A stretch of 64,000 nt of DNA from Desulfoscipio gibsoniae DSM 7213 (GTDB lineage: Bacteria; Bacillota; Desulfotomaculia; Desulfotomaculales; Desulfallaceae), in contig NC_021184.1 of the NCBI RefSeq assembly GCF_000233715.2, positions 4,770,001 to 4,834,000 on the forward strand, given 5' to 3'. The notes under the pieces were generated by a model. It was not told the DNA's origin. It did no database searches and saw nothing but the letters and a program-made list of their open reading frames with translations. How positions within the stretch are numbered: position 1 is the stretch's first letter; each line of letters starts with the position of its first letter. The translations under genes were made by a program, and so were the position numbers. Of the stretch, positions 1-64,000 are shown piece after piece.

Positions 1-97
1 GCTATTTGTAAATGCCAGCTAATTTTATGCAGGAAAGCTGGTGTAAATAAGCGAATAACACAAGGTTTAGTAAACAGGCTTTTTCGGAGGAAAAGTA

Positions 98-2311
98 ATG
101 ATTGAAAAAGACTTTGATATTCCATTTATTTCTGATTTAGCCCTTCATGAAAAGCGGATTCAACAAAACTACCGTCCAATCATAGCTGTACATAAATGGT
201 TTGCCAGACGTCCCGGTACTTTATTCAGGGGGCTTTTGTTGTCTGAGTTTGCTAATGGTAATTTAAAGGATAATTTCTATAAGGCACATAACCTAAATAA
301 GCTTAAAATAGCTGACCCATTTATGGGTGGGGGGTCACCGCTTATTGAAGCCAATCGTCTTGGGTGCGACATTACTGGCTACGATATTAATCCAATGGCG
401 TATTGGATCGTTCGCCAGGAGATTGCGCATCTCGACTTGGAGGCATATCGTAAGGCGGCAGTTGCTCTTCAAGAACGCCTGGAGAAGGAAGTTGGCTCCT
501 TTTATAGGACTATTTGCACAGAGTGCGGTTCTCCAAATGCCCACGTCAAGTATTTCATCTGGGTAAAAACACTAAAATGTGATGAGTGTGGGATGACTTA
601 TGATTTATTTCCCGGGTATTTGCTTGCTGGAAACCAGCGCCATCCGAAAAATGTAATCATTTGTTCTGCTTGCGGCGAATTGAATGAGGTGGAGGATAGA
701 AAGAAACTTAGTTGTTGTCACGCTTGCGGTGAGGTATTAAAAATTAGCGGGCCAGACACTCGCAACCATTCTGAGTGTCCTCACTGTGGGGAAATAAATA
801 CCTACCCTAAGCCTTCAAATGGCGCCCCTCAACACCGCATGATAGCAATAGAGTATCACTGTCCTTCATGTAAGCCCAACCATAAGGGCAGGTTCTTCAA
901 AAAACCGGACCGGGAAGATCTGGAGAAATATGAGATAGCTTCTGAAGCTTGGAGACGATTATTGCCAAGTTTTGTACCTGATGATGAAATCCCACCTGGT
1001 GATGAAACTGACCGACTTCATAGATGGGGGTACCTGCGATACCGCGAGATGTTTAATGATCGACAGCTATTGGGATTGGAATTAAGCTGCCGGACAATTG
1101 CTGGGTTTAAAGACGAAAAGATTCGAAATGCATTAGCAACAAACCTTTCTGATTTGCTTCGTTACCAGAATATGCTTTGTCGTTATGATACGATGGCACT
1201 AAAATCACTGGACATATTTTCAATACACGGCTTTCCAGTCGGACTAATGCAGTGTGAGTCCAATCTACTGGGTATCTCAAATGGTGGAAAATACTCAAAT
1301 ATTGGAAGTGGCGGTTGGTCTAATATTATTCTCAAGTATGATCGCGCTAAAGCCTACTGTGATAAACCCTTCGAAATTCGGCATCAAGGCGGAAAAAAAG
1401 TACAAGTGGAGATTAGGGGCGAATGGATTGGAGAACACCGCAACACTTCCATTCCACCGGAAGATAGAAATGTTACACTTCATTGCTGCAGCTCAACCTT
1501 CGCCGACTTACCTCCAGGCTCCCTTGATGCTGTAATAACCGATCCGCCTTATTTCGCCAATGTGCAATATGCTGAATTGATGGATTTTTGCTATGTTTGG
1601 CTGCGCCGTTTGGCTATTGACGACGCAAGTGGAGTTTTTGATAAACATTCCACAAGGGACGAGAATGAGCTAACCGGTAATATTACGATGGAGAGAGGAC
1701 TTTCACATTTCACTGAAGGACTGGCTGCTGCCTTTGTGAAAATGGCGCATGCATTAAAAGAGGGTGCGCCTTTAGCCTTCACCTATCATCATAATAAAAT
1801 TGAAGCATATTTACCTGTGGCAGTTGCAGTCCTTGATGCTGGACTAACCTGCTCTGCCTCAATCCCTTGTCCGGCGGAGATGGGAGCTTCCATCCATATT
1901 AACGGGACGGGTTCATCAATAATTGATACGGTTTTTGTCTGTCGCTCAACCGGTTCAGTCCCACGGCGTACCATAGTATCCAAGCCTGAAGAAATAGCTG
2001 GACTGGTTAAAGAAGATTTGTATAGTATCCGAAAAGGAAACGTCAATTTAACGCATGGTGATATACGCTGTATTGCTTACGGACATCTCGTCCGTTTAGC
2101 TGTCTGGAACTTGCGCAAAAACTGGAATGTAGGCTTGTTAGCATCGGAGAAGATGAAGGTAGTTACACAGGCCATTGATAAACTCGGCGGTTGGCCTATT
2201 GTTGAAAGACTTCTATCAGATGTTTTGTCAAACATTCCCCGTTATCAAAGTTCAATAGCTCGCGAAGAACAAGAGCATTATGGAGGAAAAGAAGATGAAA
2301 TATCCTTTTGA
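98..2311 (+). CDS. DUF1156-type DNA adenine methylase with Zn-ribbons
   Basis: Predicted AdoMet-dependent DNA N6-adenine methyltransferase of the COG1743/DUF1156 family. The N-terminal HKWFARRP signature lies at residues 32-39. DPFMGGGS at 73-80 is the AdoMet-binding motif I, and DPPY at about 482-485 is the catalytic motif IV. Between them are paired CxxC knuckles at about C140/C143 with C161/C164, C189/C192 with C207/C210, and C227/C230 with C255/C258, which look like three Zn-ribbons in the place of a target-recognition region. The start follows CGGAGGAAAAGTA, an ideal ribosome site. The nuclease gene downstream overlaps its 3' end by 17 bases, so the two are translationally linked. The family and the motifs are seen directly. 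The role as the modification half of a restriction system is inferred from the partner gene. Confidence 0.88.
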   Translation: MIEKDFDIPFISDLALHEKRIQQNYRPIIAVHKWFARRPGTLFRGLLLSEFANGNLKDNFYKAHNLNKLKIADPFMGGGSPLIEANRLGCDITGYDINPMAYWIVRQEIAHLDLEAYRKAAVALQERLEKEVGSFYRTICTECGSPNAHVKYFIWVKTLKCDECGMTYDLFPGYLLAGNQRHPKNVIICSACGELNEVEDRKKLSCCHACGEVLKISGPDTRNHSECPHCGEINTYPKPSNGAPQHRMIAIEYHCPSCKPNHKGRFFKKPDREDLEKYEIASEAWRRLLPSFVPDDEIPPGDETDRLHRWGYLRYREMFNDRQLLGLELSCRTIAGFKDEKIRNALATNLSDLLRYQNMLCRYDTMALKSLDIFSIHGFPVGLMQCESNLLGISNGGKYSNIGSGGWSNIILKYDRAKAYCDKPFEIRHQGGKKVQVEIRGEWIGEHRNTSIPPEDRNVTLHCCSSTFADLPPGSLDAVITDPPYFANVQYAELMDFCYVWLRRLAIDDASGVFDKHSTRDENELTGNITMERGLSHFTEGLAAAFVKMAHALKEGAPLAFTYHHNKIEAYLPVAVAVLDAGLTCSASIPCPAEMGASIHINGTGSSIIDTVFVCRSTGSVPRRTIVSKPEEIAGLVKEDLYSIRKGNVNLTHGDIRCIAYGHLVRLAVWNLRKNWNVGLLASEKMKVVTQAIDKLGGWPIVERLLSDVLSNIPRYQSSIAREEQEHYGGKEDEISF

Positions 2312-3323
2312 AGTGTCTTTCCCCTTAATTGAAGCCAATCCGGATGTATACATTTCCGCTGTCTTCTCCTGCCTTGAATCAGAGTTCCTGGTACTGCCTA
2401 AGGGCAATGGGTTTATTGACTACGCCGTATTTGAGAGGGGTTATGAGTCTTTAAAGCGGGTAACAAGCGGGTTCCAAAACATTGATCCGGTTTCTATAAT
2501 AAAAGCTGCTTTTCAAAACCCAATGATTATTATTGTATTAAGGACAATGCTTGGATTTACTCCTCCGGAGTGGGCTTACGTAACTACACAACGCACAGGT
2601 ATTGAAGTGAATCAGGGGTTCGTTCGAACCTTGGACCGCAATATTCGCATGTCACCTTTAACGCCATTAAGCAGTAGCCTCATTACAAAGGAACGAGTGG
2701 AAGCGCTGATAGAAACAGCTTGCCAGTTACTCAACTCACCGGTTCCTGAAGTGGGCGCCGATAAAATTCATCGCTTGGATAAGGCAGACACAAGTGCTGG
2801 TCCATCTGCTATAAGAGCGATGTCAGGTATAGGAGTACCTTATGCCATGCTTTTATATGAGCGATTCTTGGGACGACCCTTTGCCGGTCACAGGGACTCA
2901 GTTTCCGAATTAATTGGTGATAGTCTTGAGTCTGCTATTGAAGAAATACTGGCCAATGCGGGAGTTAGTTACAGGAAAACAAAGAGGGCTGAACGTATTG
3001 CAGGATTTGACCAGGCGCCGGATTTTATAATTCCCAGTGAGTTTAATCCCCAGGTTGTCATCGAGGCTAAAATTACTGAAGATGACGGTACCGCTCGTGA
3101 TAAAGTAACACGTATACAGCACCTGGCTTCTATTAGTTTAACGGGAGATACAAAAAGCATGCCCAAATTTGAAGTTATTGCTTGTATTGGCGGGCGCGGG
3201 TTCGGTGTCCGTCGTGAGGATATGAAAAAGTTATTGTTTGCTACAAAAGGTAAGGTTTTTACACTTAAAACGCTCGACTCTCTTGTGGAATTCACACATT
3301 TAAAAGAATATAAAACAAAATAA
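2295..3323 (+). CDS. Predicted PD-(D/E)XK restriction endonuclease
   Basis: A 342-residue protein, best started at the ATG at 2295 because GGAGG sits ten bases upstream; an earlier in-frame ATG at 2280 lacks such a site. The C-terminal half carries a nuclease-like core: a helix with SLESAIEEIL, then PDF at about 241-243, then VVIEAK at about 253-258, which fits the spacing and hydrophobic context of PD-(D/E)XK enzymes. The N-terminal 200 residues match nothing I recognise and may hold target recognition. It overlaps the upstream methylase gene, which supports a two-gene restriction-modification unit. The nuclease call rests on motif reading. It could instead be a methylase-associated accessory protein. 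Confidence 0.65.
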   Translation: MKYPFEVSFPLIEANPDVYISAVFSCLESEFLVLPKGNGFIDYAVFERGYESLKRVTSGFQNIDPVSIIKAAFQNPMIIIVLRTMLGFTPPEWAYVTTQRTGIEVNQGFVRTLDRNIRMSPLTPLSSSLITKERVEALIETACQLLNSPVPEVGADKIHRLDKADTSAGPSAIRAMSGIGVPYAMLLYERFLGRPFAGHRDSVSELIGDSLESAIEEILANAGVSYRKTKRAERIAGFDQAPDFIIPSEFNPQVVIEAKITEDDGTARDKVTRIQHLASISLTGDTKSMPKFEVIACIGGRGFGVRREDMKKLLFATKGKVFTLKTLDSLVEFTHLKEYKTK

Positions 3324-3395
3324 CTTTTTTTATCGTTATTTTTCATAAAGAATGGCAATTTGTCAATTTGTGTATAAAATAATAACATTCCAGCT

Positions 3396-3424
3396 ACCAG
3401 GCTTGAACAAAGCCTGGTCTTCTT
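3396..3424 (+). terminator. Intrinsic terminator after the methylase-nuclease pair
   Basis: A perfect 9-bp stem (ACCAGGCTT with AAGCCTGGT) with a 5-base loop, followed by CTTCTTTAT. It lies about 70 bases past the nuclease stop. Confidence 0.75.
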
Positions 3425-3528
3425 TATATGGACGAATATGGAGTTGATTAATGTTTGAAACCATCCCTAAACAAGCGAATATTACTAATATTCGATACAG
3501 GTTCCCCAAAAAAGTAACAGATGAAAGA

Positions 3529-3558
3529 AGCATAAAATAGGGCATATTTTATGCCCTA
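3529..3558 (-). terminator. Intrinsic terminator overlapping the SIR2 gene stop
   Basis: A perfect 9-bp hairpin (TAGGGCATA with TATGCCCTA, loop of three) at 3538-3558. It includes the stop codon of the SIR2 gene and on the minus strand runs into TTTTATGCTTCT. Confidence 0.65.
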
Positions 3559-4425
3559 TATCTTCCCTATTCCATGTGCACTTTTATAGGTTTCTACCGA
3601 TGCTTTTAGCACTTCGAGTTCTTGAGTTAAATCATCGTGAGTTGGTCCGTATTCAAGTGTATCAATATTATAACTAGACTTCCAATCTTTTTCAATTGAA
3701 GGATGAACTCCCTCAAGGGTTACATTATAATGAGATTTTGTTGAACTTGTCCTGATGTAAACATTCTCTAGTAATAAGTTGATATCAGGATCATTTAATC
3801 CGTAACCAATAAATAAAATAGTATTTGTCATAAAAAGTGCTTGCAATATGCTATAAAATTCAGGATAATCCCTTTTGGCGCGAAAATACTGTCCTTTGGT
3901 AAACACAATAGTTCCTATATTATCAATATAACCGTGTGCATATACTAAAACCCTTTTATTAGATTTTATGGCATCAGAAAAGTTACTAGGATTATCATAT
4001 ATTACTTTTGTAATTGCTTGCACAGGAACAGCCTTTTCATATATTTTATCAAAGTTTGTTGTAATTATAATTTTGGGATCGATTTCGCTTATTAACTCAT
4101 GCACTTGACTAGGCTGATAATCAGGGTTTGAAAATTCCTCCGCAATTATATGCTGATATGTTCCACTATCAATTAGATTATTAATACATTGTAATGCCAA
4201 CAAGAATCTTTTTTCTTCAATTAGCCTGGCAATAAACCCCTTATCTGATGGATCAGTTATAAAAGAATCATTTATTGAGGTTAAGAAATTATCCCACGTT
4301 TTAGGCCTCTTGGGTACTGGATCTAAAGTTTTAGCGCCTGCAGAAACCCCTGCACCTAGGAAGAATATACACCTACTCCTAGCTATGTCTTCAATGAGTG
4401 ACGGAGGCCAGTTAATTCTACTCAT
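3556..4425 (-). CDS. SIR2-like domain protein
   Basis: A 289-residue protein of the SIR2_2 family. Visible motifs are FFLGAGVSAG at about 21-30 (nucleotide binding), TTNFD at 122-126 (the sirtuin Asn/Asp segment), HG at 164-165 (the predicted catalytic His) and GYGLNDPDI at 207-215. Proteins of this family are known from anti-phage systems, where they destroy NAD+ when infection is sensed; whether this one does so is inference. There is no DNA-binding or membrane segment. I chose the ATG at 4425, preceded by GGTGAG, over a GTG at 4434. The gene overlaps the ParA-like gene by 8 bases and shares its transcript, so the two probably act together as effector and sensor or switch. Confidence 0.85.
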   Translation of the reverse strand: MSRINWPPSLIEDIARSRCIFFLGAGVSAGAKTLDPVPKRPKTWDNFLTSINDSFITDPSDKGFIARLIEEKRFLLALQCINNLIDSGTYQHIIAEEFSNPDYQPSQVHELISEIDPKIIITTNFDKIYEKAVPVQAITKVIYDNPSNFSDAIKSNKRVLVYAHGYIDNIGTIVFTKGQYFRAKRDYPEFYSILQALFMTNTILFIGYGLNDPDINLLLENVYIRTSSTKSHYNVTLEGVHPSIEKDWKSSYNIDTLEYGPTHDDLTQELEVLKASVETYKSAHGIGKI

Positions 4426-5446
4426 ATAACTCACCCATATTGCGGAGTAATTTGATACACATATCTTCCATCAGTTCAGAATATTGCCTAACCATTTTAA
4501 AATGATTCCCAACAATTCCATCAGGTGTTTTTAAATCATGTATTGGGCAGTGATTTGATTGAGCTAGTGGAACTAAACTGTAAAGATGAGGTATATTTCC
4601 AAGCACTAAGTCATCAATTTGTAAGCCTTTTGGGAAAAGCCAACTTAAATTACGATTGATTATACTCGGTATTTCAACCATTATTTCCTCATATGCCCTG
4701 ATCCCCCGGCGCTCTCCGCCTATAACTTTTGTGATATACTGTTGCACAGAAAAACCCAAAAATCTAAATTTGTTACTTATGTCAAGTGTTATAGGGTACA
4801 TATCTTTTTCTTTTGGGTAACTTTCTTCAAGAAACTTTACGGACCTTACATATGATGCTTGCCACGAGTAAATCCACGTAGCAATATTTTCAATTCCCAT
4901 CAGACTAAAGATATCACAACCCATAGGTGATATAAAATAATCGGAATTCAACAAAATACTTCTGTTTAAGGCTCCTAGGGAGGGTCCTAAATCAATAAAT
5001 AATAAGTCATATTCTTTATCAAAAATACTTTTTAGTGATGTTAGCCAATTGGTTATTCTGAAACCCCCAATTTTGCCACCGTTACAATTTGTCCATGCTT
5101 CACTCAAAATATCCTCAATCAGTGAAACCCGGGGGTGACCCGGAATCAGTTCAAAGTTAAACCTATTTGTTTCTTTAAGTAGTGGTCGGTTGTTTTTATT
5201 AATCTCAGGTTCACCCATTAATAATGGTTGCAAGTATGAAAGTAAAGTAGTTTTATCTGAATCTTTTTTATAAACATCATCACGATAATCGTCGTTTAAA
5301 ATATTTTGAGTTGAATTTGATTGAGGATCTGCATCAATAAAAAGCACTTTTTTTTGGTACTTAAAAGCTATAAATGATGCAATGTTTATTGATAAAGTTG
5401 TCTTTCCTACTCCACCTTTGTTGTTAAAGAAAGAAACAACTATCAT
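4418..5446 (-). CDS. ParA/MinD-like deviant Walker ATPase
   Basis: A 342-residue P-loop ATPase. The deviant Walker A motif NKGGVGKTT is at about 9-17, FIDADPQSN at 36-44 (switch I), and LLFIDLGPSLG at 148-158 (Walker B). The start is the ATG at 5446, preceded by AAAGGTGG; an upstream in-frame ATG has no ribosome site. ParA proteins dimerise on ATP and bind DNA non-specifically. No ParB, centromere-like repeats or replication gene lies nearby, so chromosome or plasmid partition is unlikely. The only partner is the overlapping SIR2 gene. The protein is longer than a minimal ParA (about 250), with an extra C-terminal portion of unknown role. Base composition is AT-rich compared with rlmH beside it, which fits transfer. 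Confidence 0.85.
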   Translation of the reverse strand: MIVVSFFNNKGGVGKTTLSINIASFIAFKYQKKVLFIDADPQSNSTQNILNDDYRDDVYKKDSDKTTLLSYLQPLLMGEPEINKNNRPLLKETNRFNFELIPGHPRVSLIEDILSEAWTNCNGGKIGGFRITNWLTSLKSIFDKEYDLLFIDLGPSLGALNRSILLNSDYFISPMGCDIFSLMGIENIATWIYSWQASYVRSVKFLEESYPKEKDMYPITLDISNKFRFLGFSVQQYITKVIGGERRGIRAYEEIMVEIPSIINRNLSWLFPKGLQIDDLVLGNIPHLYSLVPLAQSNHCPIHDLKTPDGIVGNHFKMVRQYSELMEDMCIKLLRNMGELYE

Positions 5447-5555
5447 TGGAACCACCTTTTTTAACAACTTAATTTCCATCAGATAATAATTCATATAGTT
5501 TTTTCTTTTATTATAGTCTTAATTATCTAATTTGGATAGCACATAAAAACCGCCG

Positions 5556-6035
5556 TTACTTATGGTACGGTTCACCGCGGGATATTTTAAAAGCGCGGTA
5601 AATTTGTTCCAGCAACACCACCCGCATGAGCTGGTGCGGGAAGGTCATGCGGGAAAAGGACAGCCGCCAGTGGGCTTGTTTGAGGGCCTGGGCCGGCAAA
5701 CCCAGGCTGCCGCCAATCAAAAAGGTAATGTCACTGTGCCCGTCCAGGGCCAGCTTATCCAGGCGGGCGGATAGTTCCTCCGAGGATACCTGTTCACCTT
5801 GCACGTCCAGGGCTACCAGATAGGTATCTGCTCTGAGGTGCCGGGCGATCTTTTGCCATTCCCGCTGTTTAATTTTTTCCTCTTCAGCGACCGGCAAACC
5901 CTCAGTATAGCCTTCGTCGGTCACCTCACCTATTTCCAGGCGGCAGTAGGCACTAAGCCGCTTACTATATTCGGCAATTGCTTCACGCCAGTATTTTTCC
6001 TTTAATTTACCCACCGCAGCTACAGTAATCCGCAT
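5556..6035 (-). CDS. rlmH: 23S rRNA pseudouridine-1915 N3-methyltransferase RlmH
   Basis: A full-length (159 residues) SPOUT-class methyltransferase that modifies helix 69 of 23S rRNA. The AdoMet-binding knot is visible as FLIGGSLGLP at 105-114 and the C-terminal segment ending ISRGEPYHK is the conserved family end. The ribosome site AAGGCGGG precedes the ATG. This gene is the orthologue of staphylococcal orfX, whose last codons form the attachment site of SCC elements. Here the equivalent 3' end (ACCGTACCATAAGTAA) directly abuts the ParA-SIR2 block. The gene itself is intact. It is monocistronic or weakly linked to hisF upstream. Confidence 0.97.
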   Translation of the reverse strand: MRITVAAVGKLKEKYWREAIAEYSKRLSAYCRLEIGEVTDEGYTEGLPVAEEEKIKQREWQKIARHLRADTYLVALDVQGEQVSSEELSARLDKLALDGHSDITFLIGGSLGLPAQALKQAHWRLSFSRMTFPHQLMRVVLLEQIYRAFKISRGEPYHK

Positions 6036-6142
6036 CTTTGGCCCGCCTTCTTATATTTAACCGGAAATTACTAAGTTTATCAACATATCAGCTTTATGCA
6101 ACCCTATCTTCATAAATAATTGTACCCCGCCGGAATGAGGGT

Positions 6143-6913
6143 TTAGGCGGTGACAACGCCATTATCCCGTAGATATTGTTTTAACTCCCCAATTAAAATC
6201 TCACCAAAATGGAAAACAGATGCGGCCAGCAGTATATCAGCCTGTCCTTCTTGAGCCGCTGCCAGGAAGTGCTCCATCTTACCAGCCCCGCCGGAGGCGA
6301 TAACAGGTACTTGTACTACCTCTTTAATGCCCTTAATCAAAGGTATGTCATAGCCACTTTTAGCACCGTCACAGGCTTTGCTGGTGGGAAGAATTATTCC
6401 CGCCCCCCTGGCTTCGGCCTGCCTGGCCCATTCCACGGCGTCTGTTCCGGTGGCGGTTTTACCCCCGTCTATGTAAACCTCATAGCCGGAAGGCAAAGCT
6501 GGATTTCTATCTGCGTCAATAGCTACCACCACTTTTTCAGAACCGAATCTCGCTGCAGCCTGGTCCAATAAGTCGGGTTGACGATAAGCCGCGCTGCTGA
6601 TGGACACACGGTCCGCCCCGGCCGCTAAAACAGCTTCAGCATCAGCCAGGGAAGCAATACCACCGCCTACTGTAAATGGGATGGTTGTTACCTCGGCCAC
6701 CCGGCGCACTACATCCAAGGTGGTTTTTCTTTTTTCCAATGTAGCGGTAATATCTAAAAAAGCCAACTCGTCAGCACCGTTTTCACAATATGTACGGGCA
6801 CATTCCACGGGATCACCGGCATCCCGCAAATTGACAAATTGAATTCCCTTTACCACTCTGCCTTCCTTGATATCAAGGCAGGGCATTATAAGAACTTTTT
6901 TCATACTTGACAC
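6143..6913 (-). CDS. hisF: HisF-like imidazole glycerol phosphate synthase subunit
   Basis: A (beta/alpha)8 barrel of HisF size. HisF closes the imidazole ring of IGP using ammonia delivered from HisH. The two catalytic aspartates are retained: CLDIKEGRVVKG (D14) and VVAIDADR (about D133). The phosphate loop VGGGIAS is also present. The loop that in ordinary HisF reads TSIDRDGT reads TSKACDGA here (about 177-184), losing one acidic and one hydroxyl residue. There is no hisH or any other his gene beside it; neighbours are rlmH and murA. Start choice is uncertain: GTG at 6913 has AAAGG at good spacing, while ATG at 6904 and 6919 are alternatives. It may be the only HisF or a diverged second copy. 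Confidence 0.8.
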   Translation of the reverse strand: MSSMKKVLIMPCLDIKEGRVVKGIQFVNLRDAGDPVECARTYCENGADELAFLDITATLEKRKTTLDVVRRVAEVTTIPFTVGGGIASLADAEAVLAAGADRVSISSAAYRQPDLLDQAAARFGSEKVVVAIDADRNPALPSGYEVYIDGGKTATGTDAVEWARQAEARGAGIILPTSKACDGAKSGYDIPLIKGIKEVVQVPVIASGGAGKMEHFLAAAQEGQADILLAASVFHFGEILIGELKQYLRDNGVVTA

Positions 6914-6964
6914 TATCATCCTTTCATTTTAATTATGTACACCAACAGCCATTATTTTTCTATC

Positions 6965-7013
6965 ATAACTCACCCATTCACCTCCCGCATCTACAGGCGG
7001 GAGAGGCTTCACA
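6965..7013 (-). repeat. Hairpin resembling an IS200/IS605 right end
   Basis: On the minus strand GAAGCCTC is followed by CTCCCGCC, a short loop and GCGGGAGG, then TGAATG. This pattern of GAAGCC plus a GC hairpin is typical of right ends of IS200/IS605 elements. No transposase lies nearby, so it would be a relic; a plain stem-loop is the alternative. Confidence 0.35.
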
Positions 7014-7123
7014 GCAGTTCCGAAAATCCTTTTATTATAGCCAAAGTAACAGACGAACAGTCACGTATACAATTAGCCGGTTATTGTTTTACAAACTGCT
7101 TTGTTTTTAGTTCAATAAACAGC

Positions 7124-7149
7124 AAAAAAGGCGCAAATTGACGCCTTTT
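7124..7149 (-). terminator. Intrinsic terminator after murA
   Basis: An 8-bp stem (AAAAGGCG with CGCCTTTT) followed on the minus strand by a run of T. It lies 20 bases past the murA stop. Confidence 0.8.
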
Positions 7150-7169
7150 GCAAACAAGTTATACAAAGT

Positions 7170-8432
7170 TTAAGCCTGACCCCTTTTGATCTCTACGCCT
7201 AGTTTGGTGAGTTTTTCCTCCAACAGGTGATAACCCCGGTCGATAAAATGGGTGTTATATATCTCGGTTTGCCCCTGGGCCATCAGAGCGGCAATTACCA
7301 GGGCTGCTCCGGCACGCAAATCAGTGGCTTTTATATTGGTGCCGCATAAACAGGGTACTCCCTCCACCACAGCCATACGTCCTTCAACTTTGATATGGGC
7401 CCCCATTCTTTTCAACTCATCGGCAATCTGAAACCGGTTCTCAAAAATATTCTCTATGATAATACTGGTACCTTTTATCGTGGATAAAAGGGCCATCATT
7501 TGCGACTGCATATCGGTAGGAAAACCTGGATAAGGCATCGTTTTTATATCTACAGGGTGCAATTCTCCGGTTGCATTAACGGTAAGCCTATCGTCGTCCT
7601 CATAGACTTGGACACCGGCTTCCCGCAGTTTGGCACAAATAGGTTCCACGTGTAAAGGGATGACATGCTCAAGCACTAAATGCCCCCTGGTGGCCGCTGC
7701 TGCCACCATAAAAGTGCCTGACTCAATACGATCCGGGATAACGGCATAACGCACACACCCACCGAGTTCGGATACCCCTTCAACTTTAATAACATCGGTA
7801 CCGGCACCCCGCACTTTAGCGCCCAGGCAGTTAAGGAAGTTTGCCAGGTCAACTATTTCCGGTTCTTTAGCTACATTTTCCAGCACAGTTTGTCCCTCGG
7901 CAAGGCAGGCGGCCATCATAATATTTTCGGTGGCGCCTACACTGGGAAAGTCCAGATAAATACGGGCACCCTTCAACCGGTTGGTGCATTTGCCCACGGC
8001 AAACCCACCGTCAAGGTTAATTTGTGCACCCATACCAGCCAGTCCCTTAAAATGAAGATCCATAGGCCTGACGCCGATATTGCAGCCTCCGGGTAGAGAG
8101 ACCCTGGCATAGCCAAACCTGGCCAGCATTGGTCCCAACAGTAAATTTGATGCACGAAGCTTTTTGACCAGATCGCATGGTGGATCCGCCGATATAACAG
8201 CAGGTGCCATAATCCTGAGCGATGAGCTGCTTAGCCAGGTCACCTCAGAGCCGATATGTTTAATAATCTCTATCACTACTCTGACATCGCTAATATCAGG
8301 AATGTTCTCCAGCACTACTTCATCGCCGGCCATAATAGTAGCGCATAAAATTGCCAAAGACGCATTTTTAGCGCCGCTGATACGCACCTTTCCCTGCAGC
8401 GGCCGCCCCCCGTTAATAATTAGTTTGTCCAT
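7170..8432 (-). CDS. murA: UDP-N-acetylglucosamine 1-carboxyvinyltransferase MurA
   Basis: A 420-residue enzyme of peptidoglycan synthesis that transfers enolpyruvate from PEP to UDP-GlcNAc in the cytoplasm. The start at MDKLIINGG (8432) is the family start; an upstream in-frame extension overlaps the previous gene and is not credible. Lys22/Asn23 in RISGAKNAS, the Arg in LRASN, and Cys117 in the PGGCNIG loop (the fosfomycin target) are all present. It starts two bases after the stop of the peptidase gene upstream, with GGGAGG 12 bases before the ATG, so the two are cotranscribed. Firmicutes often carry two murA copies; which one this is cannot be told here. Confidence 0.96.
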   Translation of the reverse strand: MDKLIINGGRPLQGKVRISGAKNASLAILCATIMAGDEVVLENIPDISDVRVVIEIIKHIGSEVTWLSSSSLRIMAPAVISADPPCDLVKKLRASNLLLGPMLARFGYARVSLPGGCNIGVRPMDLHFKGLAGMGAQINLDGGFAVGKCTNRLKGARIYLDFPSVGATENIMMAACLAEGQTVLENVAKEPEIVDLANFLNCLGAKVRGAGTDVIKVEGVSELGGCVRYAVIPDRIESGTFMVAAAATRGHLVLEHVIPLHVEPICAKLREAGVQVYEDDDRLTVNATGELHPVDIKTMPYPGFPTDMQSQMMALLSTIKGTSIIIENIFENRFQIADELKRMGAHIKVEGRMAVVEGVPCLCGTNIKATDLRAGAALVIAALMAQGQTEIYNTHFIDRGYHLLEEKLTKLGVEIKRGQA

Positions 8433-8433
8433 T

Positions 8434-9372
8434 TTAAGCTTGATCCTCCCGCTTAATATACAAAGGCTGGTGCAGCTCCCTGGACAACCAGACATGCCAC
8501 TGACTTTCAAACTGTTCCGGAGCCGTTCCCAGGGCCTGTATCATCGAGTCATGAAAGTTTAGACCCTTTGACAAATTTTTAATAATTCTATGCAGCCCGT
8601 CCTCACCATAGACCGCTACAATGTATTCCACCGCTGATAGCGACTGCCTGTAAGCAAGGGATTGATTTGGTAAAGAGTCAAAGTTACGGTCCATTACCTT
8701 TAGTGGATACAATCCCTGATCCCAAATTCCTGTCTGTTGTTCAAACATAAACCCAGTAATTTTATATTCTTCATATTGGGCCAAGCCTTCTGTAAACCAG
8801 CGAGGGTAATTGCCCCGGGCCACGTAATCCAAAACCAGGTGAGTCATTTCATGAGCCATGGGACCGGCCTGCTGGAAAACATGCCGCACAGCTGCAGGGT
8901 CACTTTCATTTATCCAGGCCTGCGGTGCCAGTACCCTAATTACACCACCCCAATATACACCCATGGCATTTTCACTGGCCGGCCAACCGAAACTGGCATT
9001 TAATTCTTCCCGTGAATTATAAACTACGATGGGCACTTTTTGTTTCGGTGAAAAATTAAAATCGTCGCAAATGCGCTGGAAAACTAGTTGGGTGGTTTCC
9101 TGTACCAGTTCCGATCCTTCATGGTCGCCTATGTAACGGATAATTAAATACTCGTCCTCAACATGCTGCCACCCGTGGGTACGCAATAGCATTTGGGCCC
9201 GGGCAATTTCCCGGAAAACACCATACATATATCCCTTAACACTTTCCGGTACCCTGATCAATATAAGTGTACTGACCATGAACAGCACCGCTAAAATAAG
9301 AGACAGCAGCTTTGCTGTATGGCAAACAGGGGTCTGGGGTACCTGTAAATTGTCAAGCTGCTTCACGGTCAT
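8434..9372 (-). CDS. Membrane-anchored peptidase MA family zinc protease
   Basis: A 312-residue protein with an N-terminal membrane anchor at about 22-40 and an outside gluzincin-type domain. The zinc motif HEMTH is at 174-178, with the third ligand in FTEGLAQYEE (Glu195) 21 residues later, which is the expected spacing. Its substrate is unknown; the gene order ahead of murA suggests a cell-envelope task, which is inference. The start ATG is preceded by AAGGGGAATAATGC. It is followed after 1 base by murA, and the TPR protein gene lies about 100 bases upstream behind its own terminator. Confidence 0.8.
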   Translation of the reverse strand: MTVKQLDNLQVPQTPVCHTAKLLSLILAVLFMVSTLILIRVPESVKGYMYGVFREIARAQMLLRTHGWQHVEDEYLIIRYIGDHEGSELVQETTQLVFQRICDDFNFSPKQKVPIVVYNSREELNASFGWPASENAMGVYWGGVIRVLAPQAWINESDPAAVRHVFQQAGPMAHEMTHLVLDYVARGNYPRWFTEGLAQYEEYKITGFMFEQQTGIWDQGLYPLKVMDRNFDSLPNQSLAYRQSLSAVEYIVAVYGEDGLHRIIKNLSKGLNFHDSMIQALGTAPEQFESQWHVWLSRELHQPLYIKREDQA

Positions 9373-9452
9373 GCATTATTCCCCTTATAATCAATTGATG
9401 GTTTTATTATATAATTAGTTGACTGCAATGCCCACGGTAAATTATAACAGAA

Positions 9453-9474
9453 AGGGCCAGGTTGCCCTGGCCCT
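9453..9474 (-). terminator. Intrinsic terminator after the TPR gene
   Basis: A perfect 9-bp GC-rich stem (AGGGCCAGG with CCTGGCCCT, loop of four) followed on the minus strand by TTTCTGTT, immediately past the TPR gene stop. Confidence 0.8.
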
Positions 9475-9476
9475 GT

Positions 9477-10112
9477 TTAGCTTGTTTGGCCATCCTGCAA
9501 TTCCTTAATATACTGCTTGGCCTTTTCCACATCAGGTCCTTCTTTGCGTAGACGTACAAATTCCTCTAATTCTTTTATACCTTTAGCCACATCGCGGCCT
9601 TCATCACTGCGAAAAGCATAAAACTGGCCTGCATAATAATGCGCGTAGGCATCGTCCGGCTTTAATTTTAGCGCTTGCTGCACCTGATCCTCGGCATTAT
9701 CATAATCGCCGATTAGAAAATACGTTACGCTCAGTTCTTTATGCATATCTACGTCGTCGGGCTTAATTTTAAGTGCCTTGACATAGGTTTCCACCGCTTT
9801 CTGAGCATTGCCGCTATCCCTGTACAGCCCGGCCAGCTGGCCCATCAATGCTGTGTTTTGCTGGTCTTCCTTTAATTGTGCCTCTAGATCAGCTATTTTT
9901 TGATCAATGGTATCACCTTGTTGCACATCGGCCACTTTAGACTTGGACGGTATATTGTTATCACCAAAAGCCCAAAACATGGAGGAGCCGACCAAACCCA
10001 CTCCCAGCACAACAGCAAGAATACCAAATATAATTTTTTGTTGCTTTTTCTTCCTCGATAAATTTGTAAAGGAGCCAAAATTATTAGATTGCTGATTATC
10101 CTTTTTAACCAA
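9477..10112 (-). CDS. TPR-repeat membrane protein
   Basis: A 211-residue protein with a basic cytoplasmic start, one transmembrane segment at about 27-47, and an outside domain of about three tetratricopeptide repeats (about 75-175; for example GDYDNAEDQVQQALKLKPDD). I place the start at TTG 10112 because GGGAGG lies eight bases before it; in-frame ATGs further up have no ribosome site. TPR proteins hold partner proteins together; no partner is evident. It may scaffold envelope enzymes such as the neighbouring peptidases, which is inference. Confidence 0.8.
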   Translation of the reverse strand: MVKKDNQQSNNFGSFTNLSRKKKQQKIIFGILAVVLGVGLVGSSMFWAFGDNNIPSKSKVADVQQGDTIDQKIADLEAQLKEDQQNTALMGQLAGLYRDSGNAQKAVETYVKALKIKPDDVDMHKELSVTYFLIGDYDNAEDQVQQALKLKPDDAYAHYYAGQFYAFRSDEGRDVAKGIKELEEFVRLRKEGPDVEKAKQYIKELQDGQTS

Positions 10113-10215
10113 GGTTGCTGCCCTCCCTAACAATTTCCACATATTTTTACACAAAAACATTATACCTTAAACAAAAGGGATAGAAAACAGCATTACCTGG
10201 TAATTGTCTTGTAAT

Positions 10216-11595
10216 TTAAATAAATAAGGCGGGGTTTTTATGTGTACCGTTAACTATTACCTCGAAATGCAGGTGCGGACCAGTGGAATTTCCCGAAGAA
10301 CCGGCCCGGCCGATAAATTGTCCCCTTTCCACACGCTGTCCCGGTTTTACTGCCGCGGCGGAAAGGTGAGCATAACGGGTTACTACACCACTACCGTGAC
10401 TAATATCAATACAAAGTCCATAGCCACCCCGGTAACCGGCCTGCTGTACCGTACCGGCCTCCGCTGCCACCACCGGACTACCATAGTTGACCGCTATATC
10501 AACTCCCTCATGGGCCCTACCCCAGCGTTCCCCAAAGGGTGACACTATAGCGCCTGCGGTGGGGTAAGCCAGACGCCCATTACCGCCACGAAAAGCAAGT
10601 AATTTTTTATTACCTTTGGCAACTATCTGCGGCACCGGCTCCTTAATGGTTTTTTGCTGTAAAACCTTGCGGTCTGCTTCCAGGCCGTTTTCCAAAGTTA
10701 TTTCATAAACCACTTCCCGCTGGCCGGGGCTGCCCTTTTGCACAAGTTTTTGTTCACCCCAGTAAAGGTTTTGGTCAACCTTTTCCTGTACCCGGTAGGC
10801 TATTTCTTCTTTTTGCATATCTTTATAGGTGGTCAACACATCAACAAGCGGCGCAGGCCGGGATATTTTTATTTCCTGCCCGATTTGCAAGGTCTGGGGT
10901 GTTAAGTCCGGGTTTGCTTCTATTAATTCCTCCACGGGCAATTTTGCCGCCGTGGCAACATCCCAAAGAGTATCTCCTTCCTGCACCTGGTACTTCCTCA
11001 CTTCTATGCCGCCAAACTGGATATATTCCACCGCCTGATCAGTATCCATCAGCTCATACCCATCAACGGTTACCCTTTTAATGTCGACTTTTTGTTTAAA
11101 GTCAACTTTCCACTGGCCATTATCGCTATACGTAGATAAGAGCTTATCCAGCACCTCCTGGCCAACTGTCTCATCCTTAACCGCCGCCACCTGTTTACCA
11201 TCTATGAAAATACCGCAGGCCTCATATTGACAGTCCAATTTACCGGCCAGGCAGCGCTGTATCTCCTTCTTATCTTCCAACGCCCCCAGTTGCCAGGTAG
11301 GTCGATACTTAATTGCATCCTCTTTTATTTTTACAGGCATCCCCGCTGTTCTTTCCAATTGTCGAAAATAATCATTTACCGCAGCTTCAGCAACTTCACG
11401 GTTTTGGGCCACTGCCACAACATTCCCGTTCCAAACCACTGCACAGCGGGCCAGGCTAAAGAATGTACATACAACAAGCACGGTAATACCCAGTATCAGC
11501 ACTGTTTTAGCACCAATGTGGTAATTAAATATTTCCTTTATGGTTGTCGCTAGCTTACTAGTTAATTGACTTAAAATATTCCGGATACCAAACAC
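10216..11595 (-). CDS. LysM-G5-M23 peptidoglycan endopeptidase
   Basis: A 459-residue cell-wall peptidase. A membrane anchor lies at about 29-50. LysM at about 201-246 (begins KYQVQEGDTLWDV) binds glycan; a G5 domain at about 250-325 follows; the M23 domain occupies about 342-455. M23 zinc and catalytic residues are visible as AHEGVD (H362, D366) and HLHF (H441, H443). Such proteins act in spore or vegetative wall remodelling in Firmicutes. The start is a GTG at 11595 with a poorly spaced AAGGGA, so the exact first residue is uncertain. No neighbour overlaps it. Confidence 0.9.
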   Translation of the reverse strand: MFGIRNILSQLTSKLATTIKEIFNYHIGAKTVLILGITVLVVCTFFSLARCAVVWNGNVVAVAQNREVAEAAVNDYFRQLERTAGMPVKIKEDAIKYRPTWQLGALEDKKEIQRCLAGKLDCQYEACGIFIDGKQVAAVKDETVGQEVLDKLLSTYSDNGQWKVDFKQKVDIKRVTVDGYELMDTDQAVEYIQFGGIEVRKYQVQEGDTLWDVATAAKLPVEELIEANPDLTPQTLQIGQEIKISRPAPLVDVLTTYKDMQKEEIAYRVQEKVDQNLYWGEQKLVQKGSPGQREVVYEITLENGLEADRKVLQQKTIKEPVPQIVAKGNKKLLAFRGGNGRLAYPTAGAIVSPFGERWGRAHEGVDIAVNYGSPVVAAEAGTVQQAGYRGGYGLCIDISHGSGVVTRYAHLSAAAVKPGQRVERGQFIGRAGSSGNSTGPHLHFEVIVNGTHKNPALFI

Positions 11596-11694
11596 TCCCT
11601 TGCGTAATTATGCATAAACTGACAAAATACTTCATATTGAACAGTGTTTATTATAACATTGAAAACACATATCGTAAACTTAAGTGTTTATCAA

Positions 11695-11724
11695 CAAAAA
11701 AAGGAAAGCATAGCGCTTCCCTTT
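11695..11724 (-). terminator. Intrinsic terminator after scfB
   Basis: A 10-bp stem (AAAGGGAAGC with GCTTTCCTTT on the minus strand, one G-T pair) with a 5-base loop and then six or more T. Confidence 0.8.
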
Positions 11725-11741
11725 TTGTTAGTATTGTGCAG

Positions 11742-13091
11742 TTATTCCACATGGGTCTTAATTTTAAGATACAGCGCACACTCCAGCCGTTTACGTGCCA
11801 GTATACAACCCAACCGGTAAGGTTTTAGCAAATCACCGTTAAAAGAATAAGCATTGGCATGACAGCCACCGCTGCAGTGAAATTTGGCCCAGCACTCCCG
11901 ACAAGCGTTTTTATTATATATATGCGCAGTTCGAAATATATTCCCTATGCTTTTATTGATCACACCGTCAAACACTGTGCCCACCTGAAAATCATCCCGA
12001 CCTACAAACTGGTGACAGGGGTACAATGCTCCCCCGGGCACCACCGCCAAATACTCAGAACCAGCGCTACAACCGGTGAGGCGCTTGGGCAGGCAAGGAC
12101 CATCCTCCAAATCGATATTGAAATGAAAGAAATCCAGGGGTCGTCCTTGATGGTGCCTTTCCAATAAGTACCTGGTTAATTTATCATATTCCTCCAGTAA
12201 TACAGGCACATCCTCATCCCTGAAGGCATAGTCAGTTTCGGCCCCCGCCACCACCGGCTCCACAGAAATATGGTTTAAACCGGCCTCCGCCAGATGCCTG
12301 ACATCTGCACAAAAATCAAGGTTATAACGAGTATAAGTGCCTCTGATGATATACTCCCGGCAATATGGTGAACCGGTGAAAGCAATGATATTATCCATAA
12401 CCCGCCGGTAGCTGCCCCCGCCCGAGGCGGTAACCCGCATGCGGTCATGCACCTGGGAACGTCCGTCAATTGATAGAACCACCGCCAGGTCATGGTCGCC
12501 GATAAATTGCTGCATATCCCGGTCCAGCAGGGTAACGTTCGTAGTCAAGGTAAACTTGATTTCCTTACCTGCCTGCCGGGCCCGGTTCCGGCCATACTCC
12601 ACCAGTTCCACCAACACCGCACGGTTCATAAGAGGCTCGCCGCCAAAAAAATCCACCTCTACATGCCGGCGGCTGCCCGAAGCACGCATTAAAAAATCAA
12701 GAGCCGCACGGCCCACTTCCGCCGTCATAAGCTCCCTCCGGCCGCCAAAATCACCCTGGCTGGCAAAACAGTAACGGCAGCGCAAATTGCAGTCGTGAGC
12801 CAGGTTCAGACAAAGCGCTTTGACCGTTTCGCCCTCCGGAGGCTGGTATCCGCCCGGCAGCGGATCCGGGGAAAAAAGCAGCCCGCTATCCTTTAAATCC
12901 CTGATTTCCATGATAATTTCCTTAACAGTGGCGGCACCGTAAACAGGCCCGTATTTATTTATCAAACCTGTTTCAGGTATAGCTTGGTAATCTTTAATAA
13001 TTTGAAAAGTCGGCTCATCCACCTCGTGCACGACATTACTGTTGACATCCAGCACTATATTGGTGTCATCAAAGGTAAAAACATGGATCAA
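11742..13091 (-). CDS. scfB: SCIFF maturase, radical SAM/SPASM protein
   Basis: A 449-residue radical SAM enzyme that matures the six-cysteine peptide SCIFF. Its N-terminal peptide-binding part starts IHVFTFDDTNIVLD, typical of the family. The radical SAM cluster motif CNLRCRYC is at C101/C105/C108. A C-terminal SPASM-type region holds further cysteines (CSAGSEY, YPCHQF, CRECWAKFHCSGGC, LGC) for auxiliary Fe-S clusters. In related clostridial pairs the enzyme makes a thioether crosslink from a Cys to a downstream Thr. The start is TTG at 13091. The precursor gene lies 56 bases upstream with a hairpin between, so maturase expression is probably attenuated relative to peptide. Confidence 0.95.
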   Translation of the reverse strand: MIHVFTFDDTNIVLDVNSNVVHEVDEPTFQIIKDYQAIPETGLINKYGPVYGAATVKEIIMEIRDLKDSGLLFSPDPLPGGYQPPEGETVKALCLNLAHDCNLRCRYCFASQGDFGGRRELMTAEVGRAALDFLMRASGSRRHVEVDFFGGEPLMNRAVLVELVEYGRNRARQAGKEIKFTLTTNVTLLDRDMQQFIGDHDLAVVLSIDGRSQVHDRMRVTASGGGSYRRVMDNIIAFTGSPYCREYIIRGTYTRYNLDFCADVRHLAEAGLNHISVEPVVAGAETDYAFRDEDVPVLLEEYDKLTRYLLERHHQGRPLDFFHFNIDLEDGPCLPKRLTGCSAGSEYLAVVPGGALYPCHQFVGRDDFQVGTVFDGVINKSIGNIFRTAHIYNKNACRECWAKFHCSGGCHANAYSFNGDLLKPYRLGCILARKRLECALYLKIKTHVE

Positions 13092-13117
13092 TTTATATCA
13101 TTCCCTTCAAAAAAAAG

Positions 13118-13142
13118 ACCTCATCCCGTAAAGGGATCAGGT
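13118..13142 (-). terminator. Terminator/attenuator between scfA and scfB
   Basis: A 10-bp stem with one mismatch (ACCTGATCCC with GGGATGAGGT on the minus strand) followed by a run of eight T. It stands between precursor and maturase and should let only part of the transcription pass. Confidence 0.75.
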
Positions 13143-13146
13143 GCAG

Positions 13147-13299
13147 TTAGTTTTTCTTTTTATTGGCGCAAGCCTGGTTGCCGACCGTGCAAGAGGTCTT
13201 ACAAGCCGACTGGCAGGAAGTCTGGCACTCGCCGCAACCTCCGCTGCGCATGGTGCTTTGCAGCGTCCGGCCGGTAATGGTTTTAATATGTTTGCCCAA
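13147..13299 (-). CDS. scfA: Six-cysteine peptide SCIFF (RiPP precursor)
   Basis: A 50-residue peptide read from a TTG start with AAAAGGGGG nine bases before it. It begins MGKHIKTITGRTLQ and holds six cysteines (22, 25, 29, 33, 37, 44) in the pattern GGCGECQTSCQSACKTSC, which is the signature of the SCIFF family found almost universally in Clostridia. The core is modified by ScfB next door. The tail ends in lysines and asparagine. Function in the cell is unknown for the family; quorum-like regulation has been proposed. It has its own promoter with a consensus -10. Confidence 0.96.
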   Translation of the reverse strand: MGKHIKTITGRTLQSTMRSGGCGECQTSCQSACKTSCTVGNQACANKKKN

Positions 13300-13330
13300 T
13301 ATAATTGCCCCCTTTTAGCTAACTAATCAA

Positions 13331-13360
13331 ATTATATGACAACTAAGGAATATTAGGCAA
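13331..13360 (-). promoter_or_regulatory. Promoter of scfA
   Basis: TTGCCT (13355-13360) and TATAAT (13331-13336), minus strand, with an 18-base spacer, lying about 30 bases before the scfA start. Confidence 0.65.
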
Positions 13361-13434
13361 GAAATTTTATCGAGGCTGTTCTTAAATTAATAGCAATTAT
13401 ACCCGGTCACGCCGGATTAATCCCAAAATTGCTT

Positions 13435-13602
13435 TCAGGCCAGCTTATTCAGGTATTTTATTTGCTCTATTTGTGCCTGCCTCAGCCGGCGTTTCAGCCT
13501 GCGTTTTTCCTGGGGATCGGTAGCTTCATCCACCTGCTGTTTAAGTCGATAGATCCGTTCTTTATTTTGTTCAACAATAAATTTATGGTCAGCAGTGGTC
13601 AT
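13435..13602 (-). CDS. Small charged coiled-coil protein
   Basis: A 55-residue protein starting MTTADHKFIVEQNKER at 13602, behind TTGAGGTG. Nearly the whole chain is predicted helical, rich in Lys, Arg, Glu and Gln, with the central segment TDPQEKRRLKRRLRQAQ. I know no function. A clearly related but stop-interrupted copy sits at 20916-21095 with TDPAEKRRLQRQLKELQ at the same place, so this is a small mobile or phage-linked family present twice around the same island. Confidence 0.6.
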   Translation of the reverse strand: MTTADHKFIVEQNKERIYRLKQQVDEATDPQEKRRLKRRLRQAQIEQIKYLNKLA

Positions 13603-13816
13603 CCATGTCACCTCAATAAAAAATTTCAACAAAGTCGGCAAATTTCCTGCTAATAAGCTGCAGAACATCTTTGGGGTAACAGTTCACCAAAGTATATTAA
13701 TGGCTTTACAAATAACAAAACCGCCGGCCATATTATTCCAGAAGTATTGTCCCATCGAACAAAACCTATCATGCAAAAGCTTACCCCTTGCCCAGGTTTC
13801 AGCGCCCACACATACC

Positions 13817-13845
13817 TTGACTTTTATGAGCATAGTACGTATAAT
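13817..13845 (+). promoter_or_regulatory. Promoter of tRNA-Gly
   Basis: TTGACT at 13817-13822 and a perfect TATAAT at 13840-13845 with a 17-base spacer, 18 bases upstream of the tRNA. Confidence 0.85.
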
Positions 13846-13863
13846 GATATATGCTATATATAT

Positions 13864-13938
13864 GCGGGTGTAGCTCAATGGTAGAGCATCAGCTTCCCAA
13901 GCTGAGGGTTGCGAGTTCGATCCTCGTCACCCGCTCCA
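13864..13938 (+). tRNA. tRNA-Gly (anticodon CCC), CCA encoded
   Basis: A complete cloverleaf: acceptor GCGGGTG with CACCCGC, D-arm GCTC/GAGC, anticodon stem TCAGC/GCTGA with loop TTCCCAA (anticodon CCC), and T-arm around TTCGATC. The encoded CCA is at 13936-13938. It lies at the edge of the decayed prophage, and an integrase remnant points toward it, so its 3' half is the likely attachment site. Confidence 0.96.
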
Positions 13939-13956
13939 ATTTTAGCCGCAAAAATC

Positions 13957-13987
13957 AAGGCCTCTCCGATATGGAGGGGCCTTTTTG
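13957..13987 (+). terminator. Terminator after tRNA-Gly
   Basis: An 11-bp stem (AAGGCCTCTCC with GGAGGGGCCTT, one G-T pair) followed by TTTTTG. Confidence 0.8.
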
Positions 13988-14008
13988 CTAACGGATTGCT
14001 AACGAGCC

Positions 14009-14725
14009 TTATTTTAGGTAATTTTCCATGATGGCTGCAGCTTCCTTTTGCATGGTAGGCAGCACATGTGAATATGTGTCTAAAGTCATTCCAATATTGG
14101 CATGTCCAAGTCTTTCTGATACAATTTTAGGGTGAACACCTGCTTTAAGTAACATTGTGGCATGGGTATGTCTCAGGTCGTGGAAACCTATATCAAGTTC
14201 TAATTTTTTTGCTATACGGCTAAACCGGCTACTTAAAGCGTTAGGATTAATTGGCCGGCCATCATCCTGGTGAGTGCACACCAGGTTATTTTTTTGCTTT
14301 TTACCAAGCACGATTTCTATTTCTTTTTGCCATTTTCCGGGCTCTGCTGCAACTTCCCATTCTTTCTGCCTTGTCTGATGCTGCTTTAATTTGTTTATGG
14401 TATCTTCACCGATCTCTACGGCCCTGCGACTTTTTACTGTTTTAGTATTAGTAAGCCTTAGTGATCCATCTTTTTTGCGCTCCATTGTGTGTTTTATGTG
14501 GATAACACCTTTTTTTAAATCTATATCACTCCACTGCAGGCCGATTATTTCCCCAAGCCTTGCTCCGGTGCTTAGAGCAATAAAAACTGGAATTTCAAAG
14601 TGTGTATCCTTTACTGCATTTACTATTACCGGTATTTTACTCTCACCTAACACCCTACACTCTTTTTTAGTTCTTTTTGGTGGGGTTGTCGCAATTGCCG
14701 GGTTGGTTTGTATCATCTACCACTT
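14009..14725 (-). pseudogene. Tyrosine recombinase (phage integrase), N-terminus lost
   Basis: The catalytic domain is complete: Arg53 in TGARLGE, HDLRH at 179-183, LGHANIG with H205, and the nucleophile Tyr215 in DTYSHV, counted from the first ATG. The SAM-like DNA-binding domain that should precede it is missing. Reading upstream in the same frame gives AVKW, then TAG, then MIQTNP; in intact relatives a Gln stands at the stop, so CAG to TAG is a likely change, and further stops follow. An open frame of 235 codons remains, but an active integrase is unlikely. The gene lies just behind tRNA-Gly, the usual place for an integrase at an attachment site. Confidence 0.8.
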
Positions 14726-14850
14726 TACGGCATGGTGAGTAGACTAGGTAAGTATTTCATGTGAAATATTTTTACTTGGTTTGCGGGTGGTACTCAAATA
14801 AGTTTATAAAATACAACATAAGGGTGCAGGAACAACCTACACCCTTGAAA

Positions 14851-15057
14851 TTAAAGTAATCCGTGTTTTTTAGCAATCTCCAAACCCTTTTTTATTGCTT
14901 CATCGTTATCGTTAGCACTGAAATATTCTATGGGTTTTCCGTTATCTAATAAATCAACTGGCCTTTCCATAACAACATATTCAAGGTATTTTTCTTCATC
15001 CTTCATAATCCAGAATTTTTCAGCTGTGTAGATAATTAAGTTAAAACGGTAAGTCAT
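14851..15057 (-). CDS. Small protein of unknown function
   Basis: A 68-residue protein with a good ribosome site (AAAGGAAGTGATTATATG). The chain is acidic, with EEKYLEYVVMERP and a C-terminal helix EAIKKGLEIAKKHGLL. I do not recognise a family. It lies between the integrase remnant and the lysis cassette, divergent from the latter, so it is probably prophage-derived. Confidence 0.5.
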   Translation of the reverse strand: MTYRFNLIIYTAEKFWIMKDEEKYLEYVVMERPVDLLDNGKPIEYFSANDNDEAIKKGLEIAKKHGLL

Positions 15058-15162
15058 ATAATCACTTCCTTTCCAAAAATAGGGGGTTGCTATATTATAT
15101 TCAAGGTATGTGATAAGTGGTGATTTGGGAGTGTTATTTTAAAGTTGCGATCAAAGCTATAC

Positions 15163-15185
15163 GCCCAGGGAAAGGCGTCTTTTTT
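15163..15185 (+). terminator. Possible terminator before the lysis cassette
   Basis: ACGCC and GGCGT pair across an 8-base loop and are followed by CTTTTTTAT. It may close an upstream phage transcript that is now lost. Confidence 0.45.
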
Positions 15186-15256
15186 ATGCCCGGGCAAGAG
15201 GGTGATTGGCCCGGGTTATTTCATAAGAAATAATTTGAGTTCCGGAGGTGGGGGTG

Positions 15257-15481
15257 GTGAACCACGAAGAGGAGATTATTTACCTTCGTGAGGAGGTGGC
15301 AACTTTGAAGGCTAACGTTGAGAACCTGGTTGGCTGGCAACATACTCAAAATGGCACGATAAAAAACGTGGATGATAAGGTTACAGGCATATATAAGATT
15401 ATGATTGGGACCGCGGGGACAGCGGCCCTTTCGTTTTTAGGGACTATCATAACGTTATTGGTGGTGCTAAGTGGAAAATGA
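15257..15481 (+). CDS. XhlA-like phage holin/haemolysin accessory protein
   Basis: A 74-residue protein with an N-terminal coiled coil (EEEIIYLREEVATLKANVENL), a linker, and a C-terminal hydrophobic segment at about 50-72. This is the layout of XhlA, a membrane partner in phage and PBSX-type lysis cassettes. GGAGG at 15244-15248 supports GTG at 15254 or 15257 as start; I prefer 15257. Its stop overlaps the start of the next gene (ATGA), and the amidase and holin genes follow, so this is the first gene of a four-gene lysis cassette. Confidence 0.75.
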   Translation: MNHEEEIIYLREEVATLKANVENLVGWQHTQNGTIKNVDDKVTGIYKIMIGTAGTAALSFLGTIITLLVVLSGK

Positions 15482-15791
15482 AAAACTTTTTTTCCCGTCC
15501 TTTTGAATTTAGTTTCAAGGATGTGCTGGCCATAGCTTTTTCCGGCAGTTTTTTTTATATTTTTGCGGAAAGGCGATTGGTAACAAAGATGCCCTGGCCG
15601 TTGTTCAGGCCCTTGTGCCACTGATTGGCGTTATCTTGGGTGGGTATTTTGTGCAAGAGTCTGCCGCTTTATGGTTGCAGCGTAGCCAGGGAATTACTCC
15701 TTATCAGTCATATCAACAGCCGTATTATGGACAGTGTTCGCAGCCGGTAACACCAACTGCGATACCTCCGGACATAGCTCCGGAGCCTTAA
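15478..15791 (+). pseudogene. Phage lysis-cassette membrane protein, frame broken (or -1 frameshift gene)
   Basis: The zero frame starts at ATG 15478 (MKNFFSRPFEFSFKDVLAI) and stops at 15624. From about 15558 the -1 frame continues with sensible protein (FCGKAIGNKDALAVV, then ALVPLIGVILGGYF, then a Pro/Gln-rich tail ending IAPEP) to a stop at 15789-15791. The switch lies in a run of eight T read as AGT TTT TTT TAT, which is a T_TTT_TTT slippery heptamer. Either one T was lost from the run or ribosomes slip here. The spliced product would be about 104 residues with hydrophobic segments, of the size of a small holin-like protein. Family not recognised. Confidence 0.65.
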
Positions 15792-15812
15792 TATTTTATG
15801 GGGGGATTTAAA

Positions 15813-16580
15813 ATGAAAGCTTGTGGAGATCCGGGACATGGTGGCTATGACCCGGGGGCAATTGGTCCAACAGGAATACATGAGGCTGATGTTAACTTAG
15901 CTGTAACATTAAAGATAGGCAAAATACTTCAAGCTAATGATGTAATGATGAGCTACACCAGGGAAAGCAATGACGTACCCTGGCCATCAAACCTTAATGC
16001 GGACCTGGCGCAAAGGTGCAAGATTGCTAATGACTCAGGAGCAGATATTTTCTTTTCTATTCACTGCAATAGCGTAAATTCAACCGCGAAAGGCAGCGAG
16101 ATATATACTACACCAGGTACAACTCAAGCAGACCGGTTAGCTACGGCAATTAATAAGCGCATGAAAGAGGCTTTCCCGAATGTAATGTATCGTGAGGATT
16201 GGAGCGACAGTGACCCTGACAAAGAAGCTAATTTCTATGTAATTAAAAATACCAGGATGCCTGCGGTGCTGATTGAATTATTGTTTATTTCTAACCCTGC
16301 TGAAGAAGCCATGCTGATCAGTGGAGAGTATCAGGATAAAGTGGCCTTGGCTATTGCAAAAGGTATTGGAGATTACTTAGGTATTAATATAATTGGGTCA
16401 GCAATGCACCTGCTAGTTCAACCGGTAGACCCACAACGTCCTAAAATCTGCGTGGGTGGGGTTATTTTTGACGGAATTATTGTGGATGGTAGCACCTATG
16501 CCCCGGTTCGGGCTATGGCTGAGACGCTGGGACGTAAGGTTACCTGGGACGAAAAAACTAAAACGGTGGTGATAATATAA
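15813..16580 (+). CDS. N-acetylmuramoyl-L-alanine amidase (Amidase_3) with copper-amine-oxidase-like tail
   Basis: A 255-residue endolysin-type amidase that cleaves the bond between N-acetylmuramate and L-alanine. Zinc ligands are H9 in DPGHGGYDPG, E24 in GIHEADVN and H84 in FSIHCNS; the catalytic Glu is E155 in VLIELLFISNP. The last 65 residues (ICVGGVIFDG, then YAPVRAMAETLGRKVTWD) are a copper-amine-oxidase N-domain-like module, a wall-binding unit common in this bacterial group. The start at 15813 follows GGGGGA with good spacing. No signal peptide, so release would depend on the holin whose gene overlaps its stop (TAATG). Confidence 0.92.
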   Translation: MKACGDPGHGGYDPGAIGPTGIHEADVNLAVTLKIGKILQANDVMMSYTRESNDVPWPSNLNADLAQRCKIANDSGADIFFSIHCNSVNSTAKGSEIYTTPGTTQADRLATAINKRMKEAFPNVMYREDWSDSDPDKEANFYVIKNTRMPAVLIELLFISNPAEEAMLISGEYQDKVALAIAKGIGDYLGINIIGSAMHLLVQPVDPQRPKICVGGVIFDGIIVDGSTYAPVRAMAETLGRKVTWDEKTKTVVII

Positions 16581-16945
16581 TGGAAGATAAAGTTATACAA
16601 ATTAGCTATGACGTACTGGCAGTTTTGATTCCGGCGTTGGTAGCGTTGCTGTTTGAGCTAATCCGGCGCAAACTCGGTACCGAGAACCTGAACAAAATTG
16701 CAGTGCAGCTTGAAACCAAACAGGATCTAGCTCTTTTGGCTGTTCGATTTGTTGAGCAGGTTTATAAAGATGCCGGCGGCCAGGCTAAATTCAATGAGGC
16801 ACTGGAGTGGTTATCTGCCCGGGCAAATGAGCACGGTATAAAAATAACAGCTGATGAAGCCAGGGGATTGATTGAGGCTGCGCTGCGTGAGCTAAAGGAT
16901 TCATTTGGCGAGGAATGGGCAAACCTGGGAAAGCCGGCAGCGTAG
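16580..16945 (+). CDS. Phage holin, LLH family
   Basis: A 121-residue protein with one N-terminal transmembrane segment (about 10-28) and a long helical tail ending in FGEEWANLGK, the arrangement of the LLH-type phage holin family. The tail contains the AVRFVEQVYKDAGGQAKF segment typical of the family. It is translationally coupled to the amidase gene. It completes the lysis cassette. Confidence 0.82.
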   Translation: MEDKVIQISYDVLAVLIPALVALLFELIRRKLGTENLNKIAVQLETKQDLALLAVRFVEQVYKDAGGQAKFNEALEWLSARANEHGIKITADEARGLIEAALRELKDSFGEEWANLGKPAA

Positions 16946-17070
16946 AGCAGCAGCTGTTTAAGCGGGTTATTAGGCTTGCCCATCTGGGCCTGCAGCAGGA
17001 TGATCTCAGGCACTGCCGGCAGCTGCTGTCGGAGATTTGTTTGAGCACAAGTGAATATGTTGCAAAATGA
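16915..17070 (+). CDS. Possible 51-residue ORF overlapping the holin gene
   Basis: An open frame from ATG 16915 reads MGKPGKAGSVEQQLFKRV and continues as an amphipathic helical sequence (AHLGLQQDDLRHCRQLL) to 17070, ending just before the terminator. GAGG is only one base before the ATG. Coding character looks real past the holin stop, but the start is weak. Unknown function. Confidence 0.35.
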   Translation: MGKPGKAGSVEQQLFKRVIRLAHLGLQQDDLRHCRQLLSEICLSTSEYVAK

Positions 17071-17074
17071 TTAC

Positions 17075-17103
17075 AGCCTCGGTCATGTGCCGGGGCTTTT
17101 TTA
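17075..17103 (+). terminator. Terminator of the lysis cassette
   Basis: An 8-bp stem (AGCCTCGG with CCGGGGCT, one T-G pair) followed by six T. Confidence 0.8.
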
Positions 17104-17128
17104 TTTTTTGCAGATTTTGCATATTAAA

Positions 17129-17156
17129 TTGACAAGTCGTTATGTAATGATAGAAT
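17129..17156 (+). promoter_or_regulatory. Strong promoter of the 31-residue peptide gene
   Basis: Perfect TTGACA (17129-17134) and TAGAAT (17151-17156) with a 16-base spacer. Confidence 0.75.
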
Positions 17157-17184
17157 ACTTAAGACAATTGGGAGGAGGTGGAAT

Positions 17185-17280
17185 ATGGTCAAGTTTATAG
17201 CAGTGCTTCAAGATGTTTTAACTATAATGCTTTGCATTCTAAACATCAAAAAGGCACTTGAAAGCGGCGCAGTAGCCTAA
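17185..17280 (+). CDS. 31-residue hydrophobic peptide, toxin-like
   Basis: An open frame starting MVKFIAVLQDVLTIMLCI with a hydrophobic helix of about 18 residues, then IKKALESG. It has a near-consensus promoter and the very strong ribosome site GGGAGGAGGTGG eight bases or fewer from the ATG. Such tiny membrane peptides with strong expression signals are typical of type I toxins (Fst, TxpA and BsrG types), though I see no direct sequence match. A convergent promoter on the other strand would produce an RNA complementary to its 3' end. Confidence 0.55.
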   Translation: MVKFIAVLQDVLTIMLCILNIKKALESGAVA

Positions 17281-17339
17281 ATCAAACTTTCAAGTATTTC
17301 ACTAATTAATTCTTCGGTCAAATGAATTCCTCCTTTCAT
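17277..17339 (-). CDS. Tiny ORF on the convergent antisense transcript
   Basis: A 20-codon frame from ATG 17339, or 14 codons from TTG 17321, the latter with AGGAGG seven bases before it. From the TTG it reads MTEELISEILESLI, an acidic helix. Its stop overlaps the stop of the 31-residue peptide gene by four bases, tail to tail. It may be translated, or the transcript may act only as antisense RNA. Confidence 0.4.
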   Translation of the reverse strand: MKGGIHLTEELISEILESLI

Positions 17340-17353
17340 GGAACGACCTTTTC

Positions 17354-17382
17354 ATTTTACACTTCAAAAGAGTAACTGTCAA
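17354..17382 (-). promoter_or_regulatory. Strong convergent promoter
   Basis: On the minus strand, perfect TTGACA (17377-17382) and TAAAAT (17354-17359) with a 17-base spacer. The transcript would start near 17347 and run into the 3' end of the 31-residue peptide gene. Confidence 0.75.
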
Positions 17383-17398
17383 TAAATGGCATGTCCAT

Positions 17399-17509
17399 TT
17401 AAACCTCAAACCCCACCCAGCTACAATCCCGCATAATCCCCCGGGGCGTTAGAGTCGTAAACTTCACCCGACCCCGGATCCCAGGCGGCAGCCAAATGGT
17501 GCCCCCTTT
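17399..17509 (-). CDS. Possible second small ORF or readthrough tail
   Basis: After the stop at 17510 the same frame stays open for 36 codons, reading IWLPPGIRGRVKFTTLTPRG and ending SWVGFEV. There is no ATG, GTG or TTG in front, but AAGGGGGCACC precedes an ATT codon. It is either a gene with an ATT start, or the lost C-terminal part of the upstream gene cut off by a TAA. Confidence 0.35.
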   Translation of the reverse strand, partial: KGGTIWLPPGIRGRVKFTTLTPRGIMRDCSWVGFEV

Positions 17510-17707
17510 TTATTCGCCATAATAGTCCAGCAGTTCCGATAATATTACCCTGTCCGCCGGCCGTATCCCGATAGCGTATCTCTGGAACCTATCCCCGGGT
17601 ACCCACCAAAACTGCGCCATCCTTTTTCTTATCTCTAAACATAATAACTTCGCCTCCTGGTAGTTTTTCATCTTAACCAGGTTAGTAATCATCAACGAAA
17701 CATTCAT
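17510..17707 (-). CDS. Small protein of unknown function
   Basis: A 65-residue frame. From residue 13 it reads MKNYQEAKLLCLEIRKRM, then WWVPGDRFQRYAIGIRPADR, then LSELLDYYGE. The sequence has a believable protein composition but only a weak ribosome site. It lies in the decayed phage region and no family is recognised. Confidence 0.4.
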   Translation of the reverse strand: MNVSLMITNLVKMKNYQEAKLLCLEIRKRMAQFWWVPGDRFQRYAIGIRPADRVILSELLDYYGE

Positions 17708-17801
17708 ACTAAAACATTATTTTTAACCATTCTTGCATAATCCCTCTTATCAAAAAAGAAACTATAAATGCATTTAACATAACACTTAGGGGTGATATAC
17801 A

Positions 17802-18047
17802 ATGGCGTTCATTCAAGCACCTCCGGTTCTTCAAGGAACTGGCGATTTCCATTGGGAATGGGACTATGGCGACAGAGACAACTACTGGGGTTACAGCGTG
17901 CGGCCGTTCCAAGCCAATGAAGCAGTCGAAACCATTAGGACGTGGGTTACCTCTGACAATAACCTGAGCCAGACAACGCACTTTATCGTCCGCAAGTTGG
18001 ATGCGGATCCCGGACTTCTCAGATTCACTGCGGTCAGACTACCGTGA
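17802..18047 (+). CDS. Small acidic protein of unknown function
   Basis: An 81-residue protein starting MAFIQAPPVLQGTGDFHWEW, behind TAGGGGTGATATACA. Rich in aromatic and acidic residues early on, with a C-terminal strand-like part ending TAVRLP. Codon third positions are much more GC-rich than the surrounding DNA, which points to recent transfer. The next gene follows after 21 bases in the same direction. Confidence 0.5.
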   Translation: MAFIQAPPVLQGTGDFHWEWDYGDRDNYWGYSVRPFQANEAVETIRTWVTSDNNLSQTTHFIVRKLDADPGLLRFTAVRLP

Positions 18048-18068
18048 GCTCTCTGGAGGTGTAGCCTT

Positions 18069-18323
18069 ATGAAACTTATCATCTTGTACGGCGCCGAGGG
18101 GCAGATTCTTGCCGCGGCCCCTTTGGAATTGCCCGAGCAGCAAAACCTTGCTAGCTACCCACGTCCCGTACCGATGGATGGACAGAAGATCGCAGAGATT
18201 GAAGTGGGAGATGAGTTCTCCGATTTGGCATATCTAGCTGAAAGGTCTCGAACTTTGCGTGTGGACACGGCCGGGCCAGAACCTTTCCTGAGAGTCATCT
18301 CGGAGTCTGACACTACAACCTAA
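18069..18323 (+). CDS. Small protein of unknown function, paired with the gene before
   Basis: An 84-residue protein starting MKLIILYGAEGQILAAAP, with the ribosome site CTGGAGGTG. Later segments read VPMDGQKIAEIEVGDEFSD and RVDTAGPEPFLRVI. It shares the GC-rich codon use of the preceding gene and the two are probably cotranscribed. No family is recognised; no transmembrane or signal segment. Confidence 0.5.
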   Translation: MKLIILYGAEGQILAAAPLELPEQQNLASYPRPVPMDGQKIAEIEVGDEFSDLAYLAERSRTLRVDTAGPEPFLRVISESDTTT

Positions 18324-18600
18324 CGACCAGGAGCTCGTACCAGCGAGTAAGCGAAACAAACCGCTTCTCCCGTCTGATAATGCCCGTCCCCGTCAAGTGA
18401 GCCGCCTCGGAGACGCACGCCGAGTAGGAGCATGCCTGTACATGGCCACCTAGTATGTCCTTCGTAAGTGGAAGGCCGTATCCAAAACTAGGGACAGATT
18501 CTGTTGCAGTGATCGATCTTCTTCCCGGATAAAGTAAAATCCCACCTGAAATAGCGGTTGGACTTAAAAGTGTAAAAACACAAAAGTATTACACTACCTT
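18324..18600 (+). other. No gene seen; joins between accessory pieces
   Basis: No convincing frame, RNA or repeat. Composition changes from GC-rich (to about 18460) to AT-rich near 18560, suggesting a join between pieces of different origin. Confidence 0.5.
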
Positions 18601-18634
18601 CACTGCGTAATCCAAAGTTTTGGATTACGCAGTG
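18601..18634. repeat. Perfect 16-bp inverted repeat beside the IS66 scrap
   Basis: CACTGCGTAATCCAAA and its exact reverse complement stand two bases (GT) apart. The palindrome ends exactly where recognisable IS66 transposase coding begins, and no T-run follows. Confidence 0.85.
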
Positions 18635-18888
18635 AGCGCTCGATTAAACCGTTTGTGATCGGTCGTAAAAATTGGTTGTTCGCCAACACCCCGCGTGGCG
18701 CCAATGCCAGTGCAACGATTTACAGCATTGTTGAATCAGCTAAGGAAAATGGCTTAAATCCATTTAGCTACCTTCAGTATCTTTTTGAAAGGCTTCCTAA
18801 CATAGATATCCAAGATCAAAACACTTTGGATGAGCTACTTCCCTGGTCGGTCGCTTTGCCGCCGACTTGTCGGGTGAATAATAAATAG
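18634..18888 (+). pseudogene. IS66-family transposase, C-terminal fragment
   Basis: The frame reads SIKPFVIGRKNWLFANTPRG, then ASATIYSIVESAKENGLNPF, then YLQYLFERLPN and ends LLPWSVALPPTCRV. This is the conserved C-terminal end of the IS66 DDE transposase, including the N-W-L-F and G-A-x-A-S segments. The several hundred residues that should precede it are absent; the fragment begins at the inverted repeat. The matching IS ends and partner orfs are not visible. Confidence 0.85.
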
Positions 18889-19284
18889 CTTAATCTTGCC
18901 TCACCCTGTTTACAAGGTGGGGCTTATTTTACGCTTACTAATATAATATCCTCCCACAGCGTTACCTCCATATTTGAAAAAAGTTTCTTTAGAAACAAGT
19001 TATTCAATTGGAAATAAATAGGTTCTAATTCCATTATATTATCAACAAAATAAATGCCCCTGGCCGCATCAGGATGTGGCACAGGGGCTATGTTAAAGAG
19101 GTGGATAATATTATCCCAACTCTGTACTAGTTTATTAAAAAAGGCCCCGATTGGGGCTACGGCGCTTGCCGGTAAATACTTGTTCCCAGAAATGTAAATT
19201 TAAGTAGTGACATTTTGTTAAGAATGTGAAATTATTCAGAAATAAAGTTCTGCATTAATTGTTTTTCAGTTATCTTTGACAGTT
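18889..19284. other. No gene; several hairpins
   Basis: No credible frame. A stem-loop at about 18896-18922 (GCCTCACC with GGTGGGGC) may end the IS66 relic. A second lies at about 19054-19090 (GCCCCTG with CAGGGGC enclosing another 7-bp stem); its first half, ATAAATGCCCCTGGCCGC, resembles ATAAACGCCCCTGGCCGC at about 21339-21356. Confidence 0.5.
19137..19158 (-). terminator. Terminator on the minus strand after the flavoprotein gene
   Basis: AGCCCC and GGGGCC with a 4-base loop, followed on the minus strand by six T. It lies about 125 bases past the flavodoxin-family gene. Confidence 0.65.
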
Positions 19285-19899
19285 TCATGTCGGTAGCAAT
19301 CTCTTTCCCGCTCTTTCCAAAAGTAGCAGATAATTAGATATTAAAGGTTGCAATTCCTCTGGTGGAGAAGTTAGAAACTTTCCTCGTGTAGCGTAAATCT
19401 CCCCGATTAATTCCATATGCATCTTTTGGGCTACTCTTTTAATCCAAAGCGAAATCACTTGAAATTCGTCTCTATCATTAAAACCACAGTTTGAAATCAT
19501 CATTAATTTTGGAGCTTGCGATTCTTTTGGCTTTAATTCTTGACTGTTTTCTTTTGTGTCGTTTTGAGAATGAGGACTTCCTATCATTGTCATCCTGTCC
19601 ATAAAAACTTTTAACATACCTGAAATATTTCCGAAATATACAGGAGTAGCAAAAATAATAATATTTGCTCCTGCCATAAGTGAAAGAATTCCTAACATAT
19701 CATCATTAGTTACACATTGCCCAGGTCCTCTTGTCCAACAAGAATGGCAACCTTTACAGTGTTTTATTTCTTTTTCAGTTAAATATATATTTATGGTTTC
19801 TGCTCCTGCTTCTTGTGCTCCCTTCAAAAAGGCACTCACCATTACATTCGTGTTACTGGATTTGCCTTTTGGACTACCATTAATTACTACAATTTTCAT
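19285..19899 (-). CDS. Flavodoxin-fold iron-sulfur flavoprotein/NAD(P)H reductase
   Basis: A 204-residue protein of the NADPH-dependent FMN reductase/Isf family. INGSPKGKSSNTN at 6-18 is the FMN phosphate loop. It is followed by a compact cysteine motif CKGCHSCW with a fourth cysteine at 62 (C48, C51, C54, C62), the spacing CX2CX2CX7C seen in iron-sulfur flavoproteins that hold a 4Fe-4S cluster. ATPVYFGNISGMLKVFMDR is the second flavin-binding loop. These proteins handle electrons for oxygen or radical stress in anaerobes; the substrate is unknown. It is monocistronic with its own ribosome site (GGAAAGAAAG) and terminator. Confidence 0.85.
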   Translation of the reverse strand: MKIVVINGSPKGKSSNTNVMVSAFLKGAQEAGAETINIYLTEKEIKHCKGCHSCWTRGPGQCVTNDDMLGILSLMAGANIIIFATPVYFGNISGMLKVFMDRMTMIGSPHSQNDTKENSQELKPKESQAPKLMMISNCGFNDRDEFQVISLWIKRVAQKMHMELIGEIYATRGKFLTSPPEELQPLISNYLLLLERAGKRLLPT

Positions 19900-20040
19900 T
19901 ACATACTTTCTTCCTTTCCAGTGCAGTGTCTAAAGTAACTCTAAGTACATATTTGCAAACATTTATTATTTTATTTGCCTCATTTATAGACATTATATTT
20001 ATTTGTTTATATTTTGTCAATATAAGTCCTATAAACCTAT

Positions 20041-20150
20041 TTTGTGTCCAAATGGTTATAATTCTTTCCTACCACTGCAACAAATATGGGCATGAATCAC
20101 CGAAACACCGTGAGAAGCCCCTGTCTTTAGCCATGGGGTCTATGACAGTA
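20041..20150 (+). mobile_element. IS200/IS605-type right-end relic
   Basis: The segment reads GGGCATGAA, then CGAAAC, then GTGAGAAGCC, then CCCTGTCTTTAGCCATGGGG and TATGACA. That order, including the TTTAG loop in an imperfect hairpin, is what I know from the right ends of IS200/IS605 elements in Firmicutes, where it also forms the 3' part of the TnpB guide RNA. No tnpA or tnpB lies within reach. The call rests on remembered pattern, not on alignment. Confidence 0.5.
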
Positions 20151-20915
20151 TCTGTAAATGCGACATATGGAATTAATGAGAACCTATCATTAGTTTAACT
20201 TAATGTAATAATATAAGAATAACAGAAGCTGCAGGCAATGTAATAAAGATGTACGCGTCCCTGGTTACAATGTAACATACATTTCCGAGCATTATATTAT
20301 CTGCCTATGGTTTTTTATTATTTATTTGTATATAGTTTTAGACTGTTTACAAAATTTTCTTCCATTGAAAAAGACTTCTGTAAATAATCCTGAAAGTGGT
20401 CAGTCCAATCAATCTAGATCCCCTTTGGAAGGTGTATTATTAATAATTCGTTCCGGCTTTAAAATGTTGCCAGCACTTTTAACCGCGTTTATACTATTGG
20501 TTTTTGCATCCATATTACATATGTTATTTTGATATTATGGTTAAAAAATAATTCTCAGTTATCCAGGACGGCAACTAACCATCGCCGCCTTTTTCTGTGC
20601 CTACCCAGCAGGAAACCAATAATTAGCTGTGGAAAGGTTAACCAAGAAAGGTGTTGTTTGCTGAATGGATTTAGCAATTGGTGGTGCCAGCATGTACATG
20701 GGGTTCTTACATCCAAGAGTTTTATTCGCTGTTTTCAGTTTAATAATCTTAGCCGTACTTTTTGCGCTTGTCTTTTCTCTTCTATGTAAAATGGCTCTGG
20801 AACATAACCATTCCCCAGGTTTTTGGTTTAAAGGAAATTACATATTGGCAGGCTTTTCGGCTGCTTATAATAGCTGGGTTACTATTTGGCGGGCCAACGT
20901 TTGTGAGGTGATCTC
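20151..20915 (+). other. AT-rich stretch without secure genes
   Basis: Two weak frames occur. One at 20326-20532 ends in a hydrophobic helix but has no ribosome site. One starting at ATG 20665 reads MDLAIGGASMYMGFLHPR followed by a membrane helix (VLFAVFSLIILAVLFALVF), with AAAGGTG 11 bases upstream; it may be a small membrane protein but its 3' half overlaps the pseudogene at 20916. I see no RNA gene or repeat here. Confidence 0.35.
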
Positions 20916-21095
20916 ATGCCAACGCCAACCCGCCAACAGCTCATGGAAGATATCTAACAAACCAAGCATAAAATCATCCACCTACAAACCCTCGTTGAAA
21001 ACAGCACCGACCCTGCAGAGAAGCGCAGGTTGCAACGCCAACTAAAAGAGCTCCAGTACCGGCAACTCTGGCGTATGGACAATTGCAAAACGTAG
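20916..21095 (+). pseudogene. Stop-interrupted copy of the small coiled-coil protein
   Basis: From ATG 20916 (ribosome site GAGGTG) the frame reads MPTPTRQQLMEDI, TAA, then QTKHKIIHLQTLVEN, then STDPAEKRRLQRQLKELQ and ends at TAG 21093-21095. Total length (60 codons with the stop) and layout match the intact 55-residue protein at 13435-13602. The single in-frame TAA makes it a probable pseudogene. Confidence 0.65.
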
Positions 21096-21322
21096 ATGCC
21101 GGTGACATAAAGAAAGCCTTTGAACAACTCCCGGATGCCATCGCCGCAATAAAAAACCACCAGAGGCTGCCCAGCGAATGGCGCTACCTGTTTGCAAGCA
21201 CGGCGCTGGACGAAGACCCTTACTGCGTTATAGTCGGATCGGAGTTCAGACCGATGATTCGGATTGATTTGCCGCTGCAGAAAGACAAGGATGGTTGTTA
21301 TGTCATACGGCATCGGGTGTAG
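21083..21322 (+). CDS. Small protein of unknown function
   Basis: A 79-residue frame starting at TTG 21083, overlapping the end of the coiled-coil pseudogene. It reads VDAGDIKKAFEQLPDAIAAI, then LPSEWRYLFASTALDEDPY, then RIDLPLQKDKDGCYVIRHRV. The composition is that of a real soluble protein. No family is recognised. Confidence 0.5.
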   Translation: MQNVDAGDIKKAFEQLPDAIAAIKNHQRLPSEWRYLFASTALDEDPYCVIVGSEFRPMIRIDLPLQKDKDGCYVIRHRV

Positions 21323-21425
21323 TTGTTCTGCGGTCAAAATAAACGCCCCTGGCCGCGCACCAACGGCCCAATGAAGGGACATTAAAAAATATTTTTACTT
21401 TTTAAGGTGGTGCTAATTTATTGTA

Positions 21426-21620
21426 ATGGGCAAGAAAAAACATAAGAAAAATTATATTGTTGCGTGTTTAATTTTTTTTGGTGGAATGTCCGTTATGTTG
21501 GGTAATTTATTGAAATCCACAGTTAATTATGCTCCAGTTGTAGGATGGTTATTAGGTTTCTTACTTTTTATCACAGCTACTTTTATTTTTTTCCTTGATT
21601 TAAATTTTCTGAGAGGTTAG
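21426..21620 (+). CDS. Small two-helix membrane protein
   Basis: A 64-residue protein with a basic start (MGKKKHKKN) and two hydrophobic segments (about 10-28 and 37-58). AAGGTGG stands upstream, though rather far from the ATG. Unknown function; may be phage or IS cargo. Confidence 0.4.
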   Translation: MGKKKHKKNYIVACLIFFGGMSVMLGNLLKSTVNYAPVVGWLLGFLLFITATFIFFLDLNFLRG

Positions 21621-21790
21621 TAATGAACTAAGATTTGTGCAATCCATTTGATATACCCCTGTATTGGTGGCGGCCAAGGCAATATTATCTTTAATTGCTA
21701 AATCCAAAACATCATCTGTATAGATATCTGCAGTGGTGCTTAACTTCGCCTGACCTAATAACTCTTGGATACTTTTACGTTTTGTTCTTT
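21600..21790 (-). pseudogene. Tyrosine recombinase, C-terminal scrap
   Basis: On the minus strand one frame reads KRKSIQELLGQAKLSTTADI, then YTDDVLDLAI, ending at a TAA at 21600-21602. SIQELLGxAxLxTTxxIY is the last conserved block of tyrosine recombinases, including the nucleophile Tyr; the usual His of LGH is Gln here. Stops precede it, so nothing of the rest remains. It may mark the far edge of the element that began at tRNA-Gly, or a separate one. Confidence 0.5.
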
Positions 21791-21944
21791 ACATTTATTG
21801 GTTGCAATTTATTGCCAATGTATAAAGTATAAGATAAAATACAAAAAAGAATTAAAAATGAAATGTCCATGAAAATCAAATTGGCAAAGGCTTTTCCCAG
21901 TCAGCAACACACTAAAACAGGTTTGGCCTGAAAGGTGATTTAAT

Positions 21945-22247
21945 ATGAATAACGGTAATGCAATACTTGCTAAAATAGAAACCAATATGATAAAAATTAA
22001 AGGTTTTGGTGTAAAAAAAATTGGGCTCTTTGGGTCTTTTGCCCGGGGAGAACAAAACGATACCAGTGATATAGACATTCTGGTTGAATTTTATCAAAAC
22101 CACAAAACGTTCGATAACTACATGGATTTAAAATTCTATCTTGAAGATTTACTGAACCGTAAAGTGGATTTGGTTATAGCTGAAGCGATAAAGCCGGATT
22201 TAAAACCCAACATTACAGGGAGTGTACGATATGCCCAGGGAATATAA
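21945..22247 (+). CDS. mntA: MntA-type minimal nucleotidyltransferase antitoxin
   Basis: A 100-residue nucleotidyltransferase. The signature GSFARG at 30-35 followed by D42 and D44 in SDIDILVEF and D75 in RKVDLVIA makes a complete metal-binding site. In HEPN-MNT pairs this enzyme adds AMP to the HepT RNase and silences it. GAAAGGTG precedes the ATG. Its stop overlaps the start of the hepT frame by 17 bases, as in intact pairs. The toxin gene next to it is broken, so this antitoxin now stands alone. Confidence 0.88.
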   Translation: MNNGNAILAKIETNMIKIKGFGVKKIGLFGSFARGEQNDTSDIDILVEFYQNHKTFDNYMDLKFYLEDLLNRKVDLVIAEAIKPDLKPNITGSVRYAQGI

Positions 22248-22347
22248 GGCATATCTTAGTGATTTTATTAACTCAGTTAATAAAATTGAACGTTACAATA
22301 TAACATGTCGTTTCAGGACTTTTTGCATAATGAACTGGTTCAGGATG
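22231..22347 (+). pseudogene. hepT: HepT (HEPN toxin), frameshifted and truncated
   Basis: Starting at ATG 22231 the frame reads MPREYKAYLSDFINSVNKIE, the usual HepT beginning. Near 22300 the protein continues in another frame as MSFQDFLHNELVQD, also typical. After VQD the homology stops at a block of C and G runs. The RNase motif region (Rx4-6H) is therefore missing and no active toxin can be made. Confidence 0.75.
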
Positions 22348-22414
22348 GTGGGGGGTCACTTCAACCCCCACCCCCCCAAGCCCCCCGCCCCCATTCATGG
22401 GGGCCGGGGGGCTT
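22346..22414. repeat. Two adjacent GC-run hairpins
   Basis: The first pairs GGTGGGGGG with CCCCCACC (about 22346-22371). The second, 22378-22414, pairs AAGCCCCCCGCCCCCA with its near-complement across a TTCA loop, one bulge. They lie exactly at the join of the hepT and hcp scraps. Confidence 0.8.
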
Positions 22415-22454
22415 TAATGACTACCCCAGCCGGTCAGTGCTTTCAGACCCCATT

Positions 22455-22574
22455 GTCATTGACGTCGCAATTAAATACTTTGGCCAGGGTCACGGCCACC
22501 TGGATGGCGGAGTACGCGTTATTGCACTGCCCCATATCCAACAGACGCGGGATGCCGTCAAATAATAATTTGCT
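22455..22574 (-). pseudogene. hcp: Hybrid cluster protein (hydroxylamine reductase), internal fragment
   Basis: On the minus strand one frame reads [20 protein letters not shown], then [15 protein letters not shown], then degrades at a TGA. GQCNxxYSA carries one of the cysteine ligands of the hybrid 4Fe-2S-2O cluster of Hcp. Only about 40 of 530 residues remain. Hcp and flavodiiron proteins both remove nitric oxide, so this may be the remnant of a detoxification locus of which the gene at 22746 survives. Confidence 0.6.
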
Positions 22575-22745
22575 TTTTATAACCATTTTCTTATCTTTTT
22601 ATTATGTTATTACAAAATTAAGATTAATCATTCAACAGATTTTTAGGGCCAACTTTACTGCTAACTGCATGTTTTATTATTATCCTTTACAAACTAAGTA
22701 CAAATTTGGCTTTTCAAATAACCAATAGAAAGGGGCGTAAAGAAA

Positions 22746-23942
22746 ATGCTTGAGATTAAGAACAAAATTTTTTGGGTCGGGGTGAAGGACTGGGAAATAA
22801 AAAGGTTTCACGGGGAGGAGTATTCCACCCACAGGGGGTCCACCTATAATTCGTATTTAATTAAAGATAAAAAAATAGCCCTAGTGGACACGGTATGGAC
22901 ACCATTTCATGAAGGTTTCGTGGAACAGTTGGACCACGAAATCGGCCTTAATAATATTGACCTGATAGTTATTAACCACACGGAACAGGACCATGCGGGC
23001 AGCCTATTGTATTTGATGGAGAAAATACCCGACACCCCGATTTACTGCACCAAAAACGGCGCCGCCATGATTAAGGGCCACTTTCACAAGGATTGGAATT
23101 TTAACGTGGTAAAAACCGGCGACAGTGTGGAATTGGGAGATTATAAACTGGTTTTTGTGGAGATGCCCATGCTGCACTGGCCCGACTCAATGGCCACCTA
23201 CGTGGCCGGCGCCAATGTTTTATTGTCCAATGATGCTTTCGGCCAACACTACGCCTCACCTTATTTGTATAATGACCAGGTGGACCAGGGCGAACTATTC
23301 CAGGAAGCCTTGAAGTATTACGCCAACATACTGACACCCTTTAGCGACCTGGTTAAAAAGAAGATTAAAGAGATTAAGGAGCTTAATGTTCCTATTGATA
23401 TGATTGCTCCCAGCCACGGGATTATTTGGCGGGACAACCCCCTGCAAATTGTAGAGAAATACGAACTGTGGGCCAGCGGTTATCATGAAGGAACAGTAAC
23501 CATATTGTATGACACCATGTGGGGCGCCACCAGGAAAATGGCCTTGTCCATTGCCAGGGGTTTGGAAAACAAAGGCATCGGCGCAAAGGTGTTTAATATC
23601 GGTAGGATTGATAAAAACGATGTCATTACCGAGGTGTTTAAAGCCAAAGGCCTTATAGTAGGTAGTTCAACCATTAATAACGGTATCTTAAGCGCCACAG
23701 CTTCTATTTTGGAAATCATCAAAGGGCTCAGATTTAAGGACAAACTCGGGAGTGCTTTCGGTTCCTATGGCTGGAGCGGCGAATCGCCCAAAATTATCGA
23801 CCAAAGATTAGCCGATGCCGGATTTGATATGATTATGGAGCCTATTAAAATGAAATACGACCCAACACCGGAGAATCTAAAAGAATGCGAAGTGTTTGGA
23901 GAACAATTTGCCCTAAAAATGAAGGAGCTAATGAAAGCATAA
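22746..23942 (+). CDS. fprA: FprA-type flavodiiron protein
   Basis: A 398-residue cytoplasmic enzyme that reduces oxygen to water or nitric oxide to N2O. The beta-lactamase-like domain has the diiron ligands H78-x-E80-x-D82-H83 (NHTEQDHAG), H144 (LHWPDS), D163 (SNDAFGQH) and H224 (PSHGIIWR). A flavodoxin domain follows from about 252 (YDTMWGATRKMA is the FMN loop). The ribosome site is AAAGGGGCG. No rubredoxin or reductase gene is beside it. It is the only intact gene of what may have been a nitrosative-stress locus. A weak hairpin follows the stop. Confidence 0.95.
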   Translation: MLEIKNKIFWVGVKDWEIKRFHGEEYSTHRGSTYNSYLIKDKKIALVDTVWTPFHEGFVEQLDHEIGLNNIDLIVINHTEQDHAGSLLYLMEKIPDTPIYCTKNGAAMIKGHFHKDWNFNVVKTGDSVELGDYKLVFVEMPMLHWPDSMATYVAGANVLLSNDAFGQHYASPYLYNDQVDQGELFQEALKYYANILTPFSDLVKKKIKEIKELNVPIDMIAPSHGIIWRDNPLQIVEKYELWASGYHEGTVTILYDTMWGATRKMALSIARGLENKGIGAKVFNIGRIDKNDVITEVFKAKGLIVGSSTINNGILSATASILEIIKGLRFKDKLGSAFGSYGWSGESPKIIDQRLADAGFDMIMEPIKMKYDPTPENLKECEVFGEQFALKMKELMKA

Positions 23943-24054
23943 AAAAGACCACCATCTGCCAAAGGTGGTACTGACATATTTGTGAAGCATTAAAAGAAAT
24001 TAAGATTAATTCCTTATTAAATTGGTATTCATTAAGAATATTACTAATACCCGT

Positions 24055-24268
24055 TAACCATGTGATTTTTCCGGCTCCAGCCCATCCGGCATAATTACCG
24101 GGGTACGCCGCAGGCCAAGGGCCTCCCCGATTAGCGCCACCACGTAAAGCGGGTTAAGCAGCAGATAAAGCCGTCTTAAACACCTCGGTTCCTGAGTCAG
24201 CCGGTAAATCCATTCCAAGCCTTTTTTTGCATCCAGGGCGGCGCCTGTGGTTTTAAGCCCGCCAAAAA
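24055..24268 (-). pseudogene. Truncated duplicate of the wecG-type gene 3' end
   Basis: This 214-bp stretch repeats 26413-26627, the 3' end of the second WecG/TagA gene, with about a dozen substitutions and one T fewer in a T-run (seven against eight). The stop codon context is included. Past position 24268 the copies diverge at once. It is a dead fragment downstream of an intact wecG-type gene. Confidence 0.9.
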
Positions 24269-24327
24269 GCGCGGCTCAGCTGCACTTTACAACATTTACT
24301 TTTTACTAATAGGGTTGGCAACAATAT

Positions 24328-24353
24328 AGCAGCCTACAAAGGCTGCTTATTTT
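24328..24353 (-). terminator. Terminator of the polysaccharide operon (works both ways)
   Basis: AGCAGCC and GGCTGCT with a 6-base loop, flanked by A/T-rich tails on both sides. It lies 34 bases past the last gene of the minus-strand operon. Confidence 0.7.
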
Positions 24354-24386
24354 GATGGGTTTTTTATTTTGCTCTTTCCACAAACT

Positions 24387-25154
24387 CTACTTTTTTAACA
24401 CCTCCCGCATCAGCAGCTTTAGTATAAACCACGGTTCCAGTAAATACCGCCGCCACAGGCGCCTCGGTTCAGAAAAAAGCCGGAACAGCCACTCCAACCC
24501 CAGCTGCCCCATCCAGCGCGGCGGAGTGGGCAAGGCATTGGCCACATAATCCATACAAGCTCCGGCCGTAAGGATTACATTGGCGTTAATAGCATGTGCA
24601 TTATTTAAAACCCAGCGCTCCTGCCTGGGCATACCCATGCCTATCATGAGGATATGTGGATTATACGTATTAATGTACTGCAAAACTTCCCTGTTTGCTG
24701 AACTTTGCACGTCAGCGTCAAAGTAACCATGCATGGTCTTTAGTTGTAGACCTGGCGTTTCTTCCCTAAGAATGAGGGCCGCATTGGCAGCCACCCCCGG
24801 CCTTGAGCCCAGAAAAAATATCCGCCACCCCTGCCGGGCCGCTTCATTCATTAAGGGGCGCACCCAGTCCACATAAGTAACCCGGTGTTTTCTTTGCAGG
24901 GGTAGGCCCAAAAGTTGTGCAAGTAAAACCAAGGACATTCCGTCTACGTGTATATAATCGGCTTCGCGGTAAAAATCACGCATTTCCGGTTCATGGTGAT
25001 AGATGTACAGACTATGTAAATTATGGTGTCCAATAATATATTGCCTTTGATTATCCACCGCATTTTTAATCAGTGCATGCAATTCCGTCATCGTCAGCCC
25101 ATGTACTTTAATACCCAACAATGAGCATACGGGCGGTTCTTCAACCTGCTTCAT
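24387..25154 (-). CDS. WecG/TagA/CpsF family glycosyltransferase (GT26)
   Basis: A 255-residue enzyme that adds an N-acetylmannosamine-type sugar to a lipid-linked acceptor on the inner membrane face. Family features are VDGMSLVLLAQLLG at about 70-83, FFLGSRPGVA at about 113-122, and GMGMPRQERWVL near 172, ending in a basic [20 protein letters not shown] tail that binds the membrane. It is the last gene of the operon and overlaps the GT4 gene before it by 14 bases. A second member of the family lies two genes upstream. Confidence 0.9.
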   Translation of the reverse strand: MKQVEEPPVCSLLGIKVHGLTMTELHALIKNAVDNQRQYIIGHHNLHSLYIYHHEPEMRDFYREADYIHVDGMSLVLLAQLLGLPLQRKHRVTYVDWVRPLMNEAARQGWRIFFLGSRPGVAANAALILREETPGLQLKTMHGYFDADVQSSANREVLQYINTYNPHILMIGMGMPRQERWVLNNAHAINANVILTAGACMDYVANALPTPPRWMGQLGLEWLFRLFSEPRRLWRRYLLEPWFILKLLMREVLKK

Positions 25155-26250
25155 TGGTCATCTCCAAAAAACACTGCTCGTAGCTGTCCACCATTTGCGC
25201 CAAGCTAAACATCCCGGCTCTCGCCCTTGAGCTCTCAGCTAATGAATTGGCCAGCAAGTCGTCTTCCAGCACACTTTTTACCGCCTGCACAAAACCACAT
25301 TCATTCCCCGGGTGAACCAATATACCGACTGGTTTACCTTCGTTTTCCACCAACACATCCCTTAGTGCTTTAATATCACTGGCTATTACGGGCAGGCCAA
25401 CTGCCATGGCCTCCACCATGGCAAAGCCAAAGGCTTCATAGTGAGAAGGAAATACAAATACATCTCCCGCCAATAAAAAGTTCCCTATCTCCTGCGGTGA
25501 TACCTCGCCCAACATAAAAACCCGATCCTTCACCCCTAGGGTATGGGCTTCATAAATCAAAGTATTTTTCAACTCACCATCCCCGGCAATAGCCAATTGT
25601 ACATCAGACAGGTGTTTCAGTAATTTTATCAATAATTGCTGATTTTTTTGTGCCGCCAGGCGACCGACATTAACAATTATAGGTCCTTTAAGCGGCAGTC
25701 CAAAACGGTGGCGGGCATTTTCCCGATCCAAGGTCAAACAGGGCGCGGGTATGCCGTTATATATAACCTTTAATCGCTCCCTGTACCGAGCCGGGTAATT
25801 ATCAAAAGAATGATAAGCCGCACCGGAAACAGCTATATTGGATGTATAAAAAAACATGCTGCCCAACAATAAATCCAGCCACCGGGCCAGCCGGGGATAG
25901 GTTGGTGCCGGGTTGTGCTGCACCGCCAGCCTGACCCGCACCCCGGCCAAGCGGGCCGCTGTTTGCCCCAACACATTAGCATAGTAGGTATGGGTAATTA
26001 CCACTGCTGGTTTTTGTTTAAGTAATAATACTAATAACCCCCATAAAATGCGCACGTAATCCATTACCCAAACGGGTCTGTGATTAAGTATAACCCTTAC
26101 CCCCCGGCAGCCTTGATAAGTTGGTCTTTTCATATATAAAAACCAGATCTCGGCTTCATAACCTCTCTTCTGCAACACATCAGCAATATTCATGGCCGCT
26201 TGCTGGGCACCACCCGCTTCCATTTGGGTTACTATGTTCACAACCTTCAT
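25141..26250 (-). CDS. GT4 family glycosyltransferase
   Basis: A 369-residue GT-B fold enzyme using a nucleotide sugar with retention of configuration. The N-terminal acceptor side starts MKVVNIVTQMEAGGAQQAAM. The donor side has NVGRLAAQKNQQ near 193 and the E-x7-E motif in FPSHYEAFGFAMVEAMAVGLP near 276-297. It stands between two WecG/TagA genes, so it probably extends the same lipid-linked chain. The ribosome site is GGAAGGCGG. Confidence 0.9.
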   Translation of the reverse strand: MKVVNIVTQMEAGGAQQAAMNIADVLQKRGYEAEIWFLYMKRPTYQGCRGVRVILNHRPVWVMDYVRILWGLLVLLLKQKPAVVITHTYYANVLGQTAARLAGVRVRLAVQHNPAPTYPRLARWLDLLLGSMFFYTSNIAVSGAAYHSFDNYPARYRERLKVIYNGIPAPCLTLDRENARHRFGLPLKGPIIVNVGRLAAQKNQQLLIKLLKHLSDVQLAIAGDGELKNTLIYEAHTLGVKDRVFMLGEVSPQEIGNFLLAGDVFVFPSHYEAFGFAMVEAMAVGLPVIASDIKALRDVLVENEGKPVGILVHPGNECGFVQAVKSVLEDDLLANSLAESSRARAGMFSLAQMVDSYEQCFLEMTNEAG

Positions 26251-26411
26251 ATAATTTCCGCCTTCCCATTTACTTACTATAATACCAAAACCTTCTTTAA
26301 TACAAAGATACTTACATAGTAACTTCTTTATTCTCCAAAATCTTTCTCAACTCCCATACCAATAAACCGGTGGGCGTGATAAATGATATTTTAGCGTTTG
26401 ACCGGGTAGTA

Positions 26412-27218
26412 CTAACCATGTGATTTTTCCGGCTCCAGCCCATCCGGCATAATTACCGGGGTACGCCGCAGGCCGAGGGCCTCCCCGATTAGCGCCACCA
26501 CGTAAAGCGGGTTAAGTAGCAGATAACGCCGCCATAAACGCCTCGGTTCCCGGGTTAGCCGGTAAATCCATTCCAAGCCTTTTTTTTGCATCCAGGGCGG
26601 CGCCTGTGGTTTTAAGCCTGCCAAAAAATCAAATGCCGCCCCCACGGCAAGGAGGGGCATATTCAACAAATTGCGATATTCATACACCCAAGCTTCCTGC
26701 CTGGGGCAGCCCAGCCCCACCAGTACAATGCGGGCACCGCTATGGGTGATTCTATCCGCCAATTCCTTTTTTTCCCGGGGGTTAAGCCTTCGAAATTTGG
26801 ATGGTTCCCGGCCGGCAATAACCAGGTCCGGAAAACGGCGTTCCAGGCAGGCAACCAGTGAGGCCAGCGTCTTTTCAGTACTTCCATAAAGGTAAAGGGG
26901 CAATCCCCTATCAGCCGCGGCCTTGATAACTTTTAGGGTTAATTCCGGGCCGTATACACGGTCCGGTAAACTAATTTTATGGATTAAGCGCAGGCCCCAG
27001 CGAACTGGCTGCCCGTCCGGGACCACCAGGTCAATTCCATTCAACCGCCGACGGTGAACCGGGTCAAGGTACCCCGTCATCACGCCGTGGACAGCCAAGG
27101 CCGACACAGCCAAAGGCCGCCCTTCCAAAGCGGCCGCCAAGATTTGCTGCACAGCGCCCGCGTAATCTACAGCGGAGATTAGTACACCCAACAGTGAATG
27201 CCTACCTAAATCGATCAT
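26412..27218 (-). CDS. WecG/TagA/CpsF family glycosyltransferase (GT26), second copy
   Basis: A 268-residue relative of the enzyme at 24387, with [21 protein letters not shown] and [12 protein letters not shown] in the same order and a basic tail [17 protein letters not shown]. It has about ten extra C-terminal residues ([17 protein letters not shown]). Its start overlaps the epimerase stop (ATGA). The 3' end is duplicated at 24055-24268. Two GT26 enzymes in one operon suggest two different acceptors or successive steps. Confidence 0.9.
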
Positions 27219-28294
27219 CTCAGGTCTCTCCAGCGCACCTTATTTTTTTCATAAATATCTTCCATAATCATGCGAATGCTACTATATTTCATTTGCCACT
27301 CCGGAAAATGAGTTGTAAATTTACTCAAATCAGTAATATACCAAACATGGTCTCCGGCACGGTTTTGATCGGTATATGTATGAGCCAGCCTTTTCCCCAT
27401 GATTTCTTCCACCAACGTAATTGCTTCCAGCACAGATACATTGGATGCCCGCCCCCCGCCAAGGTTATACACTTCCCCACCCCGCCGGGGCTTGGTAAAA
27501 AAGGCATGAAAGGCCGTTACAACATCTTCGGCATGGATTACATCCCGTACTTTTTTACCCTTGTATCCCAAGATGGTGTAAGGGGTACCCGTCATGGCGC
27601 ATTTCATCAAATAGTTGATAAACCCGTGCAGCCGGACCCCGGACTGCCGGGAGCCGCTAAGCACGCCTCCCCTGAAACAAACCGTTTTGAAATTGAAGTA
27701 CCGGCCATATTCCTGAACCAACACATCTGCGGCCAGCTTTGAGGCTCCGAAGAGGGAATGCATACACTGGTCCACGCTCATACTTTCAGCAATACCGTTA
27801 TGGTAGCGGTGGGCGGGGTCGATTTCCCAGCGGGTGTTCAGCTCCACCAGGGGTAAATTATTGGGTTGGTCACCATAGACCTTGTTGGTGGACGTAAATA
27901 TAAACACCGCCTCCGGGCAATAGTGACGCATAGCCTCAAGCAAATTAAGAGTACCTCCGGCATTGACACCAAAATCCGTCAAAGGTTCCCGAGCGGCCCA
28001 GTCGTGGGATGGTTGGGCGGCAGCATGGATAATGAGCGCAATGTCTTCCATGTACTCGGAGAAGATCCGGTTTAGCTGCCGGCCATCCCGAATGTCGACA
28101 GAGTAATGTGTATATTTGGTACCCAGGGTCTCGGTTAGACGCCGGCGGTTCCAATCCGTAGAGCCCTCGGGCCCGAAAAAAATTTGCCGCATATTGTTAT
28201 CAATTCCAACTACCCGGTAACCCAGGCCAGCATAAAATTCAGCCGCCTCCGTACCAATTAGACCCGTAGAACCTGTGATCACCACAACAGACAT
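27215..28294 (-). CDS. NAD-dependent epimerase of the CDP-paratose 2-epimerase type
   Basis: A 359-residue extended SDR. The NAD loop is [11 protein letters not shown] at about 7-17; the family marks [14 protein letters not shown] and [10 protein letters not shown] are clear. The usual catalytic Tyr of YxxxK is Phe here (SLFGASK), which I believe also occurs in close relatives of this subgroup but cannot confirm. I place the start at ATG 28294, behind AAAGGAGG; an upstream ATG has no such site. It probably converts a nucleotide-linked sugar used by the surrounding transferases. Confidence 0.82.
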
Positions 28295-28315
28295 TGATAT
28301 CCTCCTTTGAAGCAA

Positions 28316-28360
28316 GTTCTTAATTCAGGGGGAGATTCAACTCCCCCTGAATTTTAGAAC
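28316..28360. repeat. Long inverted repeat upstream of the epimerase
   Basis: A 13-bp perfect stem (AATTCAGGGGGAG with its complement) around a 6-base loop, extended by GTTCT/AGAAC. No T-run follows on either strand, so a plain terminator is uncertain; it lies in the leader of the epimerase gene. Confidence 0.7.
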
Positions 28361-28375
28361 TGCAAATGCATGACT

Positions 28376-28426
28376 TAGTTGGCGTTGTACTCCCACTTAT
28401 AGAAGTGGGAGACTTACGCCAAGTTA
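28376..28426. repeat. Hairpin resembling an IS200/IS605 end
   Basis: CTCCCACTT and AAGTGGGAG pair around ATAG, framed by GGCGT and ACGCC. The sequence ACTCCCACTTATAGAAGTG with GACTTACGCC following is of a kind common at ends of IS200/IS605 elements. No transposase is present. Confidence 0.5.
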
Positions 28427-28456
28427 GTCAGGTTAAATCTGGCCGGGGCACCCGGG

Positions 28457-29644
28457 TCAGCCTCTGGCCCGCCTGACCCGGGCCCTCTCCATGGCCATCT
28501 GGTAAACTTCCATTAACGCCTGATAGTTTCGCTCAGCGGTATACCTGGCCTCAAACTCGGCCCGGGCTTCCCGCCTCATCAATTCAAGTTCCATGGGATG
28601 AGCAAAGGCCCACTCTACCCGGGCGGCCAGTTCCTCTACCTTTCCGGGGTTAAAGTGTAACCCGGTGCGACCATGCTCGATAACGCTTTCCATGGCCCCC
28701 AGGCGAGAGGCGATCACGGGCGTACCACTGGCCAGGGATTCAATGATCGTCCTGGGCAGGCCTTCGTACCATTCCGAGGGGAATACCAGTACCTTGGCCT
28801 CCCTCATCAAAGCCAGCACCTCTTCCACCGACTGGTGGCCCAGATAGGCCAAGCCAGGGTGCCTGCCCATAAAATCCTGCACTTCCCGCTCCAAGGGCCC
28901 CGCCCCCACAATTTTTAACGGAATGGACTGGTCCAGCCTGGACCAGGCAGCCAGCATGGTTTTGATACCTTTTTCCTCAGACAGCCGGCCTACAAATAAT
29001 GCAAACCCGCCCTTCCCGTCACCGGGTACGGGATCCGTATAAATAAAATTAGGTTTAACCACAATCCGCTCCCCGGGCAGACCTCCCTCGATAAATTTTT
29101 GGCGGGCAAAAGCGGTGGGAGCAATATATACATCCACCACCTCTCGCCAGGTCTTTAAAACACGGTGGACCGCCAGCATGGTCGCCACCGCGGCAGTTGC
29201 CGCACGGCTCTGCCGGTAGCAGCGGCGGGCCAGCGCCGGCCAGGGTACCAGTCTGCCGAGGCATGACTCGCAAACCCGACCGTCCCGCAAAAAGAAAGCG
29301 CCGGGACAAAGTAAACGGTAATTCTGCAGTGCCTGCACCACCGGCACGTGCATGGCCCGGGCCGCATAGTAAGCGGCAGGGGAAATAAGAGGAAAGGTAT
29401 TATAAAAATGGGCCACCTGGGGCTGCCATTCCAGCAGCCTTTTTACGGCTTGATAAGAGGCTTTGTTCCATATCGTGGCCACGGCTGTATTAAATCGCCC
29501 CTTGGCGCCAATCTCATGGTTATGCCTGGTCATACATTTTAGCTTATGGCCATTACCTACCAGCAATGCCTTTTCATCATCAAAAAGAATATCCTCTCCG
29601 CCCAGTTGCTGATAATAATTATGAAAAACTGCGATTTTCATCAT
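28457..29644 (-). CDS. GT4 family glycosyltransferase
   Basis: A 395-residue GT-B enzyme. It begins KIAVFHNYYQQLGGEDILF, with the Gly-Gly loop at 15-16 that binds the acceptor side. A Cys cluster CESCLGR at about 128-134 is typical of this subgroup. FVGRLSEEKGIKTML near 215 and SEWYEGLPRTIIESLASGTP near 295 form the donor site. Overlaps the upstream GT4 gene by 26 bases. GC-rich codon use differs from the AT-rich modules later in the region. Confidence 0.9.
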   Translation of the reverse strand: MMKIAVFHNYYQQLGGEDILFDDEKALLVGNGHKLKCMTRHNHEIGAKGRFNTAVATIWNKASYQAVKRLLEWQPQVAHFYNTFPLISPAAYYAARAMHVPVVQALQNYRLLCPGAFFLRDGRVCESCLGRLVPWPALARRCYRQSRAATAAVATMLAVHRVLKTWREVVDVYIAPTAFARQKFIEGGLPGERIVVKPNFIYTDPVPGDGKGGFALFVGRLSEEKGIKTMLAAWSRLDQSIPLKIVGAGPLEREVQDFMGRHPGLAYLGHQSVEEVLALMREAKVLVFPSEWYEGLPRTIIESLASGTPVIASRLGAMESVIEHGRTGLHFNPGKVEELAARVEWAFAHPMELELMRREARAEFEARYTAERNYQALMEVYQMAMERARVRRARG

Positions 29645-30755
29645 GCTGTAGAACCCCTTTTAACTCATCGGCTATCATCTCAGCCACCTCCCGGCATGTT
29701 TTTAATTTTCTCCGCTCCGGGGGGGTAATTTTACCCGTTAACGCCCTGCGCAAGGCCGCGGCAAAGTCTGCCGGGTCCAGCGGGTCAAAAATATTGGCCG
29801 GTGGCAAAAGCTCCTCCGCGCAGCCCGCATACTTTGAACAAAGCACCGGCAGGCCGGACCAGAGGGCTTCATTAACTACCAGGCCCCAAACGTCATGCAG
29901 GGTCGGCAAAATAAAAAGGTCAGCACTCTGGTAAATCCCCGCCATGGCCGTTGATTTAACGGGAGGGTGAAAGTGCACGTTCTTTAAATATAAATCCGCC
30001 GCATATTGTTCCAGCCGCTCGCGCTCAGTGCCCTCGCCCACAATTAACAAAGAGAACAGGTAACCCTCCCCCTGCAATATTGCCGCGGCATCCATAAGAT
30101 ATCTGACGCCTTTGCCGCCAACTAACCGCCCGGCATATAAAAAAACCGGTTTGGGATCAATGTCATGAATAGGCACTGCCGCTGAATTAAGAAACCAACG
30201 TTCATCCACGCAGTTTTGCACCTGTAAAATATTCTCGGGCTTGATCCCCAGGCTTAAAAGATATTGTGTGGCCGCATCCCCGAAGCTGATCCACCGCTTG
30301 GCCCACCTAGCCATCAATCTGCGTAAACCCGTTTTAAAAAGGCCGATATCTTTTTCCGTATGCAAAGACCCTTCCCAGCAAACCCACACCGGTTTACTAA
30401 AAACTGATCCGTAAACCAGGGCCATCAGGGTTCGAAACCCCATTTCGTTGGTAATTACCGCATCGGGTTTTAACTTAATCAGGTCCGATAAATAACCGGG
30501 GTTTATATGCAGGTACCAGTAATCAAATAATTGACGATGTTTTTTTAGAGGTATCTTAATACTAAAACCCCAGGCTTTTTTAACGCCTATTTGGTTATCC
30601 TGCGGATGTTTTAACTGCCAGAAATCCCGGTTATCCTCCCAACCGGAATAAAGTACCGACAATTGAAAATGATCAGAAGCCAGCATCTGGTATAAGGGTA
30701 ACCTGTATGGGGCGATCAGGTTGGTCAGTATGGCCACTTCAGGTTTTATTTGCAT
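29619..30755 (-). CDS. GT4 family glycosyltransferase
   Basis: A 378-residue GT-B enzyme starting EVAILTNLIAPYRLPLYQML, the pattern of transferases that act on lipid-linked oligosaccharide units. FLYAGRLVGGKGVRYLMDA near 204 and a donor-site region LPTLHDVWGLVVNEALWSGLP near 292 are visible. It overlaps the polymerase/ligase gene before it by 17 bases and the next GT4 gene by 26, so all are read from one message. Confidence 0.9.
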   Translation of the reverse strand: MQIKPEVAILTNLIAPYRLPLYQMLASDHFQLSVLYSGWEDNRDFWQLKHPQDNQIGVKKAWGFSIKIPLKKHRQLFDYWYLHINPGYLSDLIKLKPDAVITNEMGFRTLMALVYGSVFSKPVWVCWEGSLHTEKDIGLFKTGLRRLMARWAKRWISFGDAATQYLLSLGIKPENILQVQNCVDERWFLNSAAVPIHDIDPKPVFLYAGRLVGGKGVRYLMDAAAILQGEGYLFSLLIVGEGTERERLEQYAADLYLKNVHFHPPVKSTAMAGIYQSADLFILPTLHDVWGLVVNEALWSGLPVLCSKYAGCAEELLPPANIFDPLDPADFAAALRRALTGKITPPERRKLKTCREVAEMIADELKGVLQHDENRSFS

Positions 30756-32025
30756 GGGCGGCTCCCCCCTGGTTTTCTATTCTTAGCTGGATGGAGGTCA
30801 TCACATATAAAATCCAGAAAAAAAAGTTCTCCATGAAAGTGCTTTCCGAGATGTTATGCATCATCATAAAAACAAGCATTAACAGAGGAAACAGGCCAAC
30901 CATATCGCTTTTCTTACGGGCCAGAGTGAAGGCTTTGATTAAATTAACCAGCAGAGAAATTAATAAAAGAACCAAACCCGCCAGGCCAAGCTGCAGCCAA
31001 ATATCCAGGTAGCCGTTATGGGCGTGCGGAGGGGTCCAATTGAGCACCTGCCATACCTCACCGGAAGGCCCCTGCCAGCCCAACCAGAATGCATTATAAC
31101 CATACCCCAGCCACGGCCGCTGCCGGATCTGATCCCAGATCAACTGCCACAGTTCAGTACGGCCGGAGAGGGTTTCATTGCGCCCCAGGACATCCAGAAT
31201 AATCACTAATAAATTATCGCCCAACCACCAGGCCAGGCACCCACCCCCCAGGAGAAGTAGCATACCTGCGCCCCAAAATTTGCGCCTTCGCGCTTTCCGA
31301 AAAATCAATACCATCACCAACAGTGCCCCAAGGATTAATGTAGCGGTAACTGATTGGGACTGGAACAATAACACCACAGCCAGGGCAAAGAAGATGAAGT
31401 TCCATTTATTTTCTTTAAAATGATCAATGGAATACAGCAACCAAACTATGGCGGCCAGCACCATCATGCAGCCAAGGGTATTTTTATGTACGTAAACACC
31501 ACGCCATGCAGCAAATTGGTAATGGGAATGGACACCTAATGACGGCATTAACAGGATAAATCCCATGCTTAAAATGGCGATTAAACCAAAGGTCCATACC
31601 AGCAATTCCACTATTTCCCGGCGCGTATAGCGAACAGCCAGATAAAAACCGAAAGCGGTGGCTCCCAAAAGAGCTATGCCGCGGCGCAGGGTTACCGCCG
31701 GAGCCTCGGACCAAAACACGGAAACCAGGGCCAACCCCACCAGCAACCATAGCAACTTATCCCGGCCAGCTATGCGGGCGGCATGCCGAAGACGCGTTAA
31801 CAGCAAATATAGTGTTATTAGTGCTACCGCATAAATACCGGCCCATAAAACCTGCATAGCAACGTTGCCTTGCACAGGGCCATAAACCGCTCCGCTCACC
31901 GTTTGCAAAAGGGGAAGAACCGCACCAGTGGAGAAAAATATCACTATTAATACGAATATCTTTTCCCAGAGTACAGGTTTGTGGCGGCTAGTCTTATTCT
32001 GTTCCATATGTTCCATATGTTCCAT
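30739..32025 (-). CDS. O-antigen polymerase/ligase family membrane protein
   Basis: A 428-residue protein with about 11 transmembrane segments and a large outside loop between the last ones, containing LSGRTELWQLIWDQIRQRPW and PPHAHNGYLDIWLQLG, the Wzy_C signature. It would polymerise or ligate flipped oligosaccharide units outside the membrane. The start is the ATG at 32025, behind AAGGAG; it is followed by two more in-phase ATGs in a repeated ATGGAACAT unit, so MEHMEHMEQ results. A close paralogue lies at 33710 on the other strand, mirrored around the flippase start. Confidence 0.88.
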   Translation of the reverse strand: MEHMEHMEQNKTSRHKPVLWEKIFVLIVIFFSTGAVLPLLQTVSGAVYGPVQGNVAMQVLWAGIYAVALITLYLLLTRLRHAARIAGRDKLLWLLVGLALVSVFWSEAPAVTLRRGIALLGATAFGFYLAVRYTRREIVELLVWTFGLIAILSMGFILLMPSLGVHSHYQFAAWRGVYVHKNTLGCMMVLAAIVWLLYSIDHFKENKWNFIFFALAVVLLFQSQSVTATLILGALLVMVLIFRKARRRKFWGAGMLLLLGGGCLAWWLGDNLLVIILDVLGRNETLSGRTELWQLIWDQIRQRPWLGYGYNAFWLGWQGPSGEVWQVLNWTPPHAHNGYLDIWLQLGLAGLVLLLISLLVNLIKAFTLARKKSDMVGLFPLLMLVFMMMHNISESTFMENFFFWILYVMTSIQLRIENQGGAAHANKT

Positions 32026-32118
32026 GCATTTGCTCCTTGTGCATAAATATTCAATTGTTATCCGACCTGATATTACGATATGTACTGATGCTGCAGTTTG
32101 ATAGCCGTTATTTATTAT

Positions 32119-32147
32119 AAAACCCTGGCAATCATTAGCAGGGTTTT
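32119..32147 (+). terminator. Terminator-like hairpin in the flippase leader
   Basis: AAAACCCTG and CAGGGTTTT pair across an 11-base loop, 60 bases before the leader ORF. It may attenuate the plus-strand operon. Confidence 0.5.
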
Positions 32148-32210
32148 GGACATGCACACATTTTCTCCAATGCAGATATCCTGTCACTAGAGCAAAGGAG
32201 GTAGACAGAA

Positions 32211-32240
32211 ATGATACATTTAGAAAAAGCTTCGATTTGA
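32211..32240 (+). CDS. Nine-codon leader ORF upstream of the flippase
   Basis: ATG ATA CAT through GCT TCG ATT TGA encodes MIHLEKASI behind a perfect AAAGGAGG site. Its TGA overlaps the TTG taken as flippase start (TTGA). The only good ribosome site of the operon serves this ORF, so flippase translation is probably coupled to it; or one base was lost and the two were once a single frame. Confidence 0.5.
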   Translation: MIHLEKASI

Positions 32241-33646
32241 GCCTGATGGATAAGATGAGTTTTAAAAAAAAGGTTCTTAAAGGCGGAGCTTATCTCATTG
32301 CCAGGCAGGGGTTGGGGCTATTTATAAGTTTTGTAGGAATTTTGCTATTAACCCGGTCCATAGGCCCCGGTAATTACGGCCTTTTTATCTCCGCCCAAGA
32401 GATTGTTCTTTATCTCAGTCACCTGGTTAGTTTAGGTAATAAAGTTTACTTAATCAGGCGAGAGACCGAACCTTGCGAACATGAATATAACCAGGCCTTT
32501 ACCCTGATGTTTATTACGAGCATGGTGGGACTTCTGCTTGGTATTGCAGTTATACCACTGTTACAGCAATGGTTAAAAAATCCGGCCTTTATCCCCCCGC
32601 TGCTCATCCTGTTGCTTACGCTGCCTCTAACCGCCCTCTCCACCCCCGCCATGGCTAAACTGGAACGAGATTTAAATTACCGGGCCGTTTCTATTATTGA
32701 ACTTGCAGGACAATTAATTAATTACATTATTGCCCTGACCCTGGCGTATTATGGAAAAGGCGTATGGGCACCGGTTGCCGGTTATATGGCCTGGCAGGTA
32801 TTGATATGTGCCGGATCGTGTATAATGGCAAGGCTGACTCCCCGCCCTTACTGGTCTAGGGACATAGTAGCAGATATGTTAAAGTATGGTATAAGCTATT
32901 CTACTTCCGTCTGGATCTGGCAGCTACGCCCACTGGTTAACCCGCTGATAGTCGGCCGTTATGCCGGACCGGAAGTGGTTGGCTGCGTAGCACTGGCTAT
33001 CCGCTTTGTAGACGCCCTCAGCTTTGTCAAAAATGTGGTTCAGCGCATTTCCATCGCCGTTTTGGCCGAACTGCAGAAAGATCAACTTCGTTTAAAAGAG
33101 GCCATAGAAAAAGCTATGGTATTCCAGATTTTAGCTTTTGGCCCTTTGCTTATATCATTTTCATTTATCGCTCCCTTGGTCTTCCCTGGTTTATTTGGCG
33201 ATCAATGGAATAAGGTTTTACTCATCTACCCCTTTATTGCCCTTAGTTACCTGTTTAACACGGTGTTTAATATGCATTCATCCGTTCTTTACGTTCTCCG
33301 CCGCAATTATGAGGTAACCATCTTCCACACGGTGTATATTTTACTGCTTACCGCGGGAGCGCTTTTATTACTGCCCCGGTTTGGATTGCTGGGTTACGGC
33401 ATAGCTGAAGTATTAACCCTATTCAGCTACGTCATTATCCATTATTACGTAAGACGAATTTTCCCCGTATCTTATAAAAACGCGATTCCCTGGCTGACAT
33501 CCTTTATTTTCCTACTTTTTTCCGCAATGGTTGACTTACCATTAAACCTGCTTTTTGGGGTGCCTTTATTAATTGTCCTGGCAAAGCCCGCATCCAGGCA
33601 AAAGATTTTAGATTATGTAAAATTTATTAAAGGTAGTAATAAATAA
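32237..33646 (+). CDS. Wzx-type polysaccharide flippase
   Basis: A 469-residue polysaccharide transport (PST/MOP) family protein with about 12-14 membrane helices. It begins FKKKVLKGGAYLIARQGLGL and has LLTRSIGPGNYGLF, typical of this group. It would flip undecaprenyl-linked units across the membrane. Start at TTG 32237 relies on coupling to the leader ORF; ATGs at 32246 and 32255 are alternatives. The first 60 residues resemble the truncated flippase at 39969. The polymerase/ligase gene follows after 63 bases. Confidence 0.9.
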   Translation: MSLMDKMSFKKKVLKGGAYLIARQGLGLFISFVGILLLTRSIGPGNYGLFISAQEIVLYLSHLVSLGNKVYLIRRETEPCEHEYNQAFTLMFITSMVGLLLGIAVIPLLQQWLKNPAFIPPLLILLLTLPLTALSTPAMAKLERDLNYRAVSIIELAGQLINYIIALTLAYYGKGVWAPVAGYMAWQVLICAGSCIMARLTPRPYWSRDIVADMLKYGISYSTSVWIWQLRPLVNPLIVGRYAGPEVVGCVALAIRFVDALSFVKNVVQRISIAVLAELQKDQLRLKEAIEKAMVFQILAFGPLLISFSFIAPLVFPGLFGDQWNKVLLIYPFIALSYLFNTVFNMHSSVLYVLRRNYEVTIFHTVYILLLTAGALLLLPRFGLLGYGIAEVLTLFSYVIIHYYVRRIFPVSYKNAIPWLTSFIFLLFSAMVDLPLNLLFGVPLLIVLAKPASRQKILDYVKFIKGSNK

Positions 33647-33709
33647 CCATAATGCAATTACAGGAAGATAAAGCATTAATTGGAGGTATTACAGGAGGAG
33701 ATTGAAATC

Positions 33710-34978
33710 ATGGAGAACGGTGAATTAAAAAAACGAAAACCTATATGGGAATATTTATTTACAATATTCACATTAATTATTTACACAAACGCATTTTATC
33801 AATTGCTATTACGGGATTTATCAAACAAAGATTTAATCGTCCCGTTGCTATGGTTAGGAATTTATACTGTTACCGCTATTCTTTTACTTATACACTCACG
33901 GCAAGTTTTAAGAGTAGCTTTTCAAGATAAATTACTCTGGTTATTAGTGGGGTTGGCCTTTATTTCCATTGTATGGTCGGAAGTACCGTTTGCAACCTTA
34001 AAGAACAGCGTGGCTTTATTAGGTACTACTGCATTCGGAATTTACCTGGCCGCCCGTTATACTCACCGGGAATTGATGCAACTACTATTATTGGCGTTTG
34101 GATTTATTGCCGTCACAAGCCTTGGATTTGTATTATTTTTACCTTCGCTTGGGCTTGAATATAAAACCAATTTTATGATTTGGCGCGGTGTTTTCGACAA
34201 CAAAAACGTACTAGGTGCCGTAATTTCATTAGTAGCCATAGCCTGGTTACTTTATTTAATTGATAGCATAAAGGCATGCAAAAACATTAAAGCAATCGTA
34301 ATAGGATTTGTTTTTTTTATTTTATCTGTATCCACCTTATTTTTTTCCAATTCAATGACTTCCCTGGTAGCTTTTTCAATAGCATTAATAATCCTTTTGT
34401 TCTATCTGGTATGGCTACACTTTAAAAGTACCGGTCTTGTAATTTTAATTATTCTGGGAGTTTGTGGTTTTGCTTTCTGGGTGGTTAATTATCAGGATAA
34501 TTTATTTGCTATCCTGGGGCGTACTTCAACTTTGACAGGACGTACCCCGCTTTGGCAAGCGGTTTGGGAAATGATTTTAAACCGCCCGTGGTTGGGATAT
34601 GGGTATATATCCTACTGGCTAGGCTTGGAAGGACCTTTTAGCGGCATAATGTATAAATTATACTGGGATCCTGGAGCACATATTGTATATTGGTGCCCTC
34701 CACACGCCCACAATGGTTACTTGGATTTATGGTTGCAACTTGGTTTAACCGGCGTTGTGTTTTATGCTTTGTCACTGTTTAACAATCTATATAAAGCTTT
34801 CAATTTAGTGCGAGAAAAAAGCCACCTAATTAATATGTTTCCTTTGCTATTTTTAGTTTTTATGAGCATTCATAATCTTGGAGAAAGTACCATACTGTTT
34901 AGAAATTGGATTTTTTGGGTTCTCTATACTGCTTTTTCTATTCAGCTTAGTCATAAAACCCCAAAACCTCAATATTAA
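33710..34978 (+). CDS. O-antigen polymerase/ligase family membrane protein, paralogue
   Basis: A 422-residue multi-spanning membrane protein, start at ATG 33710 behind GGAGGAG. It is plainly a paralogue of the protein at 30739: LLVGLAFISIVWSEVP compares with LLVGLALVSVFWSEAP, and LTGRTPLWQAVWEMILNRPW and PPHAHNGYLDLWLQLG match the Wzy_C loop. It is distinctly more AT-rich than its paralogue, so the two came by different routes or diverged long ago. Two polymerases suggest two polymers or two linkage types. Confidence 0.88.
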   Translation: MENGELKKRKPIWEYLFTIFTLIIYTNAFYQLLLRDLSNKDLIVPLLWLGIYTVTAILLLIHSRQVLRVAFQDKLLWLLVGLAFISIVWSEVPFATLKNSVALLGTTAFGIYLAARYTHRELMQLLLLAFGFIAVTSLGFVLFLPSLGLEYKTNFMIWRGVFDNKNVLGAVISLVAIAWLLYLIDSIKACKNIKAIVIGFVFFILSVSTLFFSNSMTSLVAFSIALIILLFYLVWLHFKSTGLVILIILGVCGFAFWVVNYQDNLFAILGRTSTLTGRTPLWQAVWEMILNRPWLGYGYISYWLGLEGPFSGIMYKLYWDPGAHIVYWCPPHAHNGYLDLWLQLGLTGVVFYALSLFNNLYKAFNLVREKSHLINMFPLLFLVFMSIHNLGESTILFRNWIFWVLYTAFSIQLSHKTPKPQY

Positions 34979-35127
34979 TGACGAAGGAACATTATATCAG
35001 TGTAATTGATTCCAGTGATTATGCCGGATGGGCTGGAACCGAAGCAGTTATATGGCTAAAAAACTTATATTTAAAATAGTACTACAGCGTAAATTACTTT
35101 TTGAGCAAAGCTTTCGCCATCTTGATA
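34979..35127 (+). other. Gap with a possible 33-codon frame
   Basis: A frame from ATG 34978 (overlapping the previous stop as TAATG) to TAG 35079 reads MTKEHYISVIDSSDYAGWAG and then TEAVIWLKNLYLK. It could be a gene start cut short by insertion, since the inverted repeat follows 49 bases later. Confidence 0.3.
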
Positions 35128-35187
35128 GGTGCCAGGTGTTGAAAGGTTGAAAGATTAAAATCTTTCAACCTTTCAACACCTGGCACC
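35128..35187. repeat. Dispersed 60-bp perfect palindrome, copy 1
   Basis: Two 29-base arms, starting GGTGCCAGGTGTTGAAAGG, are exact complements around AA. A second copy at 54585-54643 has the same core and keeps pairing where it differs. Confidence 0.9.
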
Positions 35188-35301
35188 AGCTAAACGGCAC
35201 CGTTATTTGGGTAGTGTTCTCTACTACGCCAAGGAACGGCAAACCCATCTTGAAGTTCGATAAGCTATACTTTTCGCTGTAGTAATAGGAGAGATTGGTT
35301 A

Positions 35302-36534
35302 ATGAAAATTGTACTTTCGGCTTATGCATGCTTGCCAAACCGTGGTTCAGAGGGAGGTGTGGGCTGGAATTGGGCTCGAGAATTAAGCAGAGAACATCAA
35401 TTATGGGTACTCACTTCAGAATGGAACCGGGACGAAATTGAAAAATCAGGTGGTTTAGCCAATGTAAACTTTATTTATATTTCTGACCGGTGGGTGAAAT
35501 TAGCCTGGTTAATACCGTGGGGGGTTGGTGGCTGGCTTTATAATTACTGGTGGCAATATAAGTCATTCTTAACTGCACGCGAATTACACAAGGTTATTGG
35601 CTTTGAACTTGCCCATCATCTTACCTATGCATCCTGGCGCATACCTTCATTTCTTAAGAAATTGGGTATTCCTTTTATTTGGGGTCCGGTTGGCGGTGGT
35701 GAGGAGGTACCTCCCGGTTTTTTTAAAGCCCTGGGTTGGCAAGGCTGGATAAAAGAGCAGGTACGATTTTTGGCTAATCGATTGTCCCGGTTTGATCCTT
35801 TTGTTCGTGCAACTATGAAAAATGCCAATCTTATCTTGTGTTCCAATAAAGACACTCATAAAATATTGCCCCGGGAGTTTCTACATAAGTCTCATGTAAT
35901 GTTACAAGTGGGAATAGATATGGATGAACGTCGGCAGTTACCCACCGGCAAAAACCAGGGCCCATTTCAAATTCTCTGGGTGGGCAGGATATTGCCTTTA
36001 AAGGCATTACCGGTATTATTATGGGCTCTTAAACCTTTACGTTACCAATTTGATTTTCGACTGCGGGTTATTGGTGATGGACCGGACAGAAAAAGATGTG
36101 CCGGTATAGCACGAAATTGTGGCATTGCCGACCGTGTAGATTTTATTGGCTGGTTGCCTCATGAAAAAGTTAAAATTGAATATCAAAATGCCGATTTATT
36201 TGTGTTTACCAGCCTCCGTGATAGTGTCGGCACTGTTGTTTTCGAGGCTATGGCTTCAGGCCTTCCCTTAGTAGTAATGGACTGCGGCGGTCCAAAAGAA
36301 GTAATAGGTGAAGCTGGAATTTGTATCCCGGTGAATGAAGGTATGGAGAAAGCGATAACTGAACTATCTAATGCAATTGCCACTATTGCGGCTGATCCGG
36401 CGCTGCGGGAAAACTTATCCCAAAAAGCTTTGACGCACGTTGAAGCAGAACATACCTGGTGGCAAAAGCCTAAATTGTTATTTGATTTGGCTCAATCATT
36501 TATTCAAAATCACCACATTGGTAGGCATGCTTAG
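35302..36534 (+). CDS. GT4 family glycosyltransferase
   Basis: A 410-residue GT-B enzyme. It starts MKIVLSAYACLPNRGSEGGV, with the SEGGVGWNWA loop near 16-25, a pattern of GT4 enzymes that act early in exopolysaccharide assembly. ILWVGRILPLKALPVLL near 227 and FTSLRDSVGTVVFEAMASGLP near 306 are the donor site. It is AT-rich like the polymerase before it. Probably part of the flippase operon, though the palindrome lies between. Ribosome site AGGAGAG. Confidence 0.9.
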   Translation: MKIVLSAYACLPNRGSEGGVGWNWARELSREHQLWVLTSEWNRDEIEKSGGLANVNFIYISDRWVKLAWLIPWGVGGWLYNYWWQYKSFLTARELHKVIGFELAHHLTYASWRIPSFLKKLGIPFIWGPVGGGEEVPPGFFKALGWQGWIKEQVRFLANRLSRFDPFVRATMKNANLILCSNKDTHKILPREFLHKSHVMLQVGIDMDERRQLPTGKNQGPFQILWVGRILPLKALPVLLWALKPLRYQFDFRLRVIGDGPDRKRCAGIARNCGIADRVDFIGWLPHEKVKIEYQNADLFVFTSLRDSVGTVVFEAMASGLPLVVMDCGGPKEVIGEAGICIPVNEGMEKAITELSNAIATIAADPALRENLSQKALTHVEAEHTWWQKPKLLFDLAQSFIQNHHIGRHA

Positions 36535-36657
36535 CTTCATTTAAAAAAATTTAGCCCAGCCCTGGCAGCTGCCATTACCAGGGGACACCAGCACCCGGGT
36601 AATGGCCCTGGCGATAATCCCGCGGGCCGGGTTCATCTTTTCAAATTATATATTTTA

Positions 36658-37629
36658 TTATTCATTATTAACTGATATTGATGGCTGCCTGTTTTCTATA
36701 ACTTGTTCTACTATATAAAGCGGTCTTTGTTTTACTTCAATATATATGCGGCCCATGTACTCGCCAAGGACCCCCATAAAAAGCAATATTATACCACCTA
36801 AAAAAAAGCCGCCTACTGCCAATGTTGTAAAACCGGGAACATCTTGAACATGAGTTCCAAAGATAGGAAAGTTAAAAAATCTGGCCATAAGGAAAACCAG
36901 CCCAATTATCAGAGATGAAACAGCAACAAACAAACCGGAATATGTAGCCATTTTCAGTGGCAGCAAAGTAAACCCAAAAATTCCATCCAGCGCCAGTTTA
37001 ATAAGTTTTTTATAGGTATACTTCGCCTCACCGGCCGCCCTGCCATGTCTTTCATATCGTATGCCAATTTGTTTAAAACCGGCATACGATCGCAGTCCCC
37101 TTACAAATCTGATGTTTTCCGGTAATTCATTGTTTAATACATTAACCACCTTACGGTCTAGCACACAAAAATCTCCTGAGTCCAGAGGTATTTTAATATC
37201 GCTTACCAAGTCAAGTATTCTATAAAAATTATGGTAGGCCATACGTTTAAGAACGCCTTCTTTACGTTTCTCACGAATTGCATATACAACATCAAAACCT
37301 TCACGCCATTTTTCAATAAATTGCGGCAGTTCCTCGGGAGGGTCCTGAAGGTCTCCATCCATTATGATCACCGCATCCCCGGCAGCATTTTTAAGCCCCG
37401 CGGTTATTGCAGCTTGATGCCCAAAGTTCCTAGAGAGTTTCAAAACCCGGATAGACTCATTTTCTCTGACATAACCGCTCATAATAGATAGTGATTGGTC
37501 ACTGGAACCATCATCCACAAAAATAACTTCACATTTATCTTGAAGCGCCGGAAGAACTGTCATTAAACGACTATATAGCAGAGGAAGCGTTTCAGCTTCG
37601 TTGTAAATAGGTATAACAATTGATATCAT
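36658..37629 (-). CDS. GtrB/DPM1-like polyprenyl-phosphate glycosyltransferase (GT2)
   Basis: A 323-residue inverting transferase that loads a sugar from a nucleotide onto undecaprenyl phosphate. GT-A motifs are VIPIYNEAETLPLL at 5-18, EVIFVDDGSSDQSL near 38 and IIMDGDLQDPPEEL near 89 (the DxD metal site). Two transmembrane helices close the C-terminus (about 230-255 and 268-292). Its start overlaps the stop of the membrane transferase gene by 4 bases, and GtrA is first in the operon. The three make a serotype-conversion-like side-chain module. Confidence 0.92.
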   Translation of the reverse strand: MISIVIPIYNEAETLPLLYSRLMTVLPALQDKCEVIFVDDGSSDQSLSIMSGYVRENESIRVLKLSRNFGHQAAITAGLKNAAGDAVIIMDGDLQDPPEELPQFIEKWREGFDVVYAIREKRKEGVLKRMAYHNFYRILDLVSDIKIPLDSGDFCVLDRKVVNVLNNELPENIRFVRGLRSYAGFKQIGIRYERHGRAAGEAKYTYKKLIKLALDGIFGFTLLPLKMATYSGLFVAVSSLIIGLVFLMARFFNFPIFGTHVQDVPGFTTLAVGGFFLGGIILLFMGVLGEYMGRIYIEVKQRPLYIVEQVIENRQPSISVNNE

Positions 37630-39452
37630 TTATTTTCATCCTTTAAGCCATAGATTTCAAAATAATATCCATGATATTCAACAATTTTGGTTTCCATTAT
37701 TCGATAGTACCTGAGCAAATGGTTTAACTCTAATTCCTTGTCACCAACCCAAAACATGTAGATATAGTAAGCATTTGCTGGTTTATTAGATTCATTTATA
37801 TCCCAAACACAAAATGTTTCAGGTTGAAAAGCATTATCTTTTTTCAATGTCCTTTTTAAAGTGGTCCTATCGATATATACAGAAGTGTAGGGGCCTGCGC
37901 CATTAAAGTGCGTAAACCAGTCAACTTCACTCAGTATAATTTTTGTATCCTCTGTTATGTTTATGGCCAGGTTAAACTTATCTAATAATTTATCTATCAC
38001 CAGGTATTCAGCATTGTAGGTTAGACCATCTCCGGGGCCTATATTAAGCAATTGTTGTTTGCCGATGGTGGTAGTTCCGAAAAATGCTTTAGATAATGGA
38101 TCAATAGTCTTAAATGTCTGCAGGAACGATAAAATTAACAGGACAGATAGTATTACTATACGTATTTTTTTACTTTGAAAGATACTTAACAGAGCGTGGT
38201 AGCTAAAAATCAGTAAAAAAAACACTGACGGAAGCACGTATCTTGGGTTGGTATGGGTTATATATAGTAAATTAAAGATAACAAAACTCAAGTATGTAAT
38301 GACAAATGCCTTGAGCATGGCATTACGTTCTGAGTTCGGGTTTATGACAGACAAACCAACTCCGGCTGGCCAAAGGAATGACTTAATTATATATAATACA
38401 ACTAACAGGGTTTGTATCCAGCTGAAGTTCAATATAAACATTTGCCCAAAGCGTTCTTTCATTAACCAATAATCAAAGCCAAAGGAATTAAATTCACTAC
38501 CGCTCCATTGAACGGAACCGTCCCCCCACAGCAATCCCCCGGTAAAGAACAGGTATATTGAAAAAAACATTACAGGTAAGAATAAACAAATAAATTGTTT
38601 TATACTGTTGTCGCCAATTCGCTCGCCCGGTGCATTATTATTGTTATAGACCAACTGATTAATATATTTAAAAAATAAATACACCAAAACAAATAAAAGG
38701 TATAGCAATACTCCGGGTTCTTTAGAAAACACCAGTATCGTAGCTAAAAAAACAAATAAAGTCATACGCTTATATAGTAATGCATAAATGGATGCCGTCC
38801 AAAAGACCAGTAGGGGAAAGTCTATACTAAAGGTAAGGGAAACACCAAAAAATAACGGGTTAAAGGCAAATAAAGCTGTTAATATCGTATTTTCAATTCT
38901 ATTATCCTTGTAAAAAAAGATTAAAATTTTATAAAATGATCCTATGGCTAAAAGAGCTAATATTAAATTTTCCAAATTTAATATATAGTGATTTCCCCAG
39001 TCTATAAATTGCCCAAGCGACATTAAGATTGCATACCCCATTGAGGGATGTCCGAACCAGTTAAAATTATTTATAAAACTGCTCCAGCTAAAATCAAAAT
39101 ATTGCACGCATTTTAATAGTTGGCTAAAATAAAATGCTCCATCCCAGCGCAGTATGCAATAAAGAAAGCATAACTTTATAACAGCATATATGGCGATTAT
39201 TATTAGAACAGGGTGGTTTTTAATAAGCCTAATAATTATTGATATAATTTCCCTTGGATTGCAATTTTTTCTAAATTCATTGGCAATTTTTAAAGTTAGC
39301 ACCATGCAAACAGCATTAAGCAAGAAAGTTAAAATAATAACAAGTAACGACAGGTCTTGCCTACTGGTAAATGGCGAATAAAGAGCCAAATCAAAAAACA
39401 AAGCACCAACAAGAGTTATTAACCATAAGTCACTTATCAATACATACTGCAT
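37626..39452 (-). CDS. Large membrane glycosyltransferase, GtrC/GT39-like
   Basis: A 608-residue protein with about 12 membrane helices and a C-terminal outside domain, strongly AT-rich. An acidic motif follows the first helices, as in GT-C enzymes (RWDGAFYFSQLL at about 118-129). It probably takes a sugar from polyprenyl phosphate outside the membrane and adds it to the polymer, between the GtrB- and GtrA-like genes. I set the start at ATG 39452, with TTGAGGAAACC before it. Overlaps gtrA by 23 bases. Donor sugar unknown. Confidence 0.75.
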   Translation of the reverse strand: MQYVLISDLWLITLVGALFFDLALYSPFTSRQDLSLLVIILTFLLNAVCMVLTLKIANEFRKNCNPREIISIIIRLIKNHPVLIIIAIYAVIKLCFLYCILRWDGAFYFSQLLKCVQYFDFSWSSFINNFNWFGHPSMGYAILMSLGQFIDWGNHYILNLENLILALLAIGSFYKILIFFYKDNRIENTILTALFAFNPLFFGVSLTFSIDFPLLVFWTASIYALLYKRMTLFVFLATILVFSKEPGVLLYLLFVLVYLFFKYINQLVYNNNNAPGERIGDNSIKQFICLFLPVMFFSIYLFFTGGLLWGDGSVQWSGSEFNSFGFDYWLMKERFGQMFILNFSWIQTLLVVLYIIKSFLWPAGVGLSVINPNSERNAMLKAFVITYLSFVIFNLLYITHTNPRYVLPSVFFLLIFSYHALLSIFQSKKIRIVILSVLLILSFLQTFKTIDPLSKAFFGTTTIGKQQLLNIGPGDGLTYNAEYLVIDKLLDKFNLAINITEDTKIILSEVDWFTHFNGAGPYTSVYIDRTTLKRTLKKDNAFQPETFCVWDINESNKPANAYYIYMFWVGDKELELNHLLRYYRIMETKIVEYHGYYFEIYGLKDENK

Positions 39453-39837
39453 TTTTGGTTTCCTCAATTCCAAAACTCCAATATTTATGGGCTGTAAAAC
39501 TAACAACACTAACAAAAGAAAGCGAAAAAACCTGCGACATCAAAACACCAAACCCGCCGATATCTATCAATATAAACATCATAAGTAAATTTATAATAAA
39601 TGTTGTTATATATACAAAGATGAATTTAATAAAATTTTTAAGATTGGTTTTTTTGTTTTCAAACGTCCACAATCTATTCCAAAAGTAGCTATTTAAAACA
39701 CCAACAACATATGAAACCACCATTGAAATAAAATAGTTACATTGCAACAGGGCATAACATATAAAAAAAATAAAAAAACTAATCAAGGTATTCATTGATC
39801 CCACAACAATAAATTTTACATACTGCCTTAAACTCAC
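39430..39837 (-). CDS. GtrA-like flippase
   Basis: A 135-residue protein with four membrane helices, containing VKFIVVGSMNTLISF at 7-21 and NSYFWNRLWTFEN at 49-61, both hallmarks of the GtrA family. GtrA moves undecaprenyl-phosphate-linked single sugars to the outer face. It is first of the three-gene module. Confidence 0.92.
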   Translation of the reverse strand: MSLRQYVKFIVVGSMNTLISFFIFFICYALLQCNYFISMVVSYVVGVLNSYFWNRLWTFENKKTNLKNFIKFIFVYITTFIINLLMMFILIDIGGFGVLMSQVFSLSFVSVVSFTAHKYWSFGIEETKNAVCIDK

Positions 39838-39968
39838 AAGTTCTCCTTATGAACAATCATTCGTTTGAGCTAACCCACCTATTTCCCTGCTTAAGCATTA
39901 AAGCCATTGATATGGTGCCTGATACCACCAAAATATGATAAAAAAATATAATGTGTCACCGCACCAAG

Positions 39969-40160
39969 CTAGCATATATATCCAAAATGAAGGTTACTTG
40001 CATAACCGACCATGCCCGGGGCGGTGGAATAAAGGCCGTAATTACCCGGACCTATGGCCCGGGTAATTAAAAGCACTCCTACCAAACCGATCACCATGCC
40101 CAATAATTGCCGGGCAGCTAAATAAAAGCCGTCTTTCAAGATAACGCTACGCAAATTCAT
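39969..40160 (-). pseudogene. Wzx-type flippase, N-terminal fragment
   Basis: Only the first about 55 residues remain: ILKDGFYLAARQLLGMVIGL and LLITRAIGPGNYGLYS match the start of the intact flippase at 32237. The frame ends at 39969 in unrelated sequence with the gtrA gene following. The break suggests that the gtr module inserted into, or replaced the rest of, this flippase gene. Confidence 0.82.
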
Positions 40161-40252
40161 AATATGCCTAACCCGTTAGATAACCCGGACAGGCCATCTA
40201 ATTATTTTGTCGCCATTGGGCTGCCGATATTAACGTAAGCAACCAATCATTA

Positions 40253-41308
40253 TTACAGTTGCAAATAATCTGCTTCAACTGAAGGGATACGTAGATCTTT
40301 ATTTTTATTTATTGTTGGAAGCACCGTATTTTGGGTAGCAAAATAATCTATGGTCATGGCTATACCACGCTCCAGTGGCACTACCGGATGCCAGCCCAAT
40401 AGTTTCCTGGCTTTACTGATATCCGGGCAGCGTCTTGTTGGGTCGTCGGGCGGCAGGGGCCTGTATATAATATTTAACTCTACCCCACACAGGCGGGCGA
40501 TAATTCCGGCAAATTCCAGAACTGTATACTCGTCCGGATTGCCTATATTAATAATTTCACCGTCCGTCTTATCGCTCATCATAGCCCGCCAAAAACCCTC
40601 TATTTCATCGGTTACAAAGACAAAACTGCGTGTCTGGGCGCCGCTGCCATATACCGTCAGGGGTTTCCCCTGCAAAGCCTGACAGATAAAGTTGGGCACC
40701 ACCCGGCCATCATTTACCTGCATGCGGGGGCCATAGGTGTTAAAAATTCTTATGATTCTGGCATCCAGACCATAGCGCCGGTGGTATTCCAAAGTCAGCG
40801 CTTCCCCAAAACGCTTGCTTTCATCATAACAGGCCCGCTCACCGACGGGATTTACATTGCCCCAGTAGTTTTCCGGCTGGGGGTGTACCAGGGGGTTACC
40901 ATACGCTTCCGATGTACTGGCGAGTAAAAATTTGGCACCGTGTTCTAACGCAATATCCAACATTTTTTGGGTGCCGGCACTATTCACCAGCATAGTTTCA
41001 AGACTTAACCGACGGTATTCCACCGGGCTGGCCGGACTGGCCAAATGCCATACATAATCGTAATTTAAACTTGGTAGTTTAAACTCCCCTAATATATCGC
41101 CCTCAATAAATATAAAATTTTCCCGGCCCACTGTGCGAGCGTTATATAAATTTTCCCAGCTGCCGGTGCAAAAATTATCAATACCAACTACACAATGTCC
41201 CTCTAAAAGTAGCCGGTCAACCAAATGACTGCCTAAAAAACCCGCTGCTCCCGTCACCATTGATACAGGCCGATTATTCGGGCACGACCATTGTTCTATG
41301 CTCGACAA
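40253..41308 (-). CDS. UDP-glucuronate decarboxylase-like NAD-dependent SDR
   Basis: An extended SDR of about 351 residues. TGAAGFLGSHLVDRLL is the NAD loop; WHLASPASPVEYRRLSLET, STSEAYGNP and YDESKRFGEAL (YxxxK) are the marks of UDP-xylose synthase, as is RIFNTYGPRMQVNDGRVVPN. It would convert UDP-glucuronate to UDP-xylose. The donor UDP-glucuronate would come from the dehydrogenase at 46011 in the same direction. The start is unclear: ATG 41329, or TTG 41308 which has GGAGGAG at better distance. Confidence 0.88.
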   Translation of the reverse strand: MSSIEQWSCPNNRPVSMVTGAAGFLGSHLVDRLLLEGHCVVGIDNFCTGSWENLYNARTVGRENFIFIEGDILGEFKLPSLNYDYVWHLASPASPVEYRRLSLETMLVNSAGTQKMLDIALEHGAKFLLASTSEAYGNPLVHPQPENYWGNVNPVGERACYDESKRFGEALTLEYHRRYGLDARIIRIFNTYGPRMQVNDGRVVPNFICQALQGKPLTVYGSGAQTRSFVFVTDEIEGFWRAMMSDKTDGEIINIGNPDEYTVLEFAGIIARLCGVELNIIYRPLPPDDPTRRCPDISKARKLLGWHPVVPLERGIAMTIDYFATQNTVLPTINKNKDLRIPSVEADYLQL

Positions 41309-41415
41309 ATCCAATCTCCTCCATATCACGATTTTTCATCAATATATTAAGTATGGGCATACATAATATACAAATTGCTGATAAATATAATTGCTTAGAT
41401 TTATAAATAACAGCA

Positions 41416-42057
41416 TTAATATGCCCCCGTTTGCTTTAAAACAACTTTGATTGTTTTAAATAGTAATAAAAAATCCAATTTTAAAGACCAGTTTTGCACA
41501 TACATGGCGTCTAATAATATGCGTTGTTTAAAGTCCAAATCATTGCGCCCGGAGACTTGCCATAGTCCGGTTATACCAGGGCGTACTGTTAAACCAACAT
41601 AAAACATATCGTTGCCTTTTTGGCCCTCCAGCTCATAAAGAGGACGCGGCCTGGGACCGACCAGGCTCATTTCTCCCCGTAGTACATTTATTATTTGTGG
41701 CAACTCGTCCAGACTGGTTTTCCTTAAAAAACTGCCCACACGGGTTACCCGCGGGTCGTTTTTTAGTTTAAAGTTAATTTCCCATTCTTCTCTTAAAGCC
41801 TGGTCTTTTTCCAGTGCATGCCGTAAAACGTCCCCGGCATTACCTACCATAGTGCGAAATTTCAGGCAACTAAATTCCTTTCCGTTTTTGCCCAGCCTTT
41901 TTTGGGTAAATAATACAGGACCCCGGGAGTCCAATTTAGTTAGTAAAGCAATGATGATAAAAAAAGGAAGGCTGACAGTAAGCAGTAAGAAGCTCAAGGT
42001 TAGATCAAAAATACGCTTTAAAAATTGCTGACCATGAAAAATCAAAAGGTGCATCAA
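41416..42057 (-). CDS. Undecaprenyl-phosphate phosphoglycosyl transferase (bacterial sugar transferase)
   Basis: A 213-residue monotopic initiating enzyme that puts the first phospho-sugar on undecaprenyl phosphate. The membrane re-entrant helix begins KRIFDLTLSFLLL at about 14. CLKFRTMV, DPRVTRVGSFLRKTSLDELPQ, and MSLVGPRPRPLYE are the catalytic blocks (the D-E dyad lies in SLDELPQ). GLTVRPGITGLWQVSGR is the substrate loop. Only the C-terminal catalytic half of WbaP/WcaJ is present, which is sufficient. A second such enzyme is encoded at 44352. Confidence 0.93.
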   Translation of the reverse strand: MMHLLIFHGQQFLKRIFDLTLSFLLLTVSLPFFIIIALLTKLDSRGPVLFTQKRLGKNGKEFSCLKFRTMVGNAGDVLRHALEKDQALREEWEINFKLKNDPRVTRVGSFLRKTSLDELPQIINVLRGEMSLVGPRPRPLYELEGQKGNDMFYVGLTVRPGITGLWQVSGRNDLDFKQRILLDAMYVQNWSLKLDFLLLFKTIKVVLKQTGAY

Positions 42058-42298
42058 GCCTCCTTTAGCTTACATAATCCCAAAATATGTGTATTTAAAA
42101 ATAATCGTTCCTGTCCCGCCGCTGTTATGTTAAGGCACTAATACCACGACTTAACACCCAACACTAAATTTACCAATTAGCAACTAATATGCCAGCTTGT
42201 ACACCACAACACGCTAATCCAATAAAAGCCAGGGGATATCAATAAGCCTTTGGACATTAACATGGAATAAAGGCCTGTGATTATTCCGTTATGTCTAC

Positions 42299-42342
42299 AG
42301 TTGAACAAATTAAGGGCCTAAAGGCCCTTAATTTGTTCAACT
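42299..42342. repeat. Perfect 20-bp inverted repeat
   Basis: AGTTGAACAAATTAAGGGCC and its exact complement flank TAAA. It ends nine bases after the LCP gene stop. No T-run follows on the minus strand, so it is either an unusual terminator or a mobile palindrome. The remainder of 42058-42298 shows nothing coding. Confidence 0.85.
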
Positions 42343-42350
42343 ATCAATTC

Positions 42351-43295
42351 TCAGCTTTCAACTTTCAACAGCTGGAACCTTAGGGTCTCCAAACCCTCCT
42401 GGTCAGCAACCCAGTAACTAATGCCGTTAATGTAGTCCGGTTTACCCGGCAAAGTGTGCATAATTAAATTATCGGGTTTTAATTCCCTTGTAAAAAGTGC
42501 CAGTTTTAACATATCTACAAAGGACAGGGATATTTCCGAACCTTTCCTATATTCCAGATACATTTTGGCCAAATCCAGGCCCCCGGCCTGTTCACGCACT
42601 GTTTCCAGCAATGTGCGCAAAAAAAGCTGCTGCCTTTCAATGCGGGCAATATCTCCTTGGGGCTCATCCCGGCTGTGGATATATTCATAGGCCTGCCTTC
42701 CGTCCATTAGCTGCTTGCCGGGTTTAAAATGCATATGGTAAGTGATTGTTTCCCTGGGTACGTCAATTTCAATACCGCCCAGTATATCAACCATACGGGC
42801 AAAGGTTACATAATCAATGCTCATATAGTGATCAATCCGTACCCCCATCAATTCTTCCACCGCGGCAACGGTAAGCGGCATGGCACCGTAGGCATGGGCG
42901 TGAGCGATTTTTTCCATACCATGCCCGGGTATACTGGTTCTGGTGTCGCGGGGGATAGATAAAAGGCTGACCTGCTCGCGGTCCGGGTCCACTTGGACTA
43001 ATATAATTACATCGGCTCGCCAGGGGCCCGGGCGGGGTGGGCCATTGATAGAAGATGCCTTATCAATACCCACTACCAGTATATTTAAAGGGTCTTTCAA
43101 TTGGGCGATTTGTGACTTGGGCGTTTTCGACTGCTCCAAACTTGCTCCGGTGTCAACGGCGCTTTGACCGGCCTGTGAAACAATGAAAGATTGTAAACTG
43201 TTTTTCGCCCAACCGGTATTGTATACAAAACCGATCGCAACGATAATTAATAGCACGAGCAGCACCACATATAAAAACCTACTTTTTTTCACCAA
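42351..43295 (-). CDS. LytR-CpsA-Psr (LCP) family ligase
   Basis: A 314-residue protein with one N-terminal membrane helix (about 7-26) and an outside LCP domain. LVVGIDKASS, RADVIILVQVD, LLSIPRDTRTSIPG, DYVTFARMVDILGGIEIDV and DEPQGDIARIERQQ contain the Arg and Asp residues that bind the lipid pyrophosphate. It would transfer finished polymer from undecaprenyl pyrophosphate to peptidoglycan or another acceptor. Lies between two SDR/PGT pairs. Confidence 0.93.
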   Translation of the reverse strand: MVKKSRFLYVVLLVLLIIVAIGFVYNTGWAKNSLQSFIVSQAGQSAVDTGASLEQSKTPKSQIAQLKDPLNILVVGIDKASSINGPPRPGPWRADVIILVQVDPDREQVSLLSIPRDTRTSIPGHGMEKIAHAHAYGAMPLTVAAVEELMGVRIDHYMSIDYVTFARMVDILGGIEIDVPRETITYHMHFKPGKQLMDGRQAYEYIHSRDEPQGDIARIERQQLFLRTLLETVREQAGGLDLAKMYLEYRKGSEISLSFVDMLKLALFTRELKPDNLIMHTLPGKPDYINGISYWVADQEGLETLRFQLLKVES

Positions 43296-43349
43296 ACTCG
43301 CCTCACACTATATTAATCTTTCTATCCTTATCTGAAAAAGCTCTGCCGG

Positions 43350-44294
43350 TTATTGATAAAAACCGGGCTCCAGGAGCAGCCAATCCCTGGTTTTAGTCAA
43401 TCCCTCCCTTATACTCACCGGCTGGCCCAAATGCAATGTTTGCCTGGCCAAAGTACCGTCTATAACCAGTTGTCTACCATCAGAAGGCATATTTTTTTCT
43501 AATATCACCGGGCTGCTGCTATTGGCAATTTGCTTGGCCAGCAGCGCCAAATCATACATGGAAACCACCTGATCCCCTGCAATATTGAACACCTGGCCTA
43601 CTGCAGCCGGGGTTATTAAAACACCAAGCACCGCTTGCACGAAATCATCCACGTAGGTATACGTCCTTGACTGCCGGCCCGAGCCGAACACCCGCAAGGG
43701 CTGCCCCGCCAGGGCATTCATTAAAAACCTCACCGGTACGCTAACCCTGGTGTTTTTAGGCCCGTAGATATCCGCCACCCTGAGAATTACCGCCTTTAAG
43801 CCGTGACTGTGAGCCAATGTGCGGCACAGGTATTCCCCCGCAAGTTTCATGGCCCCATGCAACATAACTGGTTCCAGAGGGTGTTTTTCATCTACAGGCA
43901 CATATTGCTGGTTACCGTATACCGCAATGGACGAAATATAAACAAACAATGCATTAACGGCGATGGTTTCCTTTAGCAAATTAAACAGCCCGGCCAGGTA
44001 ATCCACCATTACATCTGTTTCCAGAGAACGCTCCCGCATGGCCATGGGAAAAGCGGTATGCACCACGGCATCCACACCGCAACAGGCCTGCCGCACTTTT
44101 TTCTCGTCGGCTACACTGCCATTAACCAGTTCCAGCCGATCCTTAATACCGGCCAGGTTACCCGGCCGGCCCGAGGCAAAATTATCTATCACCCTCACTT
44201 GGGCCCCGGAACACGCCAGCGCCTCACAGAGATGGGAGCCCATAAAGCCCCCACCCCCGGTAACCAGCACCGTCATATCTTTAAGATCCATCAT
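43350..44294 (-). CDS. NAD-dependent SDR (UDP-sugar epimerase-like) lacking the catalytic Tyr
   Basis: A 314-residue extended SDR. TGGGGFMGSHLCEAL is the NAD loop; VDAVVHTAFPMA, VYISSIAVYGN and LRVADIYGPKN are in place. Where the family has YxxxK the sequence is HGAMK, so the proton-donor Tyr is His. The sugar-binding C-terminal part looks complete (GSGRQSRTYTYVDDFVQAV). It may still act with altered chemistry or be a binding protein. It overlaps nothing; the phosphoglycosyl transferase gene lies 58 bases upstream. Confidence 0.85.
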   Translation of the reverse strand: MMDLKDMTVLVTGGGGFMGSHLCEALACSGAQVRVIDNFASGRPGNLAGIKDRLELVNGSVADEKKVRQACCGVDAVVHTAFPMAMRERSLETDVMVDYLAGLFNLLKETIAVNALFVYISSIAVYGNQQYVPVDEKHPLEPVMLHGAMKLAGEYLCRTLAHSHGLKAVILRVADIYGPKNTRVSVPVRFLMNALAGQPLRVFGSGRQSRTYTYVDDFVQAVLGVLITPAAVGQVFNIAGDQVVSMYDLALLAKQIANSSSPVILEKNMPSDGRQLVIDGTLARQTLHLGQPVSIREGLTKTRDWLLLEPGFYQ

Positions 44295-44351
44295 TTTCCT
44301 CCTGTTGCCTTTTATAAAGTAGTCCCAGGGAACGGCGATTCCCGCTCTCCC

Positions 44352-44977
44352 TCACATTTTCATAAAAGGGTCAACGTCTTTACGATCCGGTTTAGCGGCG
44401 GTACTTTTTCTATCAAAAACAGTCCAGGCTGTTTTTAGTAAAATTTTATAATCCAACAACAGTGAATAATGGTCGATATACCACAAATCCAGTTCAATTC
44501 TCTGGGGCCAGTAAAGGGCCACCCGACCGTTCACCTGGGCCCACCCGGTGATACCGGGCCTGAACTGCAGCCTACGCCTCTGCTCGTCATCGTATTTGGG
44601 CAAGTGAAACACGGGGGCAGGCCGGGGGCCCACCATGCTCATCTCGCCTTTTAAAACGTTAATTAGTTGGGGTAATTCATCAAGGCTGGTTTTGCGCAAA
44701 AATTTACCCAGCGGGGTAATCCTGGTATCATTCTCCTCCAACAGCATGCCGGAGCCCATAGATTCAGCGTTTTTTACCATACTTCTAAATTTAAGCAAGT
44801 AAAAAATTTTACCGTATCTGCCCAGTCTCTGCTGCCGGTAAATCACTTCCCCGGGTGAGGTTATTTTAATTGCCAGGGTAATGATAACCATAATAGGACT
44901 GAAGATGATCAGTAAAACCAAAGATAAAATTATATCAAACCATCTTTTAATTACATCATGTGTGTTAATAATGCCAT
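44352..44977 (-). CDS. Second phosphoglycosyl transferase, start interrupted by a frameshift
   Basis: A bacterial sugar transferase with all catalytic blocks: LLKFRSMVKNAE, RITPLGKFLRKTSLDELPQL, MSMVGPRPAPV and RPGITGWAQVNGR. The essential N-terminal signature KRWFDIILSLVLLIIFSP is in the same frame but begins at about 44948, with no ATG, GTG or TTG in frame before it except the internal TTG at 44921. A good start (GGAGG five bases before ATG 44977) lies in another frame that stops at 44951. One base has probably been lost between 44951 and 44960, or the first codon is unusual. Otherwise the gene looks healthy. Confidence 0.8.
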
Positions 44978-44979
44978 GC

Positions 44980-46014
44980 TCACCTCCGATAAGGGGGGAA
45001 GAAATCCACCCCGGTATCCGCCTGGGAAAGAGCGCCTGTTATTTCAGCCACAGCCTCCCGGTTGTGAATTTTTTTACCAATGAAGTACCCGGCTATATCC
45101 CCGGAGAAAGTGCTTTTATATTTAAAGATACCGTCATCATCACTTCTGCCGCCGCCCAGTATGAAATACCTGATACCCTGCTTTCGGGCCCACTTGATAA
45201 CCTCATGTTTGAGTAAATTATTGGGGCGATATGGGAAGTACTCCGCCAGGGTACCTCCTAAAAAGGAATGTACATAATGCTGGTTGTAAATCAGCAACTC
45301 GGTGGATACAATTTTTCCATGTAGCCAAGCCTGGGCATAAACGTAACGGTTTTGCATACCCTGGTGTAACCGGTTAAAAAAGTCAAGGGAGAAATAATAA
45401 AACCGGTCGGCCTGATTTCTATCCATGGTTTGCCTGTAAATATTCATAAATTCTGCAAAATGTCGGGGTGATGATTCGATGGTCACCGACACACCCTCAC
45501 GCAGTGCTTTTTTTACGTTTTTCCGGTTGCTGCGCTGGTAACCCGACCAGATTTCATCCGGTTTTTTAGATAGATCGATAAATACCACAGTGGAGTTTCT
45601 TTGCACATCAACCAGGTCACACATTGGTACATGGTTTTGAAGCAAAGGGTGAAAGCGAATAAATTCGGTAATAATTTTGTTCTCCCGGCAGTATTGTTTA
45701 AAGCAAGCGTAGAAATCATTGATTATATTTACATCCACTGCACGTGAATACAGGGGGCCGCCATAACCATAAGGGGATGTTATATCGTAATATGTTTGAC
45801 CTATGCCCGGTGGGCTGTGTACCCTGCGCAAGATGTAGGGATAAACGACTACTTGGGTACCCTTTTCATAAACAAATAGCCTGGCATCACCTTCACGGCT
45901 GAAAGTTTGTGCATACCCGGGAGTAAAATATATATCCGGGGCCGGCGTTTTTTCTAAAAAGGCCAGCCAGGCAGCGCTCTCTTTAGCACTTAGTGTACGA
46001 TACTTTGCCATCAT
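44980..46014 (-). CDS. FemAB-like GNAT-fold acyl/aminoacyl transferase
   Basis: A 344-residue protein of the Acetyltransf_6/FemAB-like group found in polysaccharide operons. Clear segments are VVYPYILRRV near 54-63, DITSPYGYGGPLYSR near 75-89, YQRSNRKNVKKALREGV near 155-171 and YFILGGGRSDDDGIFKYKSTF near 294-314, matching the C-terminal half of peptidoglycan-bridge-forming enzymes. It would acylate a polymer sugar; the acyl donor is unknown. Its start overlaps the dehydrogenase stop (ATGA). Confidence 0.8.
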   Translation of the reverse strand: MMAKYRTLSAKESAAWLAFLEKTPAPDIYFTPGYAQTFSREGDARLFVYEKGTQVVVYPYILRRVHSPPGIGQTYYDITSPYGYGGPLYSRAVDVNIINDFYACFKQYCRENKIITEFIRFHPLLQNHVPMCDLVDVQRNSTVVFIDLSKKPDEIWSGYQRSNRKNVKKALREGVSVTIESSPRHFAEFMNIYRQTMDRNQADRFYYFSLDFFNRLHQGMQNRYVYAQAWLHGKIVSTELLIYNQHYVHSFLGGTLAEYFPYRPNNLLKHEVIKWARKQGIRYFILGGGRSDDDGIFKYKSTFSGDIAGYFIGKKIHNREAVAEITGALSQADTGVDFFPPYRR

Positions 46015-47417
46015 GACAACGCTTTCGAGTCGGCTACAGCAGTGTGCCCTTTTACACGCACACGCCTGCCCACGCCATGGTACACAAAACCCAGCTCATC
46101 CATAACCCGGGGGTCAAATAGGTTCCTTCCATCAATGAATACATTTTTTTTCATTAATTGTCGCAGCGATTGCCAGTCAGCATTCTTAAACTGCTCCCAT
46201 TCAGTAAGCAGCACCAGCGCATCACAACCCGCAGCCAAATCGGCCAAATCAGCAGCATACTCCACAGGTAAACCGGGATTTTGTTTTTGGTAATTTTCCA
46301 TGGCCATGGGGTCATAAACTTTTATGAAGGCCCCCATATTAAGCAATTCCGAAATTAAATCCGTCGCGGGGGTTTCTCGACAATCATCCGTGCCAGGCTT
46401 AAATGCCAGCCCTATTATGCCGATGGTGCTGCCGGGGATAGTTTTTAAACTGGAACGAATTTTAGATGTCACTAATTTTTTCTGCCTGTCATTTACTTCA
46501 ATGGCGGCTTGCACCAGGGGGAGGGAATAGCCATATTTTTGGGCGGTGTACAGTATAGCCCGGGCATCTTTACCAAAACAACTGCCTCCCCACCCCACCC
46601 CGGCCCTCAGGAATTTATCACCGATTCTGCTGTCCAGGCCCATACCGTAAGCTACATCAACAATATCCGCATTTAATAGCTCGGCCAGTCCGGCAAATTC
46701 ATTGATAAAAGATATTTTCATAGCCAGGAAAGCATTGGAGGCATATTTAATTAATTCGGCATTTAGTGGATTAGTGGCAAACAATACTGGCCCGGCATAT
46801 CCCTTTGGTCTGGGCAAACATGCCGGAGCAGTAAAACTTTGCTTTATGATGGGATTGTAAAGCTCAATAAGCACCTCCGTGGTGGATCGATCCTCAGCGC
46901 CTATAATAATCCGATCGGGATATAGCGCATCCAAAAATGCGGTCCCTTCCCGTAAAAATTCCGGATTAGAAGCTACTTTAACCCCTGAATATATCCCCTT
47001 GCCCAGCAGTATGTTATTGACTAACGTCTTTACCCTGCTGGCTGTTCCCGGGGGCACGGTGGATTTATTCACAATAACCGGATAATTGGTGCCGTCAAGA
47101 TGGCCAGCTATTTGGGCCACCGCGTTTTCCACAAAACCAAGGTCCGCATCCCCGCTGCTTTTAGGCGGTGTACCCACCGCGATAAGGATTACCCTGGAGC
47201 TACCAATTCCGGCAAAGGAAGTAGTAAAAGAGATATTATGCCGGGCACTTTGCATTAGCTCATCCATGCCATATTCATATATGGTGCAGCTACCTTTTAC
47301 TAAAGCGCTTACAACCGCCGGGTTTTTATCCAATAAAGTAACTTGATGCCCCAGGTAAGCAAGGGCTACCCCGGTGGTTAATCCCACATAACCTGACCCA
47401 ATAATAGTCACCTGCAT
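46011..47417 (-). CDS. UDP-glucose 6-dehydrogenase family protein
   Basis: A 468-residue enzyme that oxidises UDP-glucose to UDP-glucuronate with two NAD+. MQVTIIGSGYVGLTTGVALA is the NAD fold; SNPEFLREGTAF, NAFLAMKISFINEFAGL and GVGWGGSCFGKDA (catalytic Cys) are conserved. LAFKPGTDDCRETPA closes the substrate domain. The start at ATG 47417 is the family start. It heads a minus-strand operon and would feed the UDP-xylose synthase-like enzyme at 40253. A different dehydrogenase, of the WbpA type, is encoded at 57847. Confidence 0.94.
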   Translation of the reverse strand: MQVTIIGSGYVGLTTGVALAYLGHQVTLLDKNPAVVSALVKGSCTIYEYGMDELMQSARHNISFTTSFAGIGSSRVILIAVGTPPKSSGDADLGFVENAVAQIAGHLDGTNYPVIVNKSTVPPGTASRVKTLVNNILLGKGIYSGVKVASNPEFLREGTAFLDALYPDRIIIGAEDRSTTEVLIELYNPIIKQSFTAPACLPRPKGYAGPVLFATNPLNAELIKYASNAFLAMKISFINEFAGLAELLNADIVDVAYGMGLDSRIGDKFLRAGVGWGGSCFGKDARAILYTAQKYGYSLPLVQAAIEVNDRQKKLVTSKIRSSLKTIPGSTIGIIGLAFKPGTDDCRETPATDLISELLNMGAFIKVYDPMAMENYQKQNPGLPVEYAADLADLAAGCDALVLLTEWEQFKNADWQSLRQLMKKNVFIDGRNLFDPRVMDELGFVYHGVGRRVRVKGHTAVADSKALS

Positions 47418-47610
47418 AATTCTTAGTATCCTCCATAGCAAATATCTTTTTGATAAAATATGATCTGGTAAAATGTTGTGTTACAATTCACAGGCGAATT
47501 AGTATAGGCAGCGGGCACATGGATACCTGTACCACCATATGAGACACATAATATTTAAGTTATGCTACTTATAAAAGTTAGAATAAATAAACATAAGCAG
47601 AGGTGGTAAG

Positions 47611-47937
47611 TTGCTATTATTGGCATTCCTAATAACACTTGGTGGCCATGTTTTCACAGAATACACTTTGCAAAAAACAAAACTGGGTATATACAAAAGA
47701 AAAAATTTTTTGGGGCTGCTCATCCATGCTTCTTTATGGACCCTGGCCATGTGTCCCGGACTTGCTCTGCTGGGCCTTTTCGCCCCATGGAAGGCATTAT
47801 TTCTTTTGGTCACACACGCCATAATAGATTTTATAAAAATGCGCATAACCATTGATAAAAAGAATTTTTTTCATCCCGTCAACATCATTGACCAGCTAAT
47901 GCACTTTTTAACGGTGATTATTGTCTATATAACATAA
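47611..47937 (+). CDS. DUF3307 membrane protein
   Basis: A 108-residue membrane protein started at TTG 47611, with AGAGGTGG before it. It begins LLLAFLITLGGHVFTEYTLQ, and HASLWTLAMCPGLAL and THAIIDFIKMRI are DUF3307 marks, with His residues in membrane helices. Function of the family is unknown. It stands alone between two minus-strand operons. Confidence 0.75.
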   Translation: MLLLAFLITLGGHVFTEYTLQKTKLGIYKRKNFLGLLIHASLWTLAMCPGLALLGLFAPWKALFLLVTHAIIDFIKMRITIDKKNFFHPVNIIDQLMHFLTVIIVYIT

Positions 47938-47979
47938 AAGGGATTGCTGAAAACCACGTGATGGTTTTAGCAATCCCTT
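47938..47979. terminator. Bidirectional terminator
   Basis: An 18-bp stem with one bulge (AAGGGATTGCT and AAAACCA with their complements) and a 5-base loop, starting one base past the stop at 47937 and lying 24 bases past the stop of the minus-strand gene at 48003. Confidence 0.7.
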
Positions 47980-48002
47980 GTGCACGCTTTTCTGTTATTT
48001 AT

Positions 48003-50594
48003 TCACATTTCCTTATTCGAATCTTCAATCAACTGCAGATATACCTGCCGGTAATTTTGGGCGGTTTGCTTCCATCCAGCCCAGCCGCTTTTAATTAAAT
48101 TTCGCCCACAGCTGCCCATACGTATGACCAAATCAGGGTCATCAAGCAATTTACCCAAAGCTTCCGCCGCTTCATCGCTATTGCGAGGTTCTACTAAAAT
48201 ACCATTTTCACCATTGATGACCAGTTCCGAGATACCTACCGCCTTAGTGGCTACGATAGGTCTGCTGCAACTCATGGCTTCCTTGATAACATTGGGCACG
48301 CCTTCATGGTAGCTTAGCAGAACGCTAACTTCACACGCCGCAAACCACCAAATAAGTTCATCATGGGGCACCTGACCTGCAAAGACAACCTTGGACTGTA
48401 GTCCCCTGGTTTCAACCAGCGAGGTTAAATATTCCCTTTCCTGACCGCTGCCCACCAAAACAAGGAATACGTATGGAAATTTATCATTTATCTTAGCGAA
48501 AGCATCAATAAGCTCATATACTCCTTTTTGACGTATCAGTCGCCCAACATAAAGAATAATACGGTCATTTGTTTTAAAGCCCAATTTATTTTTAGCCTGT
48601 TCTTTGCTGATACCAGTGGTATCAAACATATCATCATCTACGCCTTCGTAAATTACTTTAATTTCTCTGGCGGTTTCGCTTAGTTTTTCAGCCTGCCGGG
48701 CTAATTCTTGGCCAACCGCTACCACTTGATGGGCATTTTTCAATGTATACCTGGCTTTATCAAACACAGCGGTGGGCTTTTGGCCAACTAAATTAACATC
48801 AGAACCTATGGCGGTACATACCGAGTACATATCCAGCTTTTCTGCTATCAATTGACCAACATATCCAGTGGGTAACAAGCCATAGGAATGTATTATTTTA
48901 TACTGTGCAACATCATTAAAAATACTGATTCGCGGCAAAAGAGACCAATACATAAATCGTATATTCCAGTCGTCATGCTTACCACCGGGCAGGCAAAGGA
49001 AGCGAGGGTGATATATTTCAACTCCATCAATGGTTTCCTTCCATGGAACCCTCCCCATGTTCCGCCATTTTTCCTTGAACCACAGTATCACAGGACTATA
49101 GGGCACCGGGGCAATTACTTTTACATTAACCCCGGTAGCTTGCAGATTTTGTATTATTTTAAAGGCAAAAATACCACTGTTCTTATAAAATTTATTCGGG
49201 AATATGGTCGATAAAAATAATGCTTTATCCGGACTGCCGGTGGGCTGATGGCCGTTTAATATGCTAAATTGGGCCATGATACCGGGAATTAACAGGCCCA
49301 GGTAAAAGAACTTGGCATGGTGGTCCAAACAGGTTAAGCCAGCCAGTGCCAGAAATACCGTAATAAGCCTGCAGGTAACCAAATCCGTCTTTCTTTCTGT
49401 TTGACCGCCCATCCGCCACATTGAAATAAATAGGGCTAATAAAAGAATCAATCCCGGTAAACCCAATTCAGCAAATGCCGCCAGGTAAATATTATGCGGG
49501 CCCTTGTTTAAACCAACCCCTTTAGTGACCCCTTCTGTTGCTGGAAGATACTGATTGTAAGCATAGGGGAAATTATCAAGTCCAACTCCATGCACCAAAT
49601 TATTTTTACAAATTTCCAAACCGACCAACCAGATGTCAAACCGGCCTGCCGCTCTATTTTCTGAAATTTCGTTAATACTTTGAGCACGCTGGAAAATCAC
49701 CGGCATTTCTTTGACAACGTAGGTACCCAACCACCCAGCGATGATAAATCCACTTATTAAACAAACTATAACCACCCGTTTGGTTAAAACTTTGATTATA
49801 TATTTGCCCCCAATAAAGCCACCTGCCAACAAGGTCAAGAACAGAGCAAACCAGGCACCCCGTGAACCCGATAACAATATTGCTAAAAACAAGACAATAC
49901 ACATAGAAAAGCTGGCCAACCGAATTAGTTTGTCTCTGGCAGTAAAAGCAAAATAACCGCCAAACAACATTCCTAAAGATAATAGCCTGGCATATAAGTT
50001 GGGGTCTTGTAAGTTACACATCACCGCCCTGATTGTAAAATCATGTAGATAACTGTTATAGATTCCTAGGACTGCTGAGATAAACGCCCCCAATAAATAA
50101 CTTCCCAAAATAAAATGCATATCTTTCCTTTTGTCCACCAGGTTATACCCCAGAATTACCATGGCCAGCAACTGTACCAGAGAAATCATTCGCCGCATAC
50201 TCTGTTCGGGCTCAATAGCCCAGGTTACTGATAAAAGGCACCACAATAGGTACAAAACTAAAATAGCTATAAAGTTGTTAAGTTTGAAAAATTTTTTGGC
50301 CATGATTAAATGCATTAGCCAGCCCCAAAAAGTAACAATCCCGATTAACTTAATTAAGGTAAACGACGGGATAATTACTGTTAAATCTTCCAGGGGAATA
50401 AAAAAAATCATTATACAAAAACCGATTAAAGGGCGCCAAACAATTAATGCAATTAGTGGTAAAACCAAATATATATAAAGAGGTAGCCAGTTACCAAAGG
50501 CCAAACCATAAATCCCCAGCAACAAGGCAATTATAGAAAAGAAGATCCCCAGTGGCCAGTATTTCAAATAGCCTCCCTGCATAACCATCCTCAC
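48003..50594 (-). CDS. Fusion of O-antigen polymerase/ligase and GT4 glycosyltransferase
   Basis: An 863-residue protein. Residues about 1-450 form a multi-helix membrane part with the Wzy_C loop (AAGRFDIWLVGLEICKNNL, GPHNIYLAAFAELGLPG). Residues about 465-860 are a complete GT4 enzyme: FLSTIFPNKFYKNSGIF at its start, ILYVGRLIRQKGVYELIDA near 675 and LSYHEGVPNVIKEAMSCSRP near 755. The frame is continuous with no internal start signal seen, so a real fusion is likely. A cytoplasmic transferase tied to an outward-facing polymerase would couple chain making across the membrane. The next gene upstream is a GT4. Confidence 0.88.
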   Translation of the reverse strand: MRMVMQGGYLKYWPLGIFFSIIALLLGIYGLAFGNWLPLYIYLVLPLIALIVWRPLIGFCIMIFFIPLEDLTVIIPSFTLIKLIGIVTFWGWLMHLIMAKKFFKLNNFIAILVLYLLWCLLSVTWAIEPEQSMRRMISLVQLLAMVILGYNLVDKRKDMHFILGSYLLGAFISAVLGIYNSYLHDFTIRAVMCNLQDPNLYARLLSLGMLFGGYFAFTARDKLIRLASFSMCIVLFLAILLSGSRGAWFALFLTLLAGGFIGGKYIIKVLTKRVVIVCLISGFIIAGWLGTYVVKEMPVIFQRAQSINEISENRAAGRFDIWLVGLEICKNNLVHGVGLDNFPYAYNQYLPATEGVTKGVGLNKGPHNIYLAAFAELGLPGLILLLALFISMWRMGGQTERKTDLVTCRLITVFLALAGLTCLDHHAKFFYLGLLIPGIMAQFSILNGHQPTGSPDKALFLSTIFPNKFYKNSGIFAFKIIQNLQATGVNVKVIAPVPYSPVILWFKEKWRNMGRVPWKETIDGVEIYHPRFLCLPGGKHDDWNIRFMYWSLLPRISIFNDVAQYKIIHSYGLLPTGYVGQLIAEKLDMYSVCTAIGSDVNLVGQKPTAVFDKARYTLKNAHQVVAVGQELARQAEKLSETAREIKVIYEGVDDDMFDTTGISKEQAKNKLGFKTNDRIILYVGRLIRQKGVYELIDAFAKINDKFPYVFLVLVGSGQEREYLTSLVETRGLQSKVVFAGQVPHDELIWWFAACEVSVLLSYHEGVPNVIKEAMSCSRPIVATKAVGISELVINGENGILVEPRNSDEAAEALGKLLDDPDLVIRMGSCGRNLIKSGWAGWKQTAQNYRQVYLQLIEDSNKEM

Positions 50595-50609
50595 CTTTTT
50601 CCTTTACAT

Positions 50610-51736
50610 TTAACCAAGTAATTTTTCGTATAAACCAAGTAATTTTTTTTCTTCAGTTAACCAATTAAATTTTTCCTCATACGCTTTGCGCCCCGCCTCA
50701 CCCATGCCGATACGTATCTGGGGATGATCAATTAAATATTTGATTTTTGCTGCTATATCCGGCGGGTCAAGGGGGTTAGCCGTCACCCCTACCTTAACTT
50801 CCGTAAGGAGTTGCTTCCAATTGGGAAAATCCGAAACCACCATCGGCAAACCAATAGCCATATATTCAAATATTTTTGTGGCCAGGGACTTTAGGAAGTT
50901 ATCTACCGGGTGGAGAAGGCCCAAACCAATATGGGCAAACCGGTAATACTCATAAACCCGGTCGTGCGAAACAAGGCCCGTCATGGTTATATGGTCATGT
51001 AAACCGTATTCATCGGCAAGTTTGCCTAACTTTACTTGCAAACTGGGTTGATTTATCGGCCCTACCAGGTACAGGTGCACATTGATTGCTTCACTGCGTA
51101 AAATGTGCAATGCCTCTACCATTTGTACGGCTCCCCTGATCTCACTAATGCTACCCGCATAAATCAAGTTAATTGGCCCCTGATTGTCCAAAGAACGCTC
51201 TACAGCGTTTACAGAGTAAACAGGGTAATTAAGAATATCCTGTTTAATTGTCTTAACGTTTTTAAAACTATCCTGGTAGCCTAATTCAGCCAACACTACA
51301 GCATTAAATTTTGAAGCACTTCTCTTTTCAACAAAATTAAATACTTTAGAAGTTAATTTTCTAGCCCAAACCGGTATCCAGGCTTTATGCATTATTGCAT
51401 CGGGGTAATCTTCATGCACGTCATAGATTACCCTGCGACCCAGGATTCTTAAAACCAGCCCTACAGGGATCAATTCCGGGTCGTGAAAATGATATATACT
51501 CGCCTTGGCCTTTAAAGCCCGCACCAGAAGACGGCACCAATTAATCGGTCGCAAATAAATCTTTTGATATTTCGGTAAGCCGTATAATTTAACTCCATTT
51601 TTTTCTGTAAATTTAAAATTTCCCACTGCATGTAATTGAACATCATATTTTATAGCCAGTGATGCAGCCTGTTTGACCGATACCCGGACATCATCACAGG
51701 AGTGCAGGCAGCTCATGATAAAAACTTTTTTTTCAT
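50610..51736 (-). CDS. GT4 family glycosyltransferase, start interrupted at an A8 tract
   Basis: A GT-B enzyme of about 375 residues. KVFIMSCLHSCDDVRVSVKQ is the usual beginning; YHFHDPELIPVGL, YDVHEDYPDAIM, LIYAGSISEIRGA and LATKIFEYMAIGLPMV follow. The true start is ATG 51736 behind GAGGTG, but the eight A after it put the ribosome into a frame that stops after seven codons; nine A would give MKKKVFIMSC. An in-frame ATG at 51716 lacks a ribosome site. Slippage on the A-tract could restore the frame. The rest of the gene is intact. Confidence 0.85.
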
Positions 51737-51893
51737 ACTTTCACCTCTTAATTTCATTTGCATATTTAGACATAATACGCATACCTGTACCGGTGAGTTA
51801 CAGTTTTAAACCCTGGATTAAAAAAAGAATCACATCCAGTAACAATCACAAAAATTTTGCGTAACCTATCAATAAATTAAAAAAATGGGGTTT

Positions 51894-53141
51894 ATGTCCA
51901 TGGAAATAGCAACCAAGTCGGGTGAGCACCCGCAACTTACTAAGGCTGAAATGGTATCGGGGGATATTGAGGCACATTGCTTGAGTAATTCAAAAAAACA
52001 AGAAAGAACGCAACAAGAAACAAGTAATACCCAAGATATCATTGTTCGGTTTATCAATCCTGGTGATTTTTACGCATGTAATAATTTTCACAATAATTTG
52101 TATAAGAAAGATAGGACAGATACCCAATGGCAATGGGAATTTTTGCATTCCGGTTTACCTGAGATACCTTTTGTTGTGGCAGCCAAAGATGAAGAAATTT
52201 TAGGCACGCTGGCCCAAATCCCCATCCGCATGATTGACCAAGAGGGGGAATTTTTAACCGGTAAATCTGAGGAGGCACTATTAGACCCGGCTATTCGAGG
52301 TAAAGGAATATACCCACAAATGTTTAAAAAAATTTTTGACTATATGGAAAGCCAGAATATTTTGGTTGTCTGGGGGTTTACACCTGCAATAAAAGCTAAT
52401 GTAAAGGCGGGCTTTGAAGAACACACCGGAATTGCCCAATTGTTTTTTCCATTTCATGCAGACGCAATTAACGTGTTGTTGAAAAATAATCGCTCATCGA
52501 AAATAAAAGTTAAAGGAATAAAAATTTTATGCAGCCTGGCCGGTGTTTTTTCTTCCATCTCTTTATGCAGTACCGGGTTAAGAATAAATAATTCCTTGGC
52601 CCAAAATATTTGCTTAAAGACGTTATCTACCCCTCCCGAAGAAGGTGCGGATTTATGCCGTACGTTTGTTAGACAATGGGGAGGTACAACTATTCTAAGG
52701 AATGCCTCATTTCTGAAATGGCGAATTTTTGAAAACCCTCATATCCGGGCCACGGTACGTGCTGCATATCTGGATAACCAACTTTTGGGTTGGGTGGCTT
52801 ATTCACTGGATGACAATTCTGTTGGGCACATTGTAGATATCATAGCTGCTTCAAACAAGATTAATTCATCAAGCATGGAAACGGTTGTGGCAGTTTTACT
52901 CAAAGACGCGGTGGTAGGCCTGCGTAAAACAGGTGCACTGGGTGTCAGGGCATGGAAAGTAAACAGTCATCCCTTTGATGATTTAGTCGCCCGGGCAGCA
53001 CGCAAAGTAGGGTTTTATTTTATCCCCCGTGGCGAGTGGATGGTACTTCATTACCTGCAAGGCTCCGCTGCCCGGCCCTCACTTAAATCAATCGACAACT
53101 GGTACATTAATAGAATTTATACCGAAGGGGTGTTGGGGTGA
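51894..53141 (+). CDS. GNAT family N-acetyltransferase, two-domain
   Basis: About 415 residues. After a polar N-terminal tail (about 1-45), the acetyl-CoA fold is seen in FVVAAKDEEILGTLAQIPIR, SEEALLDPAIRGKGIYPQMF (the RGxG pyrophosphate loop near 135-145) and WGFTPAIKANVKAGF. A second GNAT-like half follows from about 255. Related proteins occur in exopolysaccharide clusters. Start is unsettled: ATG 51885 and ATG 51894 share the frame and neither has a strong ribosome site. The deacetylase-like gene overlaps its stop. Confidence 0.78.
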   Translation: MSMEIATKSGEHPQLTKAEMVSGDIEAHCLSNSKKQERTQQETSNTQDIIVRFINPGDFYACNNFHNNLYKKDRTDTQWQWEFLHSGLPEIPFVVAAKDEEILGTLAQIPIRMIDQEGEFLTGKSEEALLDPAIRGKGIYPQMFKKIFDYMESQNILVVWGFTPAIKANVKAGFEEHTGIAQLFFPFHADAINVLLKNNRSSKIKVKGIKILCSLAGVFSSISLCSTGLRINNSLAQNICLKTLSTPPEEGADLCRTFVRQWGGTTILRNASFLKWRIFENPHIRATVRAAYLDNQLLGWVAYSLDDNSVGHIVDIIAASNKINSSSMETVVAVLLKDAVVGLRKTGALGVRAWKVNSHPFDDLVARAARKVGFYFIPRGEWMVLHYLQGSAARPSLKSIDNWYINRIYTEGVLG

Positions 53142-54580
53142 TGAAAACTGTCGAAGCTAATTATTTATGGCAACAAATCCTTCAGCATACGATGCGTTTT
53201 TTTACTCAAGAAGCTGTTGATATGCTGAAAAAAGTAAACATTCGTTTTCTCCCCTATGCAGAGGCTGTCCACATTAGAGAGCCGTTAATTGCCGTACCAC
53301 TGGATATTGATACTTCGATTTACCCGGAAGCCCCATATAAAGTACTCTTTAATGGTACGGAATTAACCCTCTGGAACCCTTTGCCTCGGCCCCGGGGGGA
53401 TGGTTGGAACTGCCTGCCCAATGCGGATGCCCCTGTTTGGTACCGGCATGATCAGGGGACACTTATTCCTGCCTGGAATATCTTTGCCAACCTGTTCGAT
53501 TTGCTTACTTTGCGCGAGGAAAGGGAGAAACCCCTGCGGGACGTTCACGGCCGGTTTATTGGATCAATGAGTCCCAGACGTAAAGTCAATTTATTGGAGG
53601 TACCGGCTTTCAACGAAGGAGTCGCAATCCTGGTGGCTGCCTGCTCCGGATTGTATAAACAAAACCTTCCCAGGTTTGATTTAAATGGTTTGGTACAGCC
53701 GCCCGTGGTTATCTTATCCCACGACAATGACAACCTGCGCGGTAATGATATGTGGACTCAGTCGGTACGGTTTGTAAGAATTTTTCAACCTTTAATTAGT
53801 TTTAAAGTTCCCCGCCTGGTGAATTTATGGTGGATCTTGCGCAACACGGTTTATCCTAAAGCTTATTATTTGGAGAATATAACCGGCATGGTAGATGTGG
53901 AAAAAATGTTTGGCTACACTTCGTCTTTTTACTTCTTGAACGGTTCCGGCGGCCGTTTCGGAGCCAGAAGCGGGTCAGCCTTAATACCGGAAGCAATGAG
54001 ACAAATCCCCCGGGATTGGGTAGTCGGCATTCACTACAACTACGATACCTTACTTAATGCTGAAAAGCTTACCAGTCAATTAACGGAACTAAGTTCTTAT
54101 TTTGATAGGCCAATTGTGTCAGGCAGAGCACATTACCTGCGTTTTGATCCCGAAAAATCATTTTCTTTCCTTGCTTCCATGGGTATTTATTGCGATGAAA
54201 GCGTTGGTTATCCGGATTACATCGGGTACCGCTGTGGGATTGCCGGACCTTTTCAACCATACGATCACTTATCCGGTCAAGCCCTACCCCTTTGGGAGAT
54301 GCCCCTGATCATCATTGAAAATACGCTGATCAATCAATATCCCCGGGAACCGGTTAAAGTTTTCCACCGCCTGCTGTACCATATCAGCCGCATTGGCGGG
54401 GCCATCAGCCTGCTTTTTCACCCCGGCCTTTTTTTTAACCCGGAGTTCCCTGAAACCAGAGGGATATACCGCCGCATCCTGCGGGTCGCCTGTCAATTGG
54501 AAGCCCGGGGTAAGCCGGCTGTTAGTTTATTACCATTGCAAATTCAAAACATGGACTTAACCCATAAATATAATCTTTAA
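53141..54580 (+). CDS. Polysaccharide deacetylase-like protein
   Basis: About 479 residues, cytoplasmic by sequence. The C-terminal two thirds fit the NodB-like deacetylase fold in its long form: ILSHDNDNLRGNDMW near 190, VGIHYNYDTLLNAEKL near 293, SGRAHYLRFDP near 327, DESVGYPDYIGYRCGIAGPF near 352 and SLLFHPGLFFNP near 426. The Asp/His set for metal binding is plausible. Together with the GNAT gene it overlaps, it may set the acetylation state of a sugar, which is inference. Confidence 0.72.
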   Translation: MKTVEANYLWQQILQHTMRFFTQEAVDMLKKVNIRFLPYAEAVHIREPLIAVPLDIDTSIYPEAPYKVLFNGTELTLWNPLPRPRGDGWNCLPNADAPVWYRHDQGTLIPAWNIFANLFDLLTLREEREKPLRDVHGRFIGSMSPRRKVNLLEVPAFNEGVAILVAACSGLYKQNLPRFDLNGLVQPPVVILSHDNDNLRGNDMWTQSVRFVRIFQPLISFKVPRLVNLWWILRNTVYPKAYYLENITGMVDVEKMFGYTSSFYFLNGSGGRFGARSGSALIPEAMRQIPRDWVVGIHYNYDTLLNAEKLTSQLTELSSYFDRPIVSGRAHYLRFDPEKSFSFLASMGIYCDESVGYPDYIGYRCGIAGPFQPYDHLSGQALPLWEMPLIIIENTLINQYPREPVKVFHRLLYHISRIGGAISLLFHPGLFFNPEFPETRGIYRRILRVACQLEARGKPAVSLLPLQIQNMDLTHKYNL

Positions 54581-54584
54581 CTTT

Positions 54585-54643
54585 GGTGCCGGGTGTTGAA
54601 AGGTTGAAAATCCAAGATTTTCAACCTTTCAACACCCGGCACC
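54585..54643. repeat. Dispersed perfect palindrome, copy 2
   Basis: Two 28-base arms starting GGTGCCGGGTGTTGAAAGG are exact complements around CAA. Compared with copy 1 at 35128 the seventh base is G not A, and the opposite arm changes with it, so pairing is kept. Confidence 0.9.
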
Positions 54644-54676
54644 TATCAAGGCAACGAAATAGCTATCATATTACAA

Positions 54677-54708
54677 AAGGGTTACAGCTCTGGAAGACTG
54701 TAACCCTT
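54677..54708. terminator. Hairpin between convergent genes
   Basis: AAGGGTTACAG and CTGTAACCCTT pair over 11 bp with a 10-base loop, between the deacetylase-like gene and the CapD-type gene that face each other. Confidence 0.55.
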
Positions 54709-54838
54709 AATTGGGATAACATTTGTTCTGTTAAATGTCCAACCAAGTATTATAAAGAAAATCAAAAGGATCAACCGTTAATCCAAATTCTCAATAATTA
54801 ATGCCGAATAAGCCCTTTTTCAATAATCCCTATATACT

Positions 54839-56245
54839 TTACCCCAAGTATGGCTGCAACAAGCTCCTGATATCTTCATCCGCATAAGAAAAGCTGGGGT
54901 TTTCCAATGTGGCAAGCAGCTCTTTCACCCTAGCAAAGTTTTTAGTGGAACTGTAAATAGCAAATATTATATTATGTTGAGTAGTTTTTACTTCCTCATC
55001 GTCCCCAACAAGCACTTCCGTAATTTTTTCCCCCGGCCTGATGCCGGTATACTGAATAGCAATTTCCTTTTCGGGTTCCAGACCATTTAGCTTGATTAAT
55101 TTATAAGCCAAATCTTTGATGCATACGGGTTCCCCCATATCCAAAACAAATATTTCCCCTCCAACGGCAATGGCCCCCGCCTGAATTACCAGCAAAGCAG
55201 CTTCACCCACCGTCATAAAATAACGCATCATTTGCGGGTGAGTAATGGTAACCGGCCCGCCTCTGGCGATTTGCTTTTCAAACAAAGGTATGACACTACC
55301 TCTGCTGCCCAGTATATTACCAAAACGAACAGCAGCAAACTTAGTTTGGCTTTGCTCATTCATCATCACTACAATGGTTTCCGCTATCCTTTTAGTTACC
55401 CCCATGATACTGGTCGGCTTAACAGCCTTATCGGTGGATATTAATACAAATTTATCACAATTAAAGTCGTGGGCCACTTCACACATAACCTTAGTACCTA
55501 AAATGTTATTCTTTACTGCCTCCTCAGGTATCCTTTCCATATAGGGCACATGTTTGTGAGCAGCGGCATGAAAGACAACCCCCGGTTTGTATTTTTGAAA
55601 AAGCCTGGTTATTCTGCCACGATCTCTAATATCGGCTATCTCAGTAGCTATATCCACCTGCGGGTGACTGAGTTTTATCTTTCTTTCAACTTCATAAATA
55701 CTGTTTTCCCCCCGCCCCATTAGTACTAATTTCCCCGGATTGCTGTTAGCTATATTAGCGCTCAGTTCCATGCCTACCGAACCACCAGCCCCGGTGACCA
55801 ATACTACCTGGTCATTTAAATAATTATTTATACTGCCTAAATCAAGTGCTAATGATTTACGACCCAACAAGTCCTCCAACTGTACTTCCCTTATGGGGGT
55901 GGGGTTGATGCGACCGGTTTTTAAATCATATGCGCCTGGTAATATTTGAATTTTTACCTTGGCCAGCCTTTTACATATTTGGATAATATCGCTTACCTCA
56001 ACGGGGGGCGCTGAAGGCAGGGCAATGATTATTTCGTTAACTTTGTGCCTGTCAGCTATACGCGGAATATCCAAACGATTGCCCAGAACAGGTAAACCAC
56101 AGACTTCCAAGTTAAGTTTACTCTGATCATCATCAATAAAGCCAATAATTACCGGCCTTTCTTTTAAATTGCTGATGGATTGAACAACCAGGCTGCCGGC
56201 TAAACCCGCACCTACTATTAGTACCCTACTTCGCCTGTCCTCCAC
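54839..56245 (-). CDS. CapD/PglF-type UDP-sugar 4,6-dehydratase, soluble form
   Basis: A 468-residue protein from GTG 56245 (ribosome site AGAGGT). Residues about 5-120 form a CoA-binding-like Rossmann domain (VLIVGAGLAGSLVVQSI); residues about 140-460 are the SDR 4,6-dehydratase with VTGAGGSVGMELS, HAAAHKHVPYMER, STDKAVKPTSIMGVTKR (the T/S-M-K catalytic set) and RFGNILGSRGSVIPLF. It lacks the four N-terminal membrane helices of WbpM/CapD. It would convert UDP-GlcNAc to the 4-keto-6-deoxy sugar, the entry to many amino sugars. Divergent from the diamino-uronate operon. Confidence 0.92.
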   Translation of the reverse strand: MEDRRSRVLIVGAGLAGSLVVQSISNLKERPVIIGFIDDDQSKLNLEVCGLPVLGNRLDIPRIADRHKVNEIIIALPSAPPVEVSDIIQICKRLAKVKIQILPGAYDLKTGRINPTPIREVQLEDLLGRKSLALDLGSINNYLNDQVVLVTGAGGSVGMELSANIANSNPGKLVLMGRGENSIYEVERKIKLSHPQVDIATEIADIRDRGRITRLFQKYKPGVVFHAAAHKHVPYMERIPEEAVKNNILGTKVMCEVAHDFNCDKFVLISTDKAVKPTSIMGVTKRIAETIVVMMNEQSQTKFAAVRFGNILGSRGSVIPLFEKQIARGGPVTITHPQMMRYFMTVGEAALLVIQAGAIAVGGEIFVLDMGEPVCIKDLAYKLIKLNGLEPEKEIAIQYTGIRPGEKITEVLVGDDEEVKTTQHNIIFAIYSSTKNFARVKELLATLENPSFSYADEDIRSLLQPYLG

Positions 56246-56571
56246 TGTATTACCTCTCTTTTTATACCGTGCAAGGTAAGTTTTATTTTCTATGATATGG
56301 AAGAACAGCAAATTAGGTGATTATCTTTGTCTTTTAAAAAAAAATTTACATAGTAATCTTAACGTCACTAAGACCGGCGATATAGGTGATCGCAAAAATA
56401 TCCTGCCTATGCATTTTTGTAACCATATTATGCTTATTAGCGTATTATGTAGCGATATTCACGAAAGCAGCGACACCCGGAATTTAGATCCACAGGAAAC
56501 TCATAATATGGCTAATGATTAGCTTTTGTACTTGATACCGCCGGTGTTAAAAACCGAGGAGAGTATGGTGT

Positions 56572-57822
56572 ATGGGATCAGCTGTAAAAAAAAGCATATG
56601 GATATTTAATCATTACGCTGGAACACCATCTGTTACAACCGGGCTGCGTCATTATAATTTTGCAAAATATTTGATTAAGGCCGGTTACCCCACAACTGTT
56701 TTTGCCTCCAGTGCTATTCATAACTCAAATAACAATCTTATTAAAGGCAAAGAAACTTACATCACTGATGATAGTGAGGAAGTTCCGTTTGTATATGTAA
56801 AAACCCGTAATTATCAAGACAACGGGAAATCCCGAATTTTAAACATGATTGACTACTACCGAGGGCTATTTAAAGTAACCAAGTACTTTGAGAAGCCGGA
56901 TTTACTAATAGCATCTTCGGTTCATCCATTAACTTTGGTTGCCGGGCTCAAAATTGCCAAGAAACTGGATGTAAAGTGTATTTGTGAAATCAGGGACTTA
57001 TGGCCGGAAAGCTTTGTGGCCTATGGAATTGTTAAGAAAAGCAATCCAATACTTAAATTGCTTTATGCAGGTGAGAAATGGATTTATAAAAAAGCAGACA
57101 AACTTATTTTTACTATGGAAGGGGGTAAAGATTACATAATTGAGCATGGTTGGGATAAGGAGCATGGTGGTCCGATTGATATAAACAAAGTATACCATGT
57201 TAATAATGGAGTTGATTTGGAACAATTTAATTATAATAAGGAACACTATGCTCTAGATGATAAAAATTTAAACGATGAAACCACTTTCAAAGTTATATAT
57301 ACAGGTTCCGTAAGGCGTGTAAATAATTTAAATTCAATACTTGAGGCAGCTAAATTAATTAAAAACCCCAAAATTAAAATATTTATATGGGGCGATGGTG
57401 ACGAAAGACTACCGCTTCAACAGCAGTGCCGGGATAATGGAATCGACAATGTAATTTTTAAGGGTCGAGTTGATAAGAAATATATCCCTTATATTTTATG
57501 CCATGCGGATGTGAATTTATTACACAACGACTATACCCCCATCACGCGTTATGGAATGAGTCAAAACAAGTTGTTTGATTATATGGCTGCTAATAAACCA
57601 ATAGTATCAGATTTAATAACAAACCACGATTTGATATTAAGATATAAACTTGGTGTTGTTACAGAGAATCAAAGCCCTCAGAAAATCAAAGAAGCAATTG
57701 AAAAGTTCTATTACATGACCGCTGAAGAACGACTGGCTTTAAACGATAACCTGCATCGGGCGGCATGTGATTATGACTTTAAAAATTTAACCAACCAATT
57801 AATTAACATTATTGAGATATGA
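56572..57822 (+). CDS. GT4 family glycosyltransferase (WbuB-like)
   Basis: A 416-residue GT-B enzyme starting KKSIWIFNHYAGTPSVTTGL, with CEIRDLWPESFVAYGI near 140 and KLIFTMEGGKDYIIEHG, the pattern of WbuB/WbpH-type transferases. FKVIYTGSVRRVNNLNSIL near 238 and MSQNKLFDYMAANKPIV near 328 are the donor side. Very AT-rich. It heads the plus-strand operon; GAGGAGAG lies eight bases before the ATG. It probably transfers the sugar made by the four enzymes that follow. Confidence 0.9.
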   Translation: MGSAVKKSIWIFNHYAGTPSVTTGLRHYNFAKYLIKAGYPTTVFASSAIHNSNNNLIKGKETYITDDSEEVPFVYVKTRNYQDNGKSRILNMIDYYRGLFKVTKYFEKPDLLIASSVHPLTLVAGLKIAKKLDVKCICEIRDLWPESFVAYGIVKKSNPILKLLYAGEKWIYKKADKLIFTMEGGKDYIIEHGWDKEHGGPIDINKVYHVNNGVDLEQFNYNKEHYALDDKNLNDETTFKVIYTGSVRRVNNLNSILEAAKLIKNPKIKIFIWGDGDERLPLQQQCRDNGIDNVIFKGRVDKKYIPYILCHADVNLLHNDYTPITRYGMSQNKLFDYMAANKPIVSDLITNHDLILRYKLGVVTENQSPQKIKEAIEKFYYMTAEERLALNDNLHRAACDYDFKNLTNQLINIIEI

Positions 57823-57846
57823 GCTTAATTAACTGGAGAGATTACA

Positions 57847-59154
57847 ATGAGTAAACTAAAACAAAAAATCCAAAACAAAACAGCCACCCTTGGCGTGGTG
57901 GGTCTAGGTTATGTAGGACTCCCTTTGGCTGTTGAAAAAGCCAAGGCAGGTTATAAAACCATTGGATTCGACGTGCAAGAATCCAAAGTAAAGATGGTTA
58001 ACTGTGGCAAAAACTACATCGGTGACGTAGTTAATGAGGATTTAGAGGCTATTGTTAAGTCCGGATTTCTTTCAGCCACAACAGATTTTGCAAAGGTAGC
58101 GCAGGCGGATTGCGTGTGTATATGCGTACCAACACCGCTGGACGCACATCAGCAGCCGGTTATCAGCTATGTCAAAGCTTCCGCACAAAGCATCCTGCTC
58201 TATATGCACAAGGACATGCTGATCGTTCTAGAATCCACAACATATCCCGGTACAACAAAAGAACTGTTAAAGCCTATTTTTGAGTCATCGGGTTTGAAAT
58301 GTGGAAAAGACTTCTATCTGGCATTTTCACCGGAGCGCGTCGACCCGGGCAATCTTTTTTATAAGGTTAAGAACACACCAAAGGTCGTAGGTGGTATTAC
58401 ACCGGAGTGTACTGATATAGCTGCTACTTTGTACGAAAGCGTACTGGAAGCTCCTATACACCGTGTTTCCTCACCTACCATCGCCGAAATGGAAAAAATA
58501 CTGGAGAACGCCTATCGAAATATCAACATTGGACTTATAAATGAGCTTGCCATTCTTTGTAACCGGATGGGTATCAGCATTTGGGAAGTAATCGATGCCG
58601 CTAAAACCAAACCCTACGGATTTCAAGCATTCTATCCGGGAGCAGGTGTGGGTGGCCATTGCATACCTCTCGATCCATATTATCTCTCATGGAAAGCCCG
58701 TGAATATGGTTTCCATACATCCATGATTGAGGCATCCATGATAATTAATGATCGCATGCCGGAATATTGTGTTGAGAGAGCAAGCAAGATTTTAAATAGA
58801 GATAAAAAAGCACATAATGGCTCAAAAATTCTTGTGCTTGGCGTAGCGTACAAACAGGATATAGATGATTACAGGGAAAGCCCTGCCCTTAAAGTTATAG
58901 ATATTCTCAAAGAAACAGGTGCGTCGGTTGATTATTATGACCCGTATATCAGCGAGTATAGATACAAAGGCGAAATTTTTAAAGGTCTTGAGAGCATCGA
59001 TGCTGATATGCTTAAAAGCTATGATTTGATTGTCATAACCGCGTCCCATAGTAATGTGGATTATGACTTTGTTGCAGCAAATTCTAAGTGGGTGTTCGAT
59101 ACCAAAAACGCTACTAAAAATGTACAAAATAGAAATAACATTATTTTACTATAG
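57847..59154 (+). CDS. wbpA: UDP-N-acetylglucosamine 6-dehydrogenase, WbpA type
   Basis: A 435-residue member of the UDP-glucose/GDP-mannose dehydrogenase family. LGVVGLGYVGLPLAVEKAK is the NAD loop, AFSPERVDPGN and YPGAGVGGHCIPLDPYYLSW (catalytic Cys) are marks of the branch that oxidises N-acetylated UDP-hexosamines (WbpA, WecC). AYKQDIDDYRESPA near 340 fits too. Product would be UDP-GlcNAc uronic acid, used by the oxidoreductase next. Ribosome site CTGGAGAG. Confidence 0.93.
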   Translation: MSKLKQKIQNKTATLGVVGLGYVGLPLAVEKAKAGYKTIGFDVQESKVKMVNCGKNYIGDVVNEDLEAIVKSGFLSATTDFAKVAQADCVCICVPTPLDAHQQPVISYVKASAQSILLYMHKDMLIVLESTTYPGTTKELLKPIFESSGLKCGKDFYLAFSPERVDPGNLFYKVKNTPKVVGGITPECTDIAATLYESVLEAPIHRVSSPTIAEMEKILENAYRNINIGLINELAILCNRMGISIWEVIDAAKTKPYGFQAFYPGAGVGGHCIPLDPYYLSWKAREYGFHTSMIEASMIINDRMPEYCVERASKILNRDKKAHNGSKILVLGVAYKQDIDDYRESPALKVIDILKETGASVDYYDPYISEYRYKGEIFKGLESIDADMLKSYDLIVITASHSNVDYDFVAANSKWVFDTKNATKNVQNRNNIILL

Positions 59155-59193
59155 GGAACCGCATCGCAAAATAGTTTATAGGGAGTAACTGCA

Positions 59194-60153
59194 ATGGACA
59201 AAAAAATATGTGTAATTGGAGGAGGTTTATGGGGACAAAACCACATCAGGACTCTCTTCCAAATGGGTAATTTAGCAGGCATTGTAGAAAGTACTCCGCA
59301 AAGGTTGGATGAACTGTTGAGGCAATACCCGGTTCACGGTTTTACGGATGTGGATGCCGCCATCAAGTGGGGATTTGACGGCTATGTTCTAGCAACACCG
59401 GCAGAGACCCATTATCCCCTGGGGAAAAAGTTGTTGGAAAGGGGCTTGAATGTACTCATAGAAAAACCAATGACCCTTTCCTCAAAACACTCCAAACAGC
59501 TTATTGAGATTGCTGATCGAACAAATGCCAGACTTATGGTAGGACATCTATTACTTTTCCATCCGGCTATTATAAAAATCAAAGAAGTAATCGACAGCGG
59601 CAAGATTGGCCAACTTTATTATGTTTACTCAAACAGGTTAAACTTTGGCACAGTTAGAACTGAGGAGAATATTTTCTGGTCATTTGCGCCCCATGATATT
59701 TCCATCCTGGATTATTTCATTGGCCGTCCTGCCACCAAGATAGCAGCCAAAGGAGCAAAATTCCTCCAAGATAAAATTTATGACGTAACTATGACCCAGT
59801 TTGCCTACCCGGGCAATGTACACGCTCATATCTTTGTATCCTGGCTTCATCCATTCAAAGAACAAAGATTGGTTGTGGTGGGCAGCCGGGGAATGATATC
59901 TTTTGATGATTCCTCTTTAGAGAAGAACATCCTTTATTATAAAAAACAAATCGGCTGGCTTAAGGGTCAACCAGTTAAAATAGAGCAGCCCGATGAAATC
60001 ATTGATTATGAGAAAGGTATGCCTTTGACTGAAGAGCTAAAATATTTTGTTGAAAACCTGGATAAAACAATCGAGATTGCCAGTGGTAAAACCGGACACG
60101 AAGTGGTCAAGGTACTGGAGACCGTGCAAGAGTTAATAAGCAAGGATTGGTGA
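59194..60153 (+). CDS. wbpB: Gfo/Idh/MocA oxidoreductase, WbpB type
   Basis: A 319-residue NAD-dependent enzyme. VIGGGLWGQNHIRTLF is the dinucleotide loop, and LIEKPMTLSSKHS with the EKP motif lies near 90. SFAPHDISILDYFIGR contains the conserved substrate His. In this position after WbpA it should oxidise C3 of UDP-GlcNAcA to the 3-keto sugar. The end overlaps the formyltransferase leader region. Confidence 0.9.
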   Translation: MDKKICVIGGGLWGQNHIRTLFQMGNLAGIVESTPQRLDELLRQYPVHGFTDVDAAIKWGFDGYVLATPAETHYPLGKKLLERGLNVLIEKPMTLSSKHSKQLIEIADRTNARLMVGHLLLFHPAIIKIKEVIDSGKIGQLYYVYSNRLNFGTVRTEENIFWSFAPHDISILDYFIGRPATKIAAKGAKFLQDKIYDVTMTQFAYPGNVHAHIFVSWLHPFKEQRLVVVGSRGMISFDDSSLEKNILYYKKQIGWLKGQPVKIEQPDEIIDYEKGMPLTEELKYFVENLDKTIEIASGKTGHEVVKVLETVQELISKDW

Positions 60154-60158
60154 AAAAA

Positions 60159-60845
60159 ATGATTGGAGTATTCACATATAACATAGCGCACAGAAAAACA
60201 TACGATACCCTTTGCCTCTTAAAAACCAAAGGGTATCATGATGTGGCGGTATTTGCCGAGCCCTTGCATTATGCAAAGAAATATACGCCGCTTATAGAGC
60301 ATCGACCAAAAAACTTCAATGATGTTCTTCCATCGGAAATATGCAAAAACTTTGGCTACGAATACCATATGCAAAATACAAGTGTGAAGGATATACTCCC
60401 TGTAAATTCAAAAATACTGATATGCGGAGCGGGCCTCATTCCACAGTCCATAGTGGAGCAATATAGAGTTATTAATGCTCATCCGGGATACATTCCTTAT
60501 GTTAGAGGGCTGGATGCTCTCAAATGGGCAATTTACGATGAGCAGCCCATCGGTGTCACAACTCATCAAATAGGCTCTGAAGTGGATGCGGGATTAATAA
60601 TCGAAAGAAGGATTGTTCCAGTCTACTTTAATGATACTTTCCATGCAGTGGCACAAAGACAGTACGACATGGAAATATCAATGCTGGTGGATGCTATTGC
60701 CAAAATTGATGTGGCGACGGAATATGTGGAACCTGGCAATTATAAACTACATAAGCGCATGCCCCATGAATTTGAAACGAGGCTTCTTTCCAAATTCGAA
60801 AAATTAAAAGATAAGGCCGTGATTAAATGCAATTCAGAGATTTAA
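60159..60845 (+). CDS. Sugar N-formyltransferase (formyl transferase fold)
   Basis: A 228-residue protein of the methionyl-tRNA formyltransferase superfamily without a tRNA-binding domain. VINAHPGYIPYVRGLDALKW holds the catalytic Asn and His, and GSEVDAGLIIERR the catalytic Asp of the N-H-D triad, so N10-formyltetrahydrofolate chemistry is expected. In related pathways (WbpD) an acetyltransferase modifies the 3-amino group; here a formyltransferase stands in that slot between WbpB- and WbpE-like genes. The start is ATG 60159 with GGTGA six bases ahead; TTG 60147 is an alternative. Overlaps the aminotransferase gene by 19 bases. Confidence 0.85.
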   Translation: MIGVFTYNIAHRKTYDTLCLLKTKGYHDVAVFAEPLHYAKKYTPLIEHRPKNFNDVLPSEICKNFGYEYHMQNTSVKDILPVNSKILICGAGLIPQSIVEQYRVINAHPGYIPYVRGLDALKWAIYDEQPIGVTTHQIGSEVDAGLIIERRIVPVYFNDTFHAVAQRQYDMEISMLVDAIAKIDVATEYVEPGNYKLHKRMPHEFETRLLSKFEKLKDKAVIKCNSEI

Positions 60846-61954
60846 AAAAGCAATATCAAAAATATAAGCATGAAATAGATACGGCAATACGGGAAGTACT
60901 GCTTAGTGCAGAATATATCGGCGGTAGACAGGTTAGTGAATTAGAAGAGCAGTTGGCCGAATATGTTGGCGTGAAACACTGCATCTCCTGCGCTAATGGA
61001 ACCGAAGCCATGACGCTGGTGGCAATGGCTTGGGGAGTTAAAGAAGGAGATGCAGTGTTCGTACCCGATTTTACGTTCTTTTCAACTGGTGAAATTGTTT
61101 CTTTTCAAGGGGCCACCCCCATATTCGTGGATGTTGACAGAGACACTTTCAACTTAGATGCCACAAAACTAGAGAAAGCAATTCAAAAGACAGTAAAGGA
61201 AGGAAAGCTAACCCCCGGGGTTGTCATACCTGTTGATTTGTTTGGCCTGCCCGCAAATTATCCTGAGATAGAAAAAATAGCGCGTAAATATAATTTGTTA
61301 GTGCTGGAAGACGGAGCCCAAGGCTTCGGTGGCAATATTAACGGACAAAGAGCCTGCAGTTTCGGCGACGCAGCGACTACTTCATTCTTCCCCGCCAAAC
61401 CACTGGGATGCTACGGAGATGGCGGAGCTGTGTTTACCAATGATGACGAATTGGCACAGCTTATCAAATCCCTTAAGGTTCACGGTAAGGGTGATAATAA
61501 ATATGATAATGTTAGAATTGGCTTAAATTCAAGATTGGACACCATACAAGCAGCCGTGCTAAAAGTTAAGCTACAAGCGTTTATCAACCACGAACTGGAA
61601 GATGTTAATCGGGTGTCCCGGCTTTATAACGAAGGGCTTGAAGGTATTATTGAAATACCTCTTATTCCGGAGGGGTTTTATTCAAGTTTTGCACAGTATA
61701 CTATTAAATTAAAAAGTAATGAACAACGCAATAACCTGAAAGATAAACTCAAGCAGAAGGGCATCCCCAGTATGGTTTATTACACCAAGCCAATGCATCA
61801 GCAGGGTGCCTTTGCAAATTTAGAGTTTGACGAAAATGATTTTAAAGTAACCAATGAGCTTTGCAATATTGTGCTGTCTCTACCAATGCATCCTTATTTA
61901 AGTGATCAAGACATAGAAACAATTATAAGGGAAGTTATGCTAAATACATGCTAA
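60827..61954 (+). CDS. wbpE: DegT/DnrJ/EryC1/StrS aminotransferase, WbpE type
   Basis: A 375-residue PLP-dependent aminotransferase for nucleotide keto-sugars. CISCANGTEAMTLVAMAW binds the cofactor phosphate, LVLEDGAQGFGG holds the Asp/Gln under the ring, and SFFPAKPLGCYGDGGAV carries the PLP Lys. Placed after WbpA and WbpB it should aminate C3 of the 3-keto-uronate with glutamate. It is last in the operon. Confidence 0.94.
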   Translation: MQFRDLKKQYQKYKHEIDTAIREVLLSAEYIGGRQVSELEEQLAEYVGVKHCISCANGTEAMTLVAMAWGVKEGDAVFVPDFTFFSTGEIVSFQGATPIFVDVDRDTFNLDATKLEKAIQKTVKEGKLTPGVVIPVDLFGLPANYPEIEKIARKYNLLVLEDGAQGFGGNINGQRACSFGDAATTSFFPAKPLGCYGDGGAVFTNDDELAQLIKSLKVHGKGDNKYDNVRIGLNSRLDTIQAAVLKVKLQAFINHELEDVNRVSRLYNEGLEGIIEIPLIPEGFYSSFAQYTIKLKSNEQRNNLKDKLKQKGIPSMVYYTKPMHQQGAFANLEFDENDFKVTNELCNIVLSLPMHPYLSDQDIETIIREVMLNTC

Positions 61955-62063
61955 GGGAACACCTTTGGCGGGCACCTGGTAGATGATAACCTGCATGAAC
62001 ACCAAACAAACATACACCTGTTTAATTACAACAGTCTTTACAAAGACTCATTTAAACTAATAA

Positions 62064-62097
62064 AAGCCACTTTCCACTATTACTGGAAAGATGGCTT
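62064..62097 (-). terminator. Terminator of the tRNA pair
   Basis: A 13-bp stem with one bulge (AAGCCATCTTTCCA with TGGAAAGTGGCTT on the minus strand) followed by TTATTAG. It lies just past tRNA-Glu and may also stop the plus-strand operon. Confidence 0.65.
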
Positions 62098-62102
62098 ATA
62101 AT

Positions 62103-62178
62103 TGGTGACCCCACCGGGATTCGAACCCGGGTTACCGCCGTGAAAGGGCGGTGTCTTAGGCCTCTTGACCATGGGGCC
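62103..62178 (-). tRNA. tRNA-Glu (anticodon TTC), CCA encoded
   Basis: A 76-base cloverleaf: acceptor GGCCCCA with TGGGGTC (one G-T), anticodon stem CCGCC/GGCGG with loop CTTTCAC (anticodon TTC), T-arm CCGGG/CCCGG around TTCGAAT, and encoded CCA. Downstream of tRNA-Lys in one transcript. Confidence 0.97.
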
Positions 62179-62182
62179 GTTT

Positions 62183-62258
62183 TGGTGAGCCATCCGCGAC
62201 TCGAACGCGGGACACCCTGATTAAAAGTCAGGTGCTCTACCGACTGAGCTAATGGCTC
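62183..62258 (-). tRNA. tRNA-Lys (anticodon TTT), CCA encoded
   Basis: A 76-base cloverleaf: acceptor GAGCCAT with ATGGCTC, D-arm with AGTCGGTA, anticodon stem CCTGA/TCAGG with loop CTTTTAA (anticodon TTT), T-arm CCGCG/CGCGG and encoded CCA. Four bases separate it from tRNA-Glu. Confidence 0.97.
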
Positions 62259-62343
62259 ACTGACGTCTTACAGTTGTATATATTACAGCAAATTAATCAA
62301 TGTGTCAACAATTTTTATTATTACAAGTTTGCAACTATTTTAC

Positions 62344-62376
62344 AAACCACGGGGGCGAAATACGTCCCCGTGGTTT
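62344..62376 (-). terminator. Terminator-like hairpin after purA
   Basis: An 11-bp perfect stem (AAACCACGGGG with CCCCGTGGTTT) 15 bases past the purA stop; the T-run after it is short. Confidence 0.65.
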
Positions 62377-62390
62377 ATTAAAGATACTCC

Positions 62391-63677
62391 TTAAAAAATC
62401 TCCCTCAATACCAGAGTTTGGGCCCTTCCCGGACCAACACCCACAATAGCTACAGGCACACCGGACAATTCCTCCAGATTTTTTAGATAATCCTTAGCTG
62501 CTTGAGGCAGTTCACTAAATTCAGTTACAGATGAAATATCCTCTTGCCAGCCGGGGAATTCCTGGTATACTGGTTCACACTGGGCCAACAGCTTCAAACT
62601 AACGGGAAATTCATTGATAATTTCACCTTTATAGCGGTAGCCTGTGCATATCTTCAATGTTTCAATACCTGACAGTACATCCAGTTTGGTAATGGCCAGG
62701 TAAGTCAAACCATTAATTCTGGCCGCGTAACGTGCTATGACCGCATCATACCAACCACAGCGGCGCGGACGGCCGGTAGTAGTGCCAAATTCAAAGCCTC
62801 TCTGCCGGAGCGATTCACCTAATTGGTCATGTAGCTCCGTAGGGAATGGCCCTTCACCCACCCGGGTAATATAAGCTTTAGCCACCCCCACCACGGTTTT
62901 AATCTTGGTGGGTCCAAGACCTGCACCCAGGCAAGCCGCAGCCGCAATGGGATGACTGGAAGTAACGTAAGGGTAAGTACCGTGGTCAAGATCAAGTAAA
63001 GTACCCTGAGCACCCTCAAACAGCACCCTGGCACCACGATCGATGGCCTCGTTAACCAACACAGAAACATCCGCTACATAGTTTTTCAAACGATCGGCAT
63101 ATTCGGTATACTGATTCAGCATTTCTTGATAAGTAAAAGTTTCCTCTACCCCGTAAAGACGGGATAGTACTTTTATTTTAGACTCCAGTGTATCACGCAG
63201 CTTTTCAGCCAATTCCTCACGGTCAATCAACTCCGTCATACGTATACCCACCCGGGAGGCCTTATCAGTATAGGTTGGACCAATGCCACGGCATGTGGTA
63301 CCGATTTTACGACTGCCTTTACTCTCCTCCTCTGCCATATCTATGCTCTTATGGTAAGGGAAAATTACATGTGCCCGGGGGCTAATTCGTAAATTAGCTG
63401 TACTGACACCCTGTTTTTCAAGTCCATCCAGTTCCTGCAGCAGCACACCGGGGTCAATAACTACCCCGTTACCAATCAGACATTGTTTATCTGCATATAA
63501 AATACCCGAAGGGATTAAATGCAATTTGTATGTCTGACCTTCCGCCACCACGGTATGCCCGGCATTATTACCACCCTGGTAACGTACTACCATTTCGGCC
63601 TGCCGGGCCAAGAAATCTGTTACCTTACCTTTACCCTCGTCTCCCCATTGCGCACCAACCAATACCACCGTAGACAT
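62391..63677 (-). CDS. purA: Adenylosuccinate synthetase
   Basis: A full-length 428-residue enzyme that joins IMP and aspartate with GTP in AMP synthesis. VLVGAQWGDEGKGKVTDFLA at 5-24 is the GTP loop with the catalytic Asp13; GGNNAGHTV holds the catalytic His; GTTCRGIGPTYTDKASR and TTTGRPRRCGW are the IMP and Arg loops; TKLDVLSG binds guanine. Ribosome site GGGGGA. The dehydrogenase gene ends 12 bases upstream, so the two are likely cotranscribed. Confidence 0.98.
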   Translation of the reverse strand: MSTVVLVGAQWGDEGKGKVTDFLARQAEMVVRYQGGNNAGHTVVAEGQTYKLHLIPSGILYADKQCLIGNGVVIDPGVLLQELDGLEKQGVSTANLRISPRAHVIFPYHKSIDMAEEESKGSRKIGTTCRGIGPTYTDKASRVGIRMTELIDREELAEKLRDTLESKIKVLSRLYGVEETFTYQEMLNQYTEYADRLKNYVADVSVLVNEAIDRGARVLFEGAQGTLLDLDHGTYPYVTSSHPIAAAACLGAGLGPTKIKTVVGVAKAYITRVGEGPFPTELHDQLGESLRQRGFEFGTTTGRPRRCGWYDAVIARYAARINGLTYLAITKLDVLSGIETLKICTGYRYKGEIINEFPVSLKLLAQCEPVYQEFPGWQEDISSVTEFSELPQAAKDYLKNLEELSGVPVAIVGVGPGRAQTLVLREIF

Positions 63678-63689
63678 TTGGTATCCCCC

Positions 63690-64000
63690 TTATATTCTGC
63701 TGAGAATTTCCCTGGCGGCCACAATGCCCGCTACTGAGGCCTGAGCCAGACCTCTGGTGACACCGGCACCGTCGCCTGCCGCAAATAAGTTTTTGATCCG
63801 TGTTTCCAGGCCATTGCTCAAGGCCAACCGGGAAGAGTAAAACTTTACTTCCACGCCGTACAGTAAAGTATAGCGGGAATAAACACCGGGAGCAATGACA
63901 TCCAGTGCTTTAAGCATTTCTACAATGGCCACCAGGTGCCGGTAAGGAAATACCAGACTGAGGTCCCCCGGTGTAGCCTCTTTAAGGGTGGGCATTACCA
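63690..64000 (-). CDS. FAD-dependent dehydrogenase, C-terminal part (cut by window edge)
   Basis: The last about 103 residues of a COG2509-type FAD/NAD(P)-dependent oxidoreductase. YSSRLALSNGLETRIKNLFA is followed by AGDGAGVTRGLAQASVAGIV, where GDGAG is the FAD-binding Asp-Gly motif near the C-terminus. The start lies beyond the window. It precedes purA in the same direction, which I recall as a common order in this bacterial group. Substrate unknown. Confidence 0.82.
   Translation of the reverse strand, partial: VMPTLKEATPGDLSLVFPYRHLVAIVEMLKALDVIAPGVYSRYTLLYGVEVKFYSSRLALSNGLETRIKNLFAAGDGAGVTRGLAQASVAGIVAAREILSRI

Follow-up and report, generated by a model that had tools for sequence, protein, structure and literature searches.

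The locus described here raises the question of which acyl group is placed on the 3-amine of a UDP-diaminouronate when a formyltransferase is encoded at the position of the acetyltransferase WbpD. Four genes on one strand fill positions 57847-61954 of a 64,000-nucleotide stretch from Desulfoscipio gibsoniae DSM 7213 (the window) and were assigned using the open reading frame list in combination with family searches (Table 1). As a formyl-transferring enzyme is found where an acetyl-transferring enzyme usually sits, the product is probably a formylated version of a rare cell-surface sugar, and we consider it likely that the genes encode a Wbp-type UDP-diaminouronate pathway in which formyl replaces the second acetyl group. 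The pathway type is known, and the formyltransferase at the acetyltransferase position is probably the new element; among the titles and abstract openings listed from the open-access literature, no description of a formyltransferase combined with a Wbp cassette was found.

Table 1. Genes of the cassette and the adjacent glycosyltransferase gene (positions in the window)
Feature	Position	Strand	Remarks
GT4-type glycosyltransferase, immediately upstream of the WbpA-like gene	56572..57822	+	PF00534
WbpA-like UDP-sugar 6-dehydrogenase	57847..59154	+	435 aa; TIGR03026 427.8 bits
Gfo/Idh/MocA oxidoreductase, putative 3-dehydrogenase at the position of WbpB	59194..60153	+	319 aa; PF01408, PF22725
N-formyltransferase (FT), WbpD slot	60159..60845	+	228 aa from ATG; PF00551, N106-H108-D143
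WbpE-like DegT aminotransferase, putative action at C3	60827..61954	+	375 aa; PF01041 324 bits

The FT reading frame was listed as 60147-60845 and a TTG start at 60147 is also possible, but the ATG at 60159 is the more likely start; the gene shares its last 19 nt with the aminotransferase gene. The protein contains the PF00551 domain (Formyl_trans_N, 43.5 bits, gathering cut-off 26.1), and an Asn-His-Asp catalytic triad is a feature of N10-formyl-THF-dependent formyltransferases. These three residues (numbered from the ATG) are invariant in all 46 aligned sequences including the one from the window, a result that was in part built in, since the scan patterns that collected the sequences contained the same residues. 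None of the curated NCBIfam equivalogs for sugar N-formyltransferases reached its cut-off (best NF005755, 55.5 versus 238 bits). The predicted model has a pLDDT of 93.5 and matches formyltransferase structures over residues 1-228, with Fmt, formyl-THF dehydrogenase, ArnA, WbkC and WlaRD all within 1.2 Z units, and therefore the fold does not discriminate between 3-amine and 4-amine acceptors. The sugar 3-N-formyltransferases WlaRD, QdtF and FdtF share this fold (Z 15.4-15.7), carry the Asn-His-Asp triad and formylate 3-amino sugar nucleotides, which resembles the role predicted here. However, their substrates are the dTDP-6-deoxy sugars dTDP-Qui3N or dTDP-Fuc3N, whereas the FT of the window belongs to a UDP-uronate-type cassette and shares 13-15% of the aligned residues with them. 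The donor N10-formyl-THF is presumably present, because the genome encodes PurN and Fmt, both above their family cut-offs.

The sequence-only reading had described WbpA-, WbpB- and WbpE-like genes together with an N-H-D formyltransferase overlapping the aminotransferase gene, and this description holds except for the WbpB label. The WbpA-like protein clearly exceeds the cut-off of the nucleotide sugar dehydrogenase family TIGR03026 (189.8 bits), with no narrower family above cut-off, and the best PDB match (E 6e-72) is to 4r16, which is described as a hypothetical UDP-ManNAcA dehydrogenase. The aminotransferase matches WbpE (PDB 3nyu, E 6e-92), with which it has the stretch NSRLDT in common, and scores even higher against 4qgr (E 1.3e-114), an entry whose name gives no more than "DegT/DnrJ/EryC1/StrS aminotransferase". 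The second gene, in contrast, does not belong to the 3-dehydrogenase class of P. aeruginosa WbpB in the PDB and NCBIfam comparison: the match to WbpB (PDB 3o9z) is weak and restricted to residues 60-137 (E 1.7e-5), and the nearest family is NF040723, an archaeal UDP-GlcNAc 3-dehydrogenase (150 bits, below the cut-off of 450).

In P. aeruginosa the WbpA-WbpB-WbpE-WbpD-WbpI pathway leads to UDP-ManNAc3NAcA, as outlined in PMC10622841. Both systems combine a 6-dehydrogenase, a Gfo-family dehydrogenase and a WbpE-like aminotransferase in one cassette, and in both N-acylation of the 3-amine is expected. The window differs by an FT in place of WbpD, a 3-dehydrogenase of another class and the absence of a 2-epimerase gene from the cassette; the genome has a single 2-epimerase match, with 32% identity to the corresponding enzyme of the related locus L131. 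In the proposed pathway the WbpA-like enzyme would oxidize C6 of UDP-GlcNAc, which by itself would yield UDP-GlcNAcA, and the Gfo/Idh/MocA enzyme would oxidize C3, with the two oxidations in either order. The WbpE-like aminotransferase would then replace the 3-keto group by an amine; we infer from the gene arrangement that the FT transfers formyl from N10-formyl-THF to this 3-amine of UDP-GlcNAc3NA. The product would be UDP-2-acetamido-3-formamido-2,3-dideoxy-glucuronate (UDP-GlcNAc3NFoA), which the adjacent glycosyltransferase, a possible user of the formylated sugar, and the surrounding polysaccharide cluster probably put into a surface polymer.

Gene position supports the idea that the 3-amine receives formyl where WbpD would add acetyl. 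In L131, which encodes the closest aminotransferase found in 398 sampled genomes (78% identical), the order is WbpA, Gfo (581 bits), WbpD-type protein, aminotransferase and 2-epimerase, so a WbpD-type gene stands at the slot of the FT. This WbpD-type protein matches the LPS-biosynthesis acetyltransferase 3mqg (E 4.9e-59), which we take to be WlbB, the Bordetella counterpart of WbpD; a small L131 protein (2896-3627) resembling a deacetylase on visual inspection had no match in Pfam or NCBIfam. L134 contains a glycosyltransferase (411 bits) at the same place as in the window, followed by WbpA, Gfo (491 bits), an LpxD-like protein and the aminotransferase, and in L008 a Gfo protein of another class precedes FT and aminotransferase. 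L134, a locus with a WbpE-type relative and no FT, also has a relative of the window's CapD-type dehydratase upstream (424 bits). Among the 13 other members of the aminotransferase subfamily (52-78% identity), flanks of about 1.5 kb contained a WbpD-type gene in six cases, an LpxD-like gene in one, an FT in one and none of these in five. Furthermore, FT-linked and WbpD-linked enzymes interleave on a tree of 42 aminotransferases, on which the FT label requires eight changes, at least six of them forced by well-supported branches; both trees were calculated by a quick method without bootstraps. Besides the window, the tree of aminotransferases contains 41 loci (14 of the 25 loci with Gfo and aminotransferase genes described below, L011 and 26 others picked from a larger number) out of 42 selected, as the fused protein of L114 gave no row. 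L011 was labelled FT despite its FT on the opposite strand, and its identical copy L142 was labelled "none".

The search for a wbpD homologue elsewhere, proposed with the sequence-only reading, was run on the window's genome and gave no match at E 1e-20. A looser search retrieved at best a 55-residue hexapeptide stretch (43 bits). Ten hexapeptide proteins of this genome, found with PF00132, were compared with a WbpD profile: the highest score was 64.5 bits, from two partial stretches of a 464-residue GlmU-looking frame, and the tandem proteins near 3452542 and 3453194 reached 47 and 49 bits, so a WbpD elsewhere in this genome was rejected. In five control genomes, picked because WbpD had already been seen there and one of them being the source of the query itself, direct search gave 323-430 bits. 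Of 19 FT-cassette genomes, the window's among them, 15 gave no WbpD match at E 1e-20; the genomes reached through loci are of unstated completeness, and those of L033 and L060 are among the genomes with a match. For this set 17 of the 25 Gfo-aminotransferase loci were selected, of which all but L031 were covered, and L046, L056 and the window's genome were added; the selection leaves out L014, L035, L036, L040, L048, L052, L057 and L059. In Sunxiuqinia elliptica, where the genome search found no WbpD, the order is aminotransferase, FT, WbpA and WbpB, the last matching PDB WbpB 3oa2 (E 8e-105).

The association of FT with these genes was surveyed in 61 FT loci using phmmer with single reference proteins on mechanically defined reading frames. 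Immediate neighbours in 53 loci were aminotransferases in 21 of 103 and Gfo-family proteins in 21 of 103 cases, compared with 3 and 5 of 273 genes located 5-10 genes away, so chance adjacency was rejected. Gfo and aminotransferase genes on the same strand occurred in 25 of 58 loci, including L035 (dTDP-3-amino-sugar-like) as well as L040 and L048 (weak aminotransferase scores); L011 and L037 were not counted, their Wbp-type genes being on the opposite strand. The 58 loci exclude L062, L067 and L068 (no FT frame above threshold), and L061 and L063-L066 (27-35 bits) were counted in the 58 and left out of the 53. Four of the 58 loci (L014, L015, L031 and L056) have, in the same orientation and no more than 6 kb away, a second acyltransferase gene (WbpD-type or LpxD-like), and therefore FT instead of WbpD is not universal. 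In 15 genomes where FT was not counted beside a cassette, a WbpE-type relative was present in 11, and in three of these (L139, L140 and L148) it adjoins a WbpD-type gene while FT lies elsewhere. Numerous close relatives of the FT are encoded in isolation, and those of the phages (L156, L158 and L159) are located close to genes for replication, so that more than one amine may serve as substrate within the subfamily.

FT cassettes are spread over several phyla, and part of such a cassette is present on a phage contig (WecB/WbpI-like epimerase, aminotransferase, FT and WbpB). No WbpA was found in six phage records, which are possibly fragments, and no entry among 6 and 7 records from the plasmid and phage GenBank collections had one place covering 80% of FT. 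There is about an even chance that acylation is an exchangeable module, in which one WbpA/3-dehydrogenase/WbpE frame with three classes of 3-dehydrogenase was repeatedly combined with WbpD, an LpxD-like enzyme or FT, including a phage-borne formyl version; the latter perhaps serves to change host surface glycans.

A non-uronate product is conceivable because the window's Gfo protein resembles an enzyme named for UDP-GlcNAc. The FT could formylate UDP-GlcNAc3N before or without C6 oxidation, resulting in neutral UDP-2-acetamido-3-formamido-glucose, with WbpA serving another sugar. This would fit with WbpA lying within 6 kb in just 11 of the 25 Gfo-aminotransferase loci, a count affected by loci that end at contig ends, but we regard it as unlikely, as the WbpA-like gene is immediately upstream in the window, L131 and L134 and WbpA is near FT in seven Verrucomicrobiota loci (L032, L033, L034, L039, L043, L046 and L054). 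We consider it very improbable that the FT substrate is a 4-amino sugar derived from the reaction of the CapD-type dehydratase (54839-56311), a source of amino sugars that the sequence-only reading had proposed as an alternative: CapD is part of the same cluster and several fold matches are titled for 4-amino sugars (VioF, Rv3404c with Qui4N and a Francisella 4-N enzyme), but it lies on the opposite strand past the glycosyltransferase gene, no match to it above 30 bits was found on either strand of the 61 FT loci, and the FT overlaps a WbpE-type aminotransferase.

We give equally little credence to a route in which a VimE-like protein encoded in the cluster (53138-54580; NF053580, 53.5 bits, cut-off 440) takes off the 2-acetyl group and the FT then formylates the 2-amine. 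Such a route would parallel the Wbp/Vim linking-sugar pathway of P. gingivalis, for which PMC7468200 proposes that VimE and VimA exchange this group. That pathway likewise combines a Wbp cassette with an N-acyl change, which takes place later, but it uses WbpD in addition to the proposed exchange, and the main text of the paper does not contain the word "formyl". In the window the FT occupies the slot of WbpD, the 3-amine would be left unacylated in the absence of WbpD, and among the matches listed for the 61 FT loci there is none to the VimE-like or the GNAT protein of the window.

If the preferred 3-formamido-uronate pathway is correct, several bacterial phyla and phages are predicted to have an enzyme subfamily for the sugar nucleotide UDP-2-acetamido-3-formamido-glucuronate, and purified enzymes would allow a direct test of the choice of acyl group at C3 of diaminouronates. 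Recognition of surface glycans can be affected by a change in a single N-acyl group. For annotation we suggest that an FT adjoining a WbpE-type aminotransferase should be named accordingly instead of carrying the general formyltransferase label. As a side observation on which no conclusion is based, 25 promoter-like sites were counted compared with 18.4 expected and 11 terminator-like sites compared with 5.7 expected.

ORF calls within the window bore out the positions of the four genes that the sequence-only reading had described as WbpA-, WbpB- and WbpE-like genes accompanied by a formyltransferase gene, and Pfam and NCBIfam comparisons assigned them to the UDP-sugar 6-dehydrogenase, Gfo/Idh/MocA oxidoreductase (Gfo), formyltransferase (FT) and DegT aminotransferase families. 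The most likely FT start lies 5 bases past the Gfo stop codon, and the 3' end of the gene runs 19 nt into the aminotransferase gene. WbpE is the best PDB relative of the aminotransferase that carries a pathway name (E 6e-92), but it is outscored by 4qgr (E 1.3e-114), named only as a DegT-family aminotransferase. The label WbpB did not hold for the Gfo protein, which resembles PDB WbpB weakly and finds its best family, below cut-off, in an archaeal UDP-GlcNAc 3-dehydrogenase.

Features of the window and of related loci (L-numbers, other genomes or viral contigs)
Locus	Position	Strand	Feature
Window	51885-53141		GNAT protein
Window	53138-54580		VimE-like protein
Window	57847-59154	+	WbpA-like
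Window	59194-60153	+	Gfo
Window	from ATG 60159 (most likely)	+	FT
Window	60827-61954	+	aminotransferase
Window	62106-62258	minus	two tRNA genes, right after the cassette
L020	7449-8681		possible fusion, GNAT-like with FT
L035	4626-5936		possible fusion, FT with WbpD-like
L056	9920-11509		possible fusion, Gfo with WbpD-like
L039	1507-2457		KpsF/GutQ-family sugar-phosphate isomerase
L043	6040-6990		ORF similar to the L039 gene
L131	3658-4581		LpxD-like acyltransferase
L134	6299-7222		LpxD-like acyltransferase
L156, L158, L159	about 6001-6680		FT relatives
L160	3861-7644		WecB/WbpI-like epimerase, DegT aminotransferase, FT, WbpB in a row

Relatives of the aminotransferase were sought in 398 sampled genomes of the same phylum, and 13 of them form a subfamily with it (52-78% identity, E no higher than 6e-127); behind them comes a match with E 1.6e-90, and the remainder are at most 45% identical, except one partial match with 48%. 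The roughly 1.5 kb flanks examined around these 13 contain a WbpD-type acetyltransferase gene in six cases, an LpxD-like acyltransferase gene in one, FT in one and none of these in five. The most similar aminotransferase, in L131, belongs to the order WbpA - Gfo - WbpD-type - aminotransferase - 2-epimerase, in which Gfo reaches 581 bits to that of the window. Its WbpD-type protein matches PDB entry 3mqg, an LPS-biosynthesis acetyltransferase (E 4.9e-59) that we take to be Bordetella WlbB; as the epimerase is over the wecB cut-off, the name WbpI would rest on its position. In L134 a glycosyltransferase (411 bits to that of the window) precedes WbpA - Gfo - LpxD-like acyltransferase - aminotransferase, and in L008 a Gfo of another class is followed by FT and aminotransferase. 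The place of FT is an acyltransferase slot with a changing occupant. An LpxD-like gene also lies directly upstream of WbpA in L131, whose cassette has WbpD as well; the LpxD-like enzymes of both loci may attach a longer N-acyl chain.

In a tree built from 42 aminotransferases, 13 rows are labelled as having an FT neighbour. This label requires 8 changes, at least 6 of them forced by starred branches; label shuffling gave a mean of 11.4 and values as low as 8 in 10 of 500 shuffles. The label is therefore somewhat clustered, yet has changed several times. Nearest to the window's row is the WbpD-linked L098 (the L131 gene under another locus number), followed by the FT-linked L008.

A search for wbpD elsewhere, suggested by the sequence-only reading, revealed no homologue in the window's genome at E 1e-20. 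A direct WbpD search gave at best 43 bits across 55 residues (323-430 bits in five control genomes already seen to have WbpD), and the 10 hexapeptide proteins found in this genome are unlike WbpD in profile comparison. At the same threshold, 14 of 18 other FT-cassette genomes had no WbpD match; the four with matches are those of L015, L033, L056 and L060, and in two of them, L015 and L056, the FT cassette itself includes the WbpD-type gene.

In the simplest reading, the aminotransferase would produce a 3-amine that FT would then formylate with N10-formyl-THF. PurN and Fmt, which use this donor, are encoded in the same genome. A gluco configuration is probable for the product, since the cassette lacks a 2-epimerase and the genome's single match shares 32% identity with the L131 enzyme. 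The predicted pathway works like the Wbp pathway as described in PMC10622841, but departs from it in two defining features: no WbpD was found in the genome at E 1e-20, and Gfo is not of the P. aeruginosa WbpB type. N3 varies among known diaminouronates, with a 3-hydroxybutyl-type amide of GlcNAc3NA in the index of a review (PMC3210612), in whose consulted passages no 3-formamido diaminouronate appears. No account of FT combined with Wbp-type genes was found in the open-access literature searched, so its novelty is provisional.

The cassette closes a polysaccharide cluster whose other genes include Wzx- and Wzy-like, LytR-CpsA-Psr, FemAB-like and glycosyltransferase genes, and is adjoined by purA and the tRNA pair, a possible insertion edge of the cluster. 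The GNAT protein and its VimE-like neighbour, which scores 53.5 bits against a cut-off of 440, recall VimE/VimA of the Wbp/Vim pathway.

FT itself reaches the cut-off of no NCBIfam family, and its profile, built from 46 sequences, recovers known PDB N-formyltransferases. N106, H108 and D143 are invariant in all 46, partly by construction since the locus-scan patterns contained these residues; G117 and D119 in an RGLD segment are also invariant and an N-terminal Y-x(3)-H-x-K-T nearly so. The AlphaFold model (pLDDT 93.5, pTM 0.90) predicts a formyltransferase fold, with structural alignments covering residues 1-228, and this modelled fold does not discriminate the acceptor amine.

Scanning genome contigs yielded 61 FT loci, 58 with an FT ORF. 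Within 6 kb of FT and on its strand, 25 of the 58 have Gfo-family and aminotransferase genes (L035, L040 and L048 being doubtful), and 11 of the 25 have WbpA as well; among the 25 are Bacillota, Verrucomicrobiota, Bacteroidota, Pseudomonadota, Thermodesulfobacteriota and Spirochaetota (origins per trees). The Gfo partners fall into three classes, that of the window, that of L005 and L008, presumably WlbA-like, and that of P. aeruginosa WbpB, the last in Sunxiuqinia elliptica (3oa2, E 8e-105). Where FT was not counted beside a cassette, 11 of 15 genomes have an aminotransferase relative (E 1e-40), some adjoining WbpB-type or WbpA genes and three a WbpD-type gene (L139, L140, L148); in these three FT may have another task or add a second product. 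Possible fusions occur in three loci (table). In the Verrucomicrobiota FT cassette L039 an isomerase gene separates WbpA and Gfo, and L043, also from Verrucomicrobiota, has a similar ORF, the family having been tested in L039 only.

FT relatives are also encoded in 23 viral-contig loci, the L177 match being weak. In L156, L158 and L159 they are 49-51% identical, lie near phage replication-type genes and are followed by a gene encoding 379-390 residues, which in L158 is a calcineurin-like phosphoesterase; a DnaB-like helicase gene lies downstream in L156 and L158. Given these neighbors, they may formylate an acceptor other than that of the cassette, perhaps a base or another amine. The order in L157 is FT - epimerase - WbpB-like. 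Among PDB entries with a sugar-pathway name, QdtB is closest to the L160 aminotransferase, and WbpE matches it with E 1.7e-56; the WbpB of L160 matches PDB WbpB with E 1.5e-93, and this phage contig also has late sigma factor and transaldolase genes.
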